Positions 1 through 64,000 are shown, numbered from the stretch's first letter. The stretch: DNA of 64,000 bases from Alcanivoracaceae bacterium (GCA_029213045.1 JARGPN010000010.1:62001-126000), one strand, 5' to 3'. The notes: a model not told the origin generated them from the letters alone. A program made the numbers and translations.

Positions 1-21
1 TCAGCAGATCGAAGATGAGAA

Positions 22-2130
22 TCACCAAGGAGATGAAAATTCTAGTGCGAGGAATCGCCCTTGCTGAGGCAAGTCATACTGAAGCGGCGCTGTCGGCGCG
101 CCCGGGCCTGGGCCACGGCTAGGTTCACGAATATCAGCGTTAAAAATATTGCTGCCTATGAGCGCGAGTTCTATGCCGTCGTGCCAGCGCTTGCGCAAAG
201 TAAGGTCTACACTGGTGTAGCCCTCGAGAGGATCCCTGCTATCGCCAGCACCGCGCTTGCGTTCACCCACCCAAGTGACCTGCGGTGTGAGCAGCCAACG
301 CGGGGCAAACTCCCACGTGACGCGCGAATAGACTTCGTGCGATGGCGCGAAGCCGAGCGGCATTTCGGTATCGCGATCACGGGTACGCTGATAACTGTAA
401 TTCATTAACCATTGTAAGCGCGCATTCACCTGTTGTCGGACTTCTGTTTCAACACCCTGACCTACAATCTTGCCAGCATTTTGTGCTGTGTAGGTGGATT
501 GACCTGGATCGGCGACGAAGTCGATATAGTCGCTGATACGCCAGTCATATAAATTCAATGCCAATGTCCACTCGTCATCTGGGCGCCAGTCGAAGGCGAG
601 CTCCAAGCTTTTCAGTGACTCTGGCACTAAGTCCGGGTTGCCTTGCGCGACAGGATTATTAGTGGCGTACAGCTCAAAAAATGCGGGCGCGCGAAATGCT
701 TCGCCGTATATCAATTTAGAGGTCAACGCGTTTGTGGTGGCCCACACCAACGCCATACGTGGATTCACCGTATCGCCCACGTCAGAATATTCGTCGAACC
801 TAACGCCGGTGGTTAACTCCCATCGTTGTGCAAACTGCCATTCGTCTTGTGCAAAAACATAATGGCTGCGCCGGCTTTCTTCCGGCTGGAACACATCTGG
901 TGTGTCACTTACGTCAACGAAATTGGGACGCGGCGCCAACAACGCCAAGCTGGTGTAGTTGGTGAGGTCATGGGTCTCAAACACATCGCCCCAGTGGTAG
1001 CCTGCTCCAATCCGAACGCGATGCGACTCCCATCCGCTCCACAGCGCGCTGATATTGGCGCGAACATGCTCTTCCTCAAGCGCGGGATGGGCGATCACAC
1101 CGTCAGGAAAAACACCGTTGCCGAAATCTGCGCCCGGCGGAAATAAATACGTGCCGCCCGGATTTTCAAAAGCGCCATAGAGATAACTCAGCTGTGCTTC
1201 GAATTCCCAATTGTCGACCCAATCGGCGTTGCGCCATGTGAGGTCAGTAGTGCCACGCGTATGAATAAAACGTCCATCGGGGTCCAGCGCATCGTTGATG
1301 CCCTGCCCTGTACCGGTATCACGCGCGCGCATCCACGAGGCACGCCACTGTAGGTCGCGCCATTGCGTGTCAAAGCGCAGGTCATATAACTGGGAACTGG
1401 TTTGTGCTGCACCGGGAGCAAACGACACCGGTGTCGGCAGGCTGGGATCTAGTACGGACTGAAAGTCGCTCTCGATGATGGCATTGTCGTCTCCCTTGGT
1501 GGTGGCAAAACCAATTGAAATGGCCGACTTAAACTCACCCGTCTTGTGGGACTGCAACAATGATGCGCGGCCAGTATCAAAACTGCCCCAACTGGAGCTG
1601 ATTTGCGTGCCGTCTATATCGTCTGCACTTTTGGTAATGACGTTAATGACCCCTGCAAACGCATCCGCGCCGTACAATGCGGAGCCAGGGCCGCGAATCA
1701 CTTCAACGCGTTCAATGGTTTTCACTGGGAGACTATATTGGTTTGGAATACGCTCGCCACGATCACCCAAAAACAAGCTAGTCATGGGCACACCATTCAC
1801 CAGCATCAGCGTTTGCGGGTTATACGTTGATACGATGCCACGGATAAAATAACGCGGCGCATATTGAAAGCTGCCTCGCGACACGTGCACGCCAGGAATC
1901 GTTTCCAATATTTCCTCGAGAGTTTGCGCGCCCATGGCAGCAATTTCTTCTGACGTGACCACACTCGCACCCGCCGGTACACTGGCCAGTGACTTAGGTG
2001 TGCCTGTAGCGATGCTTACACTGACTTGGCTTAACTCTTCGAGAGACAGAGAAAAGATGTCCTCGTGTGCTCCCCCAGGAGCGGCCAGACAGCAGAGCAA
2101 GCCCGACAAGATCTTTTTATTCAAGCGCAT
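22..2130 (-). CDS. TonB-dependent outer-membrane receptor
   Basis: The 702-residue product is predicted to import a scarce ligand across the outer membrane using TonB energy. A signal peptide occupies about residues 1-21. A plug domain follows at about 45-170, with typical blocks such as ETIPGVHV, FIRGI, VEVIRGPGSALYG and AFAGVINVITK. The remainder is a beta-barrel ending in an aromatic C-terminal residue (FSSPW). The length is normal for the family. The ligand is unknown: I see no Fur box in the 270-bp upstream gap, so iron is not implied. It is transcribed away from the crotonase gene. Family confidence is high and substrate is unassigned. Confidence 0.93.
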   Translation of the reverse strand: MRLNKKILSGLLCCLAAPGGAHEDIFSLSLEELSQVSVSIATGTPKSLASVPAGASVVTSEEIAAMGAQTLEEILETIPGVHVSRGSFQYAPRYFIRGIVSTYNPQTLMLVNGVPMTSLFLGDRGERIPNQYSLPVKTIERVEVIRGPGSALYGADAFAGVINVITKSADDIDGTQISSSWGSFDTGRASLLQSHKTGEFKSAISIGFATTKGDDNAIIESDFQSVLDPSLPTPVSFAPGAAQTSSQLYDLRFDTQWRDLQWRASWMRARDTGTGQGINDALDPDGRFIHTRGTTDLTWRNADWVDNWEFEAQLSYLYGAFENPGGTYLFPPGADFGNGVFPDGVIAHPALEEEHVRANISALWSGWESHRVRIGAGYHWGDVFETHDLTNYTSLALLAPRPNFVDVSDTPDVFQPEESRRSHYVFAQDEWQFAQRWELTTGVRFDEYSDVGDTVNPRMALVWATTNALTSKLIYGEAFRAPAFFELYATNNPVAQGNPDLVPESLKSLELAFDWRPDDEWTLALNLYDWRISDYIDFVADPGQSTYTAQNAGKIVGQGVETEVRQQVNARLQWLMNYSYQRTRDRDTEMPLGFAPSHEVYSRVTWEFAPRWLLTPQVTWVGERKRGAGDSRDPLEGYTSVDLTLRKRWHDGIELALIGSNIFNADIREPSRGPGPGAPTAPLQYDLPQQGRFLALEFSSPW

Positions 2131-2400
2131 TTCTACCCTGTGCTTGGAGCATTGCCATCATCCAGATAGCTATTTAACACTGAGCATACCGGAGAATTTT
2201 ACAAAAATGCACACTCTATTTTACAAAGTTCAGTGAAGCGGGGTTGTAGTGCTATTTTGGTACGATCATGCGTGCAAACAGCACACTTTCGCCGCCCCTA
2301 GTACAGAAAGGACGGCACCGAGGACTGTAACGGTCGCTAGGCTTGGACAAAAAATGTCAGGCAAAAAAATACAAACGAAATTTTTTGCATCGGAGTCAAT

Positions 2401-3219
2401 ATGACCAGCGACACCTCCACAGAAACCTCCCCACTTGTGCTAATTGAACGAAACCCGCCGCTGGTCAATATCCGCATTAATCGCAGTGCGTGTCGCAATG
2501 CCGTTGACCGCCCCACTGCCGCGGCGCTGGCGCAAGCATTCCGCGATTTTGACGCCGACGATGCGCTTTCCGTGGCCATTCTTAGTGGTGTGGGCGAGCA
2601 CTTTTGCGCAGGCGCAGATTTAAAGGCGGTTTCCAGCGGCGACCCCACGCGCATGCACAGAATGGAGCCCGACGGTGATGGCCCGATGGGGCCAAGTCGA
2701 ATGCAATTATCTAAACCGGTTATCGCCGCCATATCAGGTTACTGCGTCGCGGGCGGGCTCGAACTCGCGCTTTGGTGCGATTTGCGTGTTGCGGACGACA
2801 GCGCAGTATTTGGCGTATTTTGCCGACGATTTGGCGTGCCGTTAATCGACGGCGGCACCGTGCGCTTACCGCGCTTAATCGGCATGAGCCGAGCCATGGA
2901 TTTAATTCTTACGGGTCGCCCAGTCGATGCACAGGAGGCGTTTCAGATAGGACTGGCAAATCGTCTCGTCGACAAACAAACCGAAAACGTTGAAGACGCT
3001 GCAAAGACGCTAGCGCTGGCCATCGCGGGCTTCCCACAGCAATGTCTGGTCAATGATCGACAAAGCGCTTACCAACAATGGGCGCTCGACGAATCCGACG
3101 CCATTCAAAATGAGTTCAAGTTGGGGCTAAAAACCCTCTCCAGCGGCGAAACTGTTTCCGGCGCGCTACGCTTTAAAGAAGGCGAAGGACGCCACGGACA
3201 CTTCAACGACGAGGAATAA
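2401..3219 (+). CDS. Enoyl-CoA hydratase/isomerase (crotonase) family protein
   Basis: This 272-residue crotonase-fold protein probably acts on an acyl-CoA. The oxyanion-hole segments HFCAGADLK and AISGYCVAGGLELAL are present. The region that carries the second catalytic Glu in classical hydratases reads FGVPLIDGGTVRLP, so the usual E is not at the expected place. The reaction may therefore differ from simple hydration. The start is supported by GGAG five bases upstream of the ATG. Its stop lies three bases from the stop of the convergent lipoprotein gene. Family is certain; exact reaction is not. Confidence 0.9.
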   Translation: MTSDTSTETSPLVLIERNPPLVNIRINRSACRNAVDRPTAAALAQAFRDFDADDALSVAILSGVGEHFCAGADLKAVSSGDPTRMHRMEPDGDGPMGPSRMQLSKPVIAAISGYCVAGGLELALWCDLRVADDSAVFGVFCRRFGVPLIDGGTVRLPRLIGMSRAMDLILTGRPVDAQEAFQIGLANRLVDKQTENVEDAAKTLALAIAGFPQQCLVNDRQSAYQQWALDESDAIQNEFKLGLKTLSSGETVSGALRFKEGEGRHGHFNDEE

Positions 3220-3222
3220 TAA

Positions 3223-3693
3223 TTAGCGCTTTCCGTCCGACAAGTTAGTGCTGCCAGAATAGGAAAACTTCAGTGGCACAGGCATTGAACCTAGCAAGGC
3301 GCTGCCGTCAATACGGTAAGCAACGGGCTCACCATTTGCTTTGTTTAGCGTCTGAAAAGAAGAAATCATTTCCAACAGGCTCGTATTTACCCGGGTTTTT
3401 ACTAACGTATCACCCAATGCGGGCAGCTCAATTTTCTCATTACTCACACCCCGCGCAAACGATTTGTCTTCTATAAAAATCTCATAATCTAACGCCCGCA
3501 CCTTCAACGGATAGGCGTTTGGATTGTGCGCGCGCAACGTCAACTGCCATTGCTGCTCAAACAAGGACGCCCCCAATAATTGCACGTCAGAAAGCGACAT
3601 CTCCGGCGGGATCGTATCGCGCTTGATGCCCGTACACGCAGTGAGCAACATTACTACAGCGATAACACACGTCGTTTTAGCAAAACACGTCAT
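3223..3693 (-). CDS. LEA14-like (water-stress/hypersensitive-response domain) lipoprotein
   Basis: This small 156-residue exported protein has a lipoprotein signal with lipobox LLTAC near residue 20. The body resembles the LEA type 2/WHy beta-sandwich, with the diagnostic stretch LTLRAHNPNAYPLKVRALDYEIFI. Such domains are found in bacterial envelope lipoproteins linked with desiccation or membrane stress, but the molecular role is unclear. GAGGAG stands five bases before the ATG, supporting the start. It converges with the crotonase gene with essentially no intergenic space. Confidence 0.82.
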   Translation of the reverse strand: MTCFAKTTCVIAVVMLLTACTGIKRDTIPPEMSLSDVQLLGASLFEQQWQLTLRAHNPNAYPLKVRALDYEIFIEDKSFARGVSNEKIELPALGDTLVKTRVNTSLLEMISSFQTLNKANGEPVAYRIDGSALLGSMPVPLKFSYSGSTNLSDGKR

Positions 3694-3873
3694 TCATGCT
3701 CCTCAGCATCAACTCTCTTGCACCTGTAAACATCTATCGAAGCACCTCTGACAGCAGCCTAGCCAGAAGAATTCCCATCGCTACGCATTCTGAACGCCCT
3801 ATTTATCAGAGCATTCAAATGATGCTTGATTAGTGAACAAGTGTTCTTGTAATATTTCGTAGTACATTAATTC

Positions 3874-4389
3874 ATGGGACGATCCACCAGTATGACACGA
3901 AGTGATTCACCCAAGCGCGGGCGTCGCCCAGCGGATGAAGCAGAGCGTAAAGATCGCATCATCCAAACGCGCGTGCCTAAGGATTTAGAAAGCACGTTGA
4001 AAGAGGCCGCAGAGCGTGAGCGCGTAAGTGTCTCTCACCTTATTCGCAACGTGCTGGAAGATACCTTTAATTTGGTCGACAACATTGTTGCCGACTCTGC
4101 GCACTTGGTAGATAGCGTGCGCCGCGACGCGCTAAAGCTGGCCGCGTCCGCCCGAGGCGAGACCGCCAAAGCCACGCCGACAGCGGAAAATAAGTTACCG
4201 CCTAGCGAAGCGTCGGCGGCAGAGCTGTTGGCCGAGGTTGAAGCTTGGCAAGACGTCATCGTCAACAAGCCGACACAGTGCGCGAACTGCAACATCGAAC
4301 TAAAGCGAGGCGCACGCGCTTTTCGCGGGCTCAACAATGCCAACACGGCGTCCGTGTGGCTATGCGCAGACTGCTTAGAAAGTCTGTGA
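3874..4389 (+). CDS. Ribbon-helix-helix-like protein with C-terminal CxxC zinc-binding pair
   Basis: The 171-residue protein has a basic N-terminus and a ribbon-helix-helix-like segment at about residues 27-66 (IIQTRVPKDLESTLKEAAER then SVSHLIRNVLEDTF), typical of Arc/MetJ-type DNA binding. A linker rich in A, E and T follows. The C-terminus carries two CxxC pairs (C136/C139 and C164/C167), likely a structural zinc site. It sits upstream of the ABC1-kinase gene in the same direction with a 168-bp gap. A DNA-binding regulator is the best guess, with no known target. A second ATG at 3892 is a possible alternative start. Confidence 0.75.
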   Translation: MGRSTSMTRSDSPKRGRRPADEAERKDRIIQTRVPKDLESTLKEAAERERVSVSHLIRNVLEDTFNLVDNIVADSAHLVDSVRRDALKLAASARGETAKATPTAENKLPPSEASAAELLAEVEAWQDVIVNKPTQCANCNIELKRGARAFRGLNNANTASVWLCADCLESL

Positions 4390-4557
4390 GAGACAGACTG
4401 TTTTTTCAAACCAACGGTACAAAACAGAGTAAAAAACAGCAGTAGAAAATCAGGGTCTGAAATACGGCCCTCTTTTTTCAACCTGCTTGTACTACAAAAT
4501 ACTACACCGATAAACATTAATGCCGCTAATCCGGTTATTAACGACAGAGGAACCACC

Positions 4558-6135
4558 ATGGCGATGCCAGCGACCTCAGCACCGATTGCTCCAAAGACCA
4601 GCACGGTTAACGACGTAAAAAGCAGCAGTGACTTCGGCAGCACAAGTGGTCTGCGCGCATGGCTAACGGTCATTAACGCCACCATTGCTGCGGTAGAGAG
4701 CACCGCATGGCAAGGTCGCGCGTTGGCTGAACAAGCGCTTGATACTTGGCGCATGCTCGGCACCGGCGCTGAAGGTGTCGCCGAGGAATACAAACAACTT
4801 TCCGATGAAGCGCGGCGCTGGCCCACCCGTTTAAAAAGACTTTCTTCAACGGGATGGATGCTGACGAAAGTCGCTGCAAGCTATCGCTTCTGGTCGATAC
4901 GCGCCGCGTTTCTTCCGCGCAGTAAAACGGCAGCGGCGATGGACAAACTGCATCGCCGTAATGCGCGTAGTTTTCGTGACATATCGCTACAACACGGCGG
5001 CGCATTTTTAAAAATCGGGCAGATGCTTTCCGCGCGCCCAGATATTCTGCCCGCGTCTTGGATTGAAGAGCTGTCCGAGCTGCAAGACAACGCACGCTGC
5101 GCCGACTTCGACAGTATGCGCGCGGTGATCGAAGCTGAATTCAAGCAACCGCTTGATGCGCTATTCAGCGAATTTGAAGAAACCCCGATCGCTGCAGCGA
5201 GCATCGGCCAAGTGTATCGCGCGCGTTTACACAACGGCACGCAAGTCGCGGTAAAAGTACAACGCCCTGGCTTAGAAGAACTTATTGAATTGGACATGGC
5301 GATACTGAAAGTCTTTGCCGAAAGTCTGCGCGGACTATTACCGCCGACAGATTTCGACACCATCGTCACCGAAATTCAGCGCAGCGTGCGCGAAGAATTA
5401 GACTATCGCGTCGAAACAAAATGGATGACGCGTATCGGCAACCTTCTTAACGAAGGGAAAGGCGTGCGTGTTCCCACTGCGGTCGCCGAGCTTTGCGGCA
5501 AGCATGTAATTACAAGCGAATTTATTGTCGGCAAAAAGCTCACCGATATCCTCGATCAAAAGAAAATCGATAACGACCAAGACGGTCTCGCCGATTTACT
5601 CGGACGCTTGCTAGACTTGTACCTAAAACAAATCCTCCAAGCTGGATACTTCCAAGCAGACCCCCACCCCGGCAACCTGCTAATCACCGACAATGGCGAC
5701 ATCGTATTGCTAGATTTCGGCTGCACAGCTGAATTGCCGGATCATTTCCGTCGCGGCTACTTTGAAGTATTGCGGGCGTCTGTGATCGGAGATTTGGATA
5801 CTGTCGGGCGCGTATTGTTCGAACTTGGGTTTAAAACACAAAGCGGAAAACCCGACACCCTGATCGCGTTCAGCGACGCCCTGTTACAGCAGCTACGCAA
5901 CATGATGGGTGAAATTAACGAGGAAGGATTTGTTTGGCCTACACCGGAAGATTTACTCAGCAAGGCAAAGGCTTTGCTGGACCAAGCCACCCGCGATCCT
6001 GTTGAAAAGCTGCCCGCAGAATTCATTATGCTGGCGCGCGTCTTCACTACGCTGGGCGGCATGTTTATGCACTACCAGCCACGTTTAGACGTCACGAGAT
6101 ATGTGCTGCCTTATATGATGATCACGCTAGATTAA
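4558..6135 (+). CDS. ABC1/AarF/UbiB-family atypical kinase
   Basis: The 525-residue protein has the signatures of the ABC1 (ADCK/UbiB) family: the KxGQ segment LKIGQMLSARPDILP, the Ala-rich loop AAASIGQVYRA, a catalytic-type Lys in VAVKVQRPG, QADPHPGNLLI and the metal-binding LLDFG. These proteins act as atypical ATPases or kinases, and UbiB supports ubiquinone synthesis. An extra N-terminal region of about 130 residues precedes the domain. No C-terminal transmembrane pair is evident and no ubi genes are adjacent, so this is probably not the main UbiB. The start is backed by AGAGGA six bases upstream. Confidence 0.88.
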   Translation: MAMPATSAPIAPKTSTVNDVKSSSDFGSTSGLRAWLTVINATIAAVESTAWQGRALAEQALDTWRMLGTGAEGVAEEYKQLSDEARRWPTRLKRLSSTGWMLTKVAASYRFWSIRAAFLPRSKTAAAMDKLHRRNARSFRDISLQHGGAFLKIGQMLSARPDILPASWIEELSELQDNARCADFDSMRAVIEAEFKQPLDALFSEFEETPIAAASIGQVYRARLHNGTQVAVKVQRPGLEELIELDMAILKVFAESLRGLLPPTDFDTIVTEIQRSVREELDYRVETKWMTRIGNLLNEGKGVRVPTAVAELCGKHVITSEFIVGKKLTDILDQKKIDNDQDGLADLLGRLLDLYLKQILQAGYFQADPHPGNLLITDNGDIVLLDFGCTAELPDHFRRGYFEVLRASVIGDLDTVGRVLFELGFKTQSGKPDTLIAFSDALLQQLRNMMGEINEEGFVWPTPEDLLSKAKALLDQATRDPVEKLPAEFIMLARVFTTLGGMFMHYQPRLDVTRYVLPYMMITLD

Positions 6136-6169
6136 TAGCCGTATCTGTTGCCTGCTTCGATGAGCCGCA

Positions 6170-6213
6170 CCGCGTAATGAACGAACTACTATGTTCATTA
6201 CGCGGCTGTTTTT
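6170..6213 (+). terminator. Rho-independent terminator after the ABC1-kinase gene
   Basis: A perfect 13-bp stem (6170-6182 with 6193-6205) encloses a 10-nt loop and is followed closely by a run of five T at 6209-6213. It lies 34 bases past the kinase stop codon. The remainder of the gap up to 6508 shows no convincing gene. Confidence 0.85.
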
Positions 6214-6508
6214 CGGCCCGACGTTTAAAACGACTGCGCCCACAGTCAATGATCTCTCTCTGTCTCTGTTAGCGAAGATAATGCCATCTCCTGCTATTTA
6301 ACCGCGATGAATACTCACCGCCACTTATCCTCACAGTCTGTTATGAGTTGTCATCGACGCGTTAGCCACGAAAAAGCTCCGCCGAGCCGTGATCCGCTCG
6401 CGTTGGTCGGCAGATGTTGCCAGCGCCCACGTGCTTGCGCATCATTCAACCAGTGCTGGCGCGAAGCCATTGCTGCGATCAAAAATTAAGCGCGGACAAG
6501 GAACCGCC
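6214..6508. other. Intergenic region upstream of the diguanylate cyclase gene
   Basis: After the terminator about 295 bp separate the kinase and cyclase genes. A short frame at 6307 has no support. The promoter of the cyclase must lie here, but no element is clear. Confidence 0.55.
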
Positions 6509-8410
6509 ATGCAGGTCAAATATTCACCAGGCTCCATTTCGGCACCAAAATTCGCGGCCATTCAGTGCGCTATTTTGTTATTGCTGCTGTTAACTCAAGT
6601 GGGGGCCAACGCTTGGGCGGAACCTGCTGTGCTGAGTTTAAGAGCAGACACTGGTCAATATCCCCTCGGGAAGCATCTAGAGATATTGCGTGACCGAAGC
6701 GGCACGCTCGATATCCAAACAGTGGTCGACAACGACCATTGGTATCAATCTCCTAAAGAAGCAGTCAGTCTCGGGCTCAGCGATGACGATTGGTGGTTTC
6801 GTTTTAGCGCACACAACGAAGCGCCTTGGGACACGCTCTATCTCCTTGAAGCCGCCTATTCATCCCTCGATTACGTGAATGTGTATGTGCTAGATGATGG
6901 TGCCATCATCCAACAGTTTGATATGGGCGATCACTTTCCCTTCCACGCGCGTCCCATTGATCACCACAATTTTATTACTCCGATTAACTGGCCCGTTGAT
7001 AAAACGCTGGATGTATATGTGCATGTGCGCACCAGCGGTGTTGTGCAGCTACCATTAACCCTCTGGTGGCAGGCAGACTTCGCTATCGTTGATCAACAAC
7101 ATCAGATGGGAGCGGGCCTATACTTTGGCGCCATGCTCATCATGATCATCTACAACCTTTTTATGTACTTCGGCATCAAGGATAGAAGCTTTATTTATTA
7201 CGTTGGATTTGTTGCTTCTATTTCTCTTTTTGTCGCATCACTTACCGGTTATTCGTATCAATATTTTTGGCCCGAAGCCTCCGAATGGAACGGCAAAAGC
7301 ATTGGCTTTTTTCTCTCTTCCGCGGTGCTCTTTGCGGTGCTATTCACCCATCGCTTTCTAGATATGGACGCCGAGAGTTGGCCGTTAGCAACACGCGGTG
7401 GGATTCTGGCGATCTATTTCATCACCGTCATTATGATGGTGTCTTCAATTTTACTGCCCTACACCATCATGCTCGTGATTGTGATTGTTGGCGCAGTAAT
7501 CGCCTGCTTTGGCGCGCTGATTCTCGGCGGATACGGCTGGATACATGGTGAAATCGCAGCGCGTTACTATGTGCTTGCATGGGGCTCACTATTAGTTGGC
7601 GGAATTGTTCTAGCGGGTAATAAGTTCTCGGTTATTCCGCAAAATATATTCACCGACAACGCGGTGCAAATCGGTTCATCAATGTTAGTTGCGCTACTGT
7701 CGTTTGCCATTGCCGACCGCATTAATGAAGAGCGTCGTCGTCGTTATAACGCACAGCGAGAAACCATTTCACATGAACGCGCAGCCAGAGAAGCAAAAGA
7801 AGATGCACTGTCTGCGCAACAGCAAGCTAACCGCGAGCTAGAAGAAAAAGTGCGGGCACGCACCGAGGAGCTGCATCAAGCCAACGCCATTTTAGAAGAA
7901 ATGAACGCCACTGATGCACTCACAGGACTACGCAATCGCCGTTTCTTCGACGACATAGCAAAACGCGAGTACGTTCGCTGTTTTCGATACCAGCGCCCAA
8001 TCGCATTAATTTTTGCGGATATCGATCACTTCAAAAAGTTAAACGATACGTATGGTCACCTCATCGGCGACGACGGATTACGCGTGGTCGCACAGATCAT
8101 GGCGAACGCGGCGATTCGGGATTCGGATGTCGTTGCACGTTATGGTGGAGAGGAATTCTGTATCCTGCTACCTGAAACGGAAATGGCTGGCGCCGTGGCA
8201 GTCGCAGAACGTATTCGGCGCACCGTCGAAGATGAAGAATTCGTTGTTAACGGAAAGCGCGTCCCTATCACCATGAGCCTTGGGGTGTCCTGTCATCAAC
8301 CAAAGTCCCCTGACAATATTTCTTTATTGATTAAAGAAGCCGACGAATCCTTGTATAACGCGAAAGGCGCAGGCCGGAATCGTGTCTGCCAGTTTGGCGG
8401 AAAAGGGTAG
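6509..8410 (+). CDS. Membrane diguanylate cyclase with 7TM-DISM sensory module
   Basis: The 633-residue protein probably makes cyclic di-GMP in response to a periplasmic signal. In order it has a signal/anchor helix (residues 12-32), a DISM extracellular beta domain, seven hydrophobic segments, a coiled coil (about 405-460) and a GGDEF domain. The active-site loop is intact (RYGGEEF). An RxxD product-inhibition site (RDSD) lies five residues before it. The ATG at 6509 is preferred over an in-frame ATG at 6389 because AAGGA precedes it and the signal helix follows directly. Confidence 0.92.
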   Translation: MQVKYSPGSISAPKFAAIQCAILLLLLLTQVGANAWAEPAVLSLRADTGQYPLGKHLEILRDRSGTLDIQTVVDNDHWYQSPKEAVSLGLSDDDWWFRFSAHNEAPWDTLYLLEAAYSSLDYVNVYVLDDGAIIQQFDMGDHFPFHARPIDHHNFITPINWPVDKTLDVYVHVRTSGVVQLPLTLWWQADFAIVDQQHQMGAGLYFGAMLIMIIYNLFMYFGIKDRSFIYYVGFVASISLFVASLTGYSYQYFWPEASEWNGKSIGFFLSSAVLFAVLFTHRFLDMDAESWPLATRGGILAIYFITVIMMVSSILLPYTIMLVIVIVGAVIACFGALILGGYGWIHGEIAARYYVLAWGSLLVGGIVLAGNKFSVIPQNIFTDNAVQIGSSMLVALLSFAIADRINEERRRRYNAQRETISHERAAREAKEDALSAQQQANRELEEKVRARTEELHQANAILEEMNATDALTGLRNRRFFDDIAKREYVRCFRYQRPIALIFADIDHFKKLNDTYGHLIGDDGLRVVAQIMANAAIRDSDVVARYGGEEFCILLPETEMAGAVAVAERIRRTVEDEEFVVNGKRVPITMSLGVSCHQPKSPDNISLLIKEADESLYNAKGAGRNRVCQFGGKG

Positions 8411-8521
8411 TCCGCGCTCTTTCCGCCCGCCTAGAAGCGGTTTCTCTATTCTCTCGCCATTGCGCCTGGCTCGCTGTAGCCTGATAACTTGTCAATCACT
8501 TGCGCGCCTCAGGAGTTCATC

Positions 8522-9475
8522 ATGGCAATCCGACATGCCGCATTGCGCACCCCAGACGAATGCTTCGCTAATTTAGAAGACTTTCCATTTGAGCCGAACT
8601 ATCTAGAGATAGACGGCCTTCGCATGCATTACGTCGATGAAGGCCCACGAGACGGTGCGATAGTTCTGCTACTCCATGGAGAACCTAGCTGGAGTTATCT
8701 TTATCGCAAAATGATTCCTCCCTTAGTCAAAGCAGGACTTCGTGTCATTGCACCTGATTTAATTGGCTTTGGTCGCTCAGATAAACTTCTGCACCAACGC
8801 GAGTACAGCGCGTCGTTTCATATTCACATGGTCTGCTCGTTAATCGGCGCACTCGACATCCATAACATCACTCTATTTTGCCAAGACTGGGGAGGCTTAA
8901 TTGGCCTGCGTATTGCGATGGAGCACAAAAACCGCTTTCGCGGCATCGTGGCCGGCAACACCATGCTGCCGGGCTTTCCGCTCGGCCACCCAAACCTCGT
9001 CCAGCGTTTTGGCAAATCGAATTTATTTGCCACCAGCGTAGGGTTCGGCGCTTGGTTTTTGTTTAGCCAACTGAATCCATTTTGGCGCGCGGGTCAAATT
9101 CTCCAGCTTGGCACGGCTAGCAAACTCAGCTCTTCGGTTGTTAACGCGTATAACGCTCCGTTTCCAAGCCGCAGTTATATGGCGGGTGCGCGTATTTTTC
9201 CGCGCTTAGTGTTTACCGAAATGGACGAAAATAAAAAAGCATGGGAAAAATTACTGGCATGGGAAAAGCCATTTCTCTGCGCCTTTTCTGACCGCGATCC
9301 GATTATGTCGCCGCTCTCTCTTATTTTTCAGCTACTAATTCCCGGCGCGGCCGACCAGCCGCATTGCACCATCAAACGCGGTGGGCATTTTTTGCAGGAA
9401 GACCAAGGCCCAGAACTGGCTAAAGTGATTGAAGAGTTTGTCAGCAACTACGAGAGCAACTCGGCCGCCAAATAA
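8522..9475 (+). CDS. Haloalkane dehalogenase-like alpha/beta hydrolase
   Basis: The 317-residue alpha/beta hydrolase has the layout of haloalkane dehalogenases. HGEPSWSYLYR (residues 52-62) forms the oxyanion region. The nucleophile is Asp122 in CQDWGG, with the halide-stabilising Trp123. A second acid lies in the SDRDPIMSP segment and the base His in RGGHFLQED. This pattern fits subfamily I (DhlA/DhmA-like), which hydrolyses carbon-halogen bonds to alcohol and halide. The GGAG five bases ahead selects the ATG at 8522. The physiological substrate is unknown; some members act on other esters or epoxides. Confidence 0.85.
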   Translation: MAIRHAALRTPDECFANLEDFPFEPNYLEIDGLRMHYVDEGPRDGAIVLLLHGEPSWSYLYRKMIPPLVKAGLRVIAPDLIGFGRSDKLLHQREYSASFHIHMVCSLIGALDIHNITLFCQDWGGLIGLRIAMEHKNRFRGIVAGNTMLPGFPLGHPNLVQRFGKSNLFATSVGFGAWFLFSQLNPFWRAGQILQLGTASKLSSSVVNAYNAPFPSRSYMAGARIFPRLVFTEMDENKKAWEKLLAWEKPFLCAFSDRDPIMSPLSLIFQLLIPGAADQPHCTIKRGGHFLQEDQGPELAKVIEEFVSNYESNSAAK

Positions 9476-9514
9476 ACGACGACGTTATTAGTTTGATGCG
9501 ATGTCATAGGGAGG

Positions 9515-9537
9515 CTAGAGCCTAAGGGCAGCTCTAG
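9515..9537. other. Small hairpin downstream of the dehalogenase gene
   Basis: A 7-bp perfect stem (CTAGAGC with GCTCTAG) encloses a 9-nt loop about 40 bases after the dehalogenase stop. No T-run follows, so intrinsic termination is not certain. Confidence 0.35.
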
Positions 9538-9684
9538 ACCTCAGAATGCTCCATAGCGAAGCGTCCTCCCGGGCCACATACCAATCCAACGCATATTCGA
9601 GAATGCGCTGAAAGCTAACACCCACCGAGTGCCTCCTGCGAAACAAACACTAGTTTGACGTTGCATAACCCTCCACCCGTAAGT

Positions 9685-9709
9685 AGAATTGCGAATCATT
9701 ATCATTTGC
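9685..9709. promoter_or_regulatory. Fur box candidate
   Basis: The segment contains GAATCATTATCATTTGC. By hand it matches the 19-bp Fur consensus at 13 of 19 positions in one phase and 14 of 19 in the overlapping opposite-strand phase. It lies 15-39 bases before the ATG at 9724, a suitable place for repression of the following three-gene operon under iron-replete conditions. The site falls inside a longer possible reading frame from 9655, which argues that frame start is wrong. Confidence 0.7.
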
Positions 9710-9723
9710 GATTACTTATCTCT

Positions 9724-10344
9724 ATGAACAAACAGCAACGCGCCCGCTGGCTAAAACGCCTTCATCAGTGGCATTGGGTCAGCTCTGCCCTATCGCTCGC
9801 CTGCATTCTGCTGTTCAGCCTTACCGGCATTACGCTGAATCATGCAGCCGATATCGAAGCAACCCCGACCGTCCGTCAGGGGCTACTCGTTCTCCCAGCG
9901 CCGCTTCACCAAAAACTGCTCAGCGATGCGAGCCCTGCGGAAAAAAGCGCGCCGCTAGCAAACGACTTAGCGCAATGGATTGAGGAAAACACCTCACTTT
10001 CTTTGGATCAGGCCGAGATTCAACAGGACGATATGGAGATTTATATTTCGCTGCCGCGCCCAGGCGGTGATGCATGGGTCAGCATAGATCGCACCTCAGC
10101 CGAGCTTGAGTTTGAAGACACTGATCGTGGCCTAATTTCGTTATTGAATGATCTTCATAAAGGCCGCGACAGCGGCGTGGTATGGCGTTGGTTCATCGAT
10201 ATTTTCGCTGTCGCATGTTTATTGTTTTCGCTCACCGGCGTTGCCTTGCTGTATTTGCATGGCCGTCACCGTCCTGCGACATGGCCACTAACCAGCGTCG
10301 GACTGATCCTGCCGTGGCTACTTCTTCTTGCGTTCGTTCCTTGA
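9724..10344 (+). CDS. PepSY-associated transmembrane-helix protein
   Basis: The 206-residue inner-membrane protein starts with a basic segment and RLHQWHWVSSALSL, then a membrane helix with GITLNH, typical of the PepSY-associated TM family. A periplasmic PepSY-like middle and a second helix (about 155-178) follow, with a short hydrophobic tail at the C-terminus. Related proteins accompany iron or siderophore uptake and some are ferric reductases. The ATG at 9724 is chosen because the longer frame would run through the Fur box. The stop codon is eight bases from the next start, so the three genes form one operon. Confidence 0.82.
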   Translation: MNKQQRARWLKRLHQWHWVSSALSLACILLFSLTGITLNHAADIEATPTVRQGLLVLPAPLHQKLLSDASPAEKSAPLANDLAQWIEENTSLSLDQAEIQQDDMEIYISLPRPGGDAWVSIDRTSAELEFEDTDRGLISLLNDLHKGRDSGVVWRWFIDIFAVACLLFSLTGVALLYLHGRHRPATWPLTSVGLILPWLLLLAFVP

Positions 10345-10351
10345 GGTAATT

Positions 10352-10858
10352 ATGCGTTTATTGCTCATCGCTTCTGTACTTATTCATTCTCTGCTATTCG
10401 CATCACGGGCCGCGCTAGCCGGAGAATTAAATATTGATATCGATATCCCTCAATTAAACGTCGCCGAATATCACCGCCCTTACTTCGCGCTGTGGGTAGA
10501 AGACGAAAAAGGCCAAAACTCTGCACACCTACAATTATGGTATGACGGCGAAACTCGCTGGTTACATCATATGCGCCGTTGGTGGCGCAGAGTGGGGCGC
10601 GATGCAACGCTACCAATCGATGGCGTAACCGGCGCGACGCGTGGACCAGGAGGTTATCAGCTCACGTTTAATAGCAAAAACTCCGAACTATCAAAACTTG
10701 CGCCTGGAAAATATGACCTCGTCATTGAAGTCTCACGAGAAGTGGGCGGCCGGGAATTAATTCGCATGCCGTTCGAGTGGCCCATTAACAATGCCCGAAC
10801 TGAAACGGCCGCCGGCGAAATAGAATTGGGCAATATCACATTAACGCTGAACCCTTAA
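10352..10858 (+). CDS. DUF2271-family exported protein
   Basis: The 168-residue product has a signal peptide ending near ASRAALAG. The rest resembles the DUF2271 family, with HRPYFALWVEDEKGQ, LQLWYDGETRWLHHMRRWWRR and GVTGATRGPGGYQL. The function is not established; family members occur with PepSY and DUF4198 genes in Fur-regulated iron loci. GAGG just before the ATG overlaps the preceding stop, so translation is probably coupled. An upstream in-frame TTG at 10328 is less likely to be the start. Confidence 0.83.
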   Translation: MRLLLIASVLIHSLLFASRAALAGELNIDIDIPQLNVAEYHRPYFALWVEDEKGQNSAHLQLWYDGETRWLHHMRRWWRRVGRDATLPIDGVTGATRGPGGYQLTFNSKNSELSKLAPGKYDLVIEVSREVGGRELIRMPFEWPINNARTETAAGEIELGNITLTLNP

Positions 10859-10895
10859 TTTTTCGGTCATCGAACTTTCTGATGGAGACATGGTT

Positions 10896-11714
10896 ATGAA
10901 TATTCTACGTAAAACTCTACCGGCTGCCGTACTGTCATTACTGCTAATCCCTACCCTAGGTTGCGCTCACATGCGCTGGCTCGTGCCATCAAACACCGTT
11001 TTATCTGAGCCCGGCGCAGTCACGTTTGATGCCAGCATTTCCAACAACGTGTTCTTCCCAGAACGCGCATTTCCAATTGATGGTGTTACCGTAATTGATC
11101 CGGAAGGCAACCGGGTTGAAGTATCCAACACACTCAAAGGAATGCGTCGTAGCGTATTTGATATAGAAGCAGAGAAAGAAGGCACCTATCGCGTCGCCAT
11201 TGGCGCGTCGTTTTACTTTATTCGTTACAAAAACAAAAACGGCGAGCGCGGTGGATGGCGTGGTGATGAAGCAGGCTTAAACGCCGCACTGAAAGAGGCG
11301 AAAGACAACGCTGATGGCGACATACAAGTCACGGAAAGCCACTCGCGCCTAGAAACTTTTGTCACCGTTGGCCAGCCGAGCGTTGAAACCTTAAAACCAT
11401 TAGGCCGCGGGCTAGAGTTAAAGGCCTCGACACATCCGAACGACTTGTACGCAGGTGAAACAGCACATTTCACTTTCTTACTAAATGGTGAGCCGGCAAA
11501 CGGTCTGACCGTTTCTGTGATCGCCGGCGGCACTCGCTATCGCAACAACACAAGTGCTCGCACTTTCACTACCGACAAGACAGGAAATGTTGCCATTGAT
11601 TGGCAGCAAGCCGGCATGTATTTGCTCGAAGTCGAAGCGGAAGGGAAAAGTAGCACTAAAGGCGTTAAACGTCGTGATAGCTACATCGTTACACTAGAGG
11701 TGCTGCCCGAGTAA
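10896..11714 (+). CDS. DUF4198-family exported protein
   Basis: This 272-residue protein has a cleavable signal and then HMRWLVPSNTVL, the N-terminal His-containing motif of DUF4198 proteins, which include periplasmic proteins tied to nickel, cobalt or iron uptake. The C-terminal half looks like an Ig-like beta domain (NDLYAGETAHFTFLLNGEPA). GGAG eight bases before the second ATG favours 10896; an ATG six bases earlier is in frame. It is the last gene of the Fur-box operon. Confidence 0.82.
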   Translation: MNILRKTLPAAVLSLLLIPTLGCAHMRWLVPSNTVLSEPGAVTFDASISNNVFFPERAFPIDGVTVIDPEGNRVEVSNTLKGMRRSVFDIEAEKEGTYRVAIGASFYFIRYKNKNGERGGWRGDEAGLNAALKEAKDNADGDIQVTESHSRLETFVTVGQPSVETLKPLGRGLELKASTHPNDLYAGETAHFTFLLNGEPANGLTVSVIAGGTRYRNNTSARTFTTDKTGNVAIDWQQAGMYLLEVEAEGKSSTKGVKRRDSYIVTLEVLPE

Positions 11715-11764
11715 TGTCGGACGTCCAATTAATGTGTGTAGCCAAACAGTGCGCCGTAAAACCA

Positions 11765-12871
11765 TTAACTGCGGCACACTGGGTTGCCATATTTTAATTC
11801 ACCAAACGAAAAACTCGGCGCCAATCCAGGAAACAGCCAAAACGACTGCAGCTCTGAAGAAGGCACGACATTGAAGAAGTGACCATTGCGCACCGACGGC
11901 CCCGCGATGGTTTTTTCAACAATCATGGAAATATATTGATCCAATCCGCGCTCCAATGTGTTGCCGTTTAGGATGACTTCCTGCCCCGTTGCGCGCGCAT
12001 AGGCTCTTACGCCAGAAATGTTTGAATGCTCCGGTGCAAAATTGTCCGCGCTCACGCCGTTCTCGCTGGACACCAGCAAGCCTTCATCAGTGTGCACCAC
12101 CAAAGAGTGATTGCCCTCGGTGTGTCCAGGTGTTTTCACGAGTGCAATGCCGTCACCCAGTATCGCCGTGTTTTCCAGCATCACAATGCGATGAGGATGT
12201 ACGCCCTCAATACCATGCGGACAGTACCAATACGACTGAGGTGGCAATAGCGCTTCTGTGGAACGCCATTCTTCTTCCATCACCAATAATTTAGCGTTGG
12301 GGAAAAACCCTGGCTGATCGCCACTACCTAGCCACTGGCGAATATCCTGAGTGTGTAAATGATCGTAAGAAATATAGTCCACCTGCTCCGGCAAAATATT
12401 TACGCTAGCCAGCGCACTCGCAACACTCGCATAACGCGGCGCCATTAAGCGCTCAAAAAACGGCTGAAAAAAAGTAGGGGCGCGGTGTTTAAAATTCTTA
12501 AAGAATGGCGTTTCCGCGTTCGCGTCAATATCGGAGGGCGAAAATAGCAGCGTTTTTAGGCCCGCGGACGAATCAAACTGCACCACCGTCAGTCGATTCA
12601 AAATATGCATTAAAGGTGAAACGCCTTGCACGGCATTTAATAACCCGTAGCGCGTCGGATACGGCACTCGGACTAGATTAAAGGTTTGGTAATAACGAAC
12701 GCGTTTGCCGGACAACATACGATGACGAAAATTAACCGCCGCTGCACGAGCATCACTCAGCCTCGCTAGCGGCGCTAGGCTGATGCGAGAGCGATCTATC
12801 TCAGTATCGTAACAAATACCAAAATCTTCCAGCTCTGCACGATCCACGAGTGTATACATCGGCGCCAGCAT
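11765..12871 (-). CDS. Metallo-beta-lactamase-fold-like protein with altered metal motif
   Basis: This 368-residue protein contains parts of the MBL fold. HLHTQD at residues 171-176 stands where HxHxDH is expected, KTPGHTEGNHSLVV gives a later His (H250), and SSENGVSADN follows in the place of the metal Asp. The canonical Asp-His pair of the first motif is replaced by Gln-Asp. Metal binding is therefore uncertain, and it may be a one-metal or non-hydrolytic variant. About 100 N-terminal residues are not recognised. It stands alone, convergent with the DUF4198 gene. Confidence 0.65.
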   Translation of the reverse strand: MLAPMYTLVDRAELEDFGICYDTEIDRSRISLAPLARLSDARAAAVNFRHRMLSGKRVRYYQTFNLVRVPYPTRYGLLNAVQGVSPLMHILNRLTVVQFDSSAGLKTLLFSPSDIDANAETPFFKNFKHRAPTFFQPFFERLMAPRYASVASALASVNILPEQVDYISYDHLHTQDIRQWLGSGDQPGFFPNAKLLVMEEEWRSTEALLPPQSYWYCPHGIEGVHPHRIVMLENTAILGDGIALVKTPGHTEGNHSLVVHTDEGLLVSSENGVSADNFAPEHSNISGVRAYARATGQEVILNGNTLERGLDQYISMIVEKTIAGPSVRNGHFFNVVPSSELQSFWLFPGLAPSFSFGELKYGNPVCRS

Positions 12872-13082
12872 TGTTCACGGCCTCTTATTGTTATTACCTC
12901 ATCGTTACAGTGACCTCTGGACGCTGTAAAGCCCTCAAATTGGGTATGCGCGACGAGCGGAGCGATTTCGGCCCATTCAGCCTGATGAATCGCGTTGATA
13001 AACCGACCTAAAGCCGTGCATATCGGCGGTCCCGCCTACGAGTAAACATGAATACATTACGGAAGATCAGACAACTGGCGAG

Positions 13083-13113
13083 GGAGAAGTTGAGAAGTTG
13101 AGAAGTTGAGAAG
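13083..13113. repeat. Short purine tandem repeat (9-bp unit)
   Basis: The unit GAGAAGTTG is repeated about three times in tandem, 16 bases after the 3' end of the DUF1631 gene. It is slippage-prone in composition. The rest of the 257-bp gap from 12872 shows nothing else I can assign. Confidence 0.7.
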
Positions 13114-13128
13114 AGGAAGATCGCTTGT

Positions 13129-15042
13129 TCAACGATGGCGCTGAAGGTCCCCCACAACACGGGCGAGCGCATCATCGAATCGCGCGTCTTTTTGCAGCAT
13201 GTTAATGGCGCCTTCCGCTACGCCTTCAATTAATTCGGTACGGGTCAACTGGAGCTTATCTGCGCCAACACGGTCGACAAAAATATACTTATTACTCGAC
13301 GGCAGAATAACGGCCAGTTTTCGTTTGCTTTCTTTGCCATCGCCGTCATGAAAGCTCACCCAAGCGCCAACAAATATTCCACTTACCACCAAACGAGCGC
13401 GCTGACGACGCTGCTCTGGGGTTGAGCCATATTCTTGGGTCACTGCAGCACGGCGTGCTTGCTCGACGTCTTGTGCACTTTCTGTTGCAGCAGCTATCTT
13501 TTTTTCAATCGCTTTTTCAGAAACGCTGTCGGCCACAGGTTCAGCAAGCGGCGGCGCTTCAAGCTCAGACCTTGCTGCCAAGCTCTGACCCTGTAGGCGC
13601 TCTGCGTCCTGTACTGCTCGCAAACGAGCAGTCTCTCGCTTCTCAGCTTCTATTTTTTTCGCGTTCTCTTCGTTTTGTGCTTCTTCTGCGCGGGCCTTCA
13701 TCTTGCTTCGGTACTGGTTAGCCAACGCTTGCAGCTTCGCAAGAGACCAATCATAAATGGCCAACAACTCAGTCACCGCCGCAACATGTCCGGACGAATA
13801 CTGAAACGCAAACTCTTCATAACTACAGGTCAGCGCCTTCATACCAAGCTGGTTCACAAACAGCAATTGCTGGTATTCATCCACGCGCTGCAGCAAACGA
13901 ATCCGTATTTCCTTTTCTGGCAAGACGAACCATTGAGAAGGCTGAATAGCAGAGACTTCTTGCAACAAGTCTGCACTAACTTCTGCGTCCAAGATGTCGA
14001 GCGTCGCACTACCTTCTAACGCTGGTGTCGCTTGGTACTCCACAGGCTGACCATGCAACATACAAAGATGGACAACTTCAATATCTTCAAGCACCTGTTT
14101 ACGCTGCAACTCATCATTAATAACTTTGCTTAGCAGATCGGGGAAATCTTGCTTTAGCTGATCAATAACGCGATGCAATTTTGTTTTTTGCTCAGCGGCA
14201 TCCGCCTGTAAACTCCACACAAGCAAACCAAAGTTTTTTACCAACCTCGGCCACAGCGGTCCCTTATCACCTTCGTCAAGCAACACCCATTGAAATGCCG
14301 GCTGCCAAACATCTACCAGTGCCCGCACCATAAATACAGGCAAGTTCCTGCCAGCGACTTGCCGGTTAATTGTGCGGGCCGCCAATCCACGCGCATATTG
14401 AGCGCGCAGCGTGCCGCTTTCGCCTTGAATCACCCTTGCACTGACTTTCTCAACACGTGAGTCAAAGTTGACGCGCCACTGGCGAAATATCTCTATCGAT
14501 TCATTTAGACTTTCGCCCTGCAAACCATCCAGCGTACGGCCCAACATGTCAGCGATATCGTTTGCCTGCGGATGCGTTGGGTACCAACCCAAAGCAAATT
14601 CGCTTAATTCTGATAAGAACGCGACGACCGGATGAGATTTATGCGTTAACCAGCTCGACGGCATCAACGCTTCACCAATCAAAGCGCCAGAATGCTGAAT
14701 TAATTTTTCTGAAAGTTGCGGATGCAGAGCAGGTTGATTAAAGAAATCGCCGACGATGGCGGTAGCTGTTTTGATCAAACCAAGTTGACGCGGTGCCAAC
14801 TTTAAGCCACTTAAAGCAGCGCGCGCATGCACAGTGAGATCTTGCGTTAATGGATTTCCACCGCAAAGCACAGCCGCCAGACGTGCGTCGGGAACGGCTT
14901 CTTGTTGGGACGGCATTTCACCGTACAAACCAACAAATAATTTTTCCAGATTGCTTGCAGACGAGATCGCCGCGGCACCTGTCGCTTTTAAATTTGATGT
15001 CATTTCAGCATTTAACTTTGCTACAGCTCCGAGGAATGTCAT
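13129..15042 (-). CDS. DUF1631-family protein
   Basis: The 637-residue cytoplasmic protein resembles the DUF1631 family, sometimes misnamed thymidine phosphorylase. The supporting segments are SHPVVAFLSELSEFALGWYP in the N-terminal half, and a PilZ-like C-terminal module (GAWVSFHDGDGKESKRKLAV, then KYIFVDRVGADKL). A charged, probably coiled-coil stretch covers about 430-500. The role is unknown; the PilZ-like tail and the adjacent PilZ gene suggest a link to cyclic-di-GMP. Residue Met14 is a possible alternative start. Confidence 0.75.
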   Translation of the reverse strand: MTFLGAVAKLNAEMTSNLKATGAAAISSASNLEKLFVGLYGEMPSQQEAVPDARLAAVLCGGNPLTQDLTVHARAALSGLKLAPRQLGLIKTATAIVGDFFNQPALHPQLSEKLIQHSGALIGEALMPSSWLTHKSHPVVAFLSELSEFALGWYPTHPQANDIADMLGRTLDGLQGESLNESIEIFRQWRVNFDSRVEKVSARVIQGESGTLRAQYARGLAARTINRQVAGRNLPVFMVRALVDVWQPAFQWVLLDEGDKGPLWPRLVKNFGLLVWSLQADAAEQKTKLHRVIDQLKQDFPDLLSKVINDELQRKQVLEDIEVVHLCMLHGQPVEYQATPALEGSATLDILDAEVSADLLQEVSAIQPSQWFVLPEKEIRIRLLQRVDEYQQLLFVNQLGMKALTCSYEEFAFQYSSGHVAAVTELLAIYDWSLAKLQALANQYRSKMKARAEEAQNEENAKKIEAEKRETARLRAVQDAERLQGQSLAARSELEAPPLAEPVADSVSEKAIEKKIAAATESAQDVEQARRAAVTQEYGSTPEQRRQRARLVVSGIFVGAWVSFHDGDGKESKRKLAVILPSSNKYIFVDRVGADKLQLTRTELIEGVAEGAINMLQKDARFDDALARVVGDLQRHR

Positions 15043-15147
15043 GCCGCTACTTTAGTGCAGCGGACCGTTATTCTTCTAATTAAAACTTCCTATTCAGTGA
15101 CTAACATCACAAGGCTTATAAGAAGAGCTTCCATATAGAAAATAGTA

Positions 15148-15573
15148 TTAAATTTCTTTTGCCACCAATAATTTCCATTCCGCAATATCGGACTGCAATG
15201 ATTCGAACAAACTGAATCCAGCAATGTAAAACGCGTTCATTTTTTTAATCCAACGAACTTCTCCGACAACGCGAAAAACATTAGCTTGATGTCGCTGTTC
15301 ACCGCTTTTGACGAAATTCGCACACAAATTCAGAATGCTGCCGACCGGCAGCTCACGGTCTAATCGAATGCGCATGCCGCTTGCCGATACATCCAACAGT
15401 TGGCACATCAATAGTTTGGCGGGAATATTGTTCTCGGGATCACTCGATTCAAGCTCTAGAAATATCGCTGCCTTCGAAGACACTCGATAGTCGTCGCGTT
15501 GGTCTAGTTGTTGTTTTTCGCCGTCAGTTTCCACAATCGCGCCCAGAAATTTGGCATACGAAAAGGGCTGCAT
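15148..15573 (-). CDS. PilZ-domain protein
   Basis: This 141-residue protein has a single PilZ-type domain. RDDYRVSSKAAIFLEL contains the RxxxR-like N-terminal motif in altered form (R26, R30), and LLDVSASGMRIRLDRELPVG provides the D/NxSxxG core. PilZ domains bind cyclic di-GMP. The gene follows the DUF1631 gene direction with a 105-bp gap, transcribed towards it. The start is not well defined by a ribosome-binding site. Confidence 0.82.
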   Translation of the reverse strand: MQPFSYAKFLGAIVETDGEKQQLDQRDDYRVSSKAAIFLELESSDPENNIPAKLLMCQLLDVSASGMRIRLDRELPVGSILNLCANFVKSGEQRHQANVFRVVGEVRWIKKMNAFYIAGFSLFESLQSDIAEWKLLVAKEI

Positions 15574-15710
15574 GCTTCGTTGCGGGCACGTACGTGCACC
15601 GAGATTCGGCCCTCGTGACTCTTAATACTATATTCTTAGGCTTATCAGATGAAGGGACAGATCGCCTGTCTCGGACAGACGATCTGGAACAGAGGATGGG
15701 AGGGAATGTT

Positions 15711-15746
15711 ACTTCTCTACTTCACTTCTCTACTTCACTTCTCTAC
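15711..15746. repeat. 13-bp tandem repeat at the 3' end of fpr
   Basis: The unit ACTTCTCTACTTC occurs about 2.8 times. The copy nearest the gene covers the last codons and stop of fpr (minus strand), so copy-number changes would mostly lengthen the 3' untranslated region. Confidence 0.8.
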
Positions 15747-16508
15747 AAAGGCACGCTCAATGACATACTCGCCCACTTCGCCTTGGCGTGTTTCCTTAAA
15801 ACCTCGCTCATCGAGCAAACGGGTTAAATCCTTCAGCATACTTGGGCTACCGCACAGCATAAAACGGTCATCCTTCGTGCTGATCGGGTCTAGCCCTAAA
15901 TTAGCTTCCAGCTTGCCGCTTTCCAGCAGATCTGTCAGTCGCCCCTGATTTCGGAAGGGTTCGCGCGTAACTGTTGGATAATAAAGCAGTTTTTCCTTAA
16001 TCACGTCGCCAAAATATTCGTTGCTTGGCAGCTCATCAGTAATGTAATCCGCATAGGCCAACTCAGACACGTGACGCACCCCGTGGGTCAAAATCACCTT
16101 ATCAAAGCGATCGTAAATCTCAGGGTCCTTAATGATGCTCATAAAAGGCGCCAAGCCCGTGCCTGTGCTCAGCAACCACAGATTGCGACCTGGCAAGAGA
16201 TGATCTGCCACCAAGGTGCCCGTGGGCTTGCGGCTGACCAAAATCTTGTCGCCTACCTTGAGCTGCTGCAAATGCGACGTCAGCGGGCCGTCCTGCACCT
16301 TGATAGAGAAAAATTCCATTTCTTCTTCATGGTTGGCGCTAGCAATAGAGTAAGCACGCAGCAAAGGACGATCCTCCATCTGCAGGCCAATCATCGTGAA
16401 GTGGCCGTTCTTGAAGCGGAAACCGGGGTCGCGGGTGGTACGGAAGCTGAATAACGTATCGTTCCAATGATGAACAGCAGTGACCGTTTCCTGATTCAAA
16501 TTACTCAT
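15735..16508 (-). CDS. fpr: Ferredoxin--NADP(+) reductase
   Basis: The 257-residue flavoprotein transfers electrons between NADPH and ferredoxin or flavodoxin. It shows the FAD-binding block RAYSIAS, the NADP-binding LLSTGTGLAPFMSI and LCGSPSMLKDL, and the C-terminal VGEYVIERAFVEK characteristic of Pseudomonas-type FprA. The ATG at 16508 is chosen over a frame start 93 bases upstream because the alignment with FprA begins at MSNLNQETV. It is divergent from a LysR regulator of FinR type, an arrangement known from pseudomonads where FinR activates fpr under superoxide stress. Confidence 0.95.
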   Translation of the reverse strand: MSNLNQETVTAVHHWNDTLFSFRTTRDPGFRFKNGHFTMIGLQMEDRPLLRAYSIASANHEEEMEFFSIKVQDGPLTSHLQQLKVGDKILVSRKPTGTLVADHLLPGRNLWLLSTGTGLAPFMSIIKDPEIYDRFDKVILTHGVRHVSELAYADYITDELPSNEYFGDVIKEKLLYYPTVTREPFRNQGRLTDLLESGKLEANLGLDPISTKDDRFMLCGSPSMLKDLTRLLDERGFKETRQGEVGEYVIERAFVEK

Positions 16509-16617
16509 GTGGCTACAACCTTGCCTTTTTAGCAGTAGAGGGTTGGCATTGGGGAGTCGGTAATGAGCGCGACTTGAGGCAAAGTCTAGCGATGAAGCCA
16601 TTTATCTGTAAAATGGG

Positions 16618-16635
16618 TTATTCTGATTTAATTAA
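16618..16635. promoter_or_regulatory. Candidate LysR-type (FinR) operator between fpr and finR
   Basis: An AT-rich interrupted dyad, TTATT-N7-AATTAA, lies midway in the 186-bp divergent intergenic region and resembles T-N11-A type LysR sites. Assignment to FinR is by position only. Confidence 0.35.
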
Positions 16636-16694
16636 TCGATTTTTCGGGATAGCGACCTACTGCTGCCCTCACCTGAACGACCAGCGAGCCAGCA

Positions 16695-17573
16695 ATGCGA
16701 TACTCATTACGCCAGCTAGAAGTCTTTCTCTCCGCCGCCCACTTTGAAAACATCACCCGTGCTGCAGAGAGCCTGTCTATGTCGCAATCTGCGGCAAGTT
16801 CAGCGCTGCGGGAATTTGAGCAGCAGTTTGATATACGGCTGTTTGATCGGGTGGGTAAACGGTTGCAACTGAACGAGTTCGGCCGCCAAATTCGCTCAAA
16901 AGCAGAAGCAATGATGGCGCAAGCCGTCGCACTGGAGCAGGCACTCACTCACCATGAAGATCTTGGCCACCTGAAGGTTGGCGCGACACTGACGATCGGC
17001 AACTACGTCGCTGTACAGATAATGGCGCGCTATATGGCTCAGCAACCGGGCGCGCGCATTACCCTAGATGTACACAACACTCGGGAAGTCGCCGACGGCG
17101 TTTTAAACTTCAATCTCGATATCGGCCTTATTGAAGGTGAGCTACAGCACCCTGACTTGGTGGTGACGCCTTGGCGCGACGACGAACTCGTGGTGTTTTG
17201 CGCGCCCGATCACCCGCTGGCGACACGCTCAGCGCTCAGCGATGACGACCTCGTGAACGCGACGTGGATTAGCAGAGAGCAAGGCTCCGGCACACGTCAA
17301 ACATTTGATCGCGCCATGTACGGCCTTCTGCCACAACTCAACCTCGCGCTAGAGTTACAGCACACGGAAGCCATTAAGCGCGCAGTCGAGGCGGGTTTAG
17401 GCATTGGCTGCTTATCGAGAATCACGCTCAGCGATGCCTTTCGTCGCGGCAGCCTCGTCGAGCTACCGGTCACCCATCGTGATCTAACACGACAGTTTTA
17501 TTTCATCGTGCACCGCGAAAAATTTATTAGCCCTGGCATCGAACGCTGGCTAGAGCTTTGCCAACAAAGCTAG
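16695..17573 (+). CDS. finR: LysR-family transcriptional regulator, FinR-like
   Basis: The 292-residue protein has an N-terminal winged HTH (RYSLRQLEVFLSAAHFENIT, then SQSAASSALREFEQQ) and a LysR substrate-binding domain. N-terminus and position resemble FinR, the activator of fpr in Pseudomonas, which responds to superoxide and sulfur metabolism signals. It is divergent from fpr with 186 bp between the starts. The specific assignment to FinR rather than another LysR relies on this synteny. Confidence 0.85.
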   Translation: MRYSLRQLEVFLSAAHFENITRAAESLSMSQSAASSALREFEQQFDIRLFDRVGKRLQLNEFGRQIRSKAEAMMAQAVALEQALTHHEDLGHLKVGATLTIGNYVAVQIMARYMAQQPGARITLDVHNTREVADGVLNFNLDIGLIEGELQHPDLVVTPWRDDELVVFCAPDHPLATRSALSDDDLVNATWISREQGSGTRQTFDRAMYGLLPQLNLALELQHTEAIKRAVEAGLGIGCLSRITLSDAFRRGSLVELPVTHRDLTRQFYFIVHREKFISPGIERWLELCQQS

Positions 17574-17603
17574 TCACACTTCAGTGACTACAGCGTGTTT
17601 TTT
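17571..17603 (+). terminator. Possible terminator of finR
   Basis: A 7-bp stem (TAGTCAC with GTGACTA, 6-nt loop) begins at the finR stop codon and is followed six bases later by a run of T. The gap before the T-run makes it imperfect. Confidence 0.45.
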
Positions 17604-17762
17604 GCTCGGTGACCCAGCTCGCAGCATAGAATGATTCATTATTAACCAATCGGCGCGATTATTTGGCCTAGCGCAACTGGTTCGCAGGACCACTCTTCTC
17701 TACACTCAAGCCCATTCTGTACACCTTTATATCAATACGACGAACAACGAGAGGATCTGTAC

Positions 17763-18779
17763 GTGGCCAAGAAAACGATGCACAGCAAGGCTGCCCTTTT
17801 ATTAGACGCACACGTTGCGTTTGCCAGCGAACAGCTCACCGGTGATGCGTTCAAAGGATTGGTTGAGCAGCATGTGGATGCCGCCCTGAAAGATATCGAG
17901 AAGGTTAAACTCAAAGACGTTATTTCGTCAGAGCAAGTAAAAACCACTGCCAAGTTCTACGCCAGTGAAATGGACATTAGCCCCGCCATTCCAGAACTGG
18001 TTGGCGATATCTCTCGAAAACTCTACAACCACCCCGGCCATGACGACACCGCGTTGGTTGACGTTCTGCCAGACAAACGTTTTAAAGAATTCGCGCGAAA
18101 AGGCGCAGAAATGCGTGAATTACGCGAGCGCATTATTCGGGAATCCATCAGCAATCCGATGTATGCCGAGTTAATTGGCGACGTGCTTTATCACGGCATT
18201 AAAAATTATATTTCTGACAATCCCCTCACCAAGAAAATCCCTGGCGCGCAGTCGATGATGAAGCTCGGCAAAGGTCTGATGGACAAAGCCACGCCTAATT
18301 TGGAAGAAGGGTTAAAGAAATACGTCAATCACAATATCAAATCATCACTACGCGAAAGCGAACGTTTCTTGATGAAGCATCTCGACGACGACGCCATTTA
18401 TGATATGGCTGAAGAAGTGTGGGATAAGATCAAGCAAAACAAGATCGGCGTTTTCCGCAGCTACGTGAGTGAAACAGATGTAGAAGAAGCCTTCGTCATC
18501 GGCTTTGACTATTGGCGATCACTGCGTGAAACCGATTATTACAATGGCTTAATCGATGCAGGCATCGACTTTTTCTTTGAAAAATACGGCGACAGTAAAC
18601 TCACTGAGGTGCTAGACGAAGTAGGTGTCACTCGCGACATGATCGTGCGTGATGTTATGCACTTTGCACCTACCGTGTTAGCGGGACTGCAAAAGAAGAA
18701 ATTGCTTGAACCAGCACTCAGAAGAATCTTCGCTCCCTTCTATGAAAGTGACGCCATTACTGCCATTCTTGATGCTTGA
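17763..18779 (+). CDS. Conserved hypothetical cytoplasmic protein
   Basis: I do not recognise this 338-residue protein. It has no signal peptide or membrane segment and looks almost wholly alpha-helical, rich in K, D and E. It starts with GTG at 17763, preceded by GAGAGGA at suitable spacing. The gene ends 21 bases before cti and runs in the same direction, so the two may be co-transcribed. That would link it to membrane-lipid adaptation, but this is inference from context only. Confidence 0.75.
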   Translation: MAKKTMHSKAALLLDAHVAFASEQLTGDAFKGLVEQHVDAALKDIEKVKLKDVISSEQVKTTAKFYASEMDISPAIPELVGDISRKLYNHPGHDDTALVDVLPDKRFKEFARKGAEMRELRERIIRESISNPMYAELIGDVLYHGIKNYISDNPLTKKIPGAQSMMKLGKGLMDKATPNLEEGLKKYVNHNIKSSLRESERFLMKHLDDDAIYDMAEEVWDKIKQNKIGVFRSYVSETDVEEAFVIGFDYWRSLRETDYYNGLIDAGIDFFFEKYGDSKLTEVLDEVGVTRDMIVRDVMHFAPTVLAGLQKKKLLEPALRRIFAPFYESDAITAILDA

Positions 18780-18800
18780 TTAAGCTATCAGGACGACTAA

Positions 18801-21116
18801 ATGGCACCGCTGAAAAAGCTGCTATCAGGGTGCATCGCCATCCTTATCATGTCCGCGGCATCCGCCGCGGACATTTCCTTCGAAAAAGATGTTAAGCCCA
18901 TCGTTGACCGCAAATGCGTGGTCTGCCACGGCTGTTACGACGCGCCCTGCCAGTTAAAACTCGAATCCATGACCGGCCTTGATCGAGGCGCCAATAAAAC
19001 GTTGGTGTATGACGGCACTCGAACCAGGGCCGTCGCCCCCACGCGCCTTTTTGACGATGCCAGCACCACCGAACAATGGCGTGACATGGGTTTCTATTCC
19101 GTACTAAAAAGCCAAGCAGACTCCCAGACATCACTCCTGCACAACATGATAGCGCTAGGCAAAAAAAATCCTGTTACTGAAAACGCTCGTCTGCCAGAGA
19201 ATATTGAACTCGGCGTCACCCGAGTAAATGAATGCCCCACGGCGAAGCAATTTCACACCTACGCCGAAGATCGCCCATTTGAAGGCATGCCACTCGCCGT
19301 CACCGGATTGACCGACGCTGAATTTAACACCATGGAAGCATGGATTAATGCAGGCGCCCCGCTCGGTGCTGATACCGTGCAATTAACCCCCGCCCATCGC
19401 GCCTCCATCGCCCAGTGGGAAACGTTCTTAAACTATAGCGACGCGCGCCATTTTCTCGTTGCCCGCTGGCTCTATGAGCATCTCTTTATCGCGCATCTCT
19501 ATTTTTCTGACATCGGCGAAAACAAACGCCCCGTTTTTTTTAATGTAGTCCGTTCACGTACCGCGCCAGGCGAACCCATTGAAGTAATCTCGACGCTGCG
19601 CCCGAACGATGACCCAGGCGGTCCTTTCTGGTACCGACTTCGCCCCGTGCTCGGTTCAGTGGTCCATAAAAATCACACCACCTTTGCGCTGAATACTGCG
19701 AAGCTGGAAAGAACAAAACAACAGTTTCTAGGTGGCGACTGGGTTGTCGAACGCATTCCTAGATTTGATTACGAGCAACGTGCCAACCCATTTGTGACTT
19801 TCGCGGCAATTCCATCTAGTGCTCGCTACCAATTTATGCTCGATGATGCGGAGTACTTTATTCGCTCCTTTATTCGCGGCCCGGTTTGCCGCGGGCAAAT
19901 CGCGACCGACGTTATCCGCGATCATTTTTGGACGTTCTTTCAAGAGCCTGACCAAGATCTCTTTATTACCGACGCAGAGTATCGCGAGAAAGTATCCCCT
20001 TTGCTTGGTCTGCCCGGCCAGAAAGACTCATTGCTGAAGCTAGGCCCAGAATGGTTAAGCTATAAAAACAATCGAAATAAATATTTAGCACTTCGCGACG
20101 AAGCCTATAACGCTGCGCTGCCCAACGGGCCCGACTTTACCACTGTCTGGGATGGCGACGGCCACAACGACAATGCCCTGCTAACCATCTTCCGCCATCA
20201 TGACAACTCTTCGGTGCGTCGCGGCTTAATTGGCAGCGTGCCCAAAACATTTTGGTTGATGGACTATCCGCTCCTTGAACGCAGCTACTATGACCTCGTG
20301 GCAAACTTTGATGTTTTCGGCAACGTTGCTCATCAAGCACAAACACGCTTGTATTTCGATTTAATCCGAAATGGTTCTGAAATTAATTTTTTGCGCATGA
20401 TGCCGCCCGAATATCGCAGCACGATCTTGAATGAGTGGTACCAAGGATCAGCGCAAATAAAGCTGTCCCTTTCTTATACTGAGCTAGACGATACACAGCC
20501 AACGGGTATGACATTTCGTACGGTTGATCCGAAAAGAGAGTTCGCCGAGCGACTGCTCACCGAACTGCGCAACGTCAACGCCATCCCGGATGATCCAATT
20601 AATCGCTGCGCGACCACACCGTGCCATAGGAACGACGCCCCCGCCGCACAGAAAGGTATTGACGATCTGCTCAGCACAGTAGCGGCTCACCGTGCGGAAA
20701 CGATGCCAATGATCAGCTATATGCCCGACGTCACCATGCTTACCATTGAGACTGATAGCGACGCGCCGGTGGTGTACTCGCTGGTGCGCAACCGGTCACA
20801 TTCAAATGTGGCGTTTATGACCGCAGAATCATTGCGCTACCAACCTGAAAGGGACACGCTGACCATCCGGCCTGGCATTCTCGGCAGCTACCCTAATTTC
20901 GCCTTCGCTGTGCCAGCGGATCAGGCCACCGCGTTTGTCGCCGCATTTCGATCTGGCAAAAGCGCAGAAGATTTTGACATGCTGGTTGCACGCTGGGGCA
21001 TACGCCGCAGCCATCCGCAATTCTGGCAGTATTTAGATGGCTACCATAAGTGGCTGGAACAAGACGATCCGCTACAAAGCGGCATCCTTGACATCAATCG
21101 CTACAAGAATTTGTAA
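18801..21116 (+). CDS. cti: Fatty acid cis/trans isomerase (Cti), c-type heme protein
   Basis: Cti converts cis-unsaturated fatty acids of membrane phospholipids to trans, rigidifying the membrane during solvent or heat stress. The 771-residue protein has a signal peptide (cleavage near ASAADISF), and a heme c motif CVVCHGCYDAPCQLK at about residues 33-47. ARLPENIELG and RSRTAPGEPI-type regions are typical of the family. The protein is periplasmic. AGGA precedes the ATG. The next gene downstream in the same direction is a response regulator. Confidence 0.93.
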   Translation: MAPLKKLLSGCIAILIMSAASAADISFEKDVKPIVDRKCVVCHGCYDAPCQLKLESMTGLDRGANKTLVYDGTRTRAVAPTRLFDDASTTEQWRDMGFYSVLKSQADSQTSLLHNMIALGKKNPVTENARLPENIELGVTRVNECPTAKQFHTYAEDRPFEGMPLAVTGLTDAEFNTMEAWINAGAPLGADTVQLTPAHRASIAQWETFLNYSDARHFLVARWLYEHLFIAHLYFSDIGENKRPVFFNVVRSRTAPGEPIEVISTLRPNDDPGGPFWYRLRPVLGSVVHKNHTTFALNTAKLERTKQQFLGGDWVVERIPRFDYEQRANPFVTFAAIPSSARYQFMLDDAEYFIRSFIRGPVCRGQIATDVIRDHFWTFFQEPDQDLFITDAEYREKVSPLLGLPGQKDSLLKLGPEWLSYKNNRNKYLALRDEAYNAALPNGPDFTTVWDGDGHNDNALLTIFRHHDNSSVRRGLIGSVPKTFWLMDYPLLERSYYDLVANFDVFGNVAHQAQTRLYFDLIRNGSEINFLRMMPPEYRSTILNEWYQGSAQIKLSLSYTELDDTQPTGMTFRTVDPKREFAERLLTELRNVNAIPDDPINRCATTPCHRNDAPAAQKGIDDLLSTVAAHRAETMPMISYMPDVTMLTIETDSDAPVVYSLVRNRSHSNVAFMTAESLRYQPERDTLTIRPGILGSYPNFAFAVPADQATAFVAAFRSGKSAEDFDMLVARWGIRRSHPQFWQYLDGYHKWLEQDDPLQSGILDINRYKNL

Positions 21117-21220
21117 CGCTACTTCACAACCGTGCGGCGCATTGATGCAACATTCACGCGCAGCACGGACAATAGCAGTACCAAATGCAATAAAAATTCG
21201 AAAGGGATATGGAGCGGGTC

Positions 21221-21925
21221 ATGGGAATTTCATTGAAAAATTTGTCCATCCTGCTGGTGGAAGATCACCGGCAACTGGCCCAAAGCGTTCTTGAGTATCT
21301 AGAGCAGCAAGGAGCAATTGTCGAATACGCAGGTGATGGTCGATTAGCAAAAGAGCTATTACGCGAGCATCATTTTGATCTAATTCTTCTCGACGTAATG
21401 CTCCCTGGCGAAGATGGCTTCTCGATTTGTCAGTATCTGAGAACCGAATTAACGCTGGCCACCCCTGTAATATTTCTAACTGCCCGCGATCAACTTGATG
21501 ACAAGCTGCTCGGATTTTCACAAGGCGGCGACGACTATATCGTGAAGCCTTTTGCGTTACCGGAATTGCTCGCACGAGTTCAAGCGCAAGTGCGTCGCAG
21601 CCGCGGGGAAGTCGCGCCCCATGTTTTACGTGTGGCGGATTTGGAACTCGACCCTGCCCGCCAAGAAGTGCGCCGAGCGGGACAGCTTTTAAAACTCTCC
21701 CCTACCGCATTTCGGATTTTGCGCATTTTGATGCGCGAGTCGCCCCGCGTGGTAAGCCGTGAGCAACTTGAGCAAGAACTATGGGGCGATTTGGTGCCAG
21801 ATTCAGACGCGCTGCGCAGCCATTTATATAATTTGCGCAAGGCTATCGATAAGCCGTTCTCTGAGCAGCTGCTGGAAACCCTACCAGGCGTTGGGTTTAG
21901 CATACGAGTAGGCGCATCGAGCTAA
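21221..21925 (+). CDS. OmpR/PhoB-family response regulator
   Basis: The 234-residue regulator has a receiver domain with phosphoacceptor Asp58 (LILLDVMLPGEDGF) and Lys109 (DDYIVKPF), then an OmpR-type winged-helix domain from about 133 (LELDPARQEVRRAG to GVGFSIR). GGAG six bases before selects the ATG at 21221 over one at 21209. It follows cti by 104 bp and converges on a histidine kinase gene 34 bp away, its likely partner. Confidence 0.93.
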   Translation: MGISLKNLSILLVEDHRQLAQSVLEYLEQQGAIVEYAGDGRLAKELLREHHFDLILLDVMLPGEDGFSICQYLRTELTLATPVIFLTARDQLDDKLLGFSQGGDDYIVKPFALPELLARVQAQVRRSRGEVAPHVLRVADLELDPARQEVRRAGQLLKLSPTAFRILRILMRESPRVVSREQLEQELWGDLVPDSDALRSHLYNLRKAIDKPFSEQLLETLPGVGFSIRVGASS

Positions 21926-21959
21926 GCGTATTGCTGTGTTCTAACTAAGCGCGCCTATT

Positions 21960-23249
21960 TCAATGAATTCTTTGCCATAAAGGGAACGTGATTTTGACCT
22001 GCGTTCCCTCACCGGGTGCGCTGGCAACATCAACTTTCCAATGCCCCCGCTCGCACAGCCGGTGAACAATCGCCAAGCCTAAGCCATGCCCCGGCTCTCC
22101 GCCGTTACCGCCTCGCTCGAAAGGTTTAAACACGCGGGCAAGCTCTTCGGCATCCATTCCCCGCCCTGAATCGGCGACACAAATATCGTTCTCGCCAATC
22201 ACCACAACAACTTGTCCGCTACCGGTATAGTTAATAGCGTTGCGAATTAAATTGGTCAGCACAATGGTGAGAATCACTTCCGGCACTTCAATCGACAGCA
22301 ATGCATTCTGCTGAACACGAACAGCCACTCCTTTTCGTTCTGCGAAGGGTGATAAGCGCTCGGCTAGATTAACGGCTAAGTCATTGAGTACGATCGGCTC
22401 CCTCGGCAGCTCGCTGTGCTCACTGCGGGCTAGCATCAGCAACGTTTCAATCAACGCCTCCATATCTTCAACGGTGTCATCAATTCGACGACGTGGCGCG
22501 CTCAATCGCTGTGCAGGATCAAGTAACTCTAGATTCGCGCGGATGACGGCAAGGGGTGTACGCAACTCGTGGCTGGCGTCGCGGGTGAACTGACGCTCTC
22601 TATCAACAAATATGAGCAACCTCTCCGCGTACGCTTCGAGCGCTGCCACCAACACGGCGACTTCGCTATCCGCCTCAGCCTGAACCTCAGATAAATCTGG
22701 CCGCGCAGCGGCTGGGTCATTTACCGACACACGCCGCAGAATTTCCGAAAGCTGCACGAGCGGTGACATTAATTGCCGCGAACGACGCCACGCCTGAAAT
22801 GAGGTGAGATAAATCACCAACAACACCCCAGTTAATGGCAATACGCCGAACAAAAATGCCAGCACAGCTACGCGCTGCTCATCGAAAATCAAATAAAGAC
22901 GCGCACCTTCGTGATGTTCAATATACAAAATCGGATTACGACCGTCGTATTGCGCGCGCTGATAGCCATCATCTAATGACCGCAATGCTGGAGGGATAGT
23001 GTCACCGCCACCGTTGGGTAGCGCTAACATGCCGAGCAAATGACGGGTATTTGGGCGCGGCTGATTGGGGTTGGCATCATACAAACCCCAATAGTGCTCT
23101 GCTTCCTTAATTAACGCTTCCTTGAGGAGAACGTTTTCAATAATTTTCGCTGTAACCCAAACACCCAACACCGTCGCCAAGCTGATCAGCAACAACTGCA
23201 TTATAAAAACTCTAGTGAGTCGATGCTGAACACCTGAGCGACGTGCCAT
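21960..23249 (-). CDS. Sensor histidine kinase
   Basis: This 429-residue inner-membrane kinase has two membrane segments (about 14-34 and 129-150) flanking a periplasmic domain of about 95 residues. A HAMP-like linker, HisKA with phospho-accepting His227 (RDASHELRTPLAVIR), and an ATPase domain (NLIRNAINY, DSGRGM, GHGLGLAIV) follow. Its start overlaps the stop of the methyltransferase gene by one base (TAATG), so it is translationally coupled to a lipid-modification operon. The convergent OmpR-type regulator is the likely partner. Confidence 0.93.
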   Translation of the reverse strand: MARRSGVQHRLTRVFIMQLLLISLATVLGVWVTAKIIENVLLKEALIKEAEHYWGLYDANPNQPRPNTRHLLGMLALPNGGGDTIPPALRSLDDGYQRAQYDGRNPILYIEHHEGARLYLIFDEQRVAVLAFLFGVLPLTGVLLVIYLTSFQAWRRSRQLMSPLVQLSEILRRVSVNDPAAARPDLSEVQAEADSEVAVLVAALEAYAERLLIFVDRERQFTRDASHELRTPLAVIRANLELLDPAQRLSAPRRRIDDTVEDMEALIETLLMLARSEHSELPREPIVLNDLAVNLAERLSPFAERKGVAVRVQQNALLSIEVPEVILTIVLTNLIRNAINYTGSGQVVVVIGENDICVADSGRGMDAEELARVFKPFERGGNGGEPGHGLGLAIVHRLCERGHWKVDVASAPGEGTQVKITFPLWQRIH

Positions 23250-24274
23250 TACTCCGCCTTAAATAAATAGTGGCCCACAAACCATTCTTCGCCGTCGTTG
23301 TAACGGAACAACTCCGAGCATGCCATAAAGAACATACGCCAACGCTGCAACCAAATAGCGGCATTTTTCTTACCATAAGTGTCCACTAAAACCGGCATAA
23401 TGTCATCGCGCCGAGCATCCGCATTATCCAACCACGCTTCTAATGAGCGAGAGTAATGCTTGCCGTTGACGCGCCAGCTTCCTTCAACCACATAATTTTC
23501 TTGGCTTCGCTCAAGCAAATCAAAAGACGGCATCACACCACCGGTAAAGAACATACGTCCCATCCAGTTTTCCTCGCCTTCCACTTCGAACGGATAAAAC
23601 GCATCACGGTGGCAGAAAATATGAACGAAAAGCTTGCCGCCGGGCGTTAACCAGCCATGAATACGCTCCATCAGCGCTTTGTGATTTCGCATGTGTTCGA
23701 ACATTTCAACAGACACAACACGATCAATCTTTCCTTGCGGTTCAAACGCCGCAGCATCCGCAGTAATGACCTGTAAATTATGCAACCCTCGCTGTGCCGC
23801 ACATTCGTCAATAAACGCTTTCTGGGACGCTGAATTGGATACGGCGGTGATGCTGGATCGCGGATACTTCTCCGCCATCCATAAAGACAAAGACCCCCAA
23901 CCACAACCTAGCTCTAAAACACGTTGGCCATCTTTTAAATCTGCGCGCTCACAGGTAAGGGCCAACATGGTTTCTTCGGCATCAGTGAGCGTGCGAACGT
24001 TCTCTGTCCACAGTCCGCTGGAATATTTAAGACGTGCACCGAGCACCATTTTATAAAAGGGTGCGGGAACTTCGTAGTGCTGCTCATTGGCTGCTTGCTG
24101 CTCCACGGCAACAGGACCCTGCGCGCAGATCTTCATCAGCTCCATTTTTCGCGCTTCCACGACTTCAGGATTATCTGCTTGCTCGACCCGCAGGCGCTGC
24201 TTTAGCAATCTGCGAATACCAAATCGAATAAAGGCGTCCGGAGCGAGTCCTCGCTCAGCCATCTCAATAATCAT
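23249..24274 (-). CDS. Cyclopropane-fatty-acyl-phospholipid synthase-family methyltransferase
   Basis: The 341-residue SAM-dependent methyltransferase resembles CFA synthase-type and coclaurine N-methyltransferase-type enzymes. The SAM motif is VLELGCGWGSLSLWMAEKYP, with NSASQKAFI and VSVEMFEHM downstream. It is shorter than E. coli Cfa at the N-terminus, so the acceptor may not be a standard phospholipid double bond. GAGG lies five bases before the ATG. It sits between a DUF1295 gene and the histidine kinase gene in one operon. An unusual membrane fatty acid is the likely product. Confidence 0.85.
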   Translation of the reverse strand: MIIEMAERGLAPDAFIRFGIRRLLKQRLRVEQADNPEVVEARKMELMKICAQGPVAVEQQAANEQHYEVPAPFYKMVLGARLKYSSGLWTENVRTLTDAEETMLALTCERADLKDGQRVLELGCGWGSLSLWMAEKYPRSSITAVSNSASQKAFIDECAAQRGLHNLQVITADAAAFEPQGKIDRVVSVEMFEHMRNHKALMERIHGWLTPGGKLFVHIFCHRDAFYPFEVEGEENWMGRMFFTGGVMPSFDLLERSQENYVVEGSWRVNGKHYSRSLEAWLDNADARRDDIMPVLVDTYGKKNAAIWLQRWRMFFMACSELFRYNDGEEWFVGHYLFKAE

Positions 24275-24340
24275 AAATACCTCATCTTAACGCGGTTACT
24301 AATCCTAGAACGTCACGCCGCCATGCAACGCGCTTCGCTA

Positions 24341-25117
24341 TTATTTTGTTTTTGGCCACCATGGGAAAAACATACTTGTCTCTCTCTGATAGCGCTTGTA
24401 GTCCTCGCCACGAGACTTGAGAGCTTGCCGCTCGGTATAGGGAATACCGGTGACAAACCAAAGAAACAAAAACATGAAAGCCGGCGCCAGCCACAGCCAC
24501 ATTGCATGCTCGGCACCGTACGCGAGCAGCGGGTAGCTAAACCAGTGCAACCATTCAAAGAAATAATTGGGGTGCCGAGAATAACGCCACAAGCCTTCGC
24601 GGCATGTTTTTCCTTTGCTATCTGGCATGGCACGAAAATTCGCCAGCTGCTTGTCCGCTAGCGCTTCTCCGGCAAGGGCAGCAATTCCAACGGCTGCACC
24701 GGCCACTAAAAAGCCTGCTGGCACAGCGCGCGTTTCGGTGGCAATTACCCATGCGGGCAACGCAAAAAGCCAGGCCAACAAGCCTTGTGCTTGGAAGAAA
24801 AAGAAATGGAATTGATTAATCTTATCGCCCAGCGCACTTCGCATCGCTTGGTAACGACCATCTTCCTCAGCGCCAGCGATACGATGATGAATATGCCAGC
24901 CGAGTCGTAACGACCAAAAACCGATCATCAGCGCAGTGATTATTCGCGCGATGCTATCGCCGTCGCCCATAACACAATAAAACAACGCAGCCGCGCCGAC
25001 GCCAAATGACCATATAACGTCCGCATGGCTAGCATTATGCGTACGACACTGACGCCACCAGCCAATGACACACGCGCCACTTAACACCACTGCTGTTATC
25101 CATAACGCATTATTCAT
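24341..25117 (-). CDS. DUF1295 membrane protein (steroid 5-alpha-reductase-like fold)
   Basis: This 258-residue protein has about six hydrophobic segments. The C-terminal region (CREGLWRYSRHPNYFFEWLHW) is the diagnostic motif of the DUF1295/steroid reductase-isoprenylcysteine methyltransferase superfamily. Members occur in operons with CFA-like methyltransferases and may reduce or modify fatty acyl chains. Its start overlaps the DUF2878 stop by eight bases, implying coupling. The enzymatic reaction is not known. Confidence 0.85.
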   Translation of the reverse strand: MNNALWITAVVLSGACVIGWWRQCRTHNASHADVIWSFGVGAAALFYCVMGDGDSIARIITALMIGFWSLRLGWHIHHRIAGAEEDGRYQAMRSALGDKINQFHFFFFQAQGLLAWLFALPAWVIATETRAVPAGFLVAGAAVGIAALAGEALADKQLANFRAMPDSKGKTCREGLWRYSRHPNYFFEWLHWFSYPLLAYGAEHAMWLWLAPAFMFLFLWFVTGIPYTERQALKSRGEDYKRYQRETSMFFPWWPKTK

Positions 25118-25730
25118 GATTTTCTAATGCTTCCTTGCTGACAATCTCATCGTCCTTTGAAAACCTACCATTCAACCTGTTGGTAATCCATGCAAAAAAC
25201 GGAATTAGCATGCCCCAACCAAGAGCGTAAACGAGCCCGAGTAGCAAAGGATTTGACGTTTGCGCTGCGCCGAAATGAATGCCTGAAAACACGGATGCCA
25301 CCGATCCGATGGCACCGAGTAACGCGGCGAGCAAGTAGTATCGAGTTAGCCAATTCATAGAATGATTAAATGATTGGGCCAAACCAATCCATAACGCCAT
25401 GATCCAAAAAGGAGGTAGCCAAGACACTTCCTGCAACGCATAGGCAATTGAACCGGTTTGCAGTAATAGAACTTCAAATACGACGCCAACCAACATCCCT
25501 GACACAATAAGTAATGCATCCACACGCCAGCGCCGGGTGACGGTTAAACCCTGCACAATCATTATGCCTAGGGTTAGCGCCGACCAAAGGTTAGTACCGG
25601 CGGCCGCGCCAAAAATAGCCGCCCCCCAAAGCAAGTGGAACAAAACAAAGTTTCCACCTTTACCTAAGAGGTCTGTTGGAAACGAGTTCAGACCTTGCAT
25701 TACAGCCTTGCCGCGAGCGTCACTCAGCAT
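25110..25730 (-). CDS. DUF2878 membrane protein
   Basis: The 206-residue protein is very hydrophobic, with about six membrane segments (LFHLLWGAAIFGAAAG, LPPFWIMALWIGLAQSF and others), matching the DUF2878 family. Such proteins are co-encoded with DUF1295 and CFA-like methyltransferases in lipid operons, but have no assigned activity. AGGAG nine bases ahead supports the start at 25730; a second ATG at 25700 also has AAGG upstream. It is the first gene of the operon running to the histidine kinase. Confidence 0.78.
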   Translation of the reverse strand: MLSDARGKAVMQGLNSFPTDLLGKGGNFVLFHLLWGAAIFGAAAGTNLWSALTLGIMIVQGLTVTRRWRVDALLIVSGMLVGVVFEVLLLQTGSIAYALQEVSWLPPFWIMALWIGLAQSFNHSMNWLTRYYLLAALLGAIGSVASVFSGIHFGAAQTSNPLLLGLVYALGWGMLIPFFAWITNRLNGRFSKDDEIVSKEALENHE

Positions 25731-25821
25731 GGTCGCAAACTCCTGTGCGGTGCATTAAAGTCATATTTCCGGCGCTAGGATAATCACCTGAACGCCAGCG
25801 CTTTTTGAATCGAACTTGCTG

Positions 25822-25853
25822 AAACCGTTTTGTTTAAACCGTTTTGTTTAAAC
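25822..25853. repeat. Tandem 14-bp repeat in a divergent promoter region
   Basis: The 14-bp unit AAACCGTTTTGTTT occurs twice without gap (25822-25835 and 25836-25849), followed by AAAC of a third copy. It lies in the 303-bp gap between the DUF2878 start and the NTF2-like lipoprotein start. It could be a regulator binding site. No regulator has been assigned to it. Confidence 0.7.
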
Positions 25854-25958
25854 AGTGACACCCTGTGAGTCCGGCAGAAAATTGTTACTACGTGCCAGTA
25901 GAAAAACAAGACTCAAAGTGGATTATGTAGTGTCGGAATGAGTATAGGGATGCAAGGG

Positions 25959-25999
25959 GTGAACGGCCCGTGAATCAAGGCCCGTGGGCCTGCGTTCAC
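25959..25999. other. Long imperfect hairpin upstream of the lipoprotein gene
   Basis: GTGAACG pairs with CGTTCAC and GGCCC with GGGCC inside it, forming an interrupted stem about 35 bases before the ATG at 26034. It could be a transcript leader structure or an operator. Confidence 0.4.
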
Positions 26000-26033
26000 A
26001 CAATATTGATCTACGAGGACGGATACTGCGCGC

Positions 26034-26594
26034 ATGAAAAAGCTAACCTCTATGACAGGCCTACTCTTGCTCACTCTTGCTACGATCGGTTGCTCGTCAA
26101 AAAACAATCGCAGCTACACTGACGCTTACAGAGCCGCACTGCAGGATCATCCTGGCGTCGCCATAGAAGGGAAGTCGTCGGTAGATGCCTTTCTCGGCGT
26201 TTATGATCATCTCGGTGGCAAAGACATCGACCAGTATGTAGAGCGTGCCTACGCGCAAGACCTGTATTTCAACGATACCCTGCACACTATTCGTGACAGG
26301 GATACGCTGAAAACGTATCTGATGGAAACCGGTGAGAAAATCGACTCCGTTGAGGTAGAGGTCATGTCCGTCATGCAAGATGGCGCGGACGTCTACGTGC
26401 GCTGGACCATGACAACGAAATTCAAGGTGATGGGTAAGAAAATAGATGCGACAAGTGTTGGCATCAGCCACCTACGCTTTGATGATCAAAACCGCGTTAT
26501 CCTGCATCAAGATTTTTGGGATAACACCGAAGGGTTATTTAGCCACCTACCGTTTATTGGCGGCATAGTGCGCTGGGCGCGCGGAAAAACGTAA
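26034..26594 (+). CDS. NTF2-like (SnoaL-type) lipoprotein
   Basis: The 186-residue product has a lipoprotein signal with lipobox ATIGC (Cys20). Its body has the cone-shaped NTF2-like fold pattern: FLGVYDHLGGKDIDQYVERAYAQD, then DTLKTYLMETGEKI, VYVRWTMTTKF and RVILHQDFWDNTEGLF. Proteins of this type often neighbour CFA-like lipid operons. Here it is divergent from the DUF2878 operon and may share its control region. No catalytic function can be assigned. Confidence 0.8.
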   Translation: MKKLTSMTGLLLLTLATIGCSSKNNRSYTDAYRAALQDHPGVAIEGKSSVDAFLGVYDHLGGKDIDQYVERAYAQDLYFNDTLHTIRDRDTLKTYLMETGEKIDSVEVEVMSVMQDGADVYVRWTMTTKFKVMGKKIDATSVGISHLRFDDQNRVILHQDFWDNTEGLFSHLPFIGGIVRWARGKT

Positions 26595-26615
26595 CGCCAA
26601 ACTTTATTTAACGAC

Positions 26616-26649
26616 GGCGCGGACATTACATTGCCGTAATGTCCGCGCC
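26616..26649. terminator. Strong hairpin between convergent genes
   Basis: A perfect 14-bp stem (26616-26629 with 26636-26649) and a 6-nt loop lie between the lipoprotein and ppc 3' ends. A clear T-run is lacking on both sides, but location and stem strength suggest a bidirectional terminator. Confidence 0.65.
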
Positions 26650-26660
26650 CCTGCGTTTCA

Positions 26661-29345
26661 TCAACCCGTATTTCGCATTCCTGCCGCAATGCCGGCAATG
26701 GTTACCATTAACGCGCTTTCTATCTGTGCGCTATCTGTCGGCGCCATACGCAACCGATACATCAATTCCGCCTGTAATAAATGCAGCGGATCTGTGTACG
26801 GGTCACGCACCTTAATCGACCATTGCATCACTGGGTTATTGGCCAATAGATTTTTATCGCCCACCAAACGCCTCAGTGTTTGAACGCTTGCGGTGAGGCG
26901 CTCACGTAATGAAGTGCCCAATGCGATCAGCGCTGCATCGTCAGTTAATCGTTGTTCATAATACGCAGCAACCGCTGGATCTGCCTTGGCTAACACCATT
27001 TCCAACATGTCCACGGCGGCTTGGAAAAAACTCCAATGTTCGACCATGTCATTGAGTACGGGAGCACGAGAAGCATCGTCCAACGCTGACTGAATCGCCG
27101 CCCCCGTGCCCAACCAAGCGGGCAACATTAGGCGAATTTGTGTCCACGCAAACACCCATGGAATTGCACGTAGCGACGCAATGCCGGCATCTTTTTTTCG
27201 GCGTGCTGGACGCGAACCTAACGCTAACCGTGTTAACTCTTGCTCCGGTGTAACGCTGCGGAGGTAACTCACCAGCTCGGGCGTTTTCTGCACGACATCT
27301 CGATAGGCTTTCACTGACGTTTGCGTCAATCGGTTCATTTCTTCACGCCAATGCGGCTGTGGCGAACAAGGAGGAAGCAACGTCGCTTCTAACGTGGCTG
27401 CAATATACTGTTCAAGATTTTCTGCTGCGACGCTAGGCAGTCCATACTTAAAACGAATCACTTCTCCTTGCTCTGTGACGCGAATACGACCTGCAACTGA
27501 ACCCGGTGGTTGCGACAACAACGCCATGCGCGTTGGTGAACCACCGCGGCTTACAGAGCCACCGCGACCGTGAAAAAGCGTTAGCGGAATATTGTGCTGC
27601 GCAAACAAAGCTGTCAGTTGCTCTTGGGCGCGGAACTGCACCCATGCCGCGCCTAAAAAGCCTGCATCCTTGGCTGAGTCCGAGTAGCCGATCATAATTT
27701 CCTGGCCTTCCGCGACGCGCTCACGGTACCAATCTATGGCGAGCAACTCGGTCATGGTTTGCGGCGCGCGCTCAAGGTCGTCCAGCGTTTCGAATAAAGG
27801 CACCACCCGCATCCATTGCTGCACACCTGCTTCACGTTGCAACAGCATCACCGCTAATAAATCAGACGGATGATGAGCCATAGAAATAACGTAAGCGCCT
27901 AGTGCGCCGGGATCGGCCTGTGCAATCACTTCACATGTTGCGAACACTTCGGTGATTTCATCGCCGCAAAATTCACTAGCAAAAAAAGCAGCATTGATAA
28001 GTGGCCGTTTACCCTGCAGCTCACGCAACAAAAATTCTTGGCGCTGCGTTTCATTCCATTCGAGATAGCTACCCAATGACAAATAACGGGTAATGCCATC
28101 TATGGCCTGCGCATGACGGGTAGATTCTTGGCGGATATCAAGTTGCAGCAAACTCACACCAAAACAATTTAAGCGACGTAACGTGTCGCTTAAATCACCG
28201 TCAGCGATGGTTGCCATACCACTTGTGCGTAGTGACCGATCAATCAACAGCAACGGCTGCAAAAGATCATCATTGGTGGCACACCAAACTTCCTGTTTTG
28301 GCTCGCGGTTTTCTAACAAGGCCTCCATGCGCGCGCGCGTTGCGCGAAGCGACTCCCTAACATTGCGCAGCACCACGCGATAGGGCTCGTAAGATGGTCC
28401 AGTCACCGCGAGCAGCTCTTCCGATGCTGCCTGCATAGATAAGTCTGCAATCAGGTTTTCAACATCACGCAAATACAGGTCGGCGGCCATCCAACGGGCG
28501 AGGCAGAGCACTTCGCGCGTCACCTCAGCCGTGACGTTGGGGTTACCGTCGCGATCGCCCCCCATCCACGATGCGAACCGAATAGGAGCGCTGGTTGCAG
28601 GGAGGCGCTGGCCAAGGTGCTGCGAACAAATGGTGTCGACTTCACGCAGAATCGCCGGCACGGCGTACCAAAGAGATTGTTCAATCGTCGCAAAGCCCCA
28701 TTTCGCTTCATCAACCGGCGTGGGGCGCTCACGTCTAATTTCGTCGGTGCACCACGCAGACAAAATCAAACGACGCATTTCCTGACGCGCGATATCGCGC
28801 TCATCATCCGTCAGCCCTTCTCGATCAAGCTGGCTCAATAATGTTGCCATGCGATCATATTTTCGGATCAGCGTGCGCCGCGTTACTTCCGTTGGATGGG
28901 CTGTGAGCACCAGCTCCACCGATAAACTTTTCAAACACTGATGAATACTGTCTGCAGGGATATCAGCCGCCAATAGTCGCTCAATAATCTCGCTGAGACT
29001 TTGGCTATCACCCGGCGCGTCGCTAAAGCGCTGACGATGACGACGCAATCTCTCACGGTGATGGGTTTCGGCAATATTGGCGAGATTCAAAAATTGACTA
29101 AATGCGCGGGCCACGCTGAGTAGTTTCTGATCATCTAAATCGGTAAGTAGCTTTTGTAAGGCGGCTGTATCGACTGCGCCTTGTTGCCGCCCCTGAACCG
29201 ATACTTTTCGAATTTTTTCAACGGTTTCAAAGAGATCGCTATCATCTTGCTGCATCAATGTTGCGCCAAGCATGTCGCCGAGCATGCGCACGTCGTCACG
29301 TAGCGGCGCGTGAATATCTACGTTGCCATGACTGTCTTTTTTCAC
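26661..29345 (-). CDS. ppc: Phosphoenolpyruvate carboxylase
   Basis: PEP carboxylase makes oxaloacetate from PEP and bicarbonate, refilling the TCA cycle. The 894-residue protein has full family length. Catalytic His150 lies in VLTAHPTEVTRRT, with FHGRGGSVSRGG and GYSDSAKDAGFLGA for substrate binding and catalysis, and the C-terminus ends at GMRNTG as in E. coli Ppc. The start codon is GTG, with GGAG ten bases before it. It stands alone, divergent from the degenerate GGDEF gene. Confidence 0.97.
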   Translation of the reverse strand: MKKDSHGNVDIHAPLRDDVRMLGDMLGATLMQQDDSDLFETVEKIRKVSVQGRQQGAVDTAALQKLLTDLDDQKLLSVARAFSQFLNLANIAETHHRERLRRHRQRFSDAPGDSQSLSEIIERLLAADIPADSIHQCLKSLSVELVLTAHPTEVTRRTLIRKYDRMATLLSQLDREGLTDDERDIARQEMRRLILSAWCTDEIRRERPTPVDEAKWGFATIEQSLWYAVPAILREVDTICSQHLGQRLPATSAPIRFASWMGGDRDGNPNVTAEVTREVLCLARWMAADLYLRDVENLIADLSMQAASEELLAVTGPSYEPYRVVLRNVRESLRATRARMEALLENREPKQEVWCATNDDLLQPLLLIDRSLRTSGMATIADGDLSDTLRRLNCFGVSLLQLDIRQESTRHAQAIDGITRYLSLGSYLEWNETQRQEFLLRELQGKRPLINAAFFASEFCGDEITEVFATCEVIAQADPGALGAYVISMAHHPSDLLAVMLLQREAGVQQWMRVVPLFETLDDLERAPQTMTELLAIDWYRERVAEGQEIMIGYSDSAKDAGFLGAAWVQFRAQEQLTALFAQHNIPLTLFHGRGGSVSRGGSPTRMALLSQPPGSVAGRIRVTEQGEVIRFKYGLPSVAAENLEQYIAATLEATLLPPCSPQPHWREEMNRLTQTSVKAYRDVVQKTPELVSYLRSVTPEQELTRLALGSRPARRKKDAGIASLRAIPWVFAWTQIRLMLPAWLGTGAAIQSALDDASRAPVLNDMVEHWSFFQAAVDMLEMVLAKADPAVAAYYEQRLTDDAALIALGTSLRERLTASVQTLRRLVGDKNLLANNPVMQWSIKVRDPYTDPLHLLQAELMYRLRMAPTDSAQIESALMVTIAGIAAGMRNTG

Positions 29346-29447
29346 GATGGCGAATCTCCTGCTCTATGGATTCCTGCTAGCCCCAACTAAAGAGTACAAT
29401 GTCCAGCCTGCTGAAAGACAGCGGCCGCAGCGCCCAAGGTAACGTAA

Positions 29448-30389
29448 GTGATGAATCTGCCCAACCGTATTGCCTCTGAACATGGACTAGCGTGGGTTCG
29501 CACCGCCGCACGTCTATTATTTGCAGGCTTGGTACTCAGTTATTTTTTAATGTATAGCAACGCGCAATCCGCCATAACGAGTCATTTGCTTTTTTGGGGA
29601 TATATTATTGCGCAAGGTGTATTGCTGATTCGCGCCGTGCCCGGCCGTGAAAATTTAGCCATGCTTCTCGACGCAATAGCGATAACGTTTGCCGTCGCAT
29701 TGGACCCCTCCACGCCGCCGCCAACTTTGGCGCTTTTTTTAATCAGCGTAATCAGTGCGGGCATGTTGCGCGGGCTGGGAAGATTTTTTCTGATTTTACT
29801 CGCCAACACCGCGCTCATTGCGGTGTTGATTGCATTGCGTCATGGAAAACCCACTGCCTTCGAGTCGTCCAGTGCGTTTTTGCTCGCTACCATAGCGGCT
29901 TGCGCTGTGTACCTAGGCGTGCTGATTTACCGCAATAAAATATTAACCCGCCTTGCTCAAGAAGCGACGTGGAAAGATCCTGAAACAGGGCTCATTAGCC
30001 ATCATGCACTGGTAGCAACCGCGGGCTGGTTATTGCCGTTGCATGACCGCTTAGCCGCCAACCTCACCGTGGTCCTGATCAGCCCCGCGCAAGCAGGAAC
30101 GCTTACGCAACTGGCAGACAATCTCGCCCAACGCTTACGTAAAAGTGACATTGCTGCGCGCTATGAAGATGTCATTGCTCTGCTTCTTCCCTGCACAACG
30201 CTTACTGCCGCAGAAAATTTACTGAGCGACGTACGCGAATCCACACAGCCCTTCTACGCGTCGATCACTACGCTGACAAACGACCAGCATGGCCTTGAGG
30301 AAACACTCGTACGACTAGAGCATCATTTGGGCCGCGCGGTCGGTAATGCAGAGCATTGGTTAGCGCACGCCCCGGTACAATCTGCGTAG
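29448..30389 (+). CDS. Membrane protein with degenerate GGDEF domain
   Basis: The 313-residue protein has about five membrane segments up to residue 165, then a GGDEF-like domain. DPETGLISHHALVATAGW matches the DxLTGLxNRR start, and LAQRLRKSDIAARYEDVIALLLP matches the region RYGGDEFALLLP. The signature itself is replaced by EDVIA, so cyclase activity is very unlikely. The domain may bind GTP or c-di-GMP, or only mediate contacts. GTG at 29448 and ATG at 29451 are both possible starts, with AAGG upstream. Confidence 0.78.
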   Translation: MMNLPNRIASEHGLAWVRTAARLLFAGLVLSYFLMYSNAQSAITSHLLFWGYIIAQGVLLIRAVPGRENLAMLLDAIAITFAVALDPSTPPPTLALFLISVISAGMLRGLGRFFLILLANTALIAVLIALRHGKPTAFESSSAFLLATIAACAVYLGVLIYRNKILTRLAQEATWKDPETGLISHHALVATAGWLLPLHDRLAANLTVVLISPAQAGTLTQLADNLAQRLRKSDIAARYEDVIALLLPCTTLTAAENLLSDVRESTQPFYASITTLTNDQHGLEETLVRLEHHLGRAVGNAEHWLAHAPVQSA

Positions 30390-30437
30390 CCATTTACCTT
30401 AAAAGCAAAAAAAGTGTTGCGATAAATTCGCTGCGCA

Positions 30438-30463
30438 CAGCAGCAGGGTCAACCCTGCTGCTG
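30438..30463. terminator. Hairpin between convergent genes, overlapping the monooxygenase stop
   Basis: An 11-bp perfect stem (CAGCAGCAGGG with CCCTGCTGCTG) and 4-nt loop encode the last residues (QQQG) of the monooxygenase on the minus strand. There is no adjacent T-run; a T-run on the minus strand lies about 25 bases beyond. Confidence 0.5.
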
Positions 30464-32098
30464 AAATAAGGCGCGCAAATAACTGAGCAATTGATCACCG
30501 TCGGATAAATGTGCGCGATAGCCTAAATGGCCGTCGGGACGCATCAACCACAGCCCCGCACTCTCACCGTATTGCGCACGAAAACTCCCGTCCTCATCCA
30601 CCAATACCGCCACATCAAAGTCCTCAATGTCACGCATGGTATCTGGCATTGCATTGGCCAAAATTAACGATGTTTTTACGTGCTGCCCAAACGTTTCGGG
30701 CACTCTGTCTGCCAATGCAAAAGCGGCAACAATTTCATGATGATCCAGCTCAGATGATAGCTGCACAAAAAGATGATGCTTCGGTTCACGCAGGCAACTT
30801 TGTAAACGCAGCGCCTCGCCGCTGTTGTAATTTTTTAGACTCGCATCCGGCATACGATCACCTGGTTCTGGCCCGTCATCCGCCAGCGACGCAAAAAGAC
30901 CTGAGCCCGCGCCGACAATTGCAGAGTCACGGTAGTTCACATCCAGCTGACTCATAGTACGTAGAAACTTCGCCGATAATGTCGGCTGTCGTGCGAGGAG
31001 CTTTAACATTGAATCGCGCGCACCGCGCCACAGCGCATTGCGCGAAAATGAACTACGCGAAAGAAAATCCACATTTGTCAGCATGGATTTAGCAACAGGC
31101 CGCCGCTCTGTCTCATAGCTATCTAACAATTTTCCGCCGCCGATACCTTGCAAAAATAGCGCAAGTTTCCACGCGAGATTAAAGCCGTCTGCAATGCCGG
31201 TGTTCATCCCTTGGGCACCGACTGGGCTTTGCACATGGCAAGCATCGCCTGCCAGCAAAACGCGATTCACGCGGTAACGGCCCGCTAAACGACGATGAAT
31301 TGAAAACGCGCTGATCCAATAGGGATCGCTTAGCGCGGGAGGCTCAGCAAACAAGTGTGTTAAGCGCTGCTTAAAGGCATCCAAAGAGGGCTCTTCTGGC
31401 AATATTTCGTCAGTGGCCACATTGAGAACTAAACGCCAACCTTGCGGTAACGGCAACGCAAACAGCGCCCCTTCTCCACTCAGAAAAGCATGAGCAGACT
31501 CTTTACTATGAGGCCAGTCTACGTCTACATCCGCCAGCAAAAACTGGTCGGCATAGTCTACACCTTGGAAGCTTAATCCAAGCTGCTCACGCACCAATGA
31601 ATTTGCGCCATCACAACCAACAACAAGATCACATTGCAATGTGACGGTTTCTTCCGCGTGCATTAGCCGAGCTTCAACCGCGTGACCGTGCTGGCGAAAA
31701 TCCAGCAACGCCGTGTCACGCAGTAGCTTCCCACCGATTTGCAGGTAGTGTTCAATCAAACAATTTTCCACATCGGTTTGTGGGCAACTTAACACCCACG
31801 GAAACGGCGCATCCAAGCCAGTTAAATCCAGCTCAAGCAAAGGGCCGCGCTGATTGTGCAAATGCATCGCTTTGACTTCGATACTTTGCTGGCGCACCGC
31901 CGACAAGACGCCAAGCGCATCAAAAATTTCCAACGTTCGCGCTTGCAACCCCAAGCCACGGGACCAAGGCAGCGGTGCCGGCTCTTTATCAATCAGCAGA
32001 CAGTCCACACCGAGTTGCTGCAAACGGATTGCCAGCGTCAGCCCGGTTGGGCCAGCCCCCACAATTAACACAGCACAACGGCTTGGTAACGCGGTCAT
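30449..32098 (-). CDS. FAD-dependent aromatic-type monooxygenase (PheA/TfdB/MhpA group)
   Basis: This 549-residue flavoprotein hydroxylase has the GxGxxG dinucleotide fold (VLIVGAGPTGLTLAIRLQQL), the DG motif (VVGCDGANSLVREQLG) and the GD motif (VLLAGDACHVQSPVGAQGMN). A thioredoxin-like C-terminal domain is seen at about 440-545. Such enzymes hydroxylate phenolic or polyketide-like compounds using NAD(P)H and oxygen. No degradation genes adjoin it except a divergent cupin gene 51 bp away. The substrate is unknown. Confidence 0.88.
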   Translation of the reverse strand: MTALPSRCAVLIVGAGPTGLTLAIRLQQLGVDCLLIDKEPAPLPWSRGLGLQARTLEIFDALGVLSAVRQQSIEVKAMHLHNQRGPLLELDLTGLDAPFPWVLSCPQTDVENCLIEHYLQIGGKLLRDTALLDFRQHGHAVEARLMHAEETVTLQCDLVVGCDGANSLVREQLGLSFQGVDYADQFLLADVDVDWPHSKESAHAFLSGEGALFALPLPQGWRLVLNVATDEILPEEPSLDAFKQRLTHLFAEPPALSDPYWISAFSIHRRLAGRYRVNRVLLAGDACHVQSPVGAQGMNTGIADGFNLAWKLALFLQGIGGGKLLDSYETERRPVAKSMLTNVDFLSRSSFSRNALWRGARDSMLKLLARQPTLSAKFLRTMSQLDVNYRDSAIVGAGSGLFASLADDGPEPGDRMPDASLKNYNSGEALRLQSCLREPKHHLFVQLSSELDHHEIVAAFALADRVPETFGQHVKTSLILANAMPDTMRDIEDFDVAVLVDEDGSFRAQYGESAGLWLMRPDGHLGYRAHLSDGDQLLSYLRALFQQQG

Positions 32099-32149
32099 CG
32101 CACCACCCTGCTATGCTTGGCGTTAAGCGTTAAGTACGGAGTCATGGTC

Positions 32150-32530
32150 ATGCCGTTCAAATCCTCTTTAGATTCAGTTGAGGCGTATATAACACGCGAT
32201 GGTTCCGAAATTCGCGAATTATTGCATCCTTCCGTGCATCCTTCAGGCCAAGTTATGCGCGGCGTTCAATCACTGGCGGAAGCACGGGTTGCGCCCGGCC
32301 AAAAAACCTTACTGCACAAACACGGACGCACGGAAGAAATCTATCACATCCTCGAGGGGCAAGGCCTTATGCAATGCGGCGACGAACAGTTTTCTGTCAC
32401 CCTTGGCGATAGCATTCTTATTCAACCTGGGCAGGCACACTGCATCACAAACAACGGTAGCACCATGCTGCGGTTTCTATGCTGCTGTGCACCGCCGTAT
32501 AGCCATGATGACACCGATGTACTGGAATAA
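32150..32530 (+). CDS. Single-domain cupin protein
   Basis: The 126-residue protein is a small cupin. Motif 1 is GQKTLLHKHGRTEEIYHILEGQG (His, His, Glu positions) and motif 2 is GDSILIQPGQAHCITNNGS. The metal-binding residues are present, so an enzymatic or sensor role is possible. GGAG eight bases before picks the ATG at 32150 over ATG 32144 and a TTG at 32117. It is divergent from the FAD monooxygenase and may act in the same pathway. Confidence 0.82.
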   Translation: MPFKSSLDSVEAYITRDGSEIRELLHPSVHPSGQVMRGVQSLAEARVAPGQKTLLHKHGRTEEIYHILEGQGLMQCGDEQFSVTLGDSILIQPGQAHCITNNGSTMLRFLCCCAPPYSHDDTDVLE

Positions 32531-32559
32531 GGCGAAAGCGAGTTCACTTTCCGCCTTTA
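32529..32559 (+). terminator. Possible terminator after the cupin gene
   Basis: A 10-bp stem with one bulge (AAGGCGAAAG with CTTTCCGCCTT) overlaps the cupin stop. Only three T follow, so it is weak. Confidence 0.4.
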
Positions 32560-32607
32560 CCCACTCAGAAAAAATTTAACATTTAGTATGAGCGATACAA
32601 TTAGTTC

Positions 32608-33705
32608 ATGACGCGCAAAATCATTCACATTGATTGCGATTGCTTTTACGCCGCGGTCGAGACACGTGATCAACCCCGCTATCAAGGCAAGCCTTTGGCG
32701 GTCGGCGGTGATCCCGGACGCCGTGGCGTCATTGCGACCTGCAACTACGAAGCCCGCGCCTACGGCGTGCGTTCCGCGATGCCCTCTGCGCGGGCAATGG
32801 CGCTCTGCCCAGAACTTATTATTGTGCGGCCAGAGTTTGAGCGTTACCGAAAAGTGTCACAGGATATCCAAGCCATTTTTCAACGCTATACCGCCGACAT
32901 TGAGCCCTTATCGCTGGATGAAGCCTTCCTCGATGTCAGCGAAAGTCCGCATTTCGACAACCGTGCAACACGCATTGCGCAAGCCATCCGCAAGCAGGTT
33001 AATAATGAAGTGGGTATTACCGTATCCGCCGGCGTCGCGCCGAATAAATTTCTCGCCAAAATTGCCAGCGATTGGCGTAAGCCCAACGGGATTTTTGTGA
33101 TCCAACCGGCGGAAGTAGCACGCTTTATTGAAACATTACCCATTGAGAAAATTTTTGGTGTGGGCCGCGTCACCGCCACGCGAATGCATCAACTTGGGAT
33201 TAAGACATGCCACGACTTGCAGTCGATGTCGCGGTTAGAACTCGGCCAACAGTTCGGCAGTTTTGGTGAGCGGCTTTATCACTTGTGTCGAGGCCAAGAC
33301 GAACGCCCCGTGCAAGCATCGCGACGGCGCAAATCCGTCAGTGTTGAGCGAACCTTCGACGAAGACTTGCCACGCATTGAGCACTGGCTGCTGGCGCTGC
33401 CGGACTTAATTGATCAGCTAAAGCGACGAATGCAGCGCCTAGACCACGGATATATCAATCAAGCGCTCTATGCCAAGGTACGGTATAGCGACTTCAGCAT
33501 CAGCACCTGTGAAGCGCCAGGGGATATTATTGATGAGGAGGTATTTGCCAATTTGTTGCGCTCGCTATGGCAGCGGCAATCGGCAGCGGTGAGATTGCTC
33601 GGTATCGGGGTTCGGCTGCGCGATGCAGATTCACCGCAACAGCCCGATTTATTTCCAGAAGAGCGTCAGCGGGCGCTGGCGTTACAGAGATCCCGCCAAT
33701 TGTGA
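32608..33705 (+). CDS. dinB: DNA polymerase IV (Y-family)
   Basis: DinB is the error-prone translesion polymerase. The 365-residue protein shows HIDCDCFYAAVE with catalytic Asp9 and SLDEAFLDV with Asp104/Glu105. The helix-hairpin-helix region and little-finger domain follow (RRRKSVSVERTFDEDL). A QQPDLF sequence near the C-terminus matches the beta-clamp-binding consensus. I see no LexA-type CTGT-N8-ACAG box in the 77 bases upstream. Its last 24 bases overlap a convergent small gene. Confidence 0.96.
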   Translation: MTRKIIHIDCDCFYAAVETRDQPRYQGKPLAVGGDPGRRGVIATCNYEARAYGVRSAMPSARAMALCPELIIVRPEFERYRKVSQDIQAIFQRYTADIEPLSLDEAFLDVSESPHFDNRATRIAQAIRKQVNNEVGITVSAGVAPNKFLAKIASDWRKPNGIFVIQPAEVARFIETLPIEKIFGVGRVTATRMHQLGIKTCHDLQSMSRLELGQQFGSFGERLYHLCRGQDERPVQASRRRKSVSVERTFDEDLPRIEHWLLALPDLIDQLKRRMQRLDHGYINQALYAKVRYSDFSISTCEAPGDIIDEEVFANLLRSLWQRQSAAVRLLGIGVRLRDADSPQQPDLFPEERQRALALQRSRQL

Positions 33706-33939
33706 ATGCATCGCCATACTGCGGCTCGCGCTCACTTCAGCCAACCAACTTTCATAGTCTGCTGGCAGCAACTGCTCCATGATTTCAAATCCCTTGCGCT
33801 TGAGCGGCTCTAGCTGGCCGTCTAGGTATGTCTCCAACGTGTCGACACAGTCAGCGCAACGGCTAAATTGTTCTGGTCCGGGTTGGGTCTGCGCCCTCTG
33901 TACCGCACGATCCAGATCATTCAGGTACTTGATAAGCAT
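33682..33939 (-). CDS. Small conserved-looking hypothetical protein
   Basis: This 85-residue protein is acidic and helical with two Cys (SRCADCVDTLETYLDG), and no signal peptide. It is accepted as a gene because GGAGAGAGA stands at good distance before its ATG. Its 3' end overlaps the convergent dinB by 24 bases. I do not recognise a family. Confidence 0.62.
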   Translation of the reverse strand: MLIKYLNDLDRAVQRAQTQPGPEQFSRCADCVDTLETYLDGQLEPLKRKGFEIMEQLLPADYESWLAEVSASRSMAMHSQLAGSL

Positions 33940-34086
33940 TCTCTCTCTCCGTTTCGGATACGGGCGGGTGACATCCCGACACGCAGCCTATAACAGCAAG
34001 ATTGAATATTTGTGAAAAGGGATACAACAGGGCAATTGCAACAGGAAGTGTCAGCCCCGACACAAGTGCCGGAGCTGGAGCAATAC

Positions 34087-34857
34087 TTAGCGTGGTTGCA
34101 TGCGAATCGCGCCGTCGATACGGATCGTTTCGCCGTTAAGGAACGTGTTTTCAATCATATGGCACACTAGCGCCGCATATTCTGGCGGATGGCCGAGGCG
34201 CTTCGGAAACTGCGTCATATCAATCAATGGCTGCTTCACCTTGTCGGGCGCGGCGTTCATCAACGGCGTATTGAAAATACCTGGCGCAATAGTGTTGCAA
34301 CGGATACCCAATGAAGCCAAATCCCGCGCAATCGGCAACGTCATCCCTACCACGGCGCCTTTGGTAGCAGAGTAAGCCACCTGCCCTACCTGACCGTCAT
34401 ACGCCGCCACAGACGCCGTGTTCACGATCAGACCACGATCTCCGTCTTCTCCACCTTCATTGGTCGCCATTGCTGCTGCCGCCAAGCGCAACACGTTGAA
34501 CGTGCCAATAAGGTTGATCTTCACCACCGTTTCAAACACGCTTAAGTCGTGGGGCGTATTTTCCCGACCCACCGTTTTCATTGCAGAGCCGACCCCCGCA
34601 CAGTTCACACACACGTGAATCGCGGAGAATTTTTCCAAGGTATTGGCAATCGCCTGCTTCACGGACTCTTCGCTGGTCACATCCGTTTCGGTCCACGCGA
34701 CGTTATCGCCCAACGCGGCGGCAACTTCCGCGGCCCGCGTCGTATCACGATCCAGAATCATTACCCGTGCGCCTTTCGCCGCCAGCGCTTCGACCGTTGC
34801 GCGACCTAATCCTGACGCACCACCAGTTACCACTGCCACTACCTTGCTAATATCCAT
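34087..34857 (-). CDS. SDR-family 3-hydroxyacyl-CoA dehydrogenase-like protein (HSD10 type)
   Basis: The 256-residue short-chain dehydrogenase has TGGASGLG for NAD(P) binding, CVNCAGVG, and catalytic Ser in VNTASVAAYDGQ with YSATK (Tyr/Lys). The overall sequence is close to the type II 3-hydroxyacyl-CoA dehydrogenase (HSD17B10) group, which oxidises 3-hydroxyacyl-CoA in fatty acid or branched-chain breakdown. Upstream AGAGAG supports the start. It is monocistronic here. Confidence 0.87.
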   Translation of the reverse strand: MDISKVVAVVTGGASGLGRATVEALAAKGARVMILDRDTTRAAEVAAALGDNVAWTETDVTSEESVKQAIANTLEKFSAIHVCVNCAGVGSAMKTVGRENTPHDLSVFETVVKINLIGTFNVLRLAAAAMATNEGGEDGDRGLIVNTASVAAYDGQVGQVAYSATKGAVVGMTLPIARDLASLGIRCNTIAPGIFNTPLMNAAPDKVKQPLIDMTQFPKRLGHPPEYAALVCHMIENTFLNGETIRIDGAIRMQPR

Positions 34858-35022
34858 CTCGGTCTCTCTGCTGTGTCATTTATTGAGAAATACTATCGCG
34901 TAAAATCAGGCGTCTTTGATCAAAAAACCACCGAAACTACGGCCCAATAGCGATTAGCGCGCCAGTATGCCGCCGTGCGCCCGCTGCCTCTATAGCGAAA
35001 ACTGCCAGCTGCGCGAACGCTC

Positions 35023-35038
35023 GTGTCATTCATGACAC
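35023..35038. promoter_or_regulatory. Perfect inverted repeat, possible operator
   Basis: GTGTCAT-TC-ATGACAC lies in the 418-bp gap between the SDR and thioesterase genes. The shape fits a dimeric repressor site, but no regulator is adjacent. Confidence 0.4.
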
Positions 35039-35190
35039 AGGATGACTCGGATTAACAACACGTAACTTGGCATTCCTCTTCGTTGGTTTTAGTCTCCCTT
35101 GGCGTCAGAATGGTTTGCTACTTATACTGACGAGTACCTTTTGTAATTCTGTGGCTTATTTCTACAGCCAATAGACAGATCAATTGATAG

Positions 35191-35224
35191 ATAAATGGCG
35201 CGCCTGAGGGGGAGCGCCATTTAT
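35191..35224 (+). other. Hairpin in the leader of the thioesterase gene
   Basis: An 11-bp perfect stem (ATAAATGGCGC with GCGCCATTTAT) with a 12-nt G-rich loop ends 51 bases before the start codon. It has no T-run, so a leader structure or processing site is more likely than a terminator. Confidence 0.5.
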
Positions 35225-35275
35225 TCGATGCCAAGGATCGGCAACCACAGCAAATCCCGGGGGGAGATTTTTGCA

Positions 35276-35797
35276 ATGTTGGAGATGATCAGTGCGGCAC
35301 TTCGCCGTAAAAGACCACCAACCCATGGCTTGTTTGATACCGTTGCCTTGGATTTTCGGGTTGGCTTGTTTGATATCGATCTGAACATGCACCTGAATAA
35401 CGCTAAATATTTAAAGTACATGGATCGTTGCCGGTTAGAGCACGCGGTAAGCACTGGCCTGCTGGATAAATTAATTCAAGCGCGCTGCAATGCAGTGGTT
35501 GCCAATACCGAAGTCTCTTACATTCGTGAGCTGCGCCCTTACCAGCATTTCACAGTAGAAACGCGCGTACTCGGCTGGGATGATAAATACGTTTATTACG
35601 ATCAGCGTTTTATGTCGCAAAAGCGTCTGCACACACACGCGTTATTGCGCGTGGTGCACTTGTATGGCGGCAAATCCATTAGCCCGCAAGCGGTACAAGA
35701 AATCACTGGGCTGAATATGCAATCGCCGGTTTTGCCGGAATATGTAGAGCAATGGCGGAAATTATTGGTGACGAAGAAACGTTATACGGAATCGTGA
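35276..35797 (+). CDS. Hot-dog-fold acyl-CoA thioesterase-like protein
   Basis: The 173-residue protein resembles the 4HBT_2/THEM-type thioesterases. LFDIDLNMHLNNAKYLKYMD carries the conserved Asp-x-N-x-H-x-N-N pattern, with VSYIRELRPYQHFTVETRVLGWD as the beta-sheet core. It probably hydrolyses an acyl-CoA or acyl-ACP. GGGGAG nine bases ahead selects ATG 35276 over an ATG at 35195, which would fall inside the leader hairpin. Confidence 0.82.
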   Translation: MLEMISAALRRKRPPTHGLFDTVALDFRVGLFDIDLNMHLNNAKYLKYMDRCRLEHAVSTGLLDKLIQARCNAVVANTEVSYIRELRPYQHFTVETRVLGWDDKYVYYDQRFMSQKRLHTHALLRVVHLYGGKSISPQAVQEITGLNMQSPVLPEYVEQWRKLLVTKKRYTES

Positions 35798-35826
35798 TTA
35801 ATACGTTTAGACGAATATAAAATCTG

Positions 35827-35869
35827 CGAACATAAAAAAACGCCTCGATTGAGGCGTTTTTTATGTTCG
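35827..35869. terminator. Bidirectional terminator
   Basis: A GC core CGCCTC-GATT-GAGGCG is flanked by A-runs and T-runs within a palindrome of about 43 bases, so it can end transcription from both the thioesterase gene and the convergent lipoprotein gene. Confidence 0.92.
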
Positions 35870-35910
35870 TGACTTATTCAGCAAATCACTAACACGTATT
35901 TCCTGAAAAG

Positions 35911-35958
35911 ATTATTTTTTTACTGACAGTGTCTTTATTTTTTACTGACGGTATCTTT
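35911..35958. repeat. Direct duplication at the 3' end of the DUF2846 gene
   Basis: About 23 bases coding the gene's last residues (KDTVSKK and stop) recur immediately downstream with a few changes and in another frame. Confidence 0.6.
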
Positions 35959-36546
35959 GTCATCGTAAGTCCAAAACGGTGCCCAACGTGGTTCTTCGTA
36001 GCCTACGCCACCGAAGTAAACACCCGGCTCATCTAAGCGAAGATGTTTAATCTCACGTAGCGCGAAAGCTTCCGGCACTTGTTGCAACGGACCGTCTTGC
36101 ACGTATTTTTCCGGCTCATCGGCAATTTCTTCAATCACAACCGGGTTCAACTCGGAATAACGGAAGTAATAGGTTTTACCGCCTTCCACTTCGAGCGGAA
36201 GCTGGAATACCGTTTTTAGGAACAGAACGCCCATTGGACGACGTGAATAAATATCGTACGTGCCGCCGTGAAGTTCGAGCCATTCATAGCCGCCGCTCTT
36301 TAAACCAAACAGCTGCTGACCATCAACAAAAACGGTTGGCGCCTGAACTTCTTCATAGCCCCATTCGGAATCCGGACGATAGATGTACACCATGGCATTA
36401 CGCGGATCGAGCGTATCTATCGGCTCAAACGTTTTACCTTCAACGGCATCAATAAAGGCACCATTGGTACGCGGAATACCCAGCTGTATGGAACAAGCAG
36501 ATAAAGATGTCAGCACAATTGCTAACAATACGATTCGCCACTGCAT
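35935..36546 (-). CDS. DUF2846-like lipoprotein
   Basis: The 203-residue product has a lipoprotein signal (LTSLSAC, Cys about 18). The body AMVYIYRPDSEWGYEEVQAP, FVDGQQLFGLKSGGYEWLELHGG fits the DUF2846 family of envelope lipoproteins with a beta-rich fold. Function is unknown. The ATG at 36546 is preferred over the frame start at 36630, because the signal peptide begins there and GGAGAG is upstream. The C-terminal coding DTVSKK segment is duplicated just past the stop. Confidence 0.78.
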   Translation of the reverse strand: MQWRIVLLAIVLTSLSACSIQLGIPRTNGAFIDAVEGKTFEPIDTLDPRNAMVYIYRPDSEWGYEEVQAPTVFVDGQQLFGLKSGGYEWLELHGGTYDIYSRRPMGVLFLKTVFQLPLEVEGGKTYYFRYSELNPVVIEEIADEPEKYVQDGPLQQVPEAFALREIKHLRLDEPGVYFGGVGYEEPRWAPFWTYDDKDTVSKK

Positions 36547-36637
36547 ATTATTATTCTCTCCTGCAATCACTCTGGCGTAGTAGTAACAGGCAGATTCTAC
36601 CTGCCGCAGAGCTTGCCTACTATTACCCATTTGTAAG

Positions 36638-36655
36638 AGCCGCTCAAGTGCGGCT
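36638..36655. repeat. REP-like single palindrome
   Basis: AGCCGC-TCAAGT-GCGGCT preceded by TTTGTAAG resembles bacterial REP units, but differs from the GTGGGAGC type found elsewhere in this window. It lies in a divergent intergenic region. Confidence 0.4.
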
Positions 36656-36689
36656 ACCGCTTTTGCCGGAATCTGATAACCTTGTCGCC

Positions 36690-37202
36690 ATGAGTTTAAA
36701 CCGCGTAAAAACCCCCTGTATAGGCGTCTGTAGCACCACTTTCGGCGATACCGTATGCCGTGGCTGCAAGCGCTATCTACATGAAATCGTTGACTGGAAC
36801 CGCTATACGGAGGCCCAAAAAGCCTTGGTATGGCAGCGTTTAGACCTGCTTTTGCGCACCGTAGTGAGCAACTACGTGCAGGTCGACGATGCCGCGCTAC
36901 TGGAACAACAGCTCGCCTTTCAAAATATCCGCCGCCAAGCGGAGCTATCCCCCCACGGCTGGGTGCCCGAACTCCTCAAAGCGGCCGGCTCCACAGCGCT
37001 AAATTGGCCAACCTACGGCCTTCGATTCATCGGCGCCAGCCCCGACACTCAGGCCGACATCGCCCCGCGCAAGCTCTATGACCAAATCAGCGAAGAGGTC
37101 CACGCCCTGGCAGTGGCTCATTATGATCGAAACCATCAATTGCCGAGGAGAAGGTTAGAAGATTTGCTGGCGGGGATTACGGTGGAGGGTGTGCAAAAAT
37201 AG
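36690..37202 (+). CDS. DUF1289-domain protein
   Basis: The 170-residue protein begins with the DUF1289 motif: TPCIGVCSTTFGDTVCRGCKRYLHEIVDW, with four Cys likely to bind a metal or Fe-S cluster. A C-terminal extension of about 110 residues has no recognised domain and is longer than the usual 60-90-residue family member. The start at 36690 is selected because the motif begins there. Function is unknown. Confidence 0.8.
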   Translation: MSLNRVKTPCIGVCSTTFGDTVCRGCKRYLHEIVDWNRYTEAQKALVWQRLDLLLRTVVSNYVQVDDAALLEQQLAFQNIRRQAELSPHGWVPELLKAAGSTALNWPTYGLRFIGASPDTQADIAPRKLYDQISEEVHALAVAHYDRNHQLPRRRLEDLLAGITVEGVQK

Positions 37203-37206
37203 TTAG

Positions 37207-37590
37207 GTGGAGACAGCCCCAGGACTGCAGGCGTTACAACCGGACCGATATCGTTGCTCAGCTCATTCAGTATTTTCCGCCCACTATTGGGAAGCGATAA
37301 CTTGTGGGTGTCCTTGTTTATTTTTGCGCTGTTGGCCGCATCAACGCTGTCGTCAATATTGTTCAGCTGATGGCGGTCGTTGTAGTGCAGGGTTTTGTTG
37401 CTGAGCACGGTGCCACTGGCTGTGTCGGTAACCACTTCGGTGAGGCGGTTCCACGCGTTATCGAAGGTGTATTGTTCTGTTTTGTCGGGATAGGTGATCT
37501 GTGTGTCGGAGCCCGCTGTCGGTCTTCGAAGGCATCACCACCGGTCTCCGCCATCCTCTTCCAGCACATACAGCCCTGCTTAAACGATAT
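37207..37590 (-). pseudogene. RHS/YD-repeat protein remnant
   Basis: Translating the minus strand gives GLYVLEEDGGDRW, an in-frame TGA (37535-37537), then ITYPDKTEQYTFDNAWNRL and TEVVTDTASGTVLSNKTLHY, a clear YD-repeat pattern. The upstream and downstream parts of the gene are missing and another in-frame stop lies just before GLYVL. The fragment is a relic of a large RHS or teneurin-like toxin/secreted protein. The neighbouring tRNA-Leu suggests past insertion or deletion. The rest of the 518-bp gap shows nothing more. Confidence 0.65.
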
Positions 37591-37684
37591 GACGCCACCG
37601 TGTAGCATCCATTCGGGCGTGTAAGAGCGCCTCTAAGGATGCATCCCCGTGGTACAGACGATTGAAAGGAAAAACCATCAGGCA

Positions 37685-37710
37685 CAAAAAAGCCCGCATA
37701 AAAGCGGGCC
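37685..37710 (-). terminator. Terminator downstream of tRNA-Leu
   Basis: A GCCCGC stem with a TTTTAT loop and six T follows the tRNA 3' end on the minus strand. Confidence 0.9.
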
Positions 37711-37720
37711 TTCTTATGTT

Positions 37721-37805
37721 TGGTACGCCAGGAGGGACTTGAACCCCCACACCTTTCGGCACTAGAACCTAAATCTAGCGTGTCTACCAATTCCACCACT
37801 AGCGC
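37721..37805 (-). tRNA. tRNA-Leu (anticodon UAG)
   Basis: The minus strand from 37805 folds as an 85-nt class II tRNA. The acceptor stem GCGCTAG pairs with CTGGCGT, the D-loop is GGAATTGGTAGAC, the anticodon loop is TTTAGGT with anticodon TAG, the long variable arm is TGCCGAAAGGTGT, the T-loop is TTCAAGT, and CCA is encoded at the end. It reads CUA and other CUN codons. A terminator follows. Confidence 0.96.
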
Positions 37806-37847
37806 ATATGGGCGGCATTGTAACAGCCAAATCGAAAAGTGAAAGAC

Positions 37848-38588
37848 CTATTGCGACTCTAGCATGCGATAAATTGCTTTTATCTCGCTTGCCTGCTTCT
37901 CCATACGGATATTCAGCTGCACCAACTGCTGCTCCCACTGAGAATCGGACAGCTGAGCTTTGGCGACGACCGGCGCAGGCGTTGACGTGGGCGCAGACGA
38001 GGAAAGCCCCGCCACTTTGCTCTCTAGCGCTTTTAAGCGACTTGCTTGCTGCTTTACTAGCTCTTGAGCGGCCGCACCACTGTTGCCTGAAGAATCCAGT
38101 TTTGTGCGTAGCTTTTCGAGCTCTGCGTTTAATCGACTGACATCAACCGCCAGCTTGCGAATCCGAGAATTAGTTTGCAGCAGGCTTGATTGGGGCTGAT
38201 CGCCCATTTTATCAGTCTCCTGCCCAGCCGCGTCTAAACGGCCTTCTAACTCGGCCACACGGTTAGACAGACTACCTACCTGAGCGTTGGGCTGAGTGAG
38301 CTGTGCTTGTAGTTTTTGAAGCTGCTGCTTGCTGTCTAGTGCGAAAAGCATGCCCACAACGCCGATAACCACGCCTGCGCAGGCCAAGAGTGATACGGCG
38401 ACCAACAGCTTAGAGCTCTGCGGCTGCCCCTTAACCTTCTGTTCGGGCGTCACTACTCGATGCGATCCGGTTTGCACCATGCGCGGCTCTGACTTGTCCG
38501 ACGCGGATGTCCGGGCAGGGCTAACCGCCAGCACGTCTTGATTCAAAGACGCCAGCCGTTTCTGTTTATTTTCTGGAAACTCTGTCAT
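37848..38588 (-). CDS. Single-pass membrane protein with periplasmic coiled coil
   Basis: The 246-residue protein has a charged cytoplasmic N-terminus of about 60 residues, one membrane helix (SKLLVAVSLLACAGVVIGVV) and a long heptad-rich region (LSNRVAELEGRLD, then RLNAELEKLRTKLD) followed by a Pro/Ala/Ser linker and a short helical tail. I do not recognise a family. The layout mirrors the adjacent gene at 38706. A GTG 18 bases upstream could be the start, as neither has a strong ribosome-binding site. Confidence 0.72.
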   Translation of the reverse strand: MTEFPENKQKRLASLNQDVLAVSPARTSASDKSEPRMVQTGSHRVVTPEQKVKGQPQSSKLLVAVSLLACAGVVIGVVGMLFALDSKQQLQKLQAQLTQPNAQVGSLSNRVAELEGRLDAAGQETDKMGDQPQSSLLQTNSRIRKLAVDVSRLNAELEKLRTKLDSSGNSGAAAQELVKQQASRLKALESKVAGLSSSAPTSTPAPVVAKAQLSDSQWEQQLVQLNIRMEKQASEIKAIYRMLESQ

Positions 38589-38705
38589 ACCCACACCCAG
38601 TTCCACCCGATCTTATTCAATCTAGTGTGCCTAAATAGCACAACCTTTGCCCAGCGAAATCAACTGGATGCACCTAAAAGGCCATCCCCACATTACAAGC
38701 GGCGC

Positions 38706-39539
38706 TTAACGCGGCGCGCTTTCAACCCGATCCAGTCGAATATTCACCTGGCGACGATAGGCGTCGAAGGCGCTGATCGCCGCTTCAACTTCGCCGATAC
38801 GCACGTCTAGGCCATCGCCTTTCGCTTGCACGGCGGCCAACGATTTCAACGACGGCATCATCTGATTCACTTGATCGATTACTTTCTTCTGCGCGGCCAC
38901 TTTCGCTTCCGCCTGCTTCATAGCCTCGGAGGCCAAATCGATTTGCGTTTGCATTTGATTACGCTGCAACGCGTATTGCTGGCTTTGCTTTTTCAGAGCA
39001 GTGATTTCGGCTTCCATCGCGGATACGGACTTACTGATTTCCGCACGCTGTTTTTCTATTTTGCTAATGTCGGCCTGATTCTTTTCAATCCATTCTTTAT
39101 TGCGTTTGTTGCTCACATCCCACAATTTTCGAATTTCTGATTCGTGCAATTTTAAGTCGTCGGAGATCTTGCCTGATGACTGATTCAAGGATTCATCTGT
39201 CGCCGAAAGCTGTGACGCTAAATTACCAAGCTGCTGCGAGGATTGATCTTGGGTCGAGGCCAGTATGGCTCTCATTTCTTGAATTTCGCGGAATAAATAG
39301 GCGCTTAGCAGCACCACCAACACAACAAACACAGCCGCTGCATACAGCCACGTTCCACTTAACGATGCAGAAGATGCTGTCGATTTTGATGCTGGGCTTA
39401 CTTTAGACGAGGGCTTTGACGCGTCCGCCCGAGGCTCACTCTTGCGAGGCTTTCCGGCTTCAGCCGGACGGCGCGCGCGAGCATCGTCAACTGTCACATC
39501 ATCGATCGCGCCAAGATTAACTTCTTTGTCTCGCGACAT
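38706..39539 (-). CDS. Single-pass membrane coiled-coil protein
   Basis: The 277-residue protein has a basic, Ser/Lys/Ala-rich cytoplasmic segment of about 60 residues, one membrane helix (LYAAAVFVVLVVLLSAYLF) and a long periplasmic coiled coil to the C-terminus. No catalytic domain is visible. It lies between the secreted unknown protein gene and the other coiled-coil gene, all on the minus strand, so the three may work together in the envelope. Function is not known. Confidence 0.74.
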   Translation of the reverse strand: MSRDKEVNLGAIDDVTVDDARARRPAEAGKPRKSEPRADASKPSSKVSPASKSTASSASLSGTWLYAAAVFVVLVVLLSAYLFREIQEMRAILASTQDQSSQQLGNLASQLSATDESLNQSSGKISDDLKLHESEIRKLWDVSNKRNKEWIEKNQADISKIEKQRAEISKSVSAMEAEITALKKQSQQYALQRNQMQTQIDLASEAMKQAEAKVAAQKKVIDQVNQMMPSLKSLAAVQAKGDGLDVRIGEVEAAISAFDAYRRQVNIRLDRVESAPR

Positions 39540-39574
39540 TTTTCGCTCGCTCTGATCACTAGTAAAATGTGTTA

Positions 39575-40117
39575 TTAATTTTTCTCTGGTACGGGCTCAA
39601 ACAAATTGATATCCGTAGCCTGATAGATTTGATCGCCTAATGAATAGTGTCGATCCTCTCCACTTGGAACGAGGGGCTGGAAGACAATCCATGGTCGCTC
39701 AGAGCGATGATCGACAAGCGCCCATACACCGGGTATCTGCTGACCCTTATCTCCTAAAATAGAATGCATCCGAAAAATAGCGGCAGCTTTTAATTCTGGG
39801 TGTTTGTCTGCATAACTTCTCGCTTCCGCGATTAGCACTTTGGCATATTCAGTCGCGGGGAGCTTATTCTCCACAGTACCGGAGTAACCGACTAAGCGGA
39901 CTTTGTCATTTTTTTCAAGCAACAATTCGAAGGGATAAATAGCGCCTTGCTCCTGCAAGACTTTTAACGACTCAGTGATCCCTTTACTCGCCAGCATTTC
40001 CATTTCCTTCCGCGCTGTCGCAGAGGACTGGTTAGCTTTTTCTGCAGCAAACCCTGTCACAGCCAAAACACTAGCTAAAACAAATGCACCAAACTGCCTG
40101 TATCCCAACTTACTCAT
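39575..40117 (-). CDS. Secreted hypothetical protein
   Basis: The 180-residue protein has a signal peptide cleaved near VTGFAAEKANQ. The mature part is mixed alpha/beta (ELLLEKNDKVRLVGYSG, AAIFRMHSILGDKGQQIPGVWALVDHRSERPW) with no family I recognise. The start at 40117 is favoured by the signal peptide and AAGAAGAG upstream. It follows sodB by 66 bases in the same direction. Confidence 0.74.
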   Translation of the reverse strand: MSKLGYRQFGAFVLASVLAVTGFAAEKANQSSATARKEMEMLASKGITESLKVLQEQGAIYPFELLLEKNDKVRLVGYSGTVENKLPATEYAKVLIAEARSYADKHPELKAAAIFRMHSILGDKGQQIPGVWALVDHRSERPWIVFQPLVPSGEDRHYSLGDQIYQATDINLFEPVPEKN

Positions 40118-40183
40118 ATAACCACTCTTCTTTAAAAAAATGCCGACCCACCCTATGCGAGCCGGCATCTAATTCGACCGGAA

Positions 40184-40768
40184 TTAACCTGCGAAGTTCT
40201 TCGCAGCAAACTCCCAGTTCGCCAATGCCCAGAAGCCTTCCAAATATTTTGGACGGGCATTGCGATAATCGATGTAATACGCGTGTTCCCACACATCGCA
40301 GGTTAACAACGGCTTTTGGCCGTCGCGTGCGATCGGGCTATCCGCATCGTCAGTGTTCACAATGTCTAAGCCGTCTGCGGTTTGCACTAACCACGTCCAA
40401 CCAGAACCAAAGTTGCCCACTGCTTTTGCGTTAAACGCTTCTTTGAATTTATCGAACGAGCCCCACTTGGCATCAATCGCTGCAGCCAAATCACCACTTG
40501 GCGCGCCGCCGCCATTTGGGCTCAAGCTATGCCAATAGAAAGTGTGGTTCCACACCTGCGCCGCCTGATTGAAGAGAACACCAGGGCCTGCGCTTTTGAT
40601 GATTTCTTCCAGCGATTTGCCTTCGTTTGCGGTGCCTGGCACCAGCTCGTTGAGCTTAGTCACGTAAGCGTTGTGGTGCTTACCGTGATGGAAGTCCAGG
40701 GTTTCTGCCGAAATATGTGGTTCCAGTGCGTTCTTCTCGTACGGAAGAGCCGGAAGTTCAAAAGCCAT
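40184..40768 (-). CDS. sodB: Iron superoxide dismutase
   Basis: SodB detoxifies superoxide in the cytoplasm. The 194-residue protein has metal ligands His27, His75, Asp158 and His162 ([27 protein letters not shown]). The iron form is indicated by [13 protein letters not shown] and the overall likeness to E. coli SodB. AGGGGA lies six bases before the ATG. It is divergent from the thiolase gene. Confidence 0.97.
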
Positions 40769-41007
40769 GATAAATCCCCTGACGGTTGATGAATAAATAT
40801 TGCCCTATCAGGAACTTAGCGAACGCCATCAGTCCCTCGAAGGGCTTGGATGATAACAACCCACCAAGCCCCCCGCCAGCGCAGAGCCCATAGAATCTAG
40901 GAATGACGACAATTATCACTGCCACTGACTGACCAGACACACGCTTTTGCTCAATCTTGAGTAGAATAGCCGCCTTTCCGAATTGCTGATTCATGATGGA
41001 GGCCAAC

Positions 41008-42189
41008 ATGGCAGACGACGCAGTAGTCATCGTAGACGGGGCACGCACCCCAATGGGCGGGTTTCAGGGCAGTCTGAGCGCCGTATCGGCACCAGAGCTG
41101 GGCGCAACCGCAATTCGCGCAGCAATTAGCCGCGCGGGATTGAAACCAGACGACATCGAAGACGTCATCATGGGCTGTGTATTACCGGCGGGATTGAAAC
41201 AAGGCCCCGCACGCCAAGCCATGCGCTTAGCGGGTCTTCCTGATAGCACCGGCGCTGTAACCATCAACAAACTGTGCGGCTCAGGCATGCGCGCGGCGAT
41301 GTTTGCGCACGATCAAATTAAAGCGGGCACCTCTGAAATTATGGTTGCCGGCGGCATGGAATCCATGACCAACGCACCGTTCGTGCTAACTAAAGCACGC
41401 GCTGGCATGCGCATGGGCCACGATAAAGTGTACGACCACATGTTCCTTGACGGCTTAGAGGATGCGGAAACGGGCCGTTTGATGGGTTCCTTCGCGCAAG
41501 AAGTGGCCGACCAAAAAAGCATTACCCGTGAAGACATGGACGCGTTTGCAATTGAATCATTAAGCCGCGCCAACGCCGCCATCGACAACGGCTGGTTTAA
41601 AGATGAAATCGTCCCGGTCACTGTCACCACCCGTAAAGGCGACACCGTTGTTGATACCGACGAGCAGCCAGGCAATGCCCGCGTTGAAAAAATTCCAACG
41701 CTAAAACCAGCTTTCTCAAAAGACGGTACGGTTACTGCCGCCAACGCCAGCTCTATTTCTGACGGTGCGTCGGCATTGGTGTTAGCGAAAGAATCCGTTG
41801 CCACGGCGCGCGGTTTAAAGCCACTGGCGCGCATCGTTGCGCACAGCACCAACAGCCAACACCCAAGCGAATTCACACTGGCCCCCTGCGGAGCGATCAG
41901 TAAGTTGCTGGCCAAAACAGGCTGGAAAGTTGAAGACGTTGATCTGTGGGAAATTAACGAAGCCTTCGCCATGGTTACCATGATGCCGATGACTGAGTTT
42001 GGCATTCCGCACGACAAAGTGAACATTCACGGCGGCGCTTGTGCATTGGGCCACCCCGTTGGCTCAACAGGTTCGCGCATTATGCTAACGCTCATTCATG
42101 CACTAAAACGCACTGGCGGAAAACGTGGCATTGCCAGCCTGTGTATTGGTGGTGGTGAAGCAGTTGCTGTAGCAATTGAATTAATTTAA
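41008..42189 (+). CDS. Acetyl-CoA C-acetyltransferase (thiolase)
   Basis: The 393-residue thiolase condenses or cleaves acyl-CoA. The acyl-accepting Cys90 lies in INKLCGSGMRA. INEAFAMV, GGACALGHPVGSTG (catalytic His) and the C-terminal CIGGGEAVAV (second Cys) are present. The length and motifs fit acetoacetyl-CoA thiolases of the AtoB/PhbA group, though substrate range cannot be read. GGAGG five bases ahead picks ATG 41008 over the earlier ATGs at 40993 and 40996. It is monocistronic, with a terminator following. Confidence 0.93.
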   Translation: MADDAVVIVDGARTPMGGFQGSLSAVSAPELGATAIRAAISRAGLKPDDIEDVIMGCVLPAGLKQGPARQAMRLAGLPDSTGAVTINKLCGSGMRAAMFAHDQIKAGTSEIMVAGGMESMTNAPFVLTKARAGMRMGHDKVYDHMFLDGLEDAETGRLMGSFAQEVADQKSITREDMDAFAIESLSRANAAIDNGWFKDEIVPVTVTTRKGDTVVDTDEQPGNARVEKIPTLKPAFSKDGTVTAANASSISDGASALVLAKESVATARGLKPLARIVAHSTNSQHPSEFTLAPCGAISKLLAKTGWKVEDVDLWEINEAFAMVTMMPMTEFGIPHDKVNIHGGACALGHPVGSTGSRIMLTLIHALKRTGGKRGIASLCIGGGEAVAVAIELI

Positions 42190-42230
42190 TTCGCTATAAA
42201 TAGGTAAAATAATGCGTTTAAAACGCATGT

Positions 42231-42261
42231 AAAAAAGGGCCGAATAATCGGCCCTTTTTTT
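42231..42261. terminator. Bidirectional terminator after the thiolase gene
   Basis: GGGCCGA-ATAA-TCGGCCC is flanked by six A and at least seven T, and separates convergent thiolase and SRPBCC genes. A second small dyad (ATGCGTTT/AAACGCAT) lies just before it at 42213-42229. Confidence 0.93.
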
Positions 42262-42284
42262 ATTTAATCATTGAATTAAAAAAC

Positions 42285-42761
42285 TTATGCGTCCATTTTT
42301 TCCAGCGTTTTCTTGAGGTTATGCAATGCCACTAAAGACAGATTTTGCATTCGCTCATACAGCAACGGATCAAGAACACACATAAGCCCTTTCACCTGAT
42401 ACGTTAACCTGCGCTGAAACAACGTTCCCGATTTACCCTCAGCACTCGTTGCAGTAAATACATAATTAATCGTGAGGCCGCCACCAGATGTAACACCGCT
42501 GGCCTGCCAACATTCACCAGGCTCCGCAATATCAACGTGATAATGGGTTTGCCGGCGCACAGTAATCGGCAACGGCGAGAGTGGTTGCAAACGAATCACT
42601 TCATCAAACGATTCGCCTTGACGCATTATCTTCGAGGACGCCTTCGCGCCCTGCGAGCTAGGATGCCACTCATGCCAGCGCCATGGCTGAGTGACATAGG
42701 CATAGACCTGTTCAGGGCTGCGCGCGATGAAAATTTTATTCTGTATTTCTCTAACAGGCAT
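42285..42761 (-). CDS. SRPBCC (START-like) ligand-binding protein
   Basis: The 158-residue protein has the helix-grip fold pattern of polyketide cyclase/START-like proteins: FIARSPEQVYAYVTQPWRWHEWHPSS at the N-terminus and ALHNLKKTLEKMDA as the C-terminal helix. It probably binds a hydrophobic ligand; activity is unknown. It lies 22 bases after the AraC regulator gene in the same direction. A GTG 12 bases upstream of 42761 is an alternative start. Confidence 0.8.
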   Translation of the reverse strand: MPVREIQNKIFIARSPEQVYAYVTQPWRWHEWHPSSQGAKASSKIMRQGESFDEVIRLQPLSPLPITVRRQTHYHVDIAEPGECWQASGVTSGGGLTINYVFTATSAEGKSGTLFQRRLTYQVKGLMCVLDPLLYERMQNLSLVALHNLKKTLEKMDA

Positions 42762-42783
42762 GACCGATACCACCGAATTCTAA

Positions 42784-43785
42784 TTATCGAGATCGCCGCC
42801 ACTTCGCCGGAGTTTCGCCCGTCCACTGGCGAAATGCGCGGTTAAATGCACTTTGCTCTGAGTAGCCCAATAATTCTGCGATGTCGCTCATAGAAAGCCG
42901 GGTATCGCGCAAATATTCGTGGGCTAACATTCTGCGCGTATCGTCTAGCAACGTCTGAAAGCGTAACCCTTTTTTCGCCAACTTTCGCTGTAACGTTCGC
43001 GCGCTGACATGGAAACTTTCAGCCAGCGCCTCCAATGATGCGTCACCGCCCCGCAACAAACGAATTAGCACGCGGCGATATTCATCACCGTGCTTATTCG
43101 CATCCCCCGATGCGCCACCGGAAGATTCGCGCTCCAACATTGTTTCGGCTTGTTGATCGAGCAACGCCAACAATGCCGCATCCGGTTGTCGCAATGGTTG
43201 TTGCAAATATTCCAACGGAAAATGGAGCTCCGTTATCGGATGATCAAACACAATGTCGCCGCGAAAAAATTCACGGTACGGCGCTAATTCATTCGGCGCT
43301 TCGTTCACAAAACAGACTTTATGTACCGGCCAGTCTGTACCAGTAATATCGCGCGCCAACTGCACCATTGCCGCAATGCCCGTTTCATCGACAAGCTGTC
43401 CAGGCTTGCCATTCTCGATACCCCAGCGAATGACGAAGCTCCCATTTTCCATCTCCAAACGAAGCGGATTAACGTCGTACACCAACGACGCATAGCGCTC
43501 GGTGCGTGCCAACGCTTCGCCCATATTGGCGCACGCTAATACGAGGTAGCCGACAATCCCGAAATGGCGAGGCGTAATAGCCTGCGCGACACGCAAACCC
43601 AACCCCACACCGCCAATTTCCGCCTCAGCGCGCTGAAGCATGTCACGCCATTGAGCGACGGTGGTGTAGGGCTGCTCGCGCTCATTAGGCATCGGGCCCA
43701 GCAATGACGCGGCATCGCGCCCCTCTCTCCGAAGGAACTCATACAGCAACGTGACGTAGGTGGTAGACACTCGATTGATATGCAT
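42784..43785 (-). CDS. AraC-family transcriptional regulator
   Basis: This 333-residue regulator has an N-terminal AraC-type ligand domain (Arabinose_bd type; ITPRHFGIVGYLVLACANMGEAL) and a C-terminal double HTH (LAESFHVSARTLQRKLAKKG, then SMSDIAELLGYSEQSAFNRA). This group often senses fatty acids or related compounds. ATG at 43785 is used; a TTG at 43800 has a better placed GGAGAGG and could be the true start. It is divergent from two fatty-acid hydroxylase-family genes, its probable targets. Confidence 0.88.
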   Translation of the reverse strand: MHINRVSTTYVTLLYEFLRREGRDAASLLGPMPNEREQPYTTVAQWRDMLQRAEAEIGGVGLGLRVAQAITPRHFGIVGYLVLACANMGEALARTERYASLVYDVNPLRLEMENGSFVIRWGIENGKPGQLVDETGIAAMVQLARDITGTDWPVHKVCFVNEAPNELAPYREFFRGDIVFDHPITELHFPLEYLQQPLRQPDAALLALLDQQAETMLERESSGGASGDANKHGDEYRRVLIRLLRGGDASLEALAESFHVSARTLQRKLAKKGLRFQTLLDDTRRMLAHEYLRDTRLSMSDIAELLGYSEQSAFNRAFRQWTGETPAKWRRSR

Positions 43786-43907
43786 GTCGCCATTTGTCAA
43801 AAAAACGACCTCTCCTGTCAAGCTTTACTAGGCCAATTCAACAGATACTGGTCTCATCAAAGCAGCGCTGCTGAATCGAGCAACCACCAAATTTAGGGCC
43901 AAACGCC

Positions 43908-44831
43908 ATGCAAGAGCTGATGACACAACTCAACACCCTGCTCACGTCTGTCGACGTTAAAGAGTGGTTATTGGTGTTAATGACCCCATTCTTTGTCGCT
44001 GCGCTAGCGATGGAATGGCTGCATTTTCGTGGCACCAACATTTTCCTATTCAAAGACTCTTTCGCCAGCGTGTCGCTTGGCGGCATATACCTCGTCATTG
44101 AAGCGCTCTTTCAAGCGCTGTTACTCGTGCACATCTACGGCTTCGTGTACGAGCACCGCCTACTCACCATTGAGATTAATGCGTGGACATTTTTAGCGTT
44201 GTTTGTCGGACTAGAGTTTTTCTATTACTGGTTTCACCGCGCCAGCCACCGCGTGCGCTGGTTATGGGCGGCACACGTTGCGCATCACGCCTCCGAACAT
44301 ATGAATTTCACTACTGCTTCTCGACAAAGCGCGCTCTACTTTGTCGGCGGCTACTGGGTATTTTACATCCCCCTAGTATGGCTCGGCTTTGAACCGATTT
44401 GGGTGCTATTCATGTATTCACTGAACCTGGCCTATCAATTTTTTATTCATACGCAATGGGTTCCAAAACTACATCCTGTTATCGAGTTTATCTTTGACAC
44501 ACCGTCACATCACCGTGCTCACCATGGGCGAAATGAACGCTACATTGATAAAAATTATGGCGGCGTACTGATTATTTTTGATCGTATGTTTGGCACTTTT
44601 TCTGAGGAGTCCGAGGAAGAGCCCGTGGTTTACGGCATTACTCGGCAGGTTAAGAGCTTTAACCCTCTTTGGCTAAACCTGCATGAATGGGTAGATCTTT
44701 TCAGAGACGTAAGCAAACCCGGCCCTCTCTCACAGCGCTTAAAGCACCTGTGGATGCCACCGGAATGGGAGCGTCCCGCAGAATCGGAAAGCGTTAGCAC
44801 AGAGCGCGGCGACAAAATGGGCGCGCAGTAA
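43908..44831 (+). CDS. Sterol desaturase/fatty acid hydroxylase-family protein (1)
   Basis: The 307-residue membrane protein has about four membrane segments and the His-box pattern of di-iron hydroxylases: HRASH, HVAHHASEHMN and HRAHHGRN. Such enzymes insert oxygen or double bonds in lipids, using O2. It is followed after 32 bp by a second, shorter member of the superfamily, and is opposite the AraC regulator. The substrate cannot be read; fatty acids, sterol-like compounds and ether lipids are options. Confidence 0.88.
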   Translation: MQELMTQLNTLLTSVDVKEWLLVLMTPFFVAALAMEWLHFRGTNIFLFKDSFASVSLGGIYLVIEALFQALLLVHIYGFVYEHRLLTIEINAWTFLALFVGLEFFYYWFHRASHRVRWLWAAHVAHHASEHMNFTTASRQSALYFVGGYWVFYIPLVWLGFEPIWVLFMYSLNLAYQFFIHTQWVPKLHPVIEFIFDTPSHHRAHHGRNERYIDKNYGGVLIIFDRMFGTFSEESEEEPVVYGITRQVKSFNPLWLNLHEWVDLFRDVSKPGPLSQRLKHLWMPPEWERPAESESVSTERGDKMGAQ

Positions 44832-44863
44832 CACCGACAAAATACCGCACATAAGAGAATGCA

Positions 44864-45520
44864 ATGGAACTACAAAACCGAACATTGAAATTCCGCGATT
44901 CCTATCGCGCAGCCATGCAGAAAAACTACAGCGGTTTTCTCCATGCGGGGTTTGTGTTTGGGGTCGGCATAACACTCATGCTGCTGTGTTTCTCACATAT
45001 CAAAGGGCTTAGTTTTTGGGAGCTATTATTTATTCCCGCCGCGGTCCTTCTCGCCAATGTCGGCGAATACGTGGCTCACAAAGAGCTCGGCCACAAGAAA
45101 CGCAAATTTGCCAAGTTATTTTATTCACGACACACCGGCGATCATCATAGCTTCTTCAATCATGTGAATTATCAGGTTGACGTAGTGCGGGACCTACGCG
45201 TCGTACTATTTCCCGCCCTGCTGCTGGTCGCGGTGACTGCTGGCGCGGCAGCACCTATGGGCTGGATAATTGGCAAAGTAGTCTCCCCAAATGCTGGATG
45301 GCTTTTTGCAGGAACCTTGCTGTGTAGCTATTTGTTCTACGAGTTTATTCATTTGTGTGATCACTTGCCCGAACACTACGCGATAACACGGTGGCCGCTC
45401 ATCAAGCAGTTGCGCGAACACCATCGCATGCATCACGATCCTGCCAACGCAACACTCTCTAACTTTAATGTAACCTTGCCCATTACGGATTGGATGCTGG
45501 GAACGTTAAATAAAAGATAA
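44864..45520 (+). CDS. Fatty acid hydroxylase-superfamily protein (2)
   Basis: The 218-residue membrane protein has the compact fatty acid hydroxylase layout, with His clusters HKELGHKK, HTGDHHSFF, HLCDHLPEHY and EHHRMHHDP. It differs from the preceding gene product in His spacing, so the two are not recent duplicates. The 32-bp gap suggests one operon. The substrate is unknown. Confidence 0.85.
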   Translation: MELQNRTLKFRDSYRAAMQKNYSGFLHAGFVFGVGITLMLLCFSHIKGLSFWELLFIPAAVLLANVGEYVAHKELGHKKRKFAKLFYSRHTGDHHSFFNHVNYQVDVVRDLRVVLFPALLLVAVTAGAAAPMGWIIGKVVSPNAGWLFAGTLLCSYLFYEFIHLCDHLPEHYAITRWPLIKQLREHHRMHHDPANATLSNFNVTLPITDWMLGTLNKR

Positions 45521-45549
45521 GGCACCGATCCCTTCGACGCCTTAAAACA

Positions 45550-46815
45550 TTACGCTGACCTTACGTAGGCAGGATGATTTTTACCTGGTTCGATAATCCC
45601 ACTCTTAGATTTATTTTTCATCGTACCCATTGCCCAGACTTGCGCTTTGCGACCACGCTCCTCCAGCAATTTCCTGCGCTTTTCGCTAAATCTTCCGCTG
45701 GTATACATAAGAAATCGCGGCCCAGCAGTAAGTAGCGGATACCAAGGTTTAATATTTGCTGGCAATCCCAAGCTGTCACGTTGCTCTTTGTTTAAGAACA
45801 AACTCGTGGTGCTCAAGTGTTGATGATAAAGCGTTTTCAACAGCAACTTATGCAACAACGGGTGTTTTTTCTGCCACGGGTATTTTCTAGAGAGCGGCTC
45901 TTCCGCCAGGGCTCTACCAAGCTCTTTACTTGTCCAATCAGGCTTGCTTTGCGTCATGTAGGTTTGATACAGCAACACCAAGCCGTCGCGCTCAGAATCC
46001 ACCAACCATTTTTCTTCAACACCCATTAACCAACTTGCGTATTTCCATAGGTGCATCACCGCGCGCGATTCTCGCTGCGTGACAGGGATGCCCATCGCCC
46101 GTACGCCCATGAGCATCACAACACCAAACGCCAAATAGGTTGCGACGGTATCGGTTTGGTTAACCGGCAGCCCCCATTGTTCGTTATCCCATTCTTCACG
46201 ATTTTGTAAATTCCGTCGCACCAGCGCGTGCACAAATCGTACATGTAAAGTTGTTTTGAATCCGTCGGCGAAACGCTCTAGTCCGTTGTGGTCGGTGCAG
46301 TCCATCCACCATTTTCCGGTTTCGGCAATGCGGCGCCCGGCGCCTTTGTTCAACGCACCGGTCAGCACTAGGGCTTGGTTAAACCCAGAAAGCAAGTAAC
46401 CCCCCATCAGAGCAAAATCGCGCAGAATAAAAGGACCGGCCAATCCAATGCGATGAGTGAAACGCACGCCCTCATCTAAAAGTGATTTATCTAGCCACGC
46501 AGGTTGTGTATCGATCATCGCAAAAAAATCGCGAAGCGGTTGCGGCGCGTCGGGCACTGCGTCGATACCGGACGCTAACGCGCGCTCAAACATGCCGCGC
46601 ATTTCGCTGACGCCCTCTTCGTACATCCAGTCGAGCAGCGTATCCATGGGCTGATCGCCGTCCCACAGCGCATCCACCAACGCTTCGTACTCCTCGCGGC
46701 TTGGAGACGGGTCTCGACCCAGTAACGCTCGCATCCACGCAGGCTTCGAAATAGTGGCTTTCTCGAAAGGTCGAACTCGGCGCGGAGCCTGACGGCGTGA
46801 AGTTGACATCAACAT
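45550..46815 (-). CDS. Oxygenase MpaB/rubber-oxygenase-family (DUF2236) protein
   Basis: The 421-residue protein matches the ER-bound oxygenase MpaB / Lcp catalytic domain family: LSGFNQALVLTGALNKGAGRR, TTLHVRFVHALVRR (with the conserved His) and NQTDTVATYLAFG. Lcp members are b-type heme proteins that cleave isoprenoid double bonds. The exact role here is unknown. Two ATGs (46815, 46809) follow a GGGGGG stretch. It is divergent from a TetR regulator, which probably controls it. Confidence 0.85.
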   Translation of the reverse strand: MLMSTSRRQAPRRVRPFEKATISKPAWMRALLGRDPSPSREEYEALVDALWDGDQPMDTLLDWMYEEGVSEMRGMFERALASGIDAVPDAPQPLRDFFAMIDTQPAWLDKSLLDEGVRFTHRIGLAGPFILRDFALMGGYLLSGFNQALVLTGALNKGAGRRIAETGKWWMDCTDHNGLERFADGFKTTLHVRFVHALVRRNLQNREEWDNEQWGLPVNQTDTVATYLAFGVVMLMGVRAMGIPVTQRESRAVMHLWKYASWLMGVEEKWLVDSERDGLVLLYQTYMTQSKPDWTSKELGRALAEEPLSRKYPWQKKHPLLHKLLLKTLYHQHLSTTSLFLNKEQRDSLGLPANIKPWYPLLTAGPRFLMYTSGRFSEKRRKLLEERGRKAQVWAMGTMKNKSKSGIIEPGKNHPAYVRSA

Positions 46816-46852
46816 TCCCCCCTTTGGGAATTTAGGTCTTGAGGCATCTGTA

Positions 46853-46889
46853 CGTTATTGCGAATATGTACTCGCATTCAACTCGCATT
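46853..46889. promoter_or_regulatory. Candidate TetR operator region
   Basis: ACTCGCATT is repeated directly with an 11-bp period (46870 and 46881), and TTGCGAATA precedes it in near-inverted orientation. It lies mid-way in the 124-bp divergent gap. Confidence 0.35.
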
Positions 46890-46939
46890 TTATCTATTCC
46901 GAAATTTGTCTATCCCCAAACAAGCCCCATGAGAATGCC

Positions 46940-47536
46940 ATGCGCAAAGTCCCGAAACAGCAACGCTCACGACAAATGGTAGAAACGCTGATTGACGCCA
47001 CAGCAACGGTATTGGCGGAGCGAGGCCTCGACAACACCACGACCAATCATATCGCTGAATTGGCCGGCGTCAGTGTTGGCTCCTTATATCAATACTTTCC
47101 CGACAAAGACTCCCTGATCGAAGCACTCTTAGAACGCATGGTTAGCGACCTACAACGCGCGTTCAATGTGCAATTGCAGCAACATAGCTTAGGGGAATTG
47201 GATTTAGAAAATGTCGCGCGTATATCTATCAGCATCGGCTTAGGCACCTTGCGCGCCAATCCGCTGTACTTAGAACTGATGCAAAACTGGCATCGCCTGC
47301 CGGTAATGACACCCCTGGATAAACTTGAACAGTATATGTTGACCGTTGCGCGGCTTTATTTCCTGCAACACTTTCAAAGCTATCCCATCACTGATTTGCA
47401 AGCAAAGCTATACGTACTGATTAACAGCACGCTATTTACATTAGCGCGCTACCTCAGCCAGTCGAACACAATGTTAAAAGAAACCGAAATCGTGGATGCC
47501 CTAGTCACCATGATTCGCAACACCCTAACGCCGTAA
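46940..47536 (+). CDS. TetR/AcrR-family transcriptional regulator
   Basis: The 198-residue protein has an N-terminal TetR HTH (TTNHIAELAGVSVGSLYQYFPDKDSLIEALLERM) preceded by RSRQMVETLIDATATVLAERG. The C-terminal ligand domain is not assignable. It is divergent from the MpaB-like gene with 124 bp between, so local regulation is likely. Confidence 0.9.
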   Translation: MRKVPKQQRSRQMVETLIDATATVLAERGLDNTTTNHIAELAGVSVGSLYQYFPDKDSLIEALLERMVSDLQRAFNVQLQQHSLGELDLENVARISISIGLGTLRANPLYLELMQNWHRLPVMTPLDKLEQYMLTVARLYFLQHFQSYPITDLQAKLYVLINSTLFTLARYLSQSNTMLKETEIVDALVTMIRNTLTP

Positions 47537-47550
47537 GAACAAGCTAATCC

Positions 47551-47900
47551 ATGTGGGAGCGTGCTTGCCCGCGATTGGGACTCAATCTAAGGCCGTATCG
47601 CTTGCAGGCAAGCTCCCACAAAAACATAGACACATTTACTGCCCATGAAAGCATCTCAATGCGGCATCGCACCCAGAGAAATGCAACACACACCAAACCC
47701 CCTCAACCCATGTGGGAGCTTGCCTGCAAGCGATTGGGCCTCGATTGAAGGGAGCATCGCTTGCGGGCAAGCTGCCACAAAAACATAGAGACATTTGCGG
47801 CCAGTGATTGCATCTCAATGCGGTACCGCGCGCAGCGAAAAAACAAAACATACCAACCCACCTCAGCCCATGTGGGAGCTTGCCTGCAAGCGATTGGGCC
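47551..47900. repeat. REP cluster within a ~160-bp tandem repeat
   Basis: Five Pseudomonas-type REP units are present: forward at 47552, 47711 and 47871, reverse at 47596-47620 and 47753-47779. The core is GTGGGAGCTTGCCTGCAAGC. The pairs lie in a larger unit repeated in tandem with periods of 159 and 160 bp; unit 2 also repeats the non-REP spacer (ACATAGA.ACATTT, ATCTCAATGCGG). The third unit is cut after the first REP. It lies between a TetR gene and acnA. No coding capacity is seen in this 485-bp gap. Confidence 0.9.
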
Positions 47901-48021
47901 ATGATTAACCGTATACCGCCTGTTACACCCCAACGGTTCATCCACACGCTCACTAGGAGTAGTATCGAAACCAGTATCGATCGAGTTCAGCACTAAAAAC
48001 GCATGCACAAGGAGATACCAC

Positions 48022-50763
<2,742 letters not shown>

Positions 50764-50828
50764 TTAACAACCGTTAGATCGACCTATGCCGGTGCGGTTA
50801 CTTTGGCCGACGGCGTTTTTTATAAGGT

Positions 50829-50966
50829 CGTATCGCTTGCAGGCAAGCTCCCACATGGACACAAAACCGTCGTGTGAGGGCCTGCCTACTTGCCCCATCC
50901 ACGACAGCAATACACGGTAGCCTCGGTTCTCTCTCTTTATGTGTGAGCTTGCCTGCAAGCGATTCA
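50829..50966. repeat. REP pair downstream of acnA
   Basis: A reverse REP unit at 50831-50855 and a forward unit at 50940-50966 lie in the gap after acnA, with a degenerate copy between (near 50870). They belong to the same family as the cluster upstream of acnA. Confidence 0.85.
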
Positions 50967-50985
50967 GCCTTTGCAAGTATCGCTA

Positions 50986-51390
50986 CTACGCCACATGATC
51001 CCCATTAGTCGGCAAGAACGGTTCCCTCAATGTCTCGGCAAAACGACGACACGCATCTGTCCACGTAAAAATACCAGCCAATCGTTGGTGGTGAATCACA
51101 ACCACCACCGAGCAATGCTCACGGGCCATCATCTCCAACACGTTGTCAGCGCGTTCTTGCGCGTCAACACAGCGCACTGATTCAAGCAAATCGCCAAGCG
51201 CACCGTCGTAGCCATTGGAGAGGTGATCGAAATGCACTACCCCAACAATTTCGTTGCTGCCGCGCGTAACAGGAAGATGGTGAACGTTATGATCTTGCAT
51301 AAACCGTCGCGCTTCGACGGCAGGCGTTTCCGCGTCGAGATGCCAAGGAAACGCGGTCATCAACGCACTGACATGGGGAATCCGTTTCAT
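50986..51390 (-). CDS. Tandem CBS-domain protein
   Basis: The 134-residue protein consists of two CBS motifs (ETPAVEARRFMQDHNVHHLPV with VGVVHFDHL, then DNVLEMMAREHCSVVVVIHHQRLAGIFTWTD). CBS pairs bind adenine nucleotides and sense energy state or act as modules for other proteins. GGAGG four bases before selects ATG 51390 over the longer frame. No partner is adjacent. Confidence 0.85.
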   Translation of the reverse strand: MKRIPHVSALMTAFPWHLDAETPAVEARRFMQDHNVHHLPVTRGSNEIVGVVHFDHLSNGYDGALGDLLESVRCVDAQERADNVLEMMAREHCSVVVVIHHQRLAGIFTWTDACRRFAETLREPFLPTNGDHVA

Positions 51391-51596
51391 ATTACCTCCT
51401 CGCAAGCCCCGTACCCGCGCCACTGGCCAATACTTGCGTTGGGGCTGCGTCTTTCAGTCTACGCCTGTCCCAGTGAGCAGTCTTCTCACGCCTTTCTACA
51501 GCCATCCGCATCAATTTACGGGTCTTATTTCGGGGAAACTAGACGGTCTGGTAGACTAGGTGCCCCGTTTTGCTGGATAGTCTCGGAACCCAGAAA

Positions 51597-51875
51597 ATGC
51601 GTTGCTATTTGATGCTGACATTACTGACGATTTTAGCGCCGCTGACGATCAATGCCTCAGCGAATGACGCGACGAAAAAAAGCAACAATGAGCTGTTGCT
51701 TGATGAGCAACGCGACGCAGAAGCTCGGCGCCAGCAAGAATTAAAATCGCGACTCGATGCGTTGCAACAACAAGAAAGCACCATACGCAACATCAGCGAC
51801 AAGCAAGCTGACTATATCGAAAAGTTAAAGGCACAAATTGATGCCTTACAGGCTGAAGGAGCCGAAAACCAATGA
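51597..51875 (+). CDS. Small secreted coiled-coil protein
   Basis: The 92-residue protein has a signal peptide (cleavage near INASANDATK) and then a charged coiled coil with heptads (DEQRDAEARRQQELKSRLD). No domain is recognised. GGAAC precedes the ATG; a second ATG at 51612 is in frame. It lies 49 bases before the GNAT gene. Confidence 0.65.
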   Translation: MRCYLMLTLLTILAPLTINASANDATKKSNNELLLDEQRDAEARRQQELKSRLDALQQQESTIRNISDKQADYIEKLKAQIDALQAEGAENQ

Positions 51876-51924
51876 GCGGTAAAAAAAGGTTTCCGATTGC
51901 CCTACGCCCTGTGAGCGAAAGCTG

Positions 51925-52572
51925 ATGCTCGGCAAAATTTTACGCGGCTTACGTGGCAGAACCGAGAGCGCCAGCGACGATATTCCTGTCATTACAGACG
52001 TTGCGGAAAATACTCCCGCTGACAAGCCGTTTACGCCAAAGCCGTTTGCGGCAAAATCAGCACCGAAGAAACAGGCCGCGAGCGAATCACCTGCGGCACT
52101 GCCAGGCTTGCCGTTTATGATTCGACCGCTAGAACAAGGCGATCTACCGGCTCTTGCTGATGTATTTGTCAGTGCGATTGACGGACTCACCACACGCGAT
52201 TACGACGAATCACAGCGGCAGGCTTGGCAGCAAAAAAGTAATGCGGCGAATTTTTTATCCGAACTCAGCGAAGGCGTGACGATCATTGCTGAGCACCACG
52301 ACACGCCTATTGCCTTTGCACAGCTACATCCAAAAACGTATTTCCGGATGATGTACGTACACCCTGAGTGGGCGGGCTTAGGCATCGCGACGCTGATGTA
52401 TCAATATTTAGAAGATGAAGCGCGCATTATCGGCAGCGAGCATCTAGAGACCCATGCCAGCGATACCGCCCGCCGGTTTTTTGAAAGCGTCGGATTTAAA
52501 GTACAAGAAGAAGAAAACGTAGACGTGAACGGCGTTTCGTTACACCGCACTCGGATGTGTAAAAAGCTCTAG
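51925..52572 (+). CDS. GNAT-family N-acetyltransferase
   Basis: This 215-residue protein has an N-terminal region of about 60 residues, rich in Lys, Pro and Ala, then a GNAT domain (MIRPLEQGDLPALADVF to VHPEWAGLGIATLMYQYLEDEA, with the GxGxA-type acetyl-CoA loop GLGIAT) and the C-terminal RRFFESVGFKVQE. The acceptor substrate is unknown. Its genome context gives no clue. Confidence 0.82.
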   Translation: MLGKILRGLRGRTESASDDIPVITDVAENTPADKPFTPKPFAAKSAPKKQAASESPAALPGLPFMIRPLEQGDLPALADVFVSAIDGLTTRDYDESQRQAWQQKSNAANFLSELSEGVTIIAEHHDTPIAFAQLHPKTYFRMMYVHPEWAGLGIATLMYQYLEDEARIIGSEHLETHASDTARRFFESVGFKVQEEENVDVNGVSLHRTRMCKKL

Positions 52573-52628
52573 CCAAGACTAGACGAACTACGATGCTATT
52601 TTGAATCGCAGTAGTCTTGATCGAATGC

Positions 52629-52835
52629 CCTATCGCTTGCAGGCAAGCTCCTACATAAAGCGAAACCACTAAAGCAAGGTGGGAGCCTGCCCGCAAGCGA
52701 TACTGCCCCAACCAAACCTTCAACCCTCGCAAGCAACGCCCTACATCAAAAAAAACCACCGAACCAATGTGGGAGCTTGCCTGCAAGCGATACTGCCTTA
52801 ATCAAAACCCCATCGCGTGCAAGCCAGCTCAGACC
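52629..52835. repeat. REP cluster (third)
   Basis: Clear units lie at 52631-52655 (reverse), 52678-52704 (forward) and 52768-52797 (forward). Degenerate reverse ones lie at about 52731-52746 and 52811-52835. They fill the gap between convergent GNAT and OsmC genes. Confidence 0.85.
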
Positions 52836-52856
52836 GCCTACAACGCTCCAGAGCTT

Positions 52857-53243
52857 TTATATCCATTTAGTGTCTATCTGCATGCTTCTCTTTACGGTTT
52901 TCGTGACCGGTGTCTTTTCTGCGATTTCCATTAGGCGACGCAACTGCTCATCAGGCATGGAAGCACCCACGGATATTTCCCTTTGAACGAACTCCGCACC
53001 GCTATCATCACGAAAAAAATGAGCTTTTACTGTGACGGCGCCCAGCTCCCATTCTTTTCTTTGCGCGTACATTCTGAGCGTTATACCAGTGCAAGATGCT
53101 AACCCTGCAAGCAACAATTCATACGGGTTTGCCCCTTGATCTGCTCCACCCATAGAGACCGGCTCATCACTTGCGAATCGATGGGTTCTCGCCTCGATCA
53201 ACTGAGTGTACCCCGTCTCACTCCGCGCAATAACCGTTGCCAT
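52857..53243 (-). CDS. OsmC-family peroxiredoxin-like protein
   Basis: This 128-residue protein matches OsmC/YhfA: GANPYELLLAGLASCTGITLRMYA holds the peroxidatic-type Cys51, and MEIAEKTPVTKTV is the usual site of the second Cys, here Thr111. The redox mechanism may thus be one-Cys, or the protein may not be a peroxidase. AAGGAGG four bases before the ATG supports the start. Confidence 0.87.
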   Translation of the reverse strand: MATVIARSETGYTQLIEARTHRFASDEPVSMGGADQGANPYELLLAGLASCTGITLRMYAQRKEWELGAVTVKAHFFRDDSGAEFVQREISVGASMPDEQLRRLMEIAEKTPVTKTVKRSMQIDTKWI

Positions 53244-53448
53244 AAAGCCTCCTTGTAAATAAAAAGTGACTAAAATTTAGAGCAACAGAAACGTTGGCGT
53301 TACCCTAATACCGAAAATGCACTATCCATTTATGCGCTTATTTAAAAGAAGCATCAAATTGTTCTTCAATTCACGCTACACTGATTAAACATTGACCCTG
53401 CGCTTAACGAGTAACGTTGTATTTCCGGAAGCTAAACAAGGAGCGACT

Positions 53449-54420
53449 GTGTCCAACCTCAGTAAGGATTCTGAAACCCTTATTTGCCAAAGCCAATGCG
53501 GCGATATAAAACGTCCTGCGTCAGCGTTTATCGCTCTGCCTGGCCGCCAATCCACACTGGGAACCGGCCTCACCATTTCTCGCGTACTTCCCAACGCCAA
53601 GCTCCGCATGGTCGGCCCCTGGTGTTTCTTGGACCATATCGGACCAGTCACTTTTTCACCGACGGATATGATCGATGTGGCGCCGCATCCACATATTGGG
53701 CTGCAAACGGCGACATGGATGATCGACGGCGAATTGCTGCACAAAGATAGCCTCGGCTACACCCAAGTGATCCGCCCCGGACAACTAAACTTAATGACCG
53801 CTGGGCATGGCATAAGCCACTCAGAGGAAAGCCCAGAAGGACGTAGCCCGAACGTTCACGGCGTGCAATTTTGGATCGCATTACCGAAACAAAAAAAAGA
53901 TATCGCTGCAGAATTTGAACATTTTCCACAACTCCCCATGCGTCAATATAGCCGAAGCTTCTTTACACTATTTATCGGCGAACACGATGGTATGGAGTCA
54001 CCAGCAACAGCGCATTCGCCGATACTCGGTGCCGAAATCGTGTCACCGGATGCCGATGCGTTCGCACTTCCTTTAGAGACTTCTTTCGAATACGCACTCA
54101 TGGTCATCGCGGGCGAAGCAGAGCTCGATATCGACGGCGAGACAAACGCGCTTGTGCCCAACAGCCTCTATTACCTTGGCGGCTCACGGGACCAGCTTAT
54201 GCTGAAAACGAAAGACAATACGCGCGTCATGCTGATTGGCGGAGAGCCGTTTGCTGAACCCGTTTCACTGTGGTGGAATTTTGTTGGCCACAGCAATGAA
54301 GATATTCATCAGGCCAAGCAGGATTGGGAAAACAACGATCGTTTTGGTGAAGTAAAAGCCTACACAAAAGGCACTCGCCTCAGTGCGCCGGAATTAGCGC
54401 CGACAACACGCATGCGTTAA
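53449..54420 (+). CDS. Pirin-family protein
   Basis: The 323-residue bicupin has the pirin signature: PHPHIGLQTATWMIDGELLH and TAGHGISHSEESP, giving the His/Glu metal site. Pirins can oxidise flavonols or regulate other proteins; the role here is unknown. GTG at 53449, preceded by AAGGAG at five bases, is chosen over a TTG 57 bases upstream. A terminator follows. Confidence 0.88.
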   Translation: MSNLSKDSETLICQSQCGDIKRPASAFIALPGRQSTLGTGLTISRVLPNAKLRMVGPWCFLDHIGPVTFSPTDMIDVAPHPHIGLQTATWMIDGELLHKDSLGYTQVIRPGQLNLMTAGHGISHSEESPEGRSPNVHGVQFWIALPKQKKDIAAEFEHFPQLPMRQYSRSFFTLFIGEHDGMESPATAHSPILGAEIVSPDADAFALPLETSFEYALMVIAGEAELDIDGETNALVPNSLYYLGGSRDQLMLKTKDNTRVMLIGGEPFAEPVSLWWNFVGHSNEDIHQAKQDWENNDRFGEVKAYTKGTRLSAPELAPTTRMR

Positions 54421-54432
54421 CGGCTAAACAAA

Positions 54433-54460
54433 AAAGCCACCGTTATGACACGGTGGCTTT
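54433..54460. terminator. Bidirectional terminator after the pirin gene
   Basis: AAAGCCACCGT-TATGAC-ACGGTGGCTTT is an 11-bp perfect stem with A and T ends, between the convergent pirin and TRAP genes. Confidence 0.9.
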
Positions 54461-54489
54461 CTGTATCCAAATCAAGACTTCATTGCGCC

Positions 54490-55782
54490 TCAATCACGCA
54501 CTAGGAAAAGACTTAACTCCGGCACATAGGTAATCAGCATCAACACCGCCAGCAACACCAACACAAACGGTATCGTTGCGCTGAATAATTCAGTCACGGA
54601 TTTCTTGAAGCGATAGCTAGCGATAAATAAGTTCATGCCCACCGGCGGTGTGATGTAACCGATTTGCATGTTGGCGACGAAGATAATGCCAAGATGGACA
54701 GGGTCCACGCCGTAGCGGAGTGCCACCGGCAAGATCAGCGGCACCATAATCACCAACGCGGCGAAGATATCCAGCAGTGCGCCAAGCACCAACAGCACAA
54801 TATTCAATAACAATAAGAAAGCGAGCTTGCTCTCCACATGGGTTTGAATAAAGGCGAACAATTTCTCGGGGACGCTGGCATAAACGAGATAATCGGTGAA
54901 TGCCAAGGCGACCGCTAAAATCAGTAAAATGCCGCCCACCATGACCATGGATTCACGCATGATGCCGGGCAAGCGCTTTAACGAAATTTCACGATACAAG
55001 AAGACTTCTACGATCAGCACATATAACGCTGTGACGGCTGCGGCTTCGCTCACCACGAGGAACCCGGAGAAGATGCCACCCAACACGACAAATGGCAGCG
55101 GCAACTCCCAGCGAGCCTCCCACAAAGCGCTACGCAGCTCAGCGAACTCAAAAGGCTGCTTTGGCACCGGATCTTTGCGCATGGCCCACAAACACCATAG
55201 GTACATGGCAACAATCATAATTAGCGCAGGCACTAACCCGGCCAAATACAAATCGACAATATCGACTTGCGGCATATCCAGTTGTTGCGACATTTGCTGC
55301 GCAATAATGCCGTAAATCAGTAGCGGCACTGACGGCACAATTAGCAAACCCAAGCTACCTGCAGAGGTCATTAAGCCGAGGTTAAACCGTTCCGCATAAC
55401 CTGCCTTGGCCAAGGCGGGTAACAGCAAAGCACCCAACGCAACGATGGTGACACCACTGCCGCCCGTCAGCGCCGTGAAAAATGCACACGCCACTAGCGC
55501 GACAAACGCCATACCACCAGGCATCCAGCCCAATGCCGCCTGACTTAACCGCATCATACGATCTGCAGTTTTCGATTCGCTTAACAAAAATCCGGCAAAG
55601 GTAAATAACGGCAGCGCCATCAACACCACGGAATTCGCCAGCTGATAAATATCGATATGCAGCACAGCCAGTTCGGTTTCCAACGTATAAAAACCAAGCC
55701 CCGCCGCACCGAGAATAATAGCGAACAACGGCGCACCTAAAAGCGCCAGAACAACAAGGAGAATAATGCCCGCCACAATCAT
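54490..55782 (-). CDS. TRAP transporter large permease (DctM type)
   Basis: This 430-residue integral membrane protein has about 12 hydrophobic segments and typical DctM segments (PLFTFAGFLLSESKTADRMM, LDIFAALVIMVPLILPVALRYGVDP, MQIGYITPPVGMNLFIAS). It drives substrate import with a sodium or proton gradient. Its start overlaps the small permease stop (ATGA). It is the last gene of the operon tatT, binding protein, small permease, large permease. Confidence 0.92.
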   Translation of the reverse strand: MIVAGIILLVVLALLGAPLFAIILGAAGLGFYTLETELAVLHIDIYQLANSVVLMALPLFTFAGFLLSESKTADRMMRLSQAALGWMPGGMAFVALVACAFFTALTGGSGVTIVALGALLLPALAKAGYAERFNLGLMTSAGSLGLLIVPSVPLLIYGIIAQQMSQQLDMPQVDIVDLYLAGLVPALIMIVAMYLWCLWAMRKDPVPKQPFEFAELRSALWEARWELPLPFVVLGGIFSGFLVVSEAAAVTALYVLIVEVFLYREISLKRLPGIMRESMVMVGGILLILAVALAFTDYLVYASVPEKLFAFIQTHVESKLAFLLLLNIVLLVLGALLDIFAALVIMVPLILPVALRYGVDPVHLGIIFVANMQIGYITPPVGMNLFIASYRFKKSVTELFSATIPFVLVLLAVLMLITYVPELSLFLVRD

Positions 55783-56273
55783 CCGTGTGGCTCCTGCATC
55801 GGCGGACGCCGATCAATTAGATCAAGGACTAACAAAATCGCGTAGCGGCCTGCGATCAAAGAAAAGCCAATTGGAATAATTGCCTGCAAAATCCAAGACG
55901 GAATGCCGGCAAACCCCATCGATCCGTATTCGATTTCGCCGTACACGAAAAAGGCCGAGTGCCACGCCACCAATCCACAGATACCTGTGGTAAAGGCGTC
56001 AACGAACACCGCAAGCCAACGGCGTAACTTAGGCGATAGATAATGTGATGCGATATCGATGCGAATATGTTCGTCACGGCGAGAGGCGATCATGGCACCG
56101 AGCAAGCCGATCCATAACACCGCGTTTTGTAAAAAAGGTTCTATCCAAACGAGACTCGTGCCAAAGAAATTGCGCAGAATAATTTGCAGCACCGCCATCA
56201 GCACCATAAACAAAAGGACGGCCACTATTAGGCCGTCCTCAAACCAATGCATCCAACGGATAACTTTTCTCAT
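55779..56273 (-). CDS. TRAP transporter small permease (DctQ type)
   Basis: The 164-residue protein has four hydrophobic segments and the DctQ pattern (LQIILRNFFGTSLVWIEPFLQ, IRIDIASHYLSPKLRRW). It completes the TRAP membrane unit. It overlaps genes on both sides by four bases, as expected for translational coupling. Confidence 0.9.
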   Translation of the reverse strand: MRKVIRWMHWFEDGLIVAVLLFMVLMAVLQIILRNFFGTSLVWIEPFLQNAVLWIGLLGAMIASRRDEHIRIDIASHYLSPKLRRWLAVFVDAFTTGICGLVAWHSAFFVYGEIEYGSMGFAGIPSWILQAIIPIGFSLIAGRYAILLVLDLIDRRPPMQEPHG

Positions 56274-57259
56274 GGATTAGCAGCGCGGTATTCGTTGAGC
56301 AGTGACTGCAAACGCTCCAGCATTGCGGCCGAAACTTCGCCTTCTTCTACTAGCTCGTCGGTCGCTTGCTGAGCATAGTCTTTCCACACTTTAATATCGG
56401 CCGCGCTTGGCGTTACCAATTTCAAGCCCTGCTGCTGAATTGCCTCATAGGCTTTGAGGTTTGCCGTACGGCTTTCCGTATCCATTTGTGCAAAGGTTTT
56501 TTCTAATATATCGCGCACCACCTGTTGATCGGCGGGCGTCATTTTACTGAAGTGTTTTTTGCTAATCGCGAGAATGCCGTAGGTATATAGCAACGGGACA
56601 TCAGTGATGTATTTTACCCGTGAATGCCACTGTAGCGTCAGCGCAGCAACCGGTGGCGCAGCAAACGCATTGATTGCACCCGTCTGTAAAGAAGTCAGCA
56701 CTGTGCCAATATTGAGCATGATTGGCGATAACTCAAACACTTTCGCGGCTTTCGCAGAACCCGTGTCATTCGCGGGCAACCAAAGTTTTTGCTGACGTAG
56801 TTCTTCGAGGTTCGATACTGGGTCGGTGCTCATCACATACGCAAAGCCGCCATCTGCCGCGCCGAATGTCACCCATCCTGCATCTTCAAAACCCTGTTGA
56901 ATAATGGGGTCTAGCGTCTTACGAACATAATCAACTTCTTCATAGGAATTAAACGCTAACGGAAGGTTAAGCACTTGGCTGTCTTTATACTGCCGTGCAA
57001 AGGCACCGGCCTGTGACATTGCGCCGTGTAATTGCCCAATGGAAATTTTGCGCATGACGGCACCGTCATCGCCCATCACACCGCCGGGGTAAACCTTAAT
57101 TTTTACCCGCCCTTCGGTGCCCGCCTGAATAGCATCTCCGGCTTCCTTTAACTGAGTCACAACGGACGTGCCTTCAGGGTACAAGGTGGAAATTTTTAAG
57201 GTTTGCGCCTGCGCCAAAAGAGGCAGGCAAAAAAGAAATGAAACAAGGACTCGCAACAT
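56270..57259 (-). CDS. TRAP transporter periplasmic binding protein (DctP/TatP type)
   Basis: The 329-residue protein has a signal peptide (LPLLAQAQ) and a DctP-type fold (LKISTLYPEGTSVVTQLKEAGD, GRVKIKVYPGGVMGDDGAVM, LQTGAINAFAAPPVAAL). The conserved Arg for carboxylate ligands is not clearly placed in my reading. Start 57259 is chosen for its signal peptide and GGAG at nine bases. The gene before it encodes TatT, a TPR partner, so this is a TPAT-type system. Confidence 0.9.
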   Translation of the reverse strand: MLRVLVSFLFCLPLLAQAQTLKISTLYPEGTSVVTQLKEAGDAIQAGTEGRVKIKVYPGGVMGDDGAVMRKISIGQLHGAMSQAGAFARQYKDSQVLNLPLAFNSYEEVDYVRKTLDPIIQQGFEDAGWVTFGAADGGFAYVMSTDPVSNLEELRQQKLWLPANDTGSAKAAKVFELSPIMLNIGTVLTSLQTGAINAFAAPPVAALTLQWHSRVKYITDVPLLYTYGILAISKKHFSKMTPADQQVVRDILEKTFAQMDTESRTANLKAYEAIQQQGLKLVTPSAADIKVWKDYAQQATDELVEEGEVSAAMLERLQSLLNEYRAANP

Positions 57260-57284
57260 GGCAAATGGCTCCAGCAAATTTGCG

Positions 57285-58133
57285 CTATTCAAAATATTCG
57301 GCAGAACCGTCTAGTAATACTTGCGCTTGTTTCTGCGCGTAACGGTTTTGCAAGGTCAGGCCGTGTTCTTCTACGTCAGCCTCAAGCACTTCCTTGAGCA
57401 ACTGATCATGTAACGCTTGATCGAACACTAGCCGCGCATAGCGTTCTGCACAGAGTGTTTTGGCTAGCAAGTTGCGTCCGCTCGACAACTCAACGGCCTT
57501 ATCGAAATGTTCTTTTGCCAAATCTGGGTTGCCGCCTAGTGACGCTGGCAAGATACTGTTGAGCGCCCCTAAATACATATGCGCCTGACCAAAATCATAA
57601 CCTTCATCAAGCTCTACAACGCGGGACATTAAGGCGTTCACTCGCCCCAGTTCGGCCACCGCATTCCAATCATTGCTGTTCTGCTGAATATAGCCCACCC
57701 ACGTTGAACCTAGGGTATACATCATTGGCACGTCTTTCTTATTTGCATCTTCCAGCAAGGCGTCAAACTGCTCAATTGGCACTTTACGGACCTCGCACCA
57801 ATCTTTGTCTCTGGCACAGGCAGCTCTAACGGCATAGCCCATTGCTTTATTGGTCAGCCGCTGTGCCCGTGTTTTATCTTCAACATAAATACCCGCATAC
57901 GCGGAGTACATGCTCGCGCCGCTTTGCAATAGAGATTCTTTTTCTGGCCAATTCACAATCAGGCCGTCAATCATTAACAGATAAGTAGGAAGCCCATCAC
58001 CAACAAGCTCTAGGTCATCGTTATCCAATACGCCGTAAGGCAAGTTGTCGCCCAGACGCGCGACACCACAAGCTTGTATCAAGCACGCCAAAGAGACGAT
58101 TGAGAAAACACGGAAAGCTAATCGTAACTGCAC
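57285..58133 (-). CDS. TatT-family lipoprotein (TPR partner of TRAP transporter)
   Basis: The 282-residue protein has a lipoprotein signal (ACLIQACG) and matches the TRAP transporter TatT component family. TatT proteins are helical, TPR-like, and associate with DctP-like proteins, as shown for the Treponema pallidum pair Tp0956/Tp0957. GTG is the start codon. It begins the four-gene operon, ending 25 bases before the binding-protein start. In that model it would pass hydrophobic ligands to the binding protein; here the ligand is unknown. Confidence 0.88.
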   Translation of the reverse strand: MQLRLAFRVFSIVSLACLIQACGVARLGDNLPYGVLDNDDLELVGDGLPTYLLMIDGLIVNWPEKESLLQSGASMYSAYAGIYVEDKTRAQRLTNKAMGYAVRAACARDKDWCEVRKVPIEQFDALLEDANKKDVPMMYTLGSTWVGYIQQNSNDWNAVAELGRVNALMSRVVELDEGYDFGQAHMYLGALNSILPASLGGNPDLAKEHFDKAVELSSGRNLLAKTLCAERYARLVFDQALHDQLLKEVLEADVEEHGLTLQNRYAQKQAQVLLDGSAEYFE

Positions 58134-58260
58134 AGAAACTCGCTATTTTTAGTCATTATGCGGGCAAGGCCCCTTTATAGCAGGCCGGTTCCCGCAACTC
58201 AAACGGGCGGACCCCGACTTGCCCCGTATATTCGGGCGTTGGCGCGCTAAAAGCCCAGCA

Positions 58261-59091
58261 TCAAGTAAGGCGTTTTCGCCAAGCTCCTACACCCGCTCCC
58301 AACACGCAGCCACTCAACAAACCTGCTACGTGCGCCGTATTCGCAACCGGGCCCATGAGCCCTGTCATACATAAAAACAACCAACCGACCATCAGAATGA
58401 CGACTTCCCGTCGCAACCCGTAGCCAGCGCCAGGATTTACTTTGCCGTACAACCATAGATAGCCCAGTAAGGCGTACACCACGCCAGACAGTCCGCCAAA
58501 ATTTGCGCCACTGTCGTAAAACTGCGCGACGTTCGATATAGCCGCCGTGACAACGGTTATTGCCAGCAACTGCGTGCTCGACTGGAAGCGCTCAATGATG
58601 CGTCCAAGATCCAACCACCACAGCAAATTAAAAATGATATGCAAAGCACTAAAGTGCACCAGCGCGGGGGTCAGTAGTCGCCACGGCTGCGTTGCCAATT
58701 GGGTCGGGTCAGCAGGAAACATTAACGCAAGATAAAGGCCATCCCCCACCAACCAATAACCTGCGTAAATAGCCACGCACGCCACAAAGACCACCTTCAC
58801 TACCGGCCCAAGGCTGCTCCACCATTCACCGGTAAACAGCGACGGCTGGGCACCTTGCAGGGCAACAGGCTCGCTCGTCTGCCACGCCAATCGCTGGTAT
58901 TTGGGCGCGCCAGGGTTCGCCAAAAACTCATCTAACGTTTTCCGAGCGACATCGAAATGCTCCGGCTGCTGTAACAACACCACCGCATCGCCGTTATCTG
59001 TCTGCACTTTGGCGGCAATGTTTTGCGCCGCCAACACCTGCACAAAAAGGTTGGCAGGTTGCGCCTGTCGAAAGCGCGCTAATTCAAGCAT
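58261..59091 (-). CDS. Rhomboid-family intramembrane serine protease
   Basis: The 276-residue protein has an N-terminal cytoplasmic domain of about 80 residues as in GlpG and six membrane helices. Catalytic Ser lies in NFGGLSGVVYALLGY (GxSG) and His in AHVAGLLSGCVLGAG. HIIFNLLWWLDLGRIIE is the typical HxxxNxxxxWxxG region. It cleaves transmembrane substrates; targets are unknown. TTGGAG precedes the ATG. Confidence 0.93.
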   Translation of the reverse strand: MLELARFRQAQPANLFVQVLAAQNIAAKVQTDNGDAVVLLQQPEHFDVARKTLDEFLANPGAPKYQRLAWQTSEPVALQGAQPSLFTGEWWSSLGPVVKVVFVACVAIYAGYWLVGDGLYLALMFPADPTQLATQPWRLLTPALVHFSALHIIFNLLWWLDLGRIIERFQSSTQLLAITVVTAAISNVAQFYDSGANFGGLSGVVYALLGYLWLYGKVNPGAGYGLRREVVILMVGWLFLCMTGLMGPVANTAHVAGLLSGCVLGAGVGAWRKRLT

Positions 59092-59155
59092 CTAGCCAAC
59101 TCCAAGAAATGACGTTTTTATCCAGCCGAATCCAGCCGATTGCTCTAGCCACGTA

Positions 59156-60214
59156 TTATTCGGCTGGCAAATCGGCGATTCGTTCCACTTCTGTCCAGAA
59201 GCAGGCCCAATCTGCCACACACTGCGACAGTATAGCGTCAAAGCGGGGCACTAAGTTCTCGTAATCCGCGACGGTGTTGAGTTGAGCGTTGTTGAGAGGC
59301 CCATCAAACCAGCGCTGGTATCGGGCAAGATCAGGGTTGTCGGCTAAGGCATCGCTATACTGCTGGCGCAATGCCTCACGCAAGACGTCTCGCTGAGCGA
59401 GCATTCTCTCTTCCGGCATATCGGAGGTGTACAGCGATTCAAGCGCCGCGCGCGTCTCGTCGACCATTGCCACGACTTGCCGTCGGGTGGCATCACGACG
59501 TTGCAGGCGTTCATCCTGAGCCGCGTTATCGGCACCCAGCTGCGCGCGCCACTGCTTTACCCCCGCCCGCGCCACCGACGTTGCCAAGCTCTCATTAAAT
59601 TCAGTATTGCCTTTTACATAGAGGCGACGATGAGCCAACTCGTGAAACAATAGCTCGGCAAAATCTGCGTCATCGCCCGCCAGCATGAGGGTCGTCAAGG
59701 GATCATCAAACCAGCCCAACGTTGAATACGCGATAGCCCCTGCGGCATAAACTTCGAATCCTTTGTCACGCAATTTTTCCGCATCGCGATTGGCGCGCGC
59801 CACATCAAAATAACCGCGATAGGTCGCGCACCCCGCGATGGGATAGCACCACGTTTTTGGCGTAAGCGAGAGCGCGGGTGCAGCAAACACATTCCATGTT
59901 GCCCAACCCCGTTGTAGCGGTGGGCTATCGAAAGACACGTAATCGGTATAAGCATCGTCAACAGGGAGCAGCAAAACATCTTCCGCGAAGATTCTTAATG
60001 ACTCGCTTAGCTGCAACTTTTTCCGCTGCGTTTCAGTTAACGAAATTTCCGAGTGCTCGCCCGCGAGAATTTCACTGACCGGCACCCGCTCGCGCATGAT
60101 TTTCTGATGACCACTGACCAAATGAGCGTAGTAACCCATCTGGCAACCCGCCATACCGACACCCAGGACAGCGCCCATCGCCATGCGCATAAGAACTACG
60201 GCGAGGCGTCTCAT
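59156..60214 (-). CDS. Lipoprotein zinc aminopeptidase (PF10023 family)
   Basis: The 352-residue protein has a lipobox GMAGC and a zinc motif [21 protein letters not shown], where HELAH plus Glu is diagnostic of the putative aminopeptidase family PF10023. It is likely a periplasmic peptidase anchored to the membrane. Its ATG overlaps the efpL stop by three bases, so it is coupled with that gene. Confidence 0.87.
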
Positions 60215-60777
60215 GCGCGAGATACGTATGCCCGTTCGCCAGTATTCACTTTTACTTTTTCGCCGACTTCAATGTATTCCGGCACGGAAACGACTAGCCC
60301 CGTATTTAGCGTTGCCGGTTTCGTGCGTGCCGATGCCGATGCTGCTTTCATTGCCGGTGTCGTCTCGACAATTTCTAACACCACGGTTTGCGGCAATTCC
60401 AAACCTATCACGGTGTCATCCACAAGCAGCACTTGCACGCCTTGCGTCGCTTCCGTAATAAAGGCCATCTCGTCTTCAATGTCGGATTGTTTTAACAGGT
60501 ACTGAGTGAAATCTTCGTTGTCCATAAAGACGCAGTCGTCGCCATCAAGATAGGAAAACTGCACCTGCCGACGTTGCAACTGCACCGTTTCAACATCGTC
60601 ATCGCCCTTGAAGCGCTCCTCGTATTTGCCACTGCCAACCACCGCATGCGCCTTGACCCTATACAAGGTGGCTGCACCACGCGCGGAGGGCGACTGCACA
60701 TCAATTTGTCGAATGACATAGAGAGTGCCATTGGCAGTAATGACTTCAGAACGCTTTAAATCACTGGCTTTGGTCAT
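60211..60777 (-). CDS. yeiP: EF-P-like protein EfpL (YeiP)
   Basis: EfpL helps ribosomes stalled on proline-rich motifs. The 188-residue protein has three beta domains. The loop tip carries Arg33 ([16 protein letters not shown]), as in E. coli YeiP, where ordinary EF-P has a modified Lys. The C-terminus [20 protein letters not shown] and [24 protein letters not shown] is also EfpL-like. Start ATG 60777 is taken by alignment with YeiP. It is coupled to the aminopeptidase gene. Confidence 0.93.
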
Positions 60778-60942
60778 GGGGATGTCCGTTGATCGCTCTT
60801 TATAAAATGTCGGCGTTGCCCCGTCTGGACAGCACAATGCACAGACGGTGCGACGTGTAGACCGCGAATGATACCGGACAATTTAGTTCATGGAGAGTAG
60901 TAAGAAGGCGCTCACGCAGGTCAAGAATAGACAGAGAGCAGA

Positions 60943-61749
60943 CTAATCGGCCAATACACGCGCAATGGCTTCGCGAGATTCGCGGCACAAGGCTTCCGCA
61001 GCATCTTGCTCCGTCGTAGCGACATCCAATGAAGGCAGGAAACATACTCGCACTCGAATCACATCGCGCCGCAACAATGCCCACAGATGATGATGGAACG
61101 CATCGTCACCAATAAACGCCGGCTGAGTATCGACGCGGCCGCGCGCATCTAAATACTGCAGCGCAACCGGCTGCACTCGACTCGTGGCAATCAACGGCGC
61201 ATTGAACAGCTGTGGAAAGAACCGACGCAAACCAGTGCCGTCAGTGGTGGTACCCTCTGGAAACACTAAGATTGTGCGACCACGCTGCAAATGCTTCGCC
61301 ACTTCGTGGGACTTCTGCCGCGACTCACCCGCGCCACGCCGGATAAACAACGTGCCCGCCGCAACAGACAGCTGGCCAATCAATGGCCATTTTCGGACTT
61401 CTGCTTTCGATAAAAAGTGCACATTACGTTGCGCGCCAATCACCGGAATATCCAACCACGAAACATGATTGCTAACAAGAAAACGCGCACCGGCATCTGC
61501 TCTGCCGATCACCTCAACATCCACCGACAGAATGTGCAACAGCCGCTTCTGCCAGTGTTGTGCTGCTCGCCGAACTACCGGACTGTACGGACGCCAAAAT
61601 GCAAACAGACAAAGCGCCAATAAAAGTCCGTAGCACAAATGCACGACAACACGAAATGCCCGCCAAACACGACGTAATTCATTCGCCGGTGACGGCGAAA
61701 ACGCCTGCGCATCAATCGCATTTGACCTCTGCAATAACGGCTGCGTCAT
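60943..61749 (-). CDS. olsA: Lyso-ornithine lipid O-acyltransferase-like (OlsA/PlsC family)
   Basis: This 268-residue acyltransferase has the HX4D motif NHVSWLD, FPEGTTTDG and RVQPVALQYL of the 1-acyl-glycerol-phosphate acyltransferase family, with a membrane helix near residues 35-55. As it overlaps the OlsB-like gene by one base (TAATG), the probable role is OlsA: O-acylation of lyso-ornithine lipid. A PlsC role in phospholipid synthesis cannot be excluded. Confidence 0.85.
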   Translation of the reverse strand: MTQPLLQRSNAIDAQAFSPSPANELRRVWRAFRVVVHLCYGLLLALCLFAFWRPYSPVVRRAAQHWQKRLLHILSVDVEVIGRADAGARFLVSNHVSWLDIPVIGAQRNVHFLSKAEVRKWPLIGQLSVAAGTLFIRRGAGESRQKSHEVAKHLQRGRTILVFPEGTTTDGTGLRRFFPQLFNAPLIATSRVQPVALQYLDARGRVDTQPAFIGDDAFHHHLWALLRRDVIRVRVCFLPSLDVATTEQDAAEALCRESREAIARVLAD

Positions 61750-62591
61750 TACACTGCAACCGGTTGCAAGAAGTGCTGCACATAACGACGCGGCAAGTTA
61801 TCCAGCGACATCAAAATAAAGAAATCCAAACAGTTAAAGTCAGGGTCCCAGCATGGCTCACCACACACTTGTGACCCCATGCGCAGATACGCTTTTAATA
61901 GCGGCGGCATGCGCACTGCTGACCCGGCATCATCGACCGCCTGCAAATCGTTCAGTGGCAACTTCGGTATAACCCGTCGATCCGCTGGCGTTAAATGCTG
62001 CTGGCGAATACGCTCGACAATGGCCGACACATCGTAGCCTTCGCTGAGTGCAACACTGGCGCAGCCGATCAAATACTGGATGTTTTCCTGCACCATATAT
62101 TGCGCCACACGCGACCACATGACGGTAATCACCGCGCCGTTGCGATATTCAGGATGAATACAAGTTCTACCCAGTTCTGCCACGCGACCTTGTAGCGACG
62201 ACAACATGGTTAACTCAAATTCTTCCGCTGAGTAGAAACCACCGGTACGAAGAATTTTTTCTTGCGGGAGGATTCGGGTATACCCCACCACTTCACCGCT
62301 TTCATTGTCACGCACAATAAGATGCAAACAGTGCTTATCAAATCGATCACGATCCAGACCAAACGGCGAATTGATGGTGGCGCCATATTCTTCAGAGAAT
62401 ACGCGGTAACGTAACCGCTGCGCCTTCACGATCTCCCGACGCGAACGGGTAAACGTTGCCGTAAAGCGGGACGTACTCTCAGGCGATGCTAGGTCACGTC
62501 CTTGAAGCTTGAACATTTCTGCCGTGGCGAGGAAGGGCTTCGCCAAAGCGCTGTTGATAGCCTTAATCTTGTCTGCGGCGGTTGCCAGCAT
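61749..62591 (-). CDS. olsB: L-ornithine N-alpha-acyltransferase-like (OlsB family)
   Basis: The 280-residue GNAT-fold acyltransferase resembles OlsB, which acylates ornithine from 3-hydroxyacyl-ACP in the first step of ornithine lipid synthesis. The features are LRYRVFSEEYGATINSPFGLDRD, VGYTRILPQEKILRTGGFYS, ELGRTCIHPEYRNG and the C-terminal VCGEPCWDPDFNCLDFFIL. GGAGAG four bases before the ATG. No Pho box is visible, although ornithine lipids are often made in phosphate starvation. Confidence 0.85.
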   Translation of the reverse strand: MLATAADKIKAINSALAKPFLATAEMFKLQGRDLASPESTSRFTATFTRSRREIVKAQRLRYRVFSEEYGATINSPFGLDRDRFDKHCLHLIVRDNESGEVVGYTRILPQEKILRTGGFYSAEEFELTMLSSLQGRVAELGRTCIHPEYRNGAVITVMWSRVAQYMVQENIQYLIGCASVALSEGYDVSAIVERIRQQHLTPADRRVIPKLPLNDLQAVDDAGSAVRMPPLLKAYLRMGSQVCGEPCWDPDFNCLDFFILMSLDNLPRRYVQHFLQPVAV

Positions 62592-62711
62592 GCAACTCTC
62601 CGATAACCAATTTGGCTTAGGCTAAAAAGTTGCTATTGCAATGCAGTGAACCCCACGTGACAGTTTGATAACATCGACAAACATAAGAATGACAAAAGAG
62701 AACGCACAGCA

Positions 62712-62981
62712 ATGAAAGGCAAGATCGCGGCCACCACCCCCTTCCCCCAAGATGTTGAGCAGGGTAAAACCTATTATTGGTGTGCCTGTGGCCTGAGCAA
62801 GAAGCAGCCGTTTTGTGACGGGTCCCATAAAGGAACGGAATTCAGCCCTATTGCTTATCATGCAGAGAAGAACCAGATAGTGTTCTTCTGCGGCTGCAAA
62901 CAAAGTAGTCGCCAGCCGATCTGCGATGGCACGCACAGCAAACTGCCAAGCGATCAAGGCGAACCCAACAATCATCGCTGA
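62712..62981 (+). CDS. Double CDGSH iron-sulfur protein
   Basis: The 89-residue protein has two CxCx(S/T)x3PxCDGxH motifs: CACGLSKKQPFCDGSH and CGCKQSSRQPICDGTH, each able to hold a 2Fe-2S cluster with three Cys and one His. It is small and soluble. Such proteins are redox-active and possibly transfer clusters or electrons. It is divergent from olsB with 120 bp between. Confidence 0.92.
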   Translation: MKGKIAATTPFPQDVEQGKTYYWCACGLSKKQPFCDGSHKGTEFSPIAYHAEKNQIVFFCGCKQSSRQPICDGTHSKLPSDQGEPNNHR

Positions 62982-63051
62982 ATGCAGGACGGTATTGGCA
63001 TAACGTTCATGCGACGCAGCGACCCATAACACTCACCAAAAGGACGTTCCG

Positions 63052-63567
63052 GTGAAATTGTCACAGCCCCATCTTTGGCTAAACCCGTTCAAGCGCGAAA
63101 CCCTCGACACCCAAGTGTTAAAAGCGTGGCGGGCCACGCCCTTATTACAAGGCATCCGCGCAGGGGTTTGTGAAAAGTTGGTAGAGCGAACGCATGTGCG
63201 TCAGTACCAACCAGGCGAGTATGTATTTCGCGAAGGCGATAGCGCCGTTGCCGCAGCGCTCATTGTTCAAGGTAACGTCGTTATTCGAAGCGACGATAAC
63301 GATATCGCTCGCCTCGGCGCAGGTGAGTTTTTTGGCGAAGCGGCCTTACTTGAAGACACGCCACGCTCCGCCAGTGCCGTCGCAGAAGGTGTGACATTAG
63401 TGTCCTTGCTTGTGCGCTATCAACTCGAAGAATTTGTGCAGCACCGGCCGCAGGCGGGTTTAAATATTATGACCAACCTCGCGCACCTGTTGCTTGCACG
63501 GTTACATCGCGGCAACAACGATCACACTGAAGAAAAAAACGCCAACGACGGTAACGCAGCATCATGA
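63052..63567 (+). CDS. Cyclic-nucleotide-binding-domain protein
   Basis: The 171-residue protein has one cNMP-binding domain at about 40-150: YQPGEYVFREGDSAVAAALIVQG and GAGEFFGEAALLEDTPRSASAVAE with the phosphate-binding Arg. No HTH follows, so it is probably not a CRP-type regulator. GTG start has AAGGA eight bases upstream. Its stop overlaps the transporter start (ATGA), so it may modulate that protein. Confidence 0.87.
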   Translation: MKLSQPHLWLNPFKRETLDTQVLKAWRATPLLQGIRAGVCEKLVERTHVRQYQPGEYVFREGDSAVAAALIVQGNVVIRSDDNDIARLGAGEFFGEAALLEDTPRSASAVAEGVTLVSLLVRYQLEEFVQHRPQAGLNIMTNLAHLLLARLHRGNNDHTEEKNANDGNAAS

Positions 63568-64000
63568 ACGGATGGCCTCTTAGACTCGTATTGGTCTCGA
63601 TTGGGTTAGCCGTTCTTGCTTGGGTGCTATCCCCCATCTGGCTCGCGTTATTAATTAGCGTGCTATTTTATTTACTGTTATCACCACTGGTCAGTATGTT
63701 GCTCGCCCGCGGGGCTAGCCGCGATCGCGCCATTATTATGTCGCTACTGCCGGCGTTGCTGATTCTTGTTTATGCGGCCGTTTATTCAATTAACTCGCTG
63801 CGCAATTACTTGCCCCACCTCGCCGCTGATTTAGAGCACCTACAGCAAAGCGCGACGCTCGCACTACTGCAATTTGAAACCTATTTAGAACAAATGATTG
63901 GTTTGCGTCTGCGCCTAGCGGAAAACGCACAGGTGCTTGACCTTAACGACATACTGCAAACAGATAAGCTGTTAGAGTCCACTGGAGTTTTTGCTAACAT
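63564..64000 (+). CDS. AI-2E-family/PerM-like permease (partial, cut by window end)
   Basis: A frame begins at ATG 63564, overlapping the previous stop, and stays open to the end (145 codons). It encodes several hydrophobic segments, starting LRLVLVSIGLAVLAWVLSPI and LALLISVLFYLLLSPLV. A periplasmic segment with HLAADLEHLQQSAT follows. The pattern matches the N-terminus of AI-2E transporter/PerM family proteins. The 3' part lies outside, so the class is tentative. Confidence 0.72.
   Translation, partial: MNGWPLRLVLVSIGLAVLAWVLSPIWLALLISVLFYLLLSPLVSMLLARGASRDRAIIMSLLPALLILVYAAVYSINSLRNYLPHLAADLEHLQQSATLALLQFETYLEQMIGLRLRLAENAQVLDLNDILQTDKLLESTGVFAN

Follow-up and report, generated by a model that had tools for sequence, protein, structure and literature searches.

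The stretch of DNA analysed here (the window) comprises 64,000 nucleotides of an Alcanivoracaceae genome, G000. Its plus strand carries cti, which encodes a fatty acid cis/trans isomerase (18801–21116; PF06934, E 1e-277) and is followed after 92 bp by the gene for an OmpR/PhoB-type response regulator (RR; 21209–21925). A gap of 34 bp separates the RR gene from that of a membrane histidine kinase (HK; 21960–23249, minus strand), the last gene of a lipid operon read towards it. The operon begins with a DUF2878 membrane protein gene (25110–25730, minus strand), which overlaps by 8 bp the gene for a steroid-reductase-like DUF1295 membrane protein (24341–25117, minus strand), and continues with a CFA-superfamily SAM methyltransferase gene (23249–24274, minus strand; PF02353), whose stop codon has one base in common with the HK start (TAATG). 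A conserved SnoaL/NTF2-like lipoprotein gene (26034–26594, plus strand) diverges from the operon, and the predicted operator described below is common to both. ORF and Pfam calls reproduced exactly the gene order, positions and spacings that a first-pass annotation had read from the sequence, including the 34-bp gap and the one-base overlap. Upstream of cti lies a gene for a 338-amino-acid protein (17763–18779), which is 21 bp away from cti, has no Pfam or NCBIfam match and is kept in g4 and g5 relatives that do not have cti.

Kinase and regulator have the domain make-up of an OmpR/PhoB-type two-component system (TCS), with REC and winged-helix domains (PF00072, PF00486) in the RR and HisKA and HATPase_c domains in the HK. 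The HK consists of a transmembrane helix, a short extracytoplasmic domain, a second transmembrane helix and the two catalytic domains, and the SHELRTP motif around H227, invariant in the HK alignment, marks the conserved phospho-acceptor histidine. An AlphaFold model of residues 1–215 (mean pLDDT 79) found nothing better in the PDB than weak WalK and dCache-like matches (best E 5e-3), and in a search of PDB sequences the catalytic cores were the only matches. Judged from the model, the extracytoplasmic domain is short and of uncertain fold, and we claim no ligand class for it.

The convergent block is widely conserved. A close HK orthologue (59–78%) is encoded in 42 of the 46 Alcanivoracaceae genomes, and at the family loci fetched the HK converges with the RR and is accompanied by the methyltransferase, DUF1295, DUF2878 and NTF2 wherever the sequence reaches; the G006 locus, which is fragmentary, gave no match to the methyltransferase or DUF1295. 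HKs at 40–48% occur in named genomes of Methylophaga, Hahella, Methylococcales, Porticoccus, Wenzhouxiangella and others. At many of these loci a single operon, FADox–DUF1365–CFA1–DUF2878–DUF1295–CFA2–HK, faces a convergent RR gene, with NTF2 divergent; at Wenzhouxiangella loci DUF1295 was undetected and the RR gene often lies several kb from that of the HK. HK and RR genes are neighbours in all family loci fetched and in most loci of other families, and stand in tandem (RR–HK) in distant relatives. These distant HKs (34–36%; G054, G088, G092 and G124) were rejected as members of the same system, being in tandem with their RR and having no lipid genes nearby; some of these genomes keep ChrR. 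The recurrence of facing RR and HK genes with the methyltransferase, DUF1295 and DUF2878 is far beyond chance, and the convergent arrangement that the first-pass annotation had tied to membrane-lipid modification is thus found again, with its lipid genes, across Alcanivoracaceae and other gammaproteobacterial families. The split between kinase and regulator is therefore an ancient and stable design. Loss is concerted: four family genomes (G007, G014, G019 and G024) lack HK, DUF1365 and DUF2878 alike, and all others tested keep the three (Fisher 6e-6, uncorrected for phylogeny).

Some loci contain additional genes. In many Alcanivorax a gene for a protein of about 280 amino acids, GAF/GGDEF-like by eye, sits between RR and HK (L050 10451–11290 and other g8 genomes, with an RR–HK gap of about 1 kb), and a GGDEF-like gene precedes the RR in G004 (L034 6892–7758). 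A photolyase/cryptochrome gene lies between RR and HK in K189A-like and related gammaproteobacteria (L153, L156, L159, L166, L177, L180 and L183), where DUF1295 is found downstream of NTF2 and not in the operon. In G004 a chalcone isomerase-like gene (PF16036, L034 13364–13921) follows NTF2, and G023 encodes a similar protein; no such gene follows NTF2 in the window.

The intergenic region between DUF2878 and NTF2, short in most relatives, holds a pair of direct repeats of 11-bp period that face in opposite directions, GTSAA-N6-GTGAA ... TTCAC-N6-TTSAC. In the window the first half, GTGAACGGCCCGTGAA (25959–25974, plus strand), is a perfect direct repeat, and the second, TTCACACAATATTGAT (25995–26010, minus strand), is degenerate and takes the perfect form in relatives. 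The predicted operator (25959–26010) thus falls within the interval 25731–26033, where regulator binding had been guessed at the outset. Across the 64-kb window the strict pattern is matched once, by this first half, whereas block-shuffled sequence predicts 0.15 matches. Back-to-back operators were present at 27 of 31 family loci and 24 of 56 loci of other families, some Wenzhouxiangella and methanotroph loci having no strict box; since sites were picked by consensus matching, their conservation at a fixed position is partly built in and the controls are the informative part. The shuffled window yielded no back-to-back operators, and ChrR-bearing relatives had the operator at none of 20 homologous loci (none in 316 kb). 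Upstream of the RR gene, 39 regions held no strict box and a single box with one mismatch (L041). A second full-operator match in this genome (G000:C3:42805–42830) was set aside: it falls within the coding part of FADox, and L089 and L091 have it at the same position, which we attribute to protein conservation. The intergenic region of the window also has a unit of about 14 bp in tandem (CCGTTTTGTTTAAA, 25828–25855), about 100 bp from the operator, which was not seen in the DUF2878–NTF2 intergenic regions of relatives.

By its association with the TCS and its PhoB-like geometry, we infer that the box is bound by the RR. Systems of the PhoB/PhoR type likewise combine a REC and Trans_reg_C regulator with a HisKA kinase and a direct-repeat operator of 11-bp period, one helical turn. 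Here, instead, the two genes are convergent and in separate units, the kinase lies inside the predicted target operon, and the repeat is GTSAA, in contrast to TGTCA in the Pho box.

The box recurs at a second, unlinked locus, termed locus A (at G000:C3 in this genome), which comprises DUF523/DUF1722, MerR (in most species), photolyase, FADox, DUF1365 and CFA1. At least one repeat with at most one mismatch precedes it in 19 of 20 family genomes, where the rate in the window (7 in 64 kb) would lead one to expect about 0.03 in 300 bp. This genome is among the 19 (L088 6090–6105, one mismatch); its nearest relative, G001, has only a weaker CTCAC-N6-CTCAC. Usually there is one direct repeat with no inverted partner, and in two g5 genomes there are two back to back. 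Where MerR is present, the repeat directly precedes paired TTGTACA sites, and these paired TGTACA sites match the published LitR-type consensus (PMC9758184). The locus A of most relatives thus keeps, beside the RR box, the gene and paired sites of light regulation by class II LitR/CarH MerR proteins (PplR and PmlR in Pseudomonas), whereas at this genome's locus A (L088) both are missing and the RR repeat remains. In G009 and G027 the window block and locus A are still neighbours, and Alcanivoracaceae appear to have divided the single operon of other families between these two loci. The early proposal that RR and HK are tied to two lipid-enzyme sets therefore stands in part: the window lipid operon is one of them, and the second predicted target is the photolyase–FADox–DUF1365–CFA operon in place of cti.

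The form of the sites at the two loci bears on which protein reads them. In many family promoters the inner part of the operator, TGTGAA...TTCACA, resembles a CRP/FNR palindrome, and the repeats might belong to a regulator of that type or to another PhoB-type RR, with the TCS controlling something else. This is improbable: the two halves stand anywhere between 21 and 87 bp apart (in most cases 21–25 or 31–34 bp, two or three helical turns) while each 11-bp repeat is fixed, and the box is absent from the 20 homologous loci of genomes that have no TCS. The varying spacing and the usually single direct repeat at locus A led us to reject the palindrome itself.

The position of cti had suggested a single membrane-state sensor that controls cis/trans isomerization from the RR side and a modified-fatty-acid operon from the HK side. 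In both genomes of the window's genus (G000 and G001), the only ones in which cti directly adjoins the RR, it ends 92 bp before the RR on the same strand, and in several other family members it lies within about 3–22 kb of the block. However, neither the window nor any of 12 relatives showed an operator ahead of cti. All four family genomes that have no TCS do have cti, and six that have the TCS lack it. It was also unmatched at the loci of other families, and Cti has been reported to be constitutive, with no transcriptional regulation (PMC5847196). With neither a box nor co-occurrence, cti was dropped as a target; joint control by one sensor is very doubtful, and cti looks like a lineage-specific chance neighbour outside the regulon.

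Among membrane lipids, furan fatty acids act as antioxidants, and the bacterial genes for them are known under sigmaE–ChrR or light-responsive MerR control. The furan-forming oxygenase UfaO is a DUF1365 protein, and UfaM, UfaD and FufM complete the pathway to mono- and dimethyl-furan fatty acids (PMC7380195); FufM is similar to plant AT4G33110 (PMC10940516). At G000:C3 a UfaO family protein (PF07103, E 5e-63) is encoded beside candidates for the UfaM and UfaD of Rhodobacter sphaeroides, which are CFA1, assigned by its domain match to CMAS (E 4e-89), and FADox, by its match to Amino_oxidase (E 5e-24). The window methyltransferase matches the plant N-methyltransferase branch at E 4e-69 versus 9e-26 for CFA synthase, and its closest solved structures are plant coclaurine-type N-methyltransferases. 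Because it resembles plant N-methyltransferases, as FufM does, and is only 28% identical to the UfaM-like CFA1 of its own locus A, it is most likely, by analogy, a FufM-type second methylase adding the second methyl group of furan fatty acids. Between them, the two loci thus appear to cover all four enzyme families of the UfaM–UfaD–UfaO–FufM pathway of R. sphaeroides and Rhodopseudomonas palustris. The system differs from that pathway in its regulation and in the additional DUF1295 and DUF2878 proteins, which are candidates for further steps, and the furan product here is predicted from genes. Taken as one regulon, the two loci would equip the cell against photo-oxidative damage with both dimethyl furan fatty acids and a photolyase.

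The same two loci could be under TCS control with a different outcome, such as another methylated or cyclopropane lipid or a head-group modification, the signal being a membrane stressed by solvents or alkanes. Many of the carriers use hydrocarbons or methane, the window methyltransferase is close to N-methyltransferases, and DUF1295 and DUF2878 have no assigned pathway step. Against this, the genes that these genomes place under one and the same box encode a DUF1365 (UfaO family) protein, a FAD enzyme of the amine-oxidoreductase type, a UfaM homologue of the CFA type and a photolyase, and the FADox/DUF1365/CFA/photolyase set is the one known from sigmaE–ChrR and LitR regulons (PMC7380195, PMC5241685, PMC9758184). 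We regard a product other than furan fatty acids as unlikely.

The genomes that carry furan-type genes differ in their regulators. TIGR02451 (ChrR) exceeded its curated cut-off in 53 of 144 genomes, with no match in G000, none of the 46 family genomes over the cut-off, and none in G085, G111 and G142, the other genomes with a high-scoring TCS. Among DUF1365-positive genomes, ChrR was found in 0 of 44 with the TCS versus 46 of 69 without it; since a single family supplies most of the TCS genomes, these statistics overstate independence and the effective sample is small. In R. sphaeroides and Vibrio cholerae the sigmaE–ChrR target families are alike, with UfaD, UfaO (DUF1365), a CFA-like UfaM and photolyase (PMC7380195, PMC5241685), and many ChrR loci include DUF2878 and NTF2-like genes, as here. 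The present system differs in having a membrane kinase and a PhoB-type RR, in the family-wide absence of ChrR, and in the 11-bp repeat, which is absent at ChrR loci. On the best reading of this distribution, the TCS would take the place that sigmaE–ChrR has in relatives.

Together, these comparisons make it probable that a dedicated TCS controls a furan-fatty-acid regulon, consisting of the window operon and the photolyase–ufaD–ufaO–ufaM operon, in place of sigmaE–ChrR and with cti as a neighbour only. In this circuit the HK would sense a membrane or periplasmic consequence of photo-oxidative or oxidative stress and phosphorylate the convergently encoded RR. Phosphorylated RR would then bind the GTSAA-N6-GTGAA repeats between DUF2878 and NTF2 as well as the site before the distant photolyase–ufaD–ufaO–ufaM operon, turning on first methylation, desaturation, furan ring formation and second methylation jointly, with activation more plausible than repression. 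Because the HK gene is last in the box-controlled operon and the RR gene forms its own unit with no box, induction would raise the sensor while the regulator stays constant; the best reading is that the kinase lies within its own regulon and the regulator outside it. More tentatively, a membrane kinase with no recognised photoreceptor domain may sense singlet-oxygen or lipid-peroxide damage, or furan lipids themselves, having taken over this regulon in the course of evolution from the cytoplasmic ECF sigma/ChrR switch; feedback would then run through the kinase alone, and DUF1295 and DUF2878 would act in further pathway steps.

We found no open-access paper on a two-component system for furan fatty acids; most subscription papers lay outside the search, and priority is unproven. 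The predicted operator and its two target loci make the proposal directly testable in culturable Alcanivorax, Methylophaga and Hahella. Eight g8 genomes have one more TTCAC-N6-TTCAC repeat, its spacer variable (L219, L220, L224 and L232, near 1501–1546), directly after a ketoacyl-synthase-like gene, before a terminator and upstream of a gene for a small EGKCGE-repeat protein.
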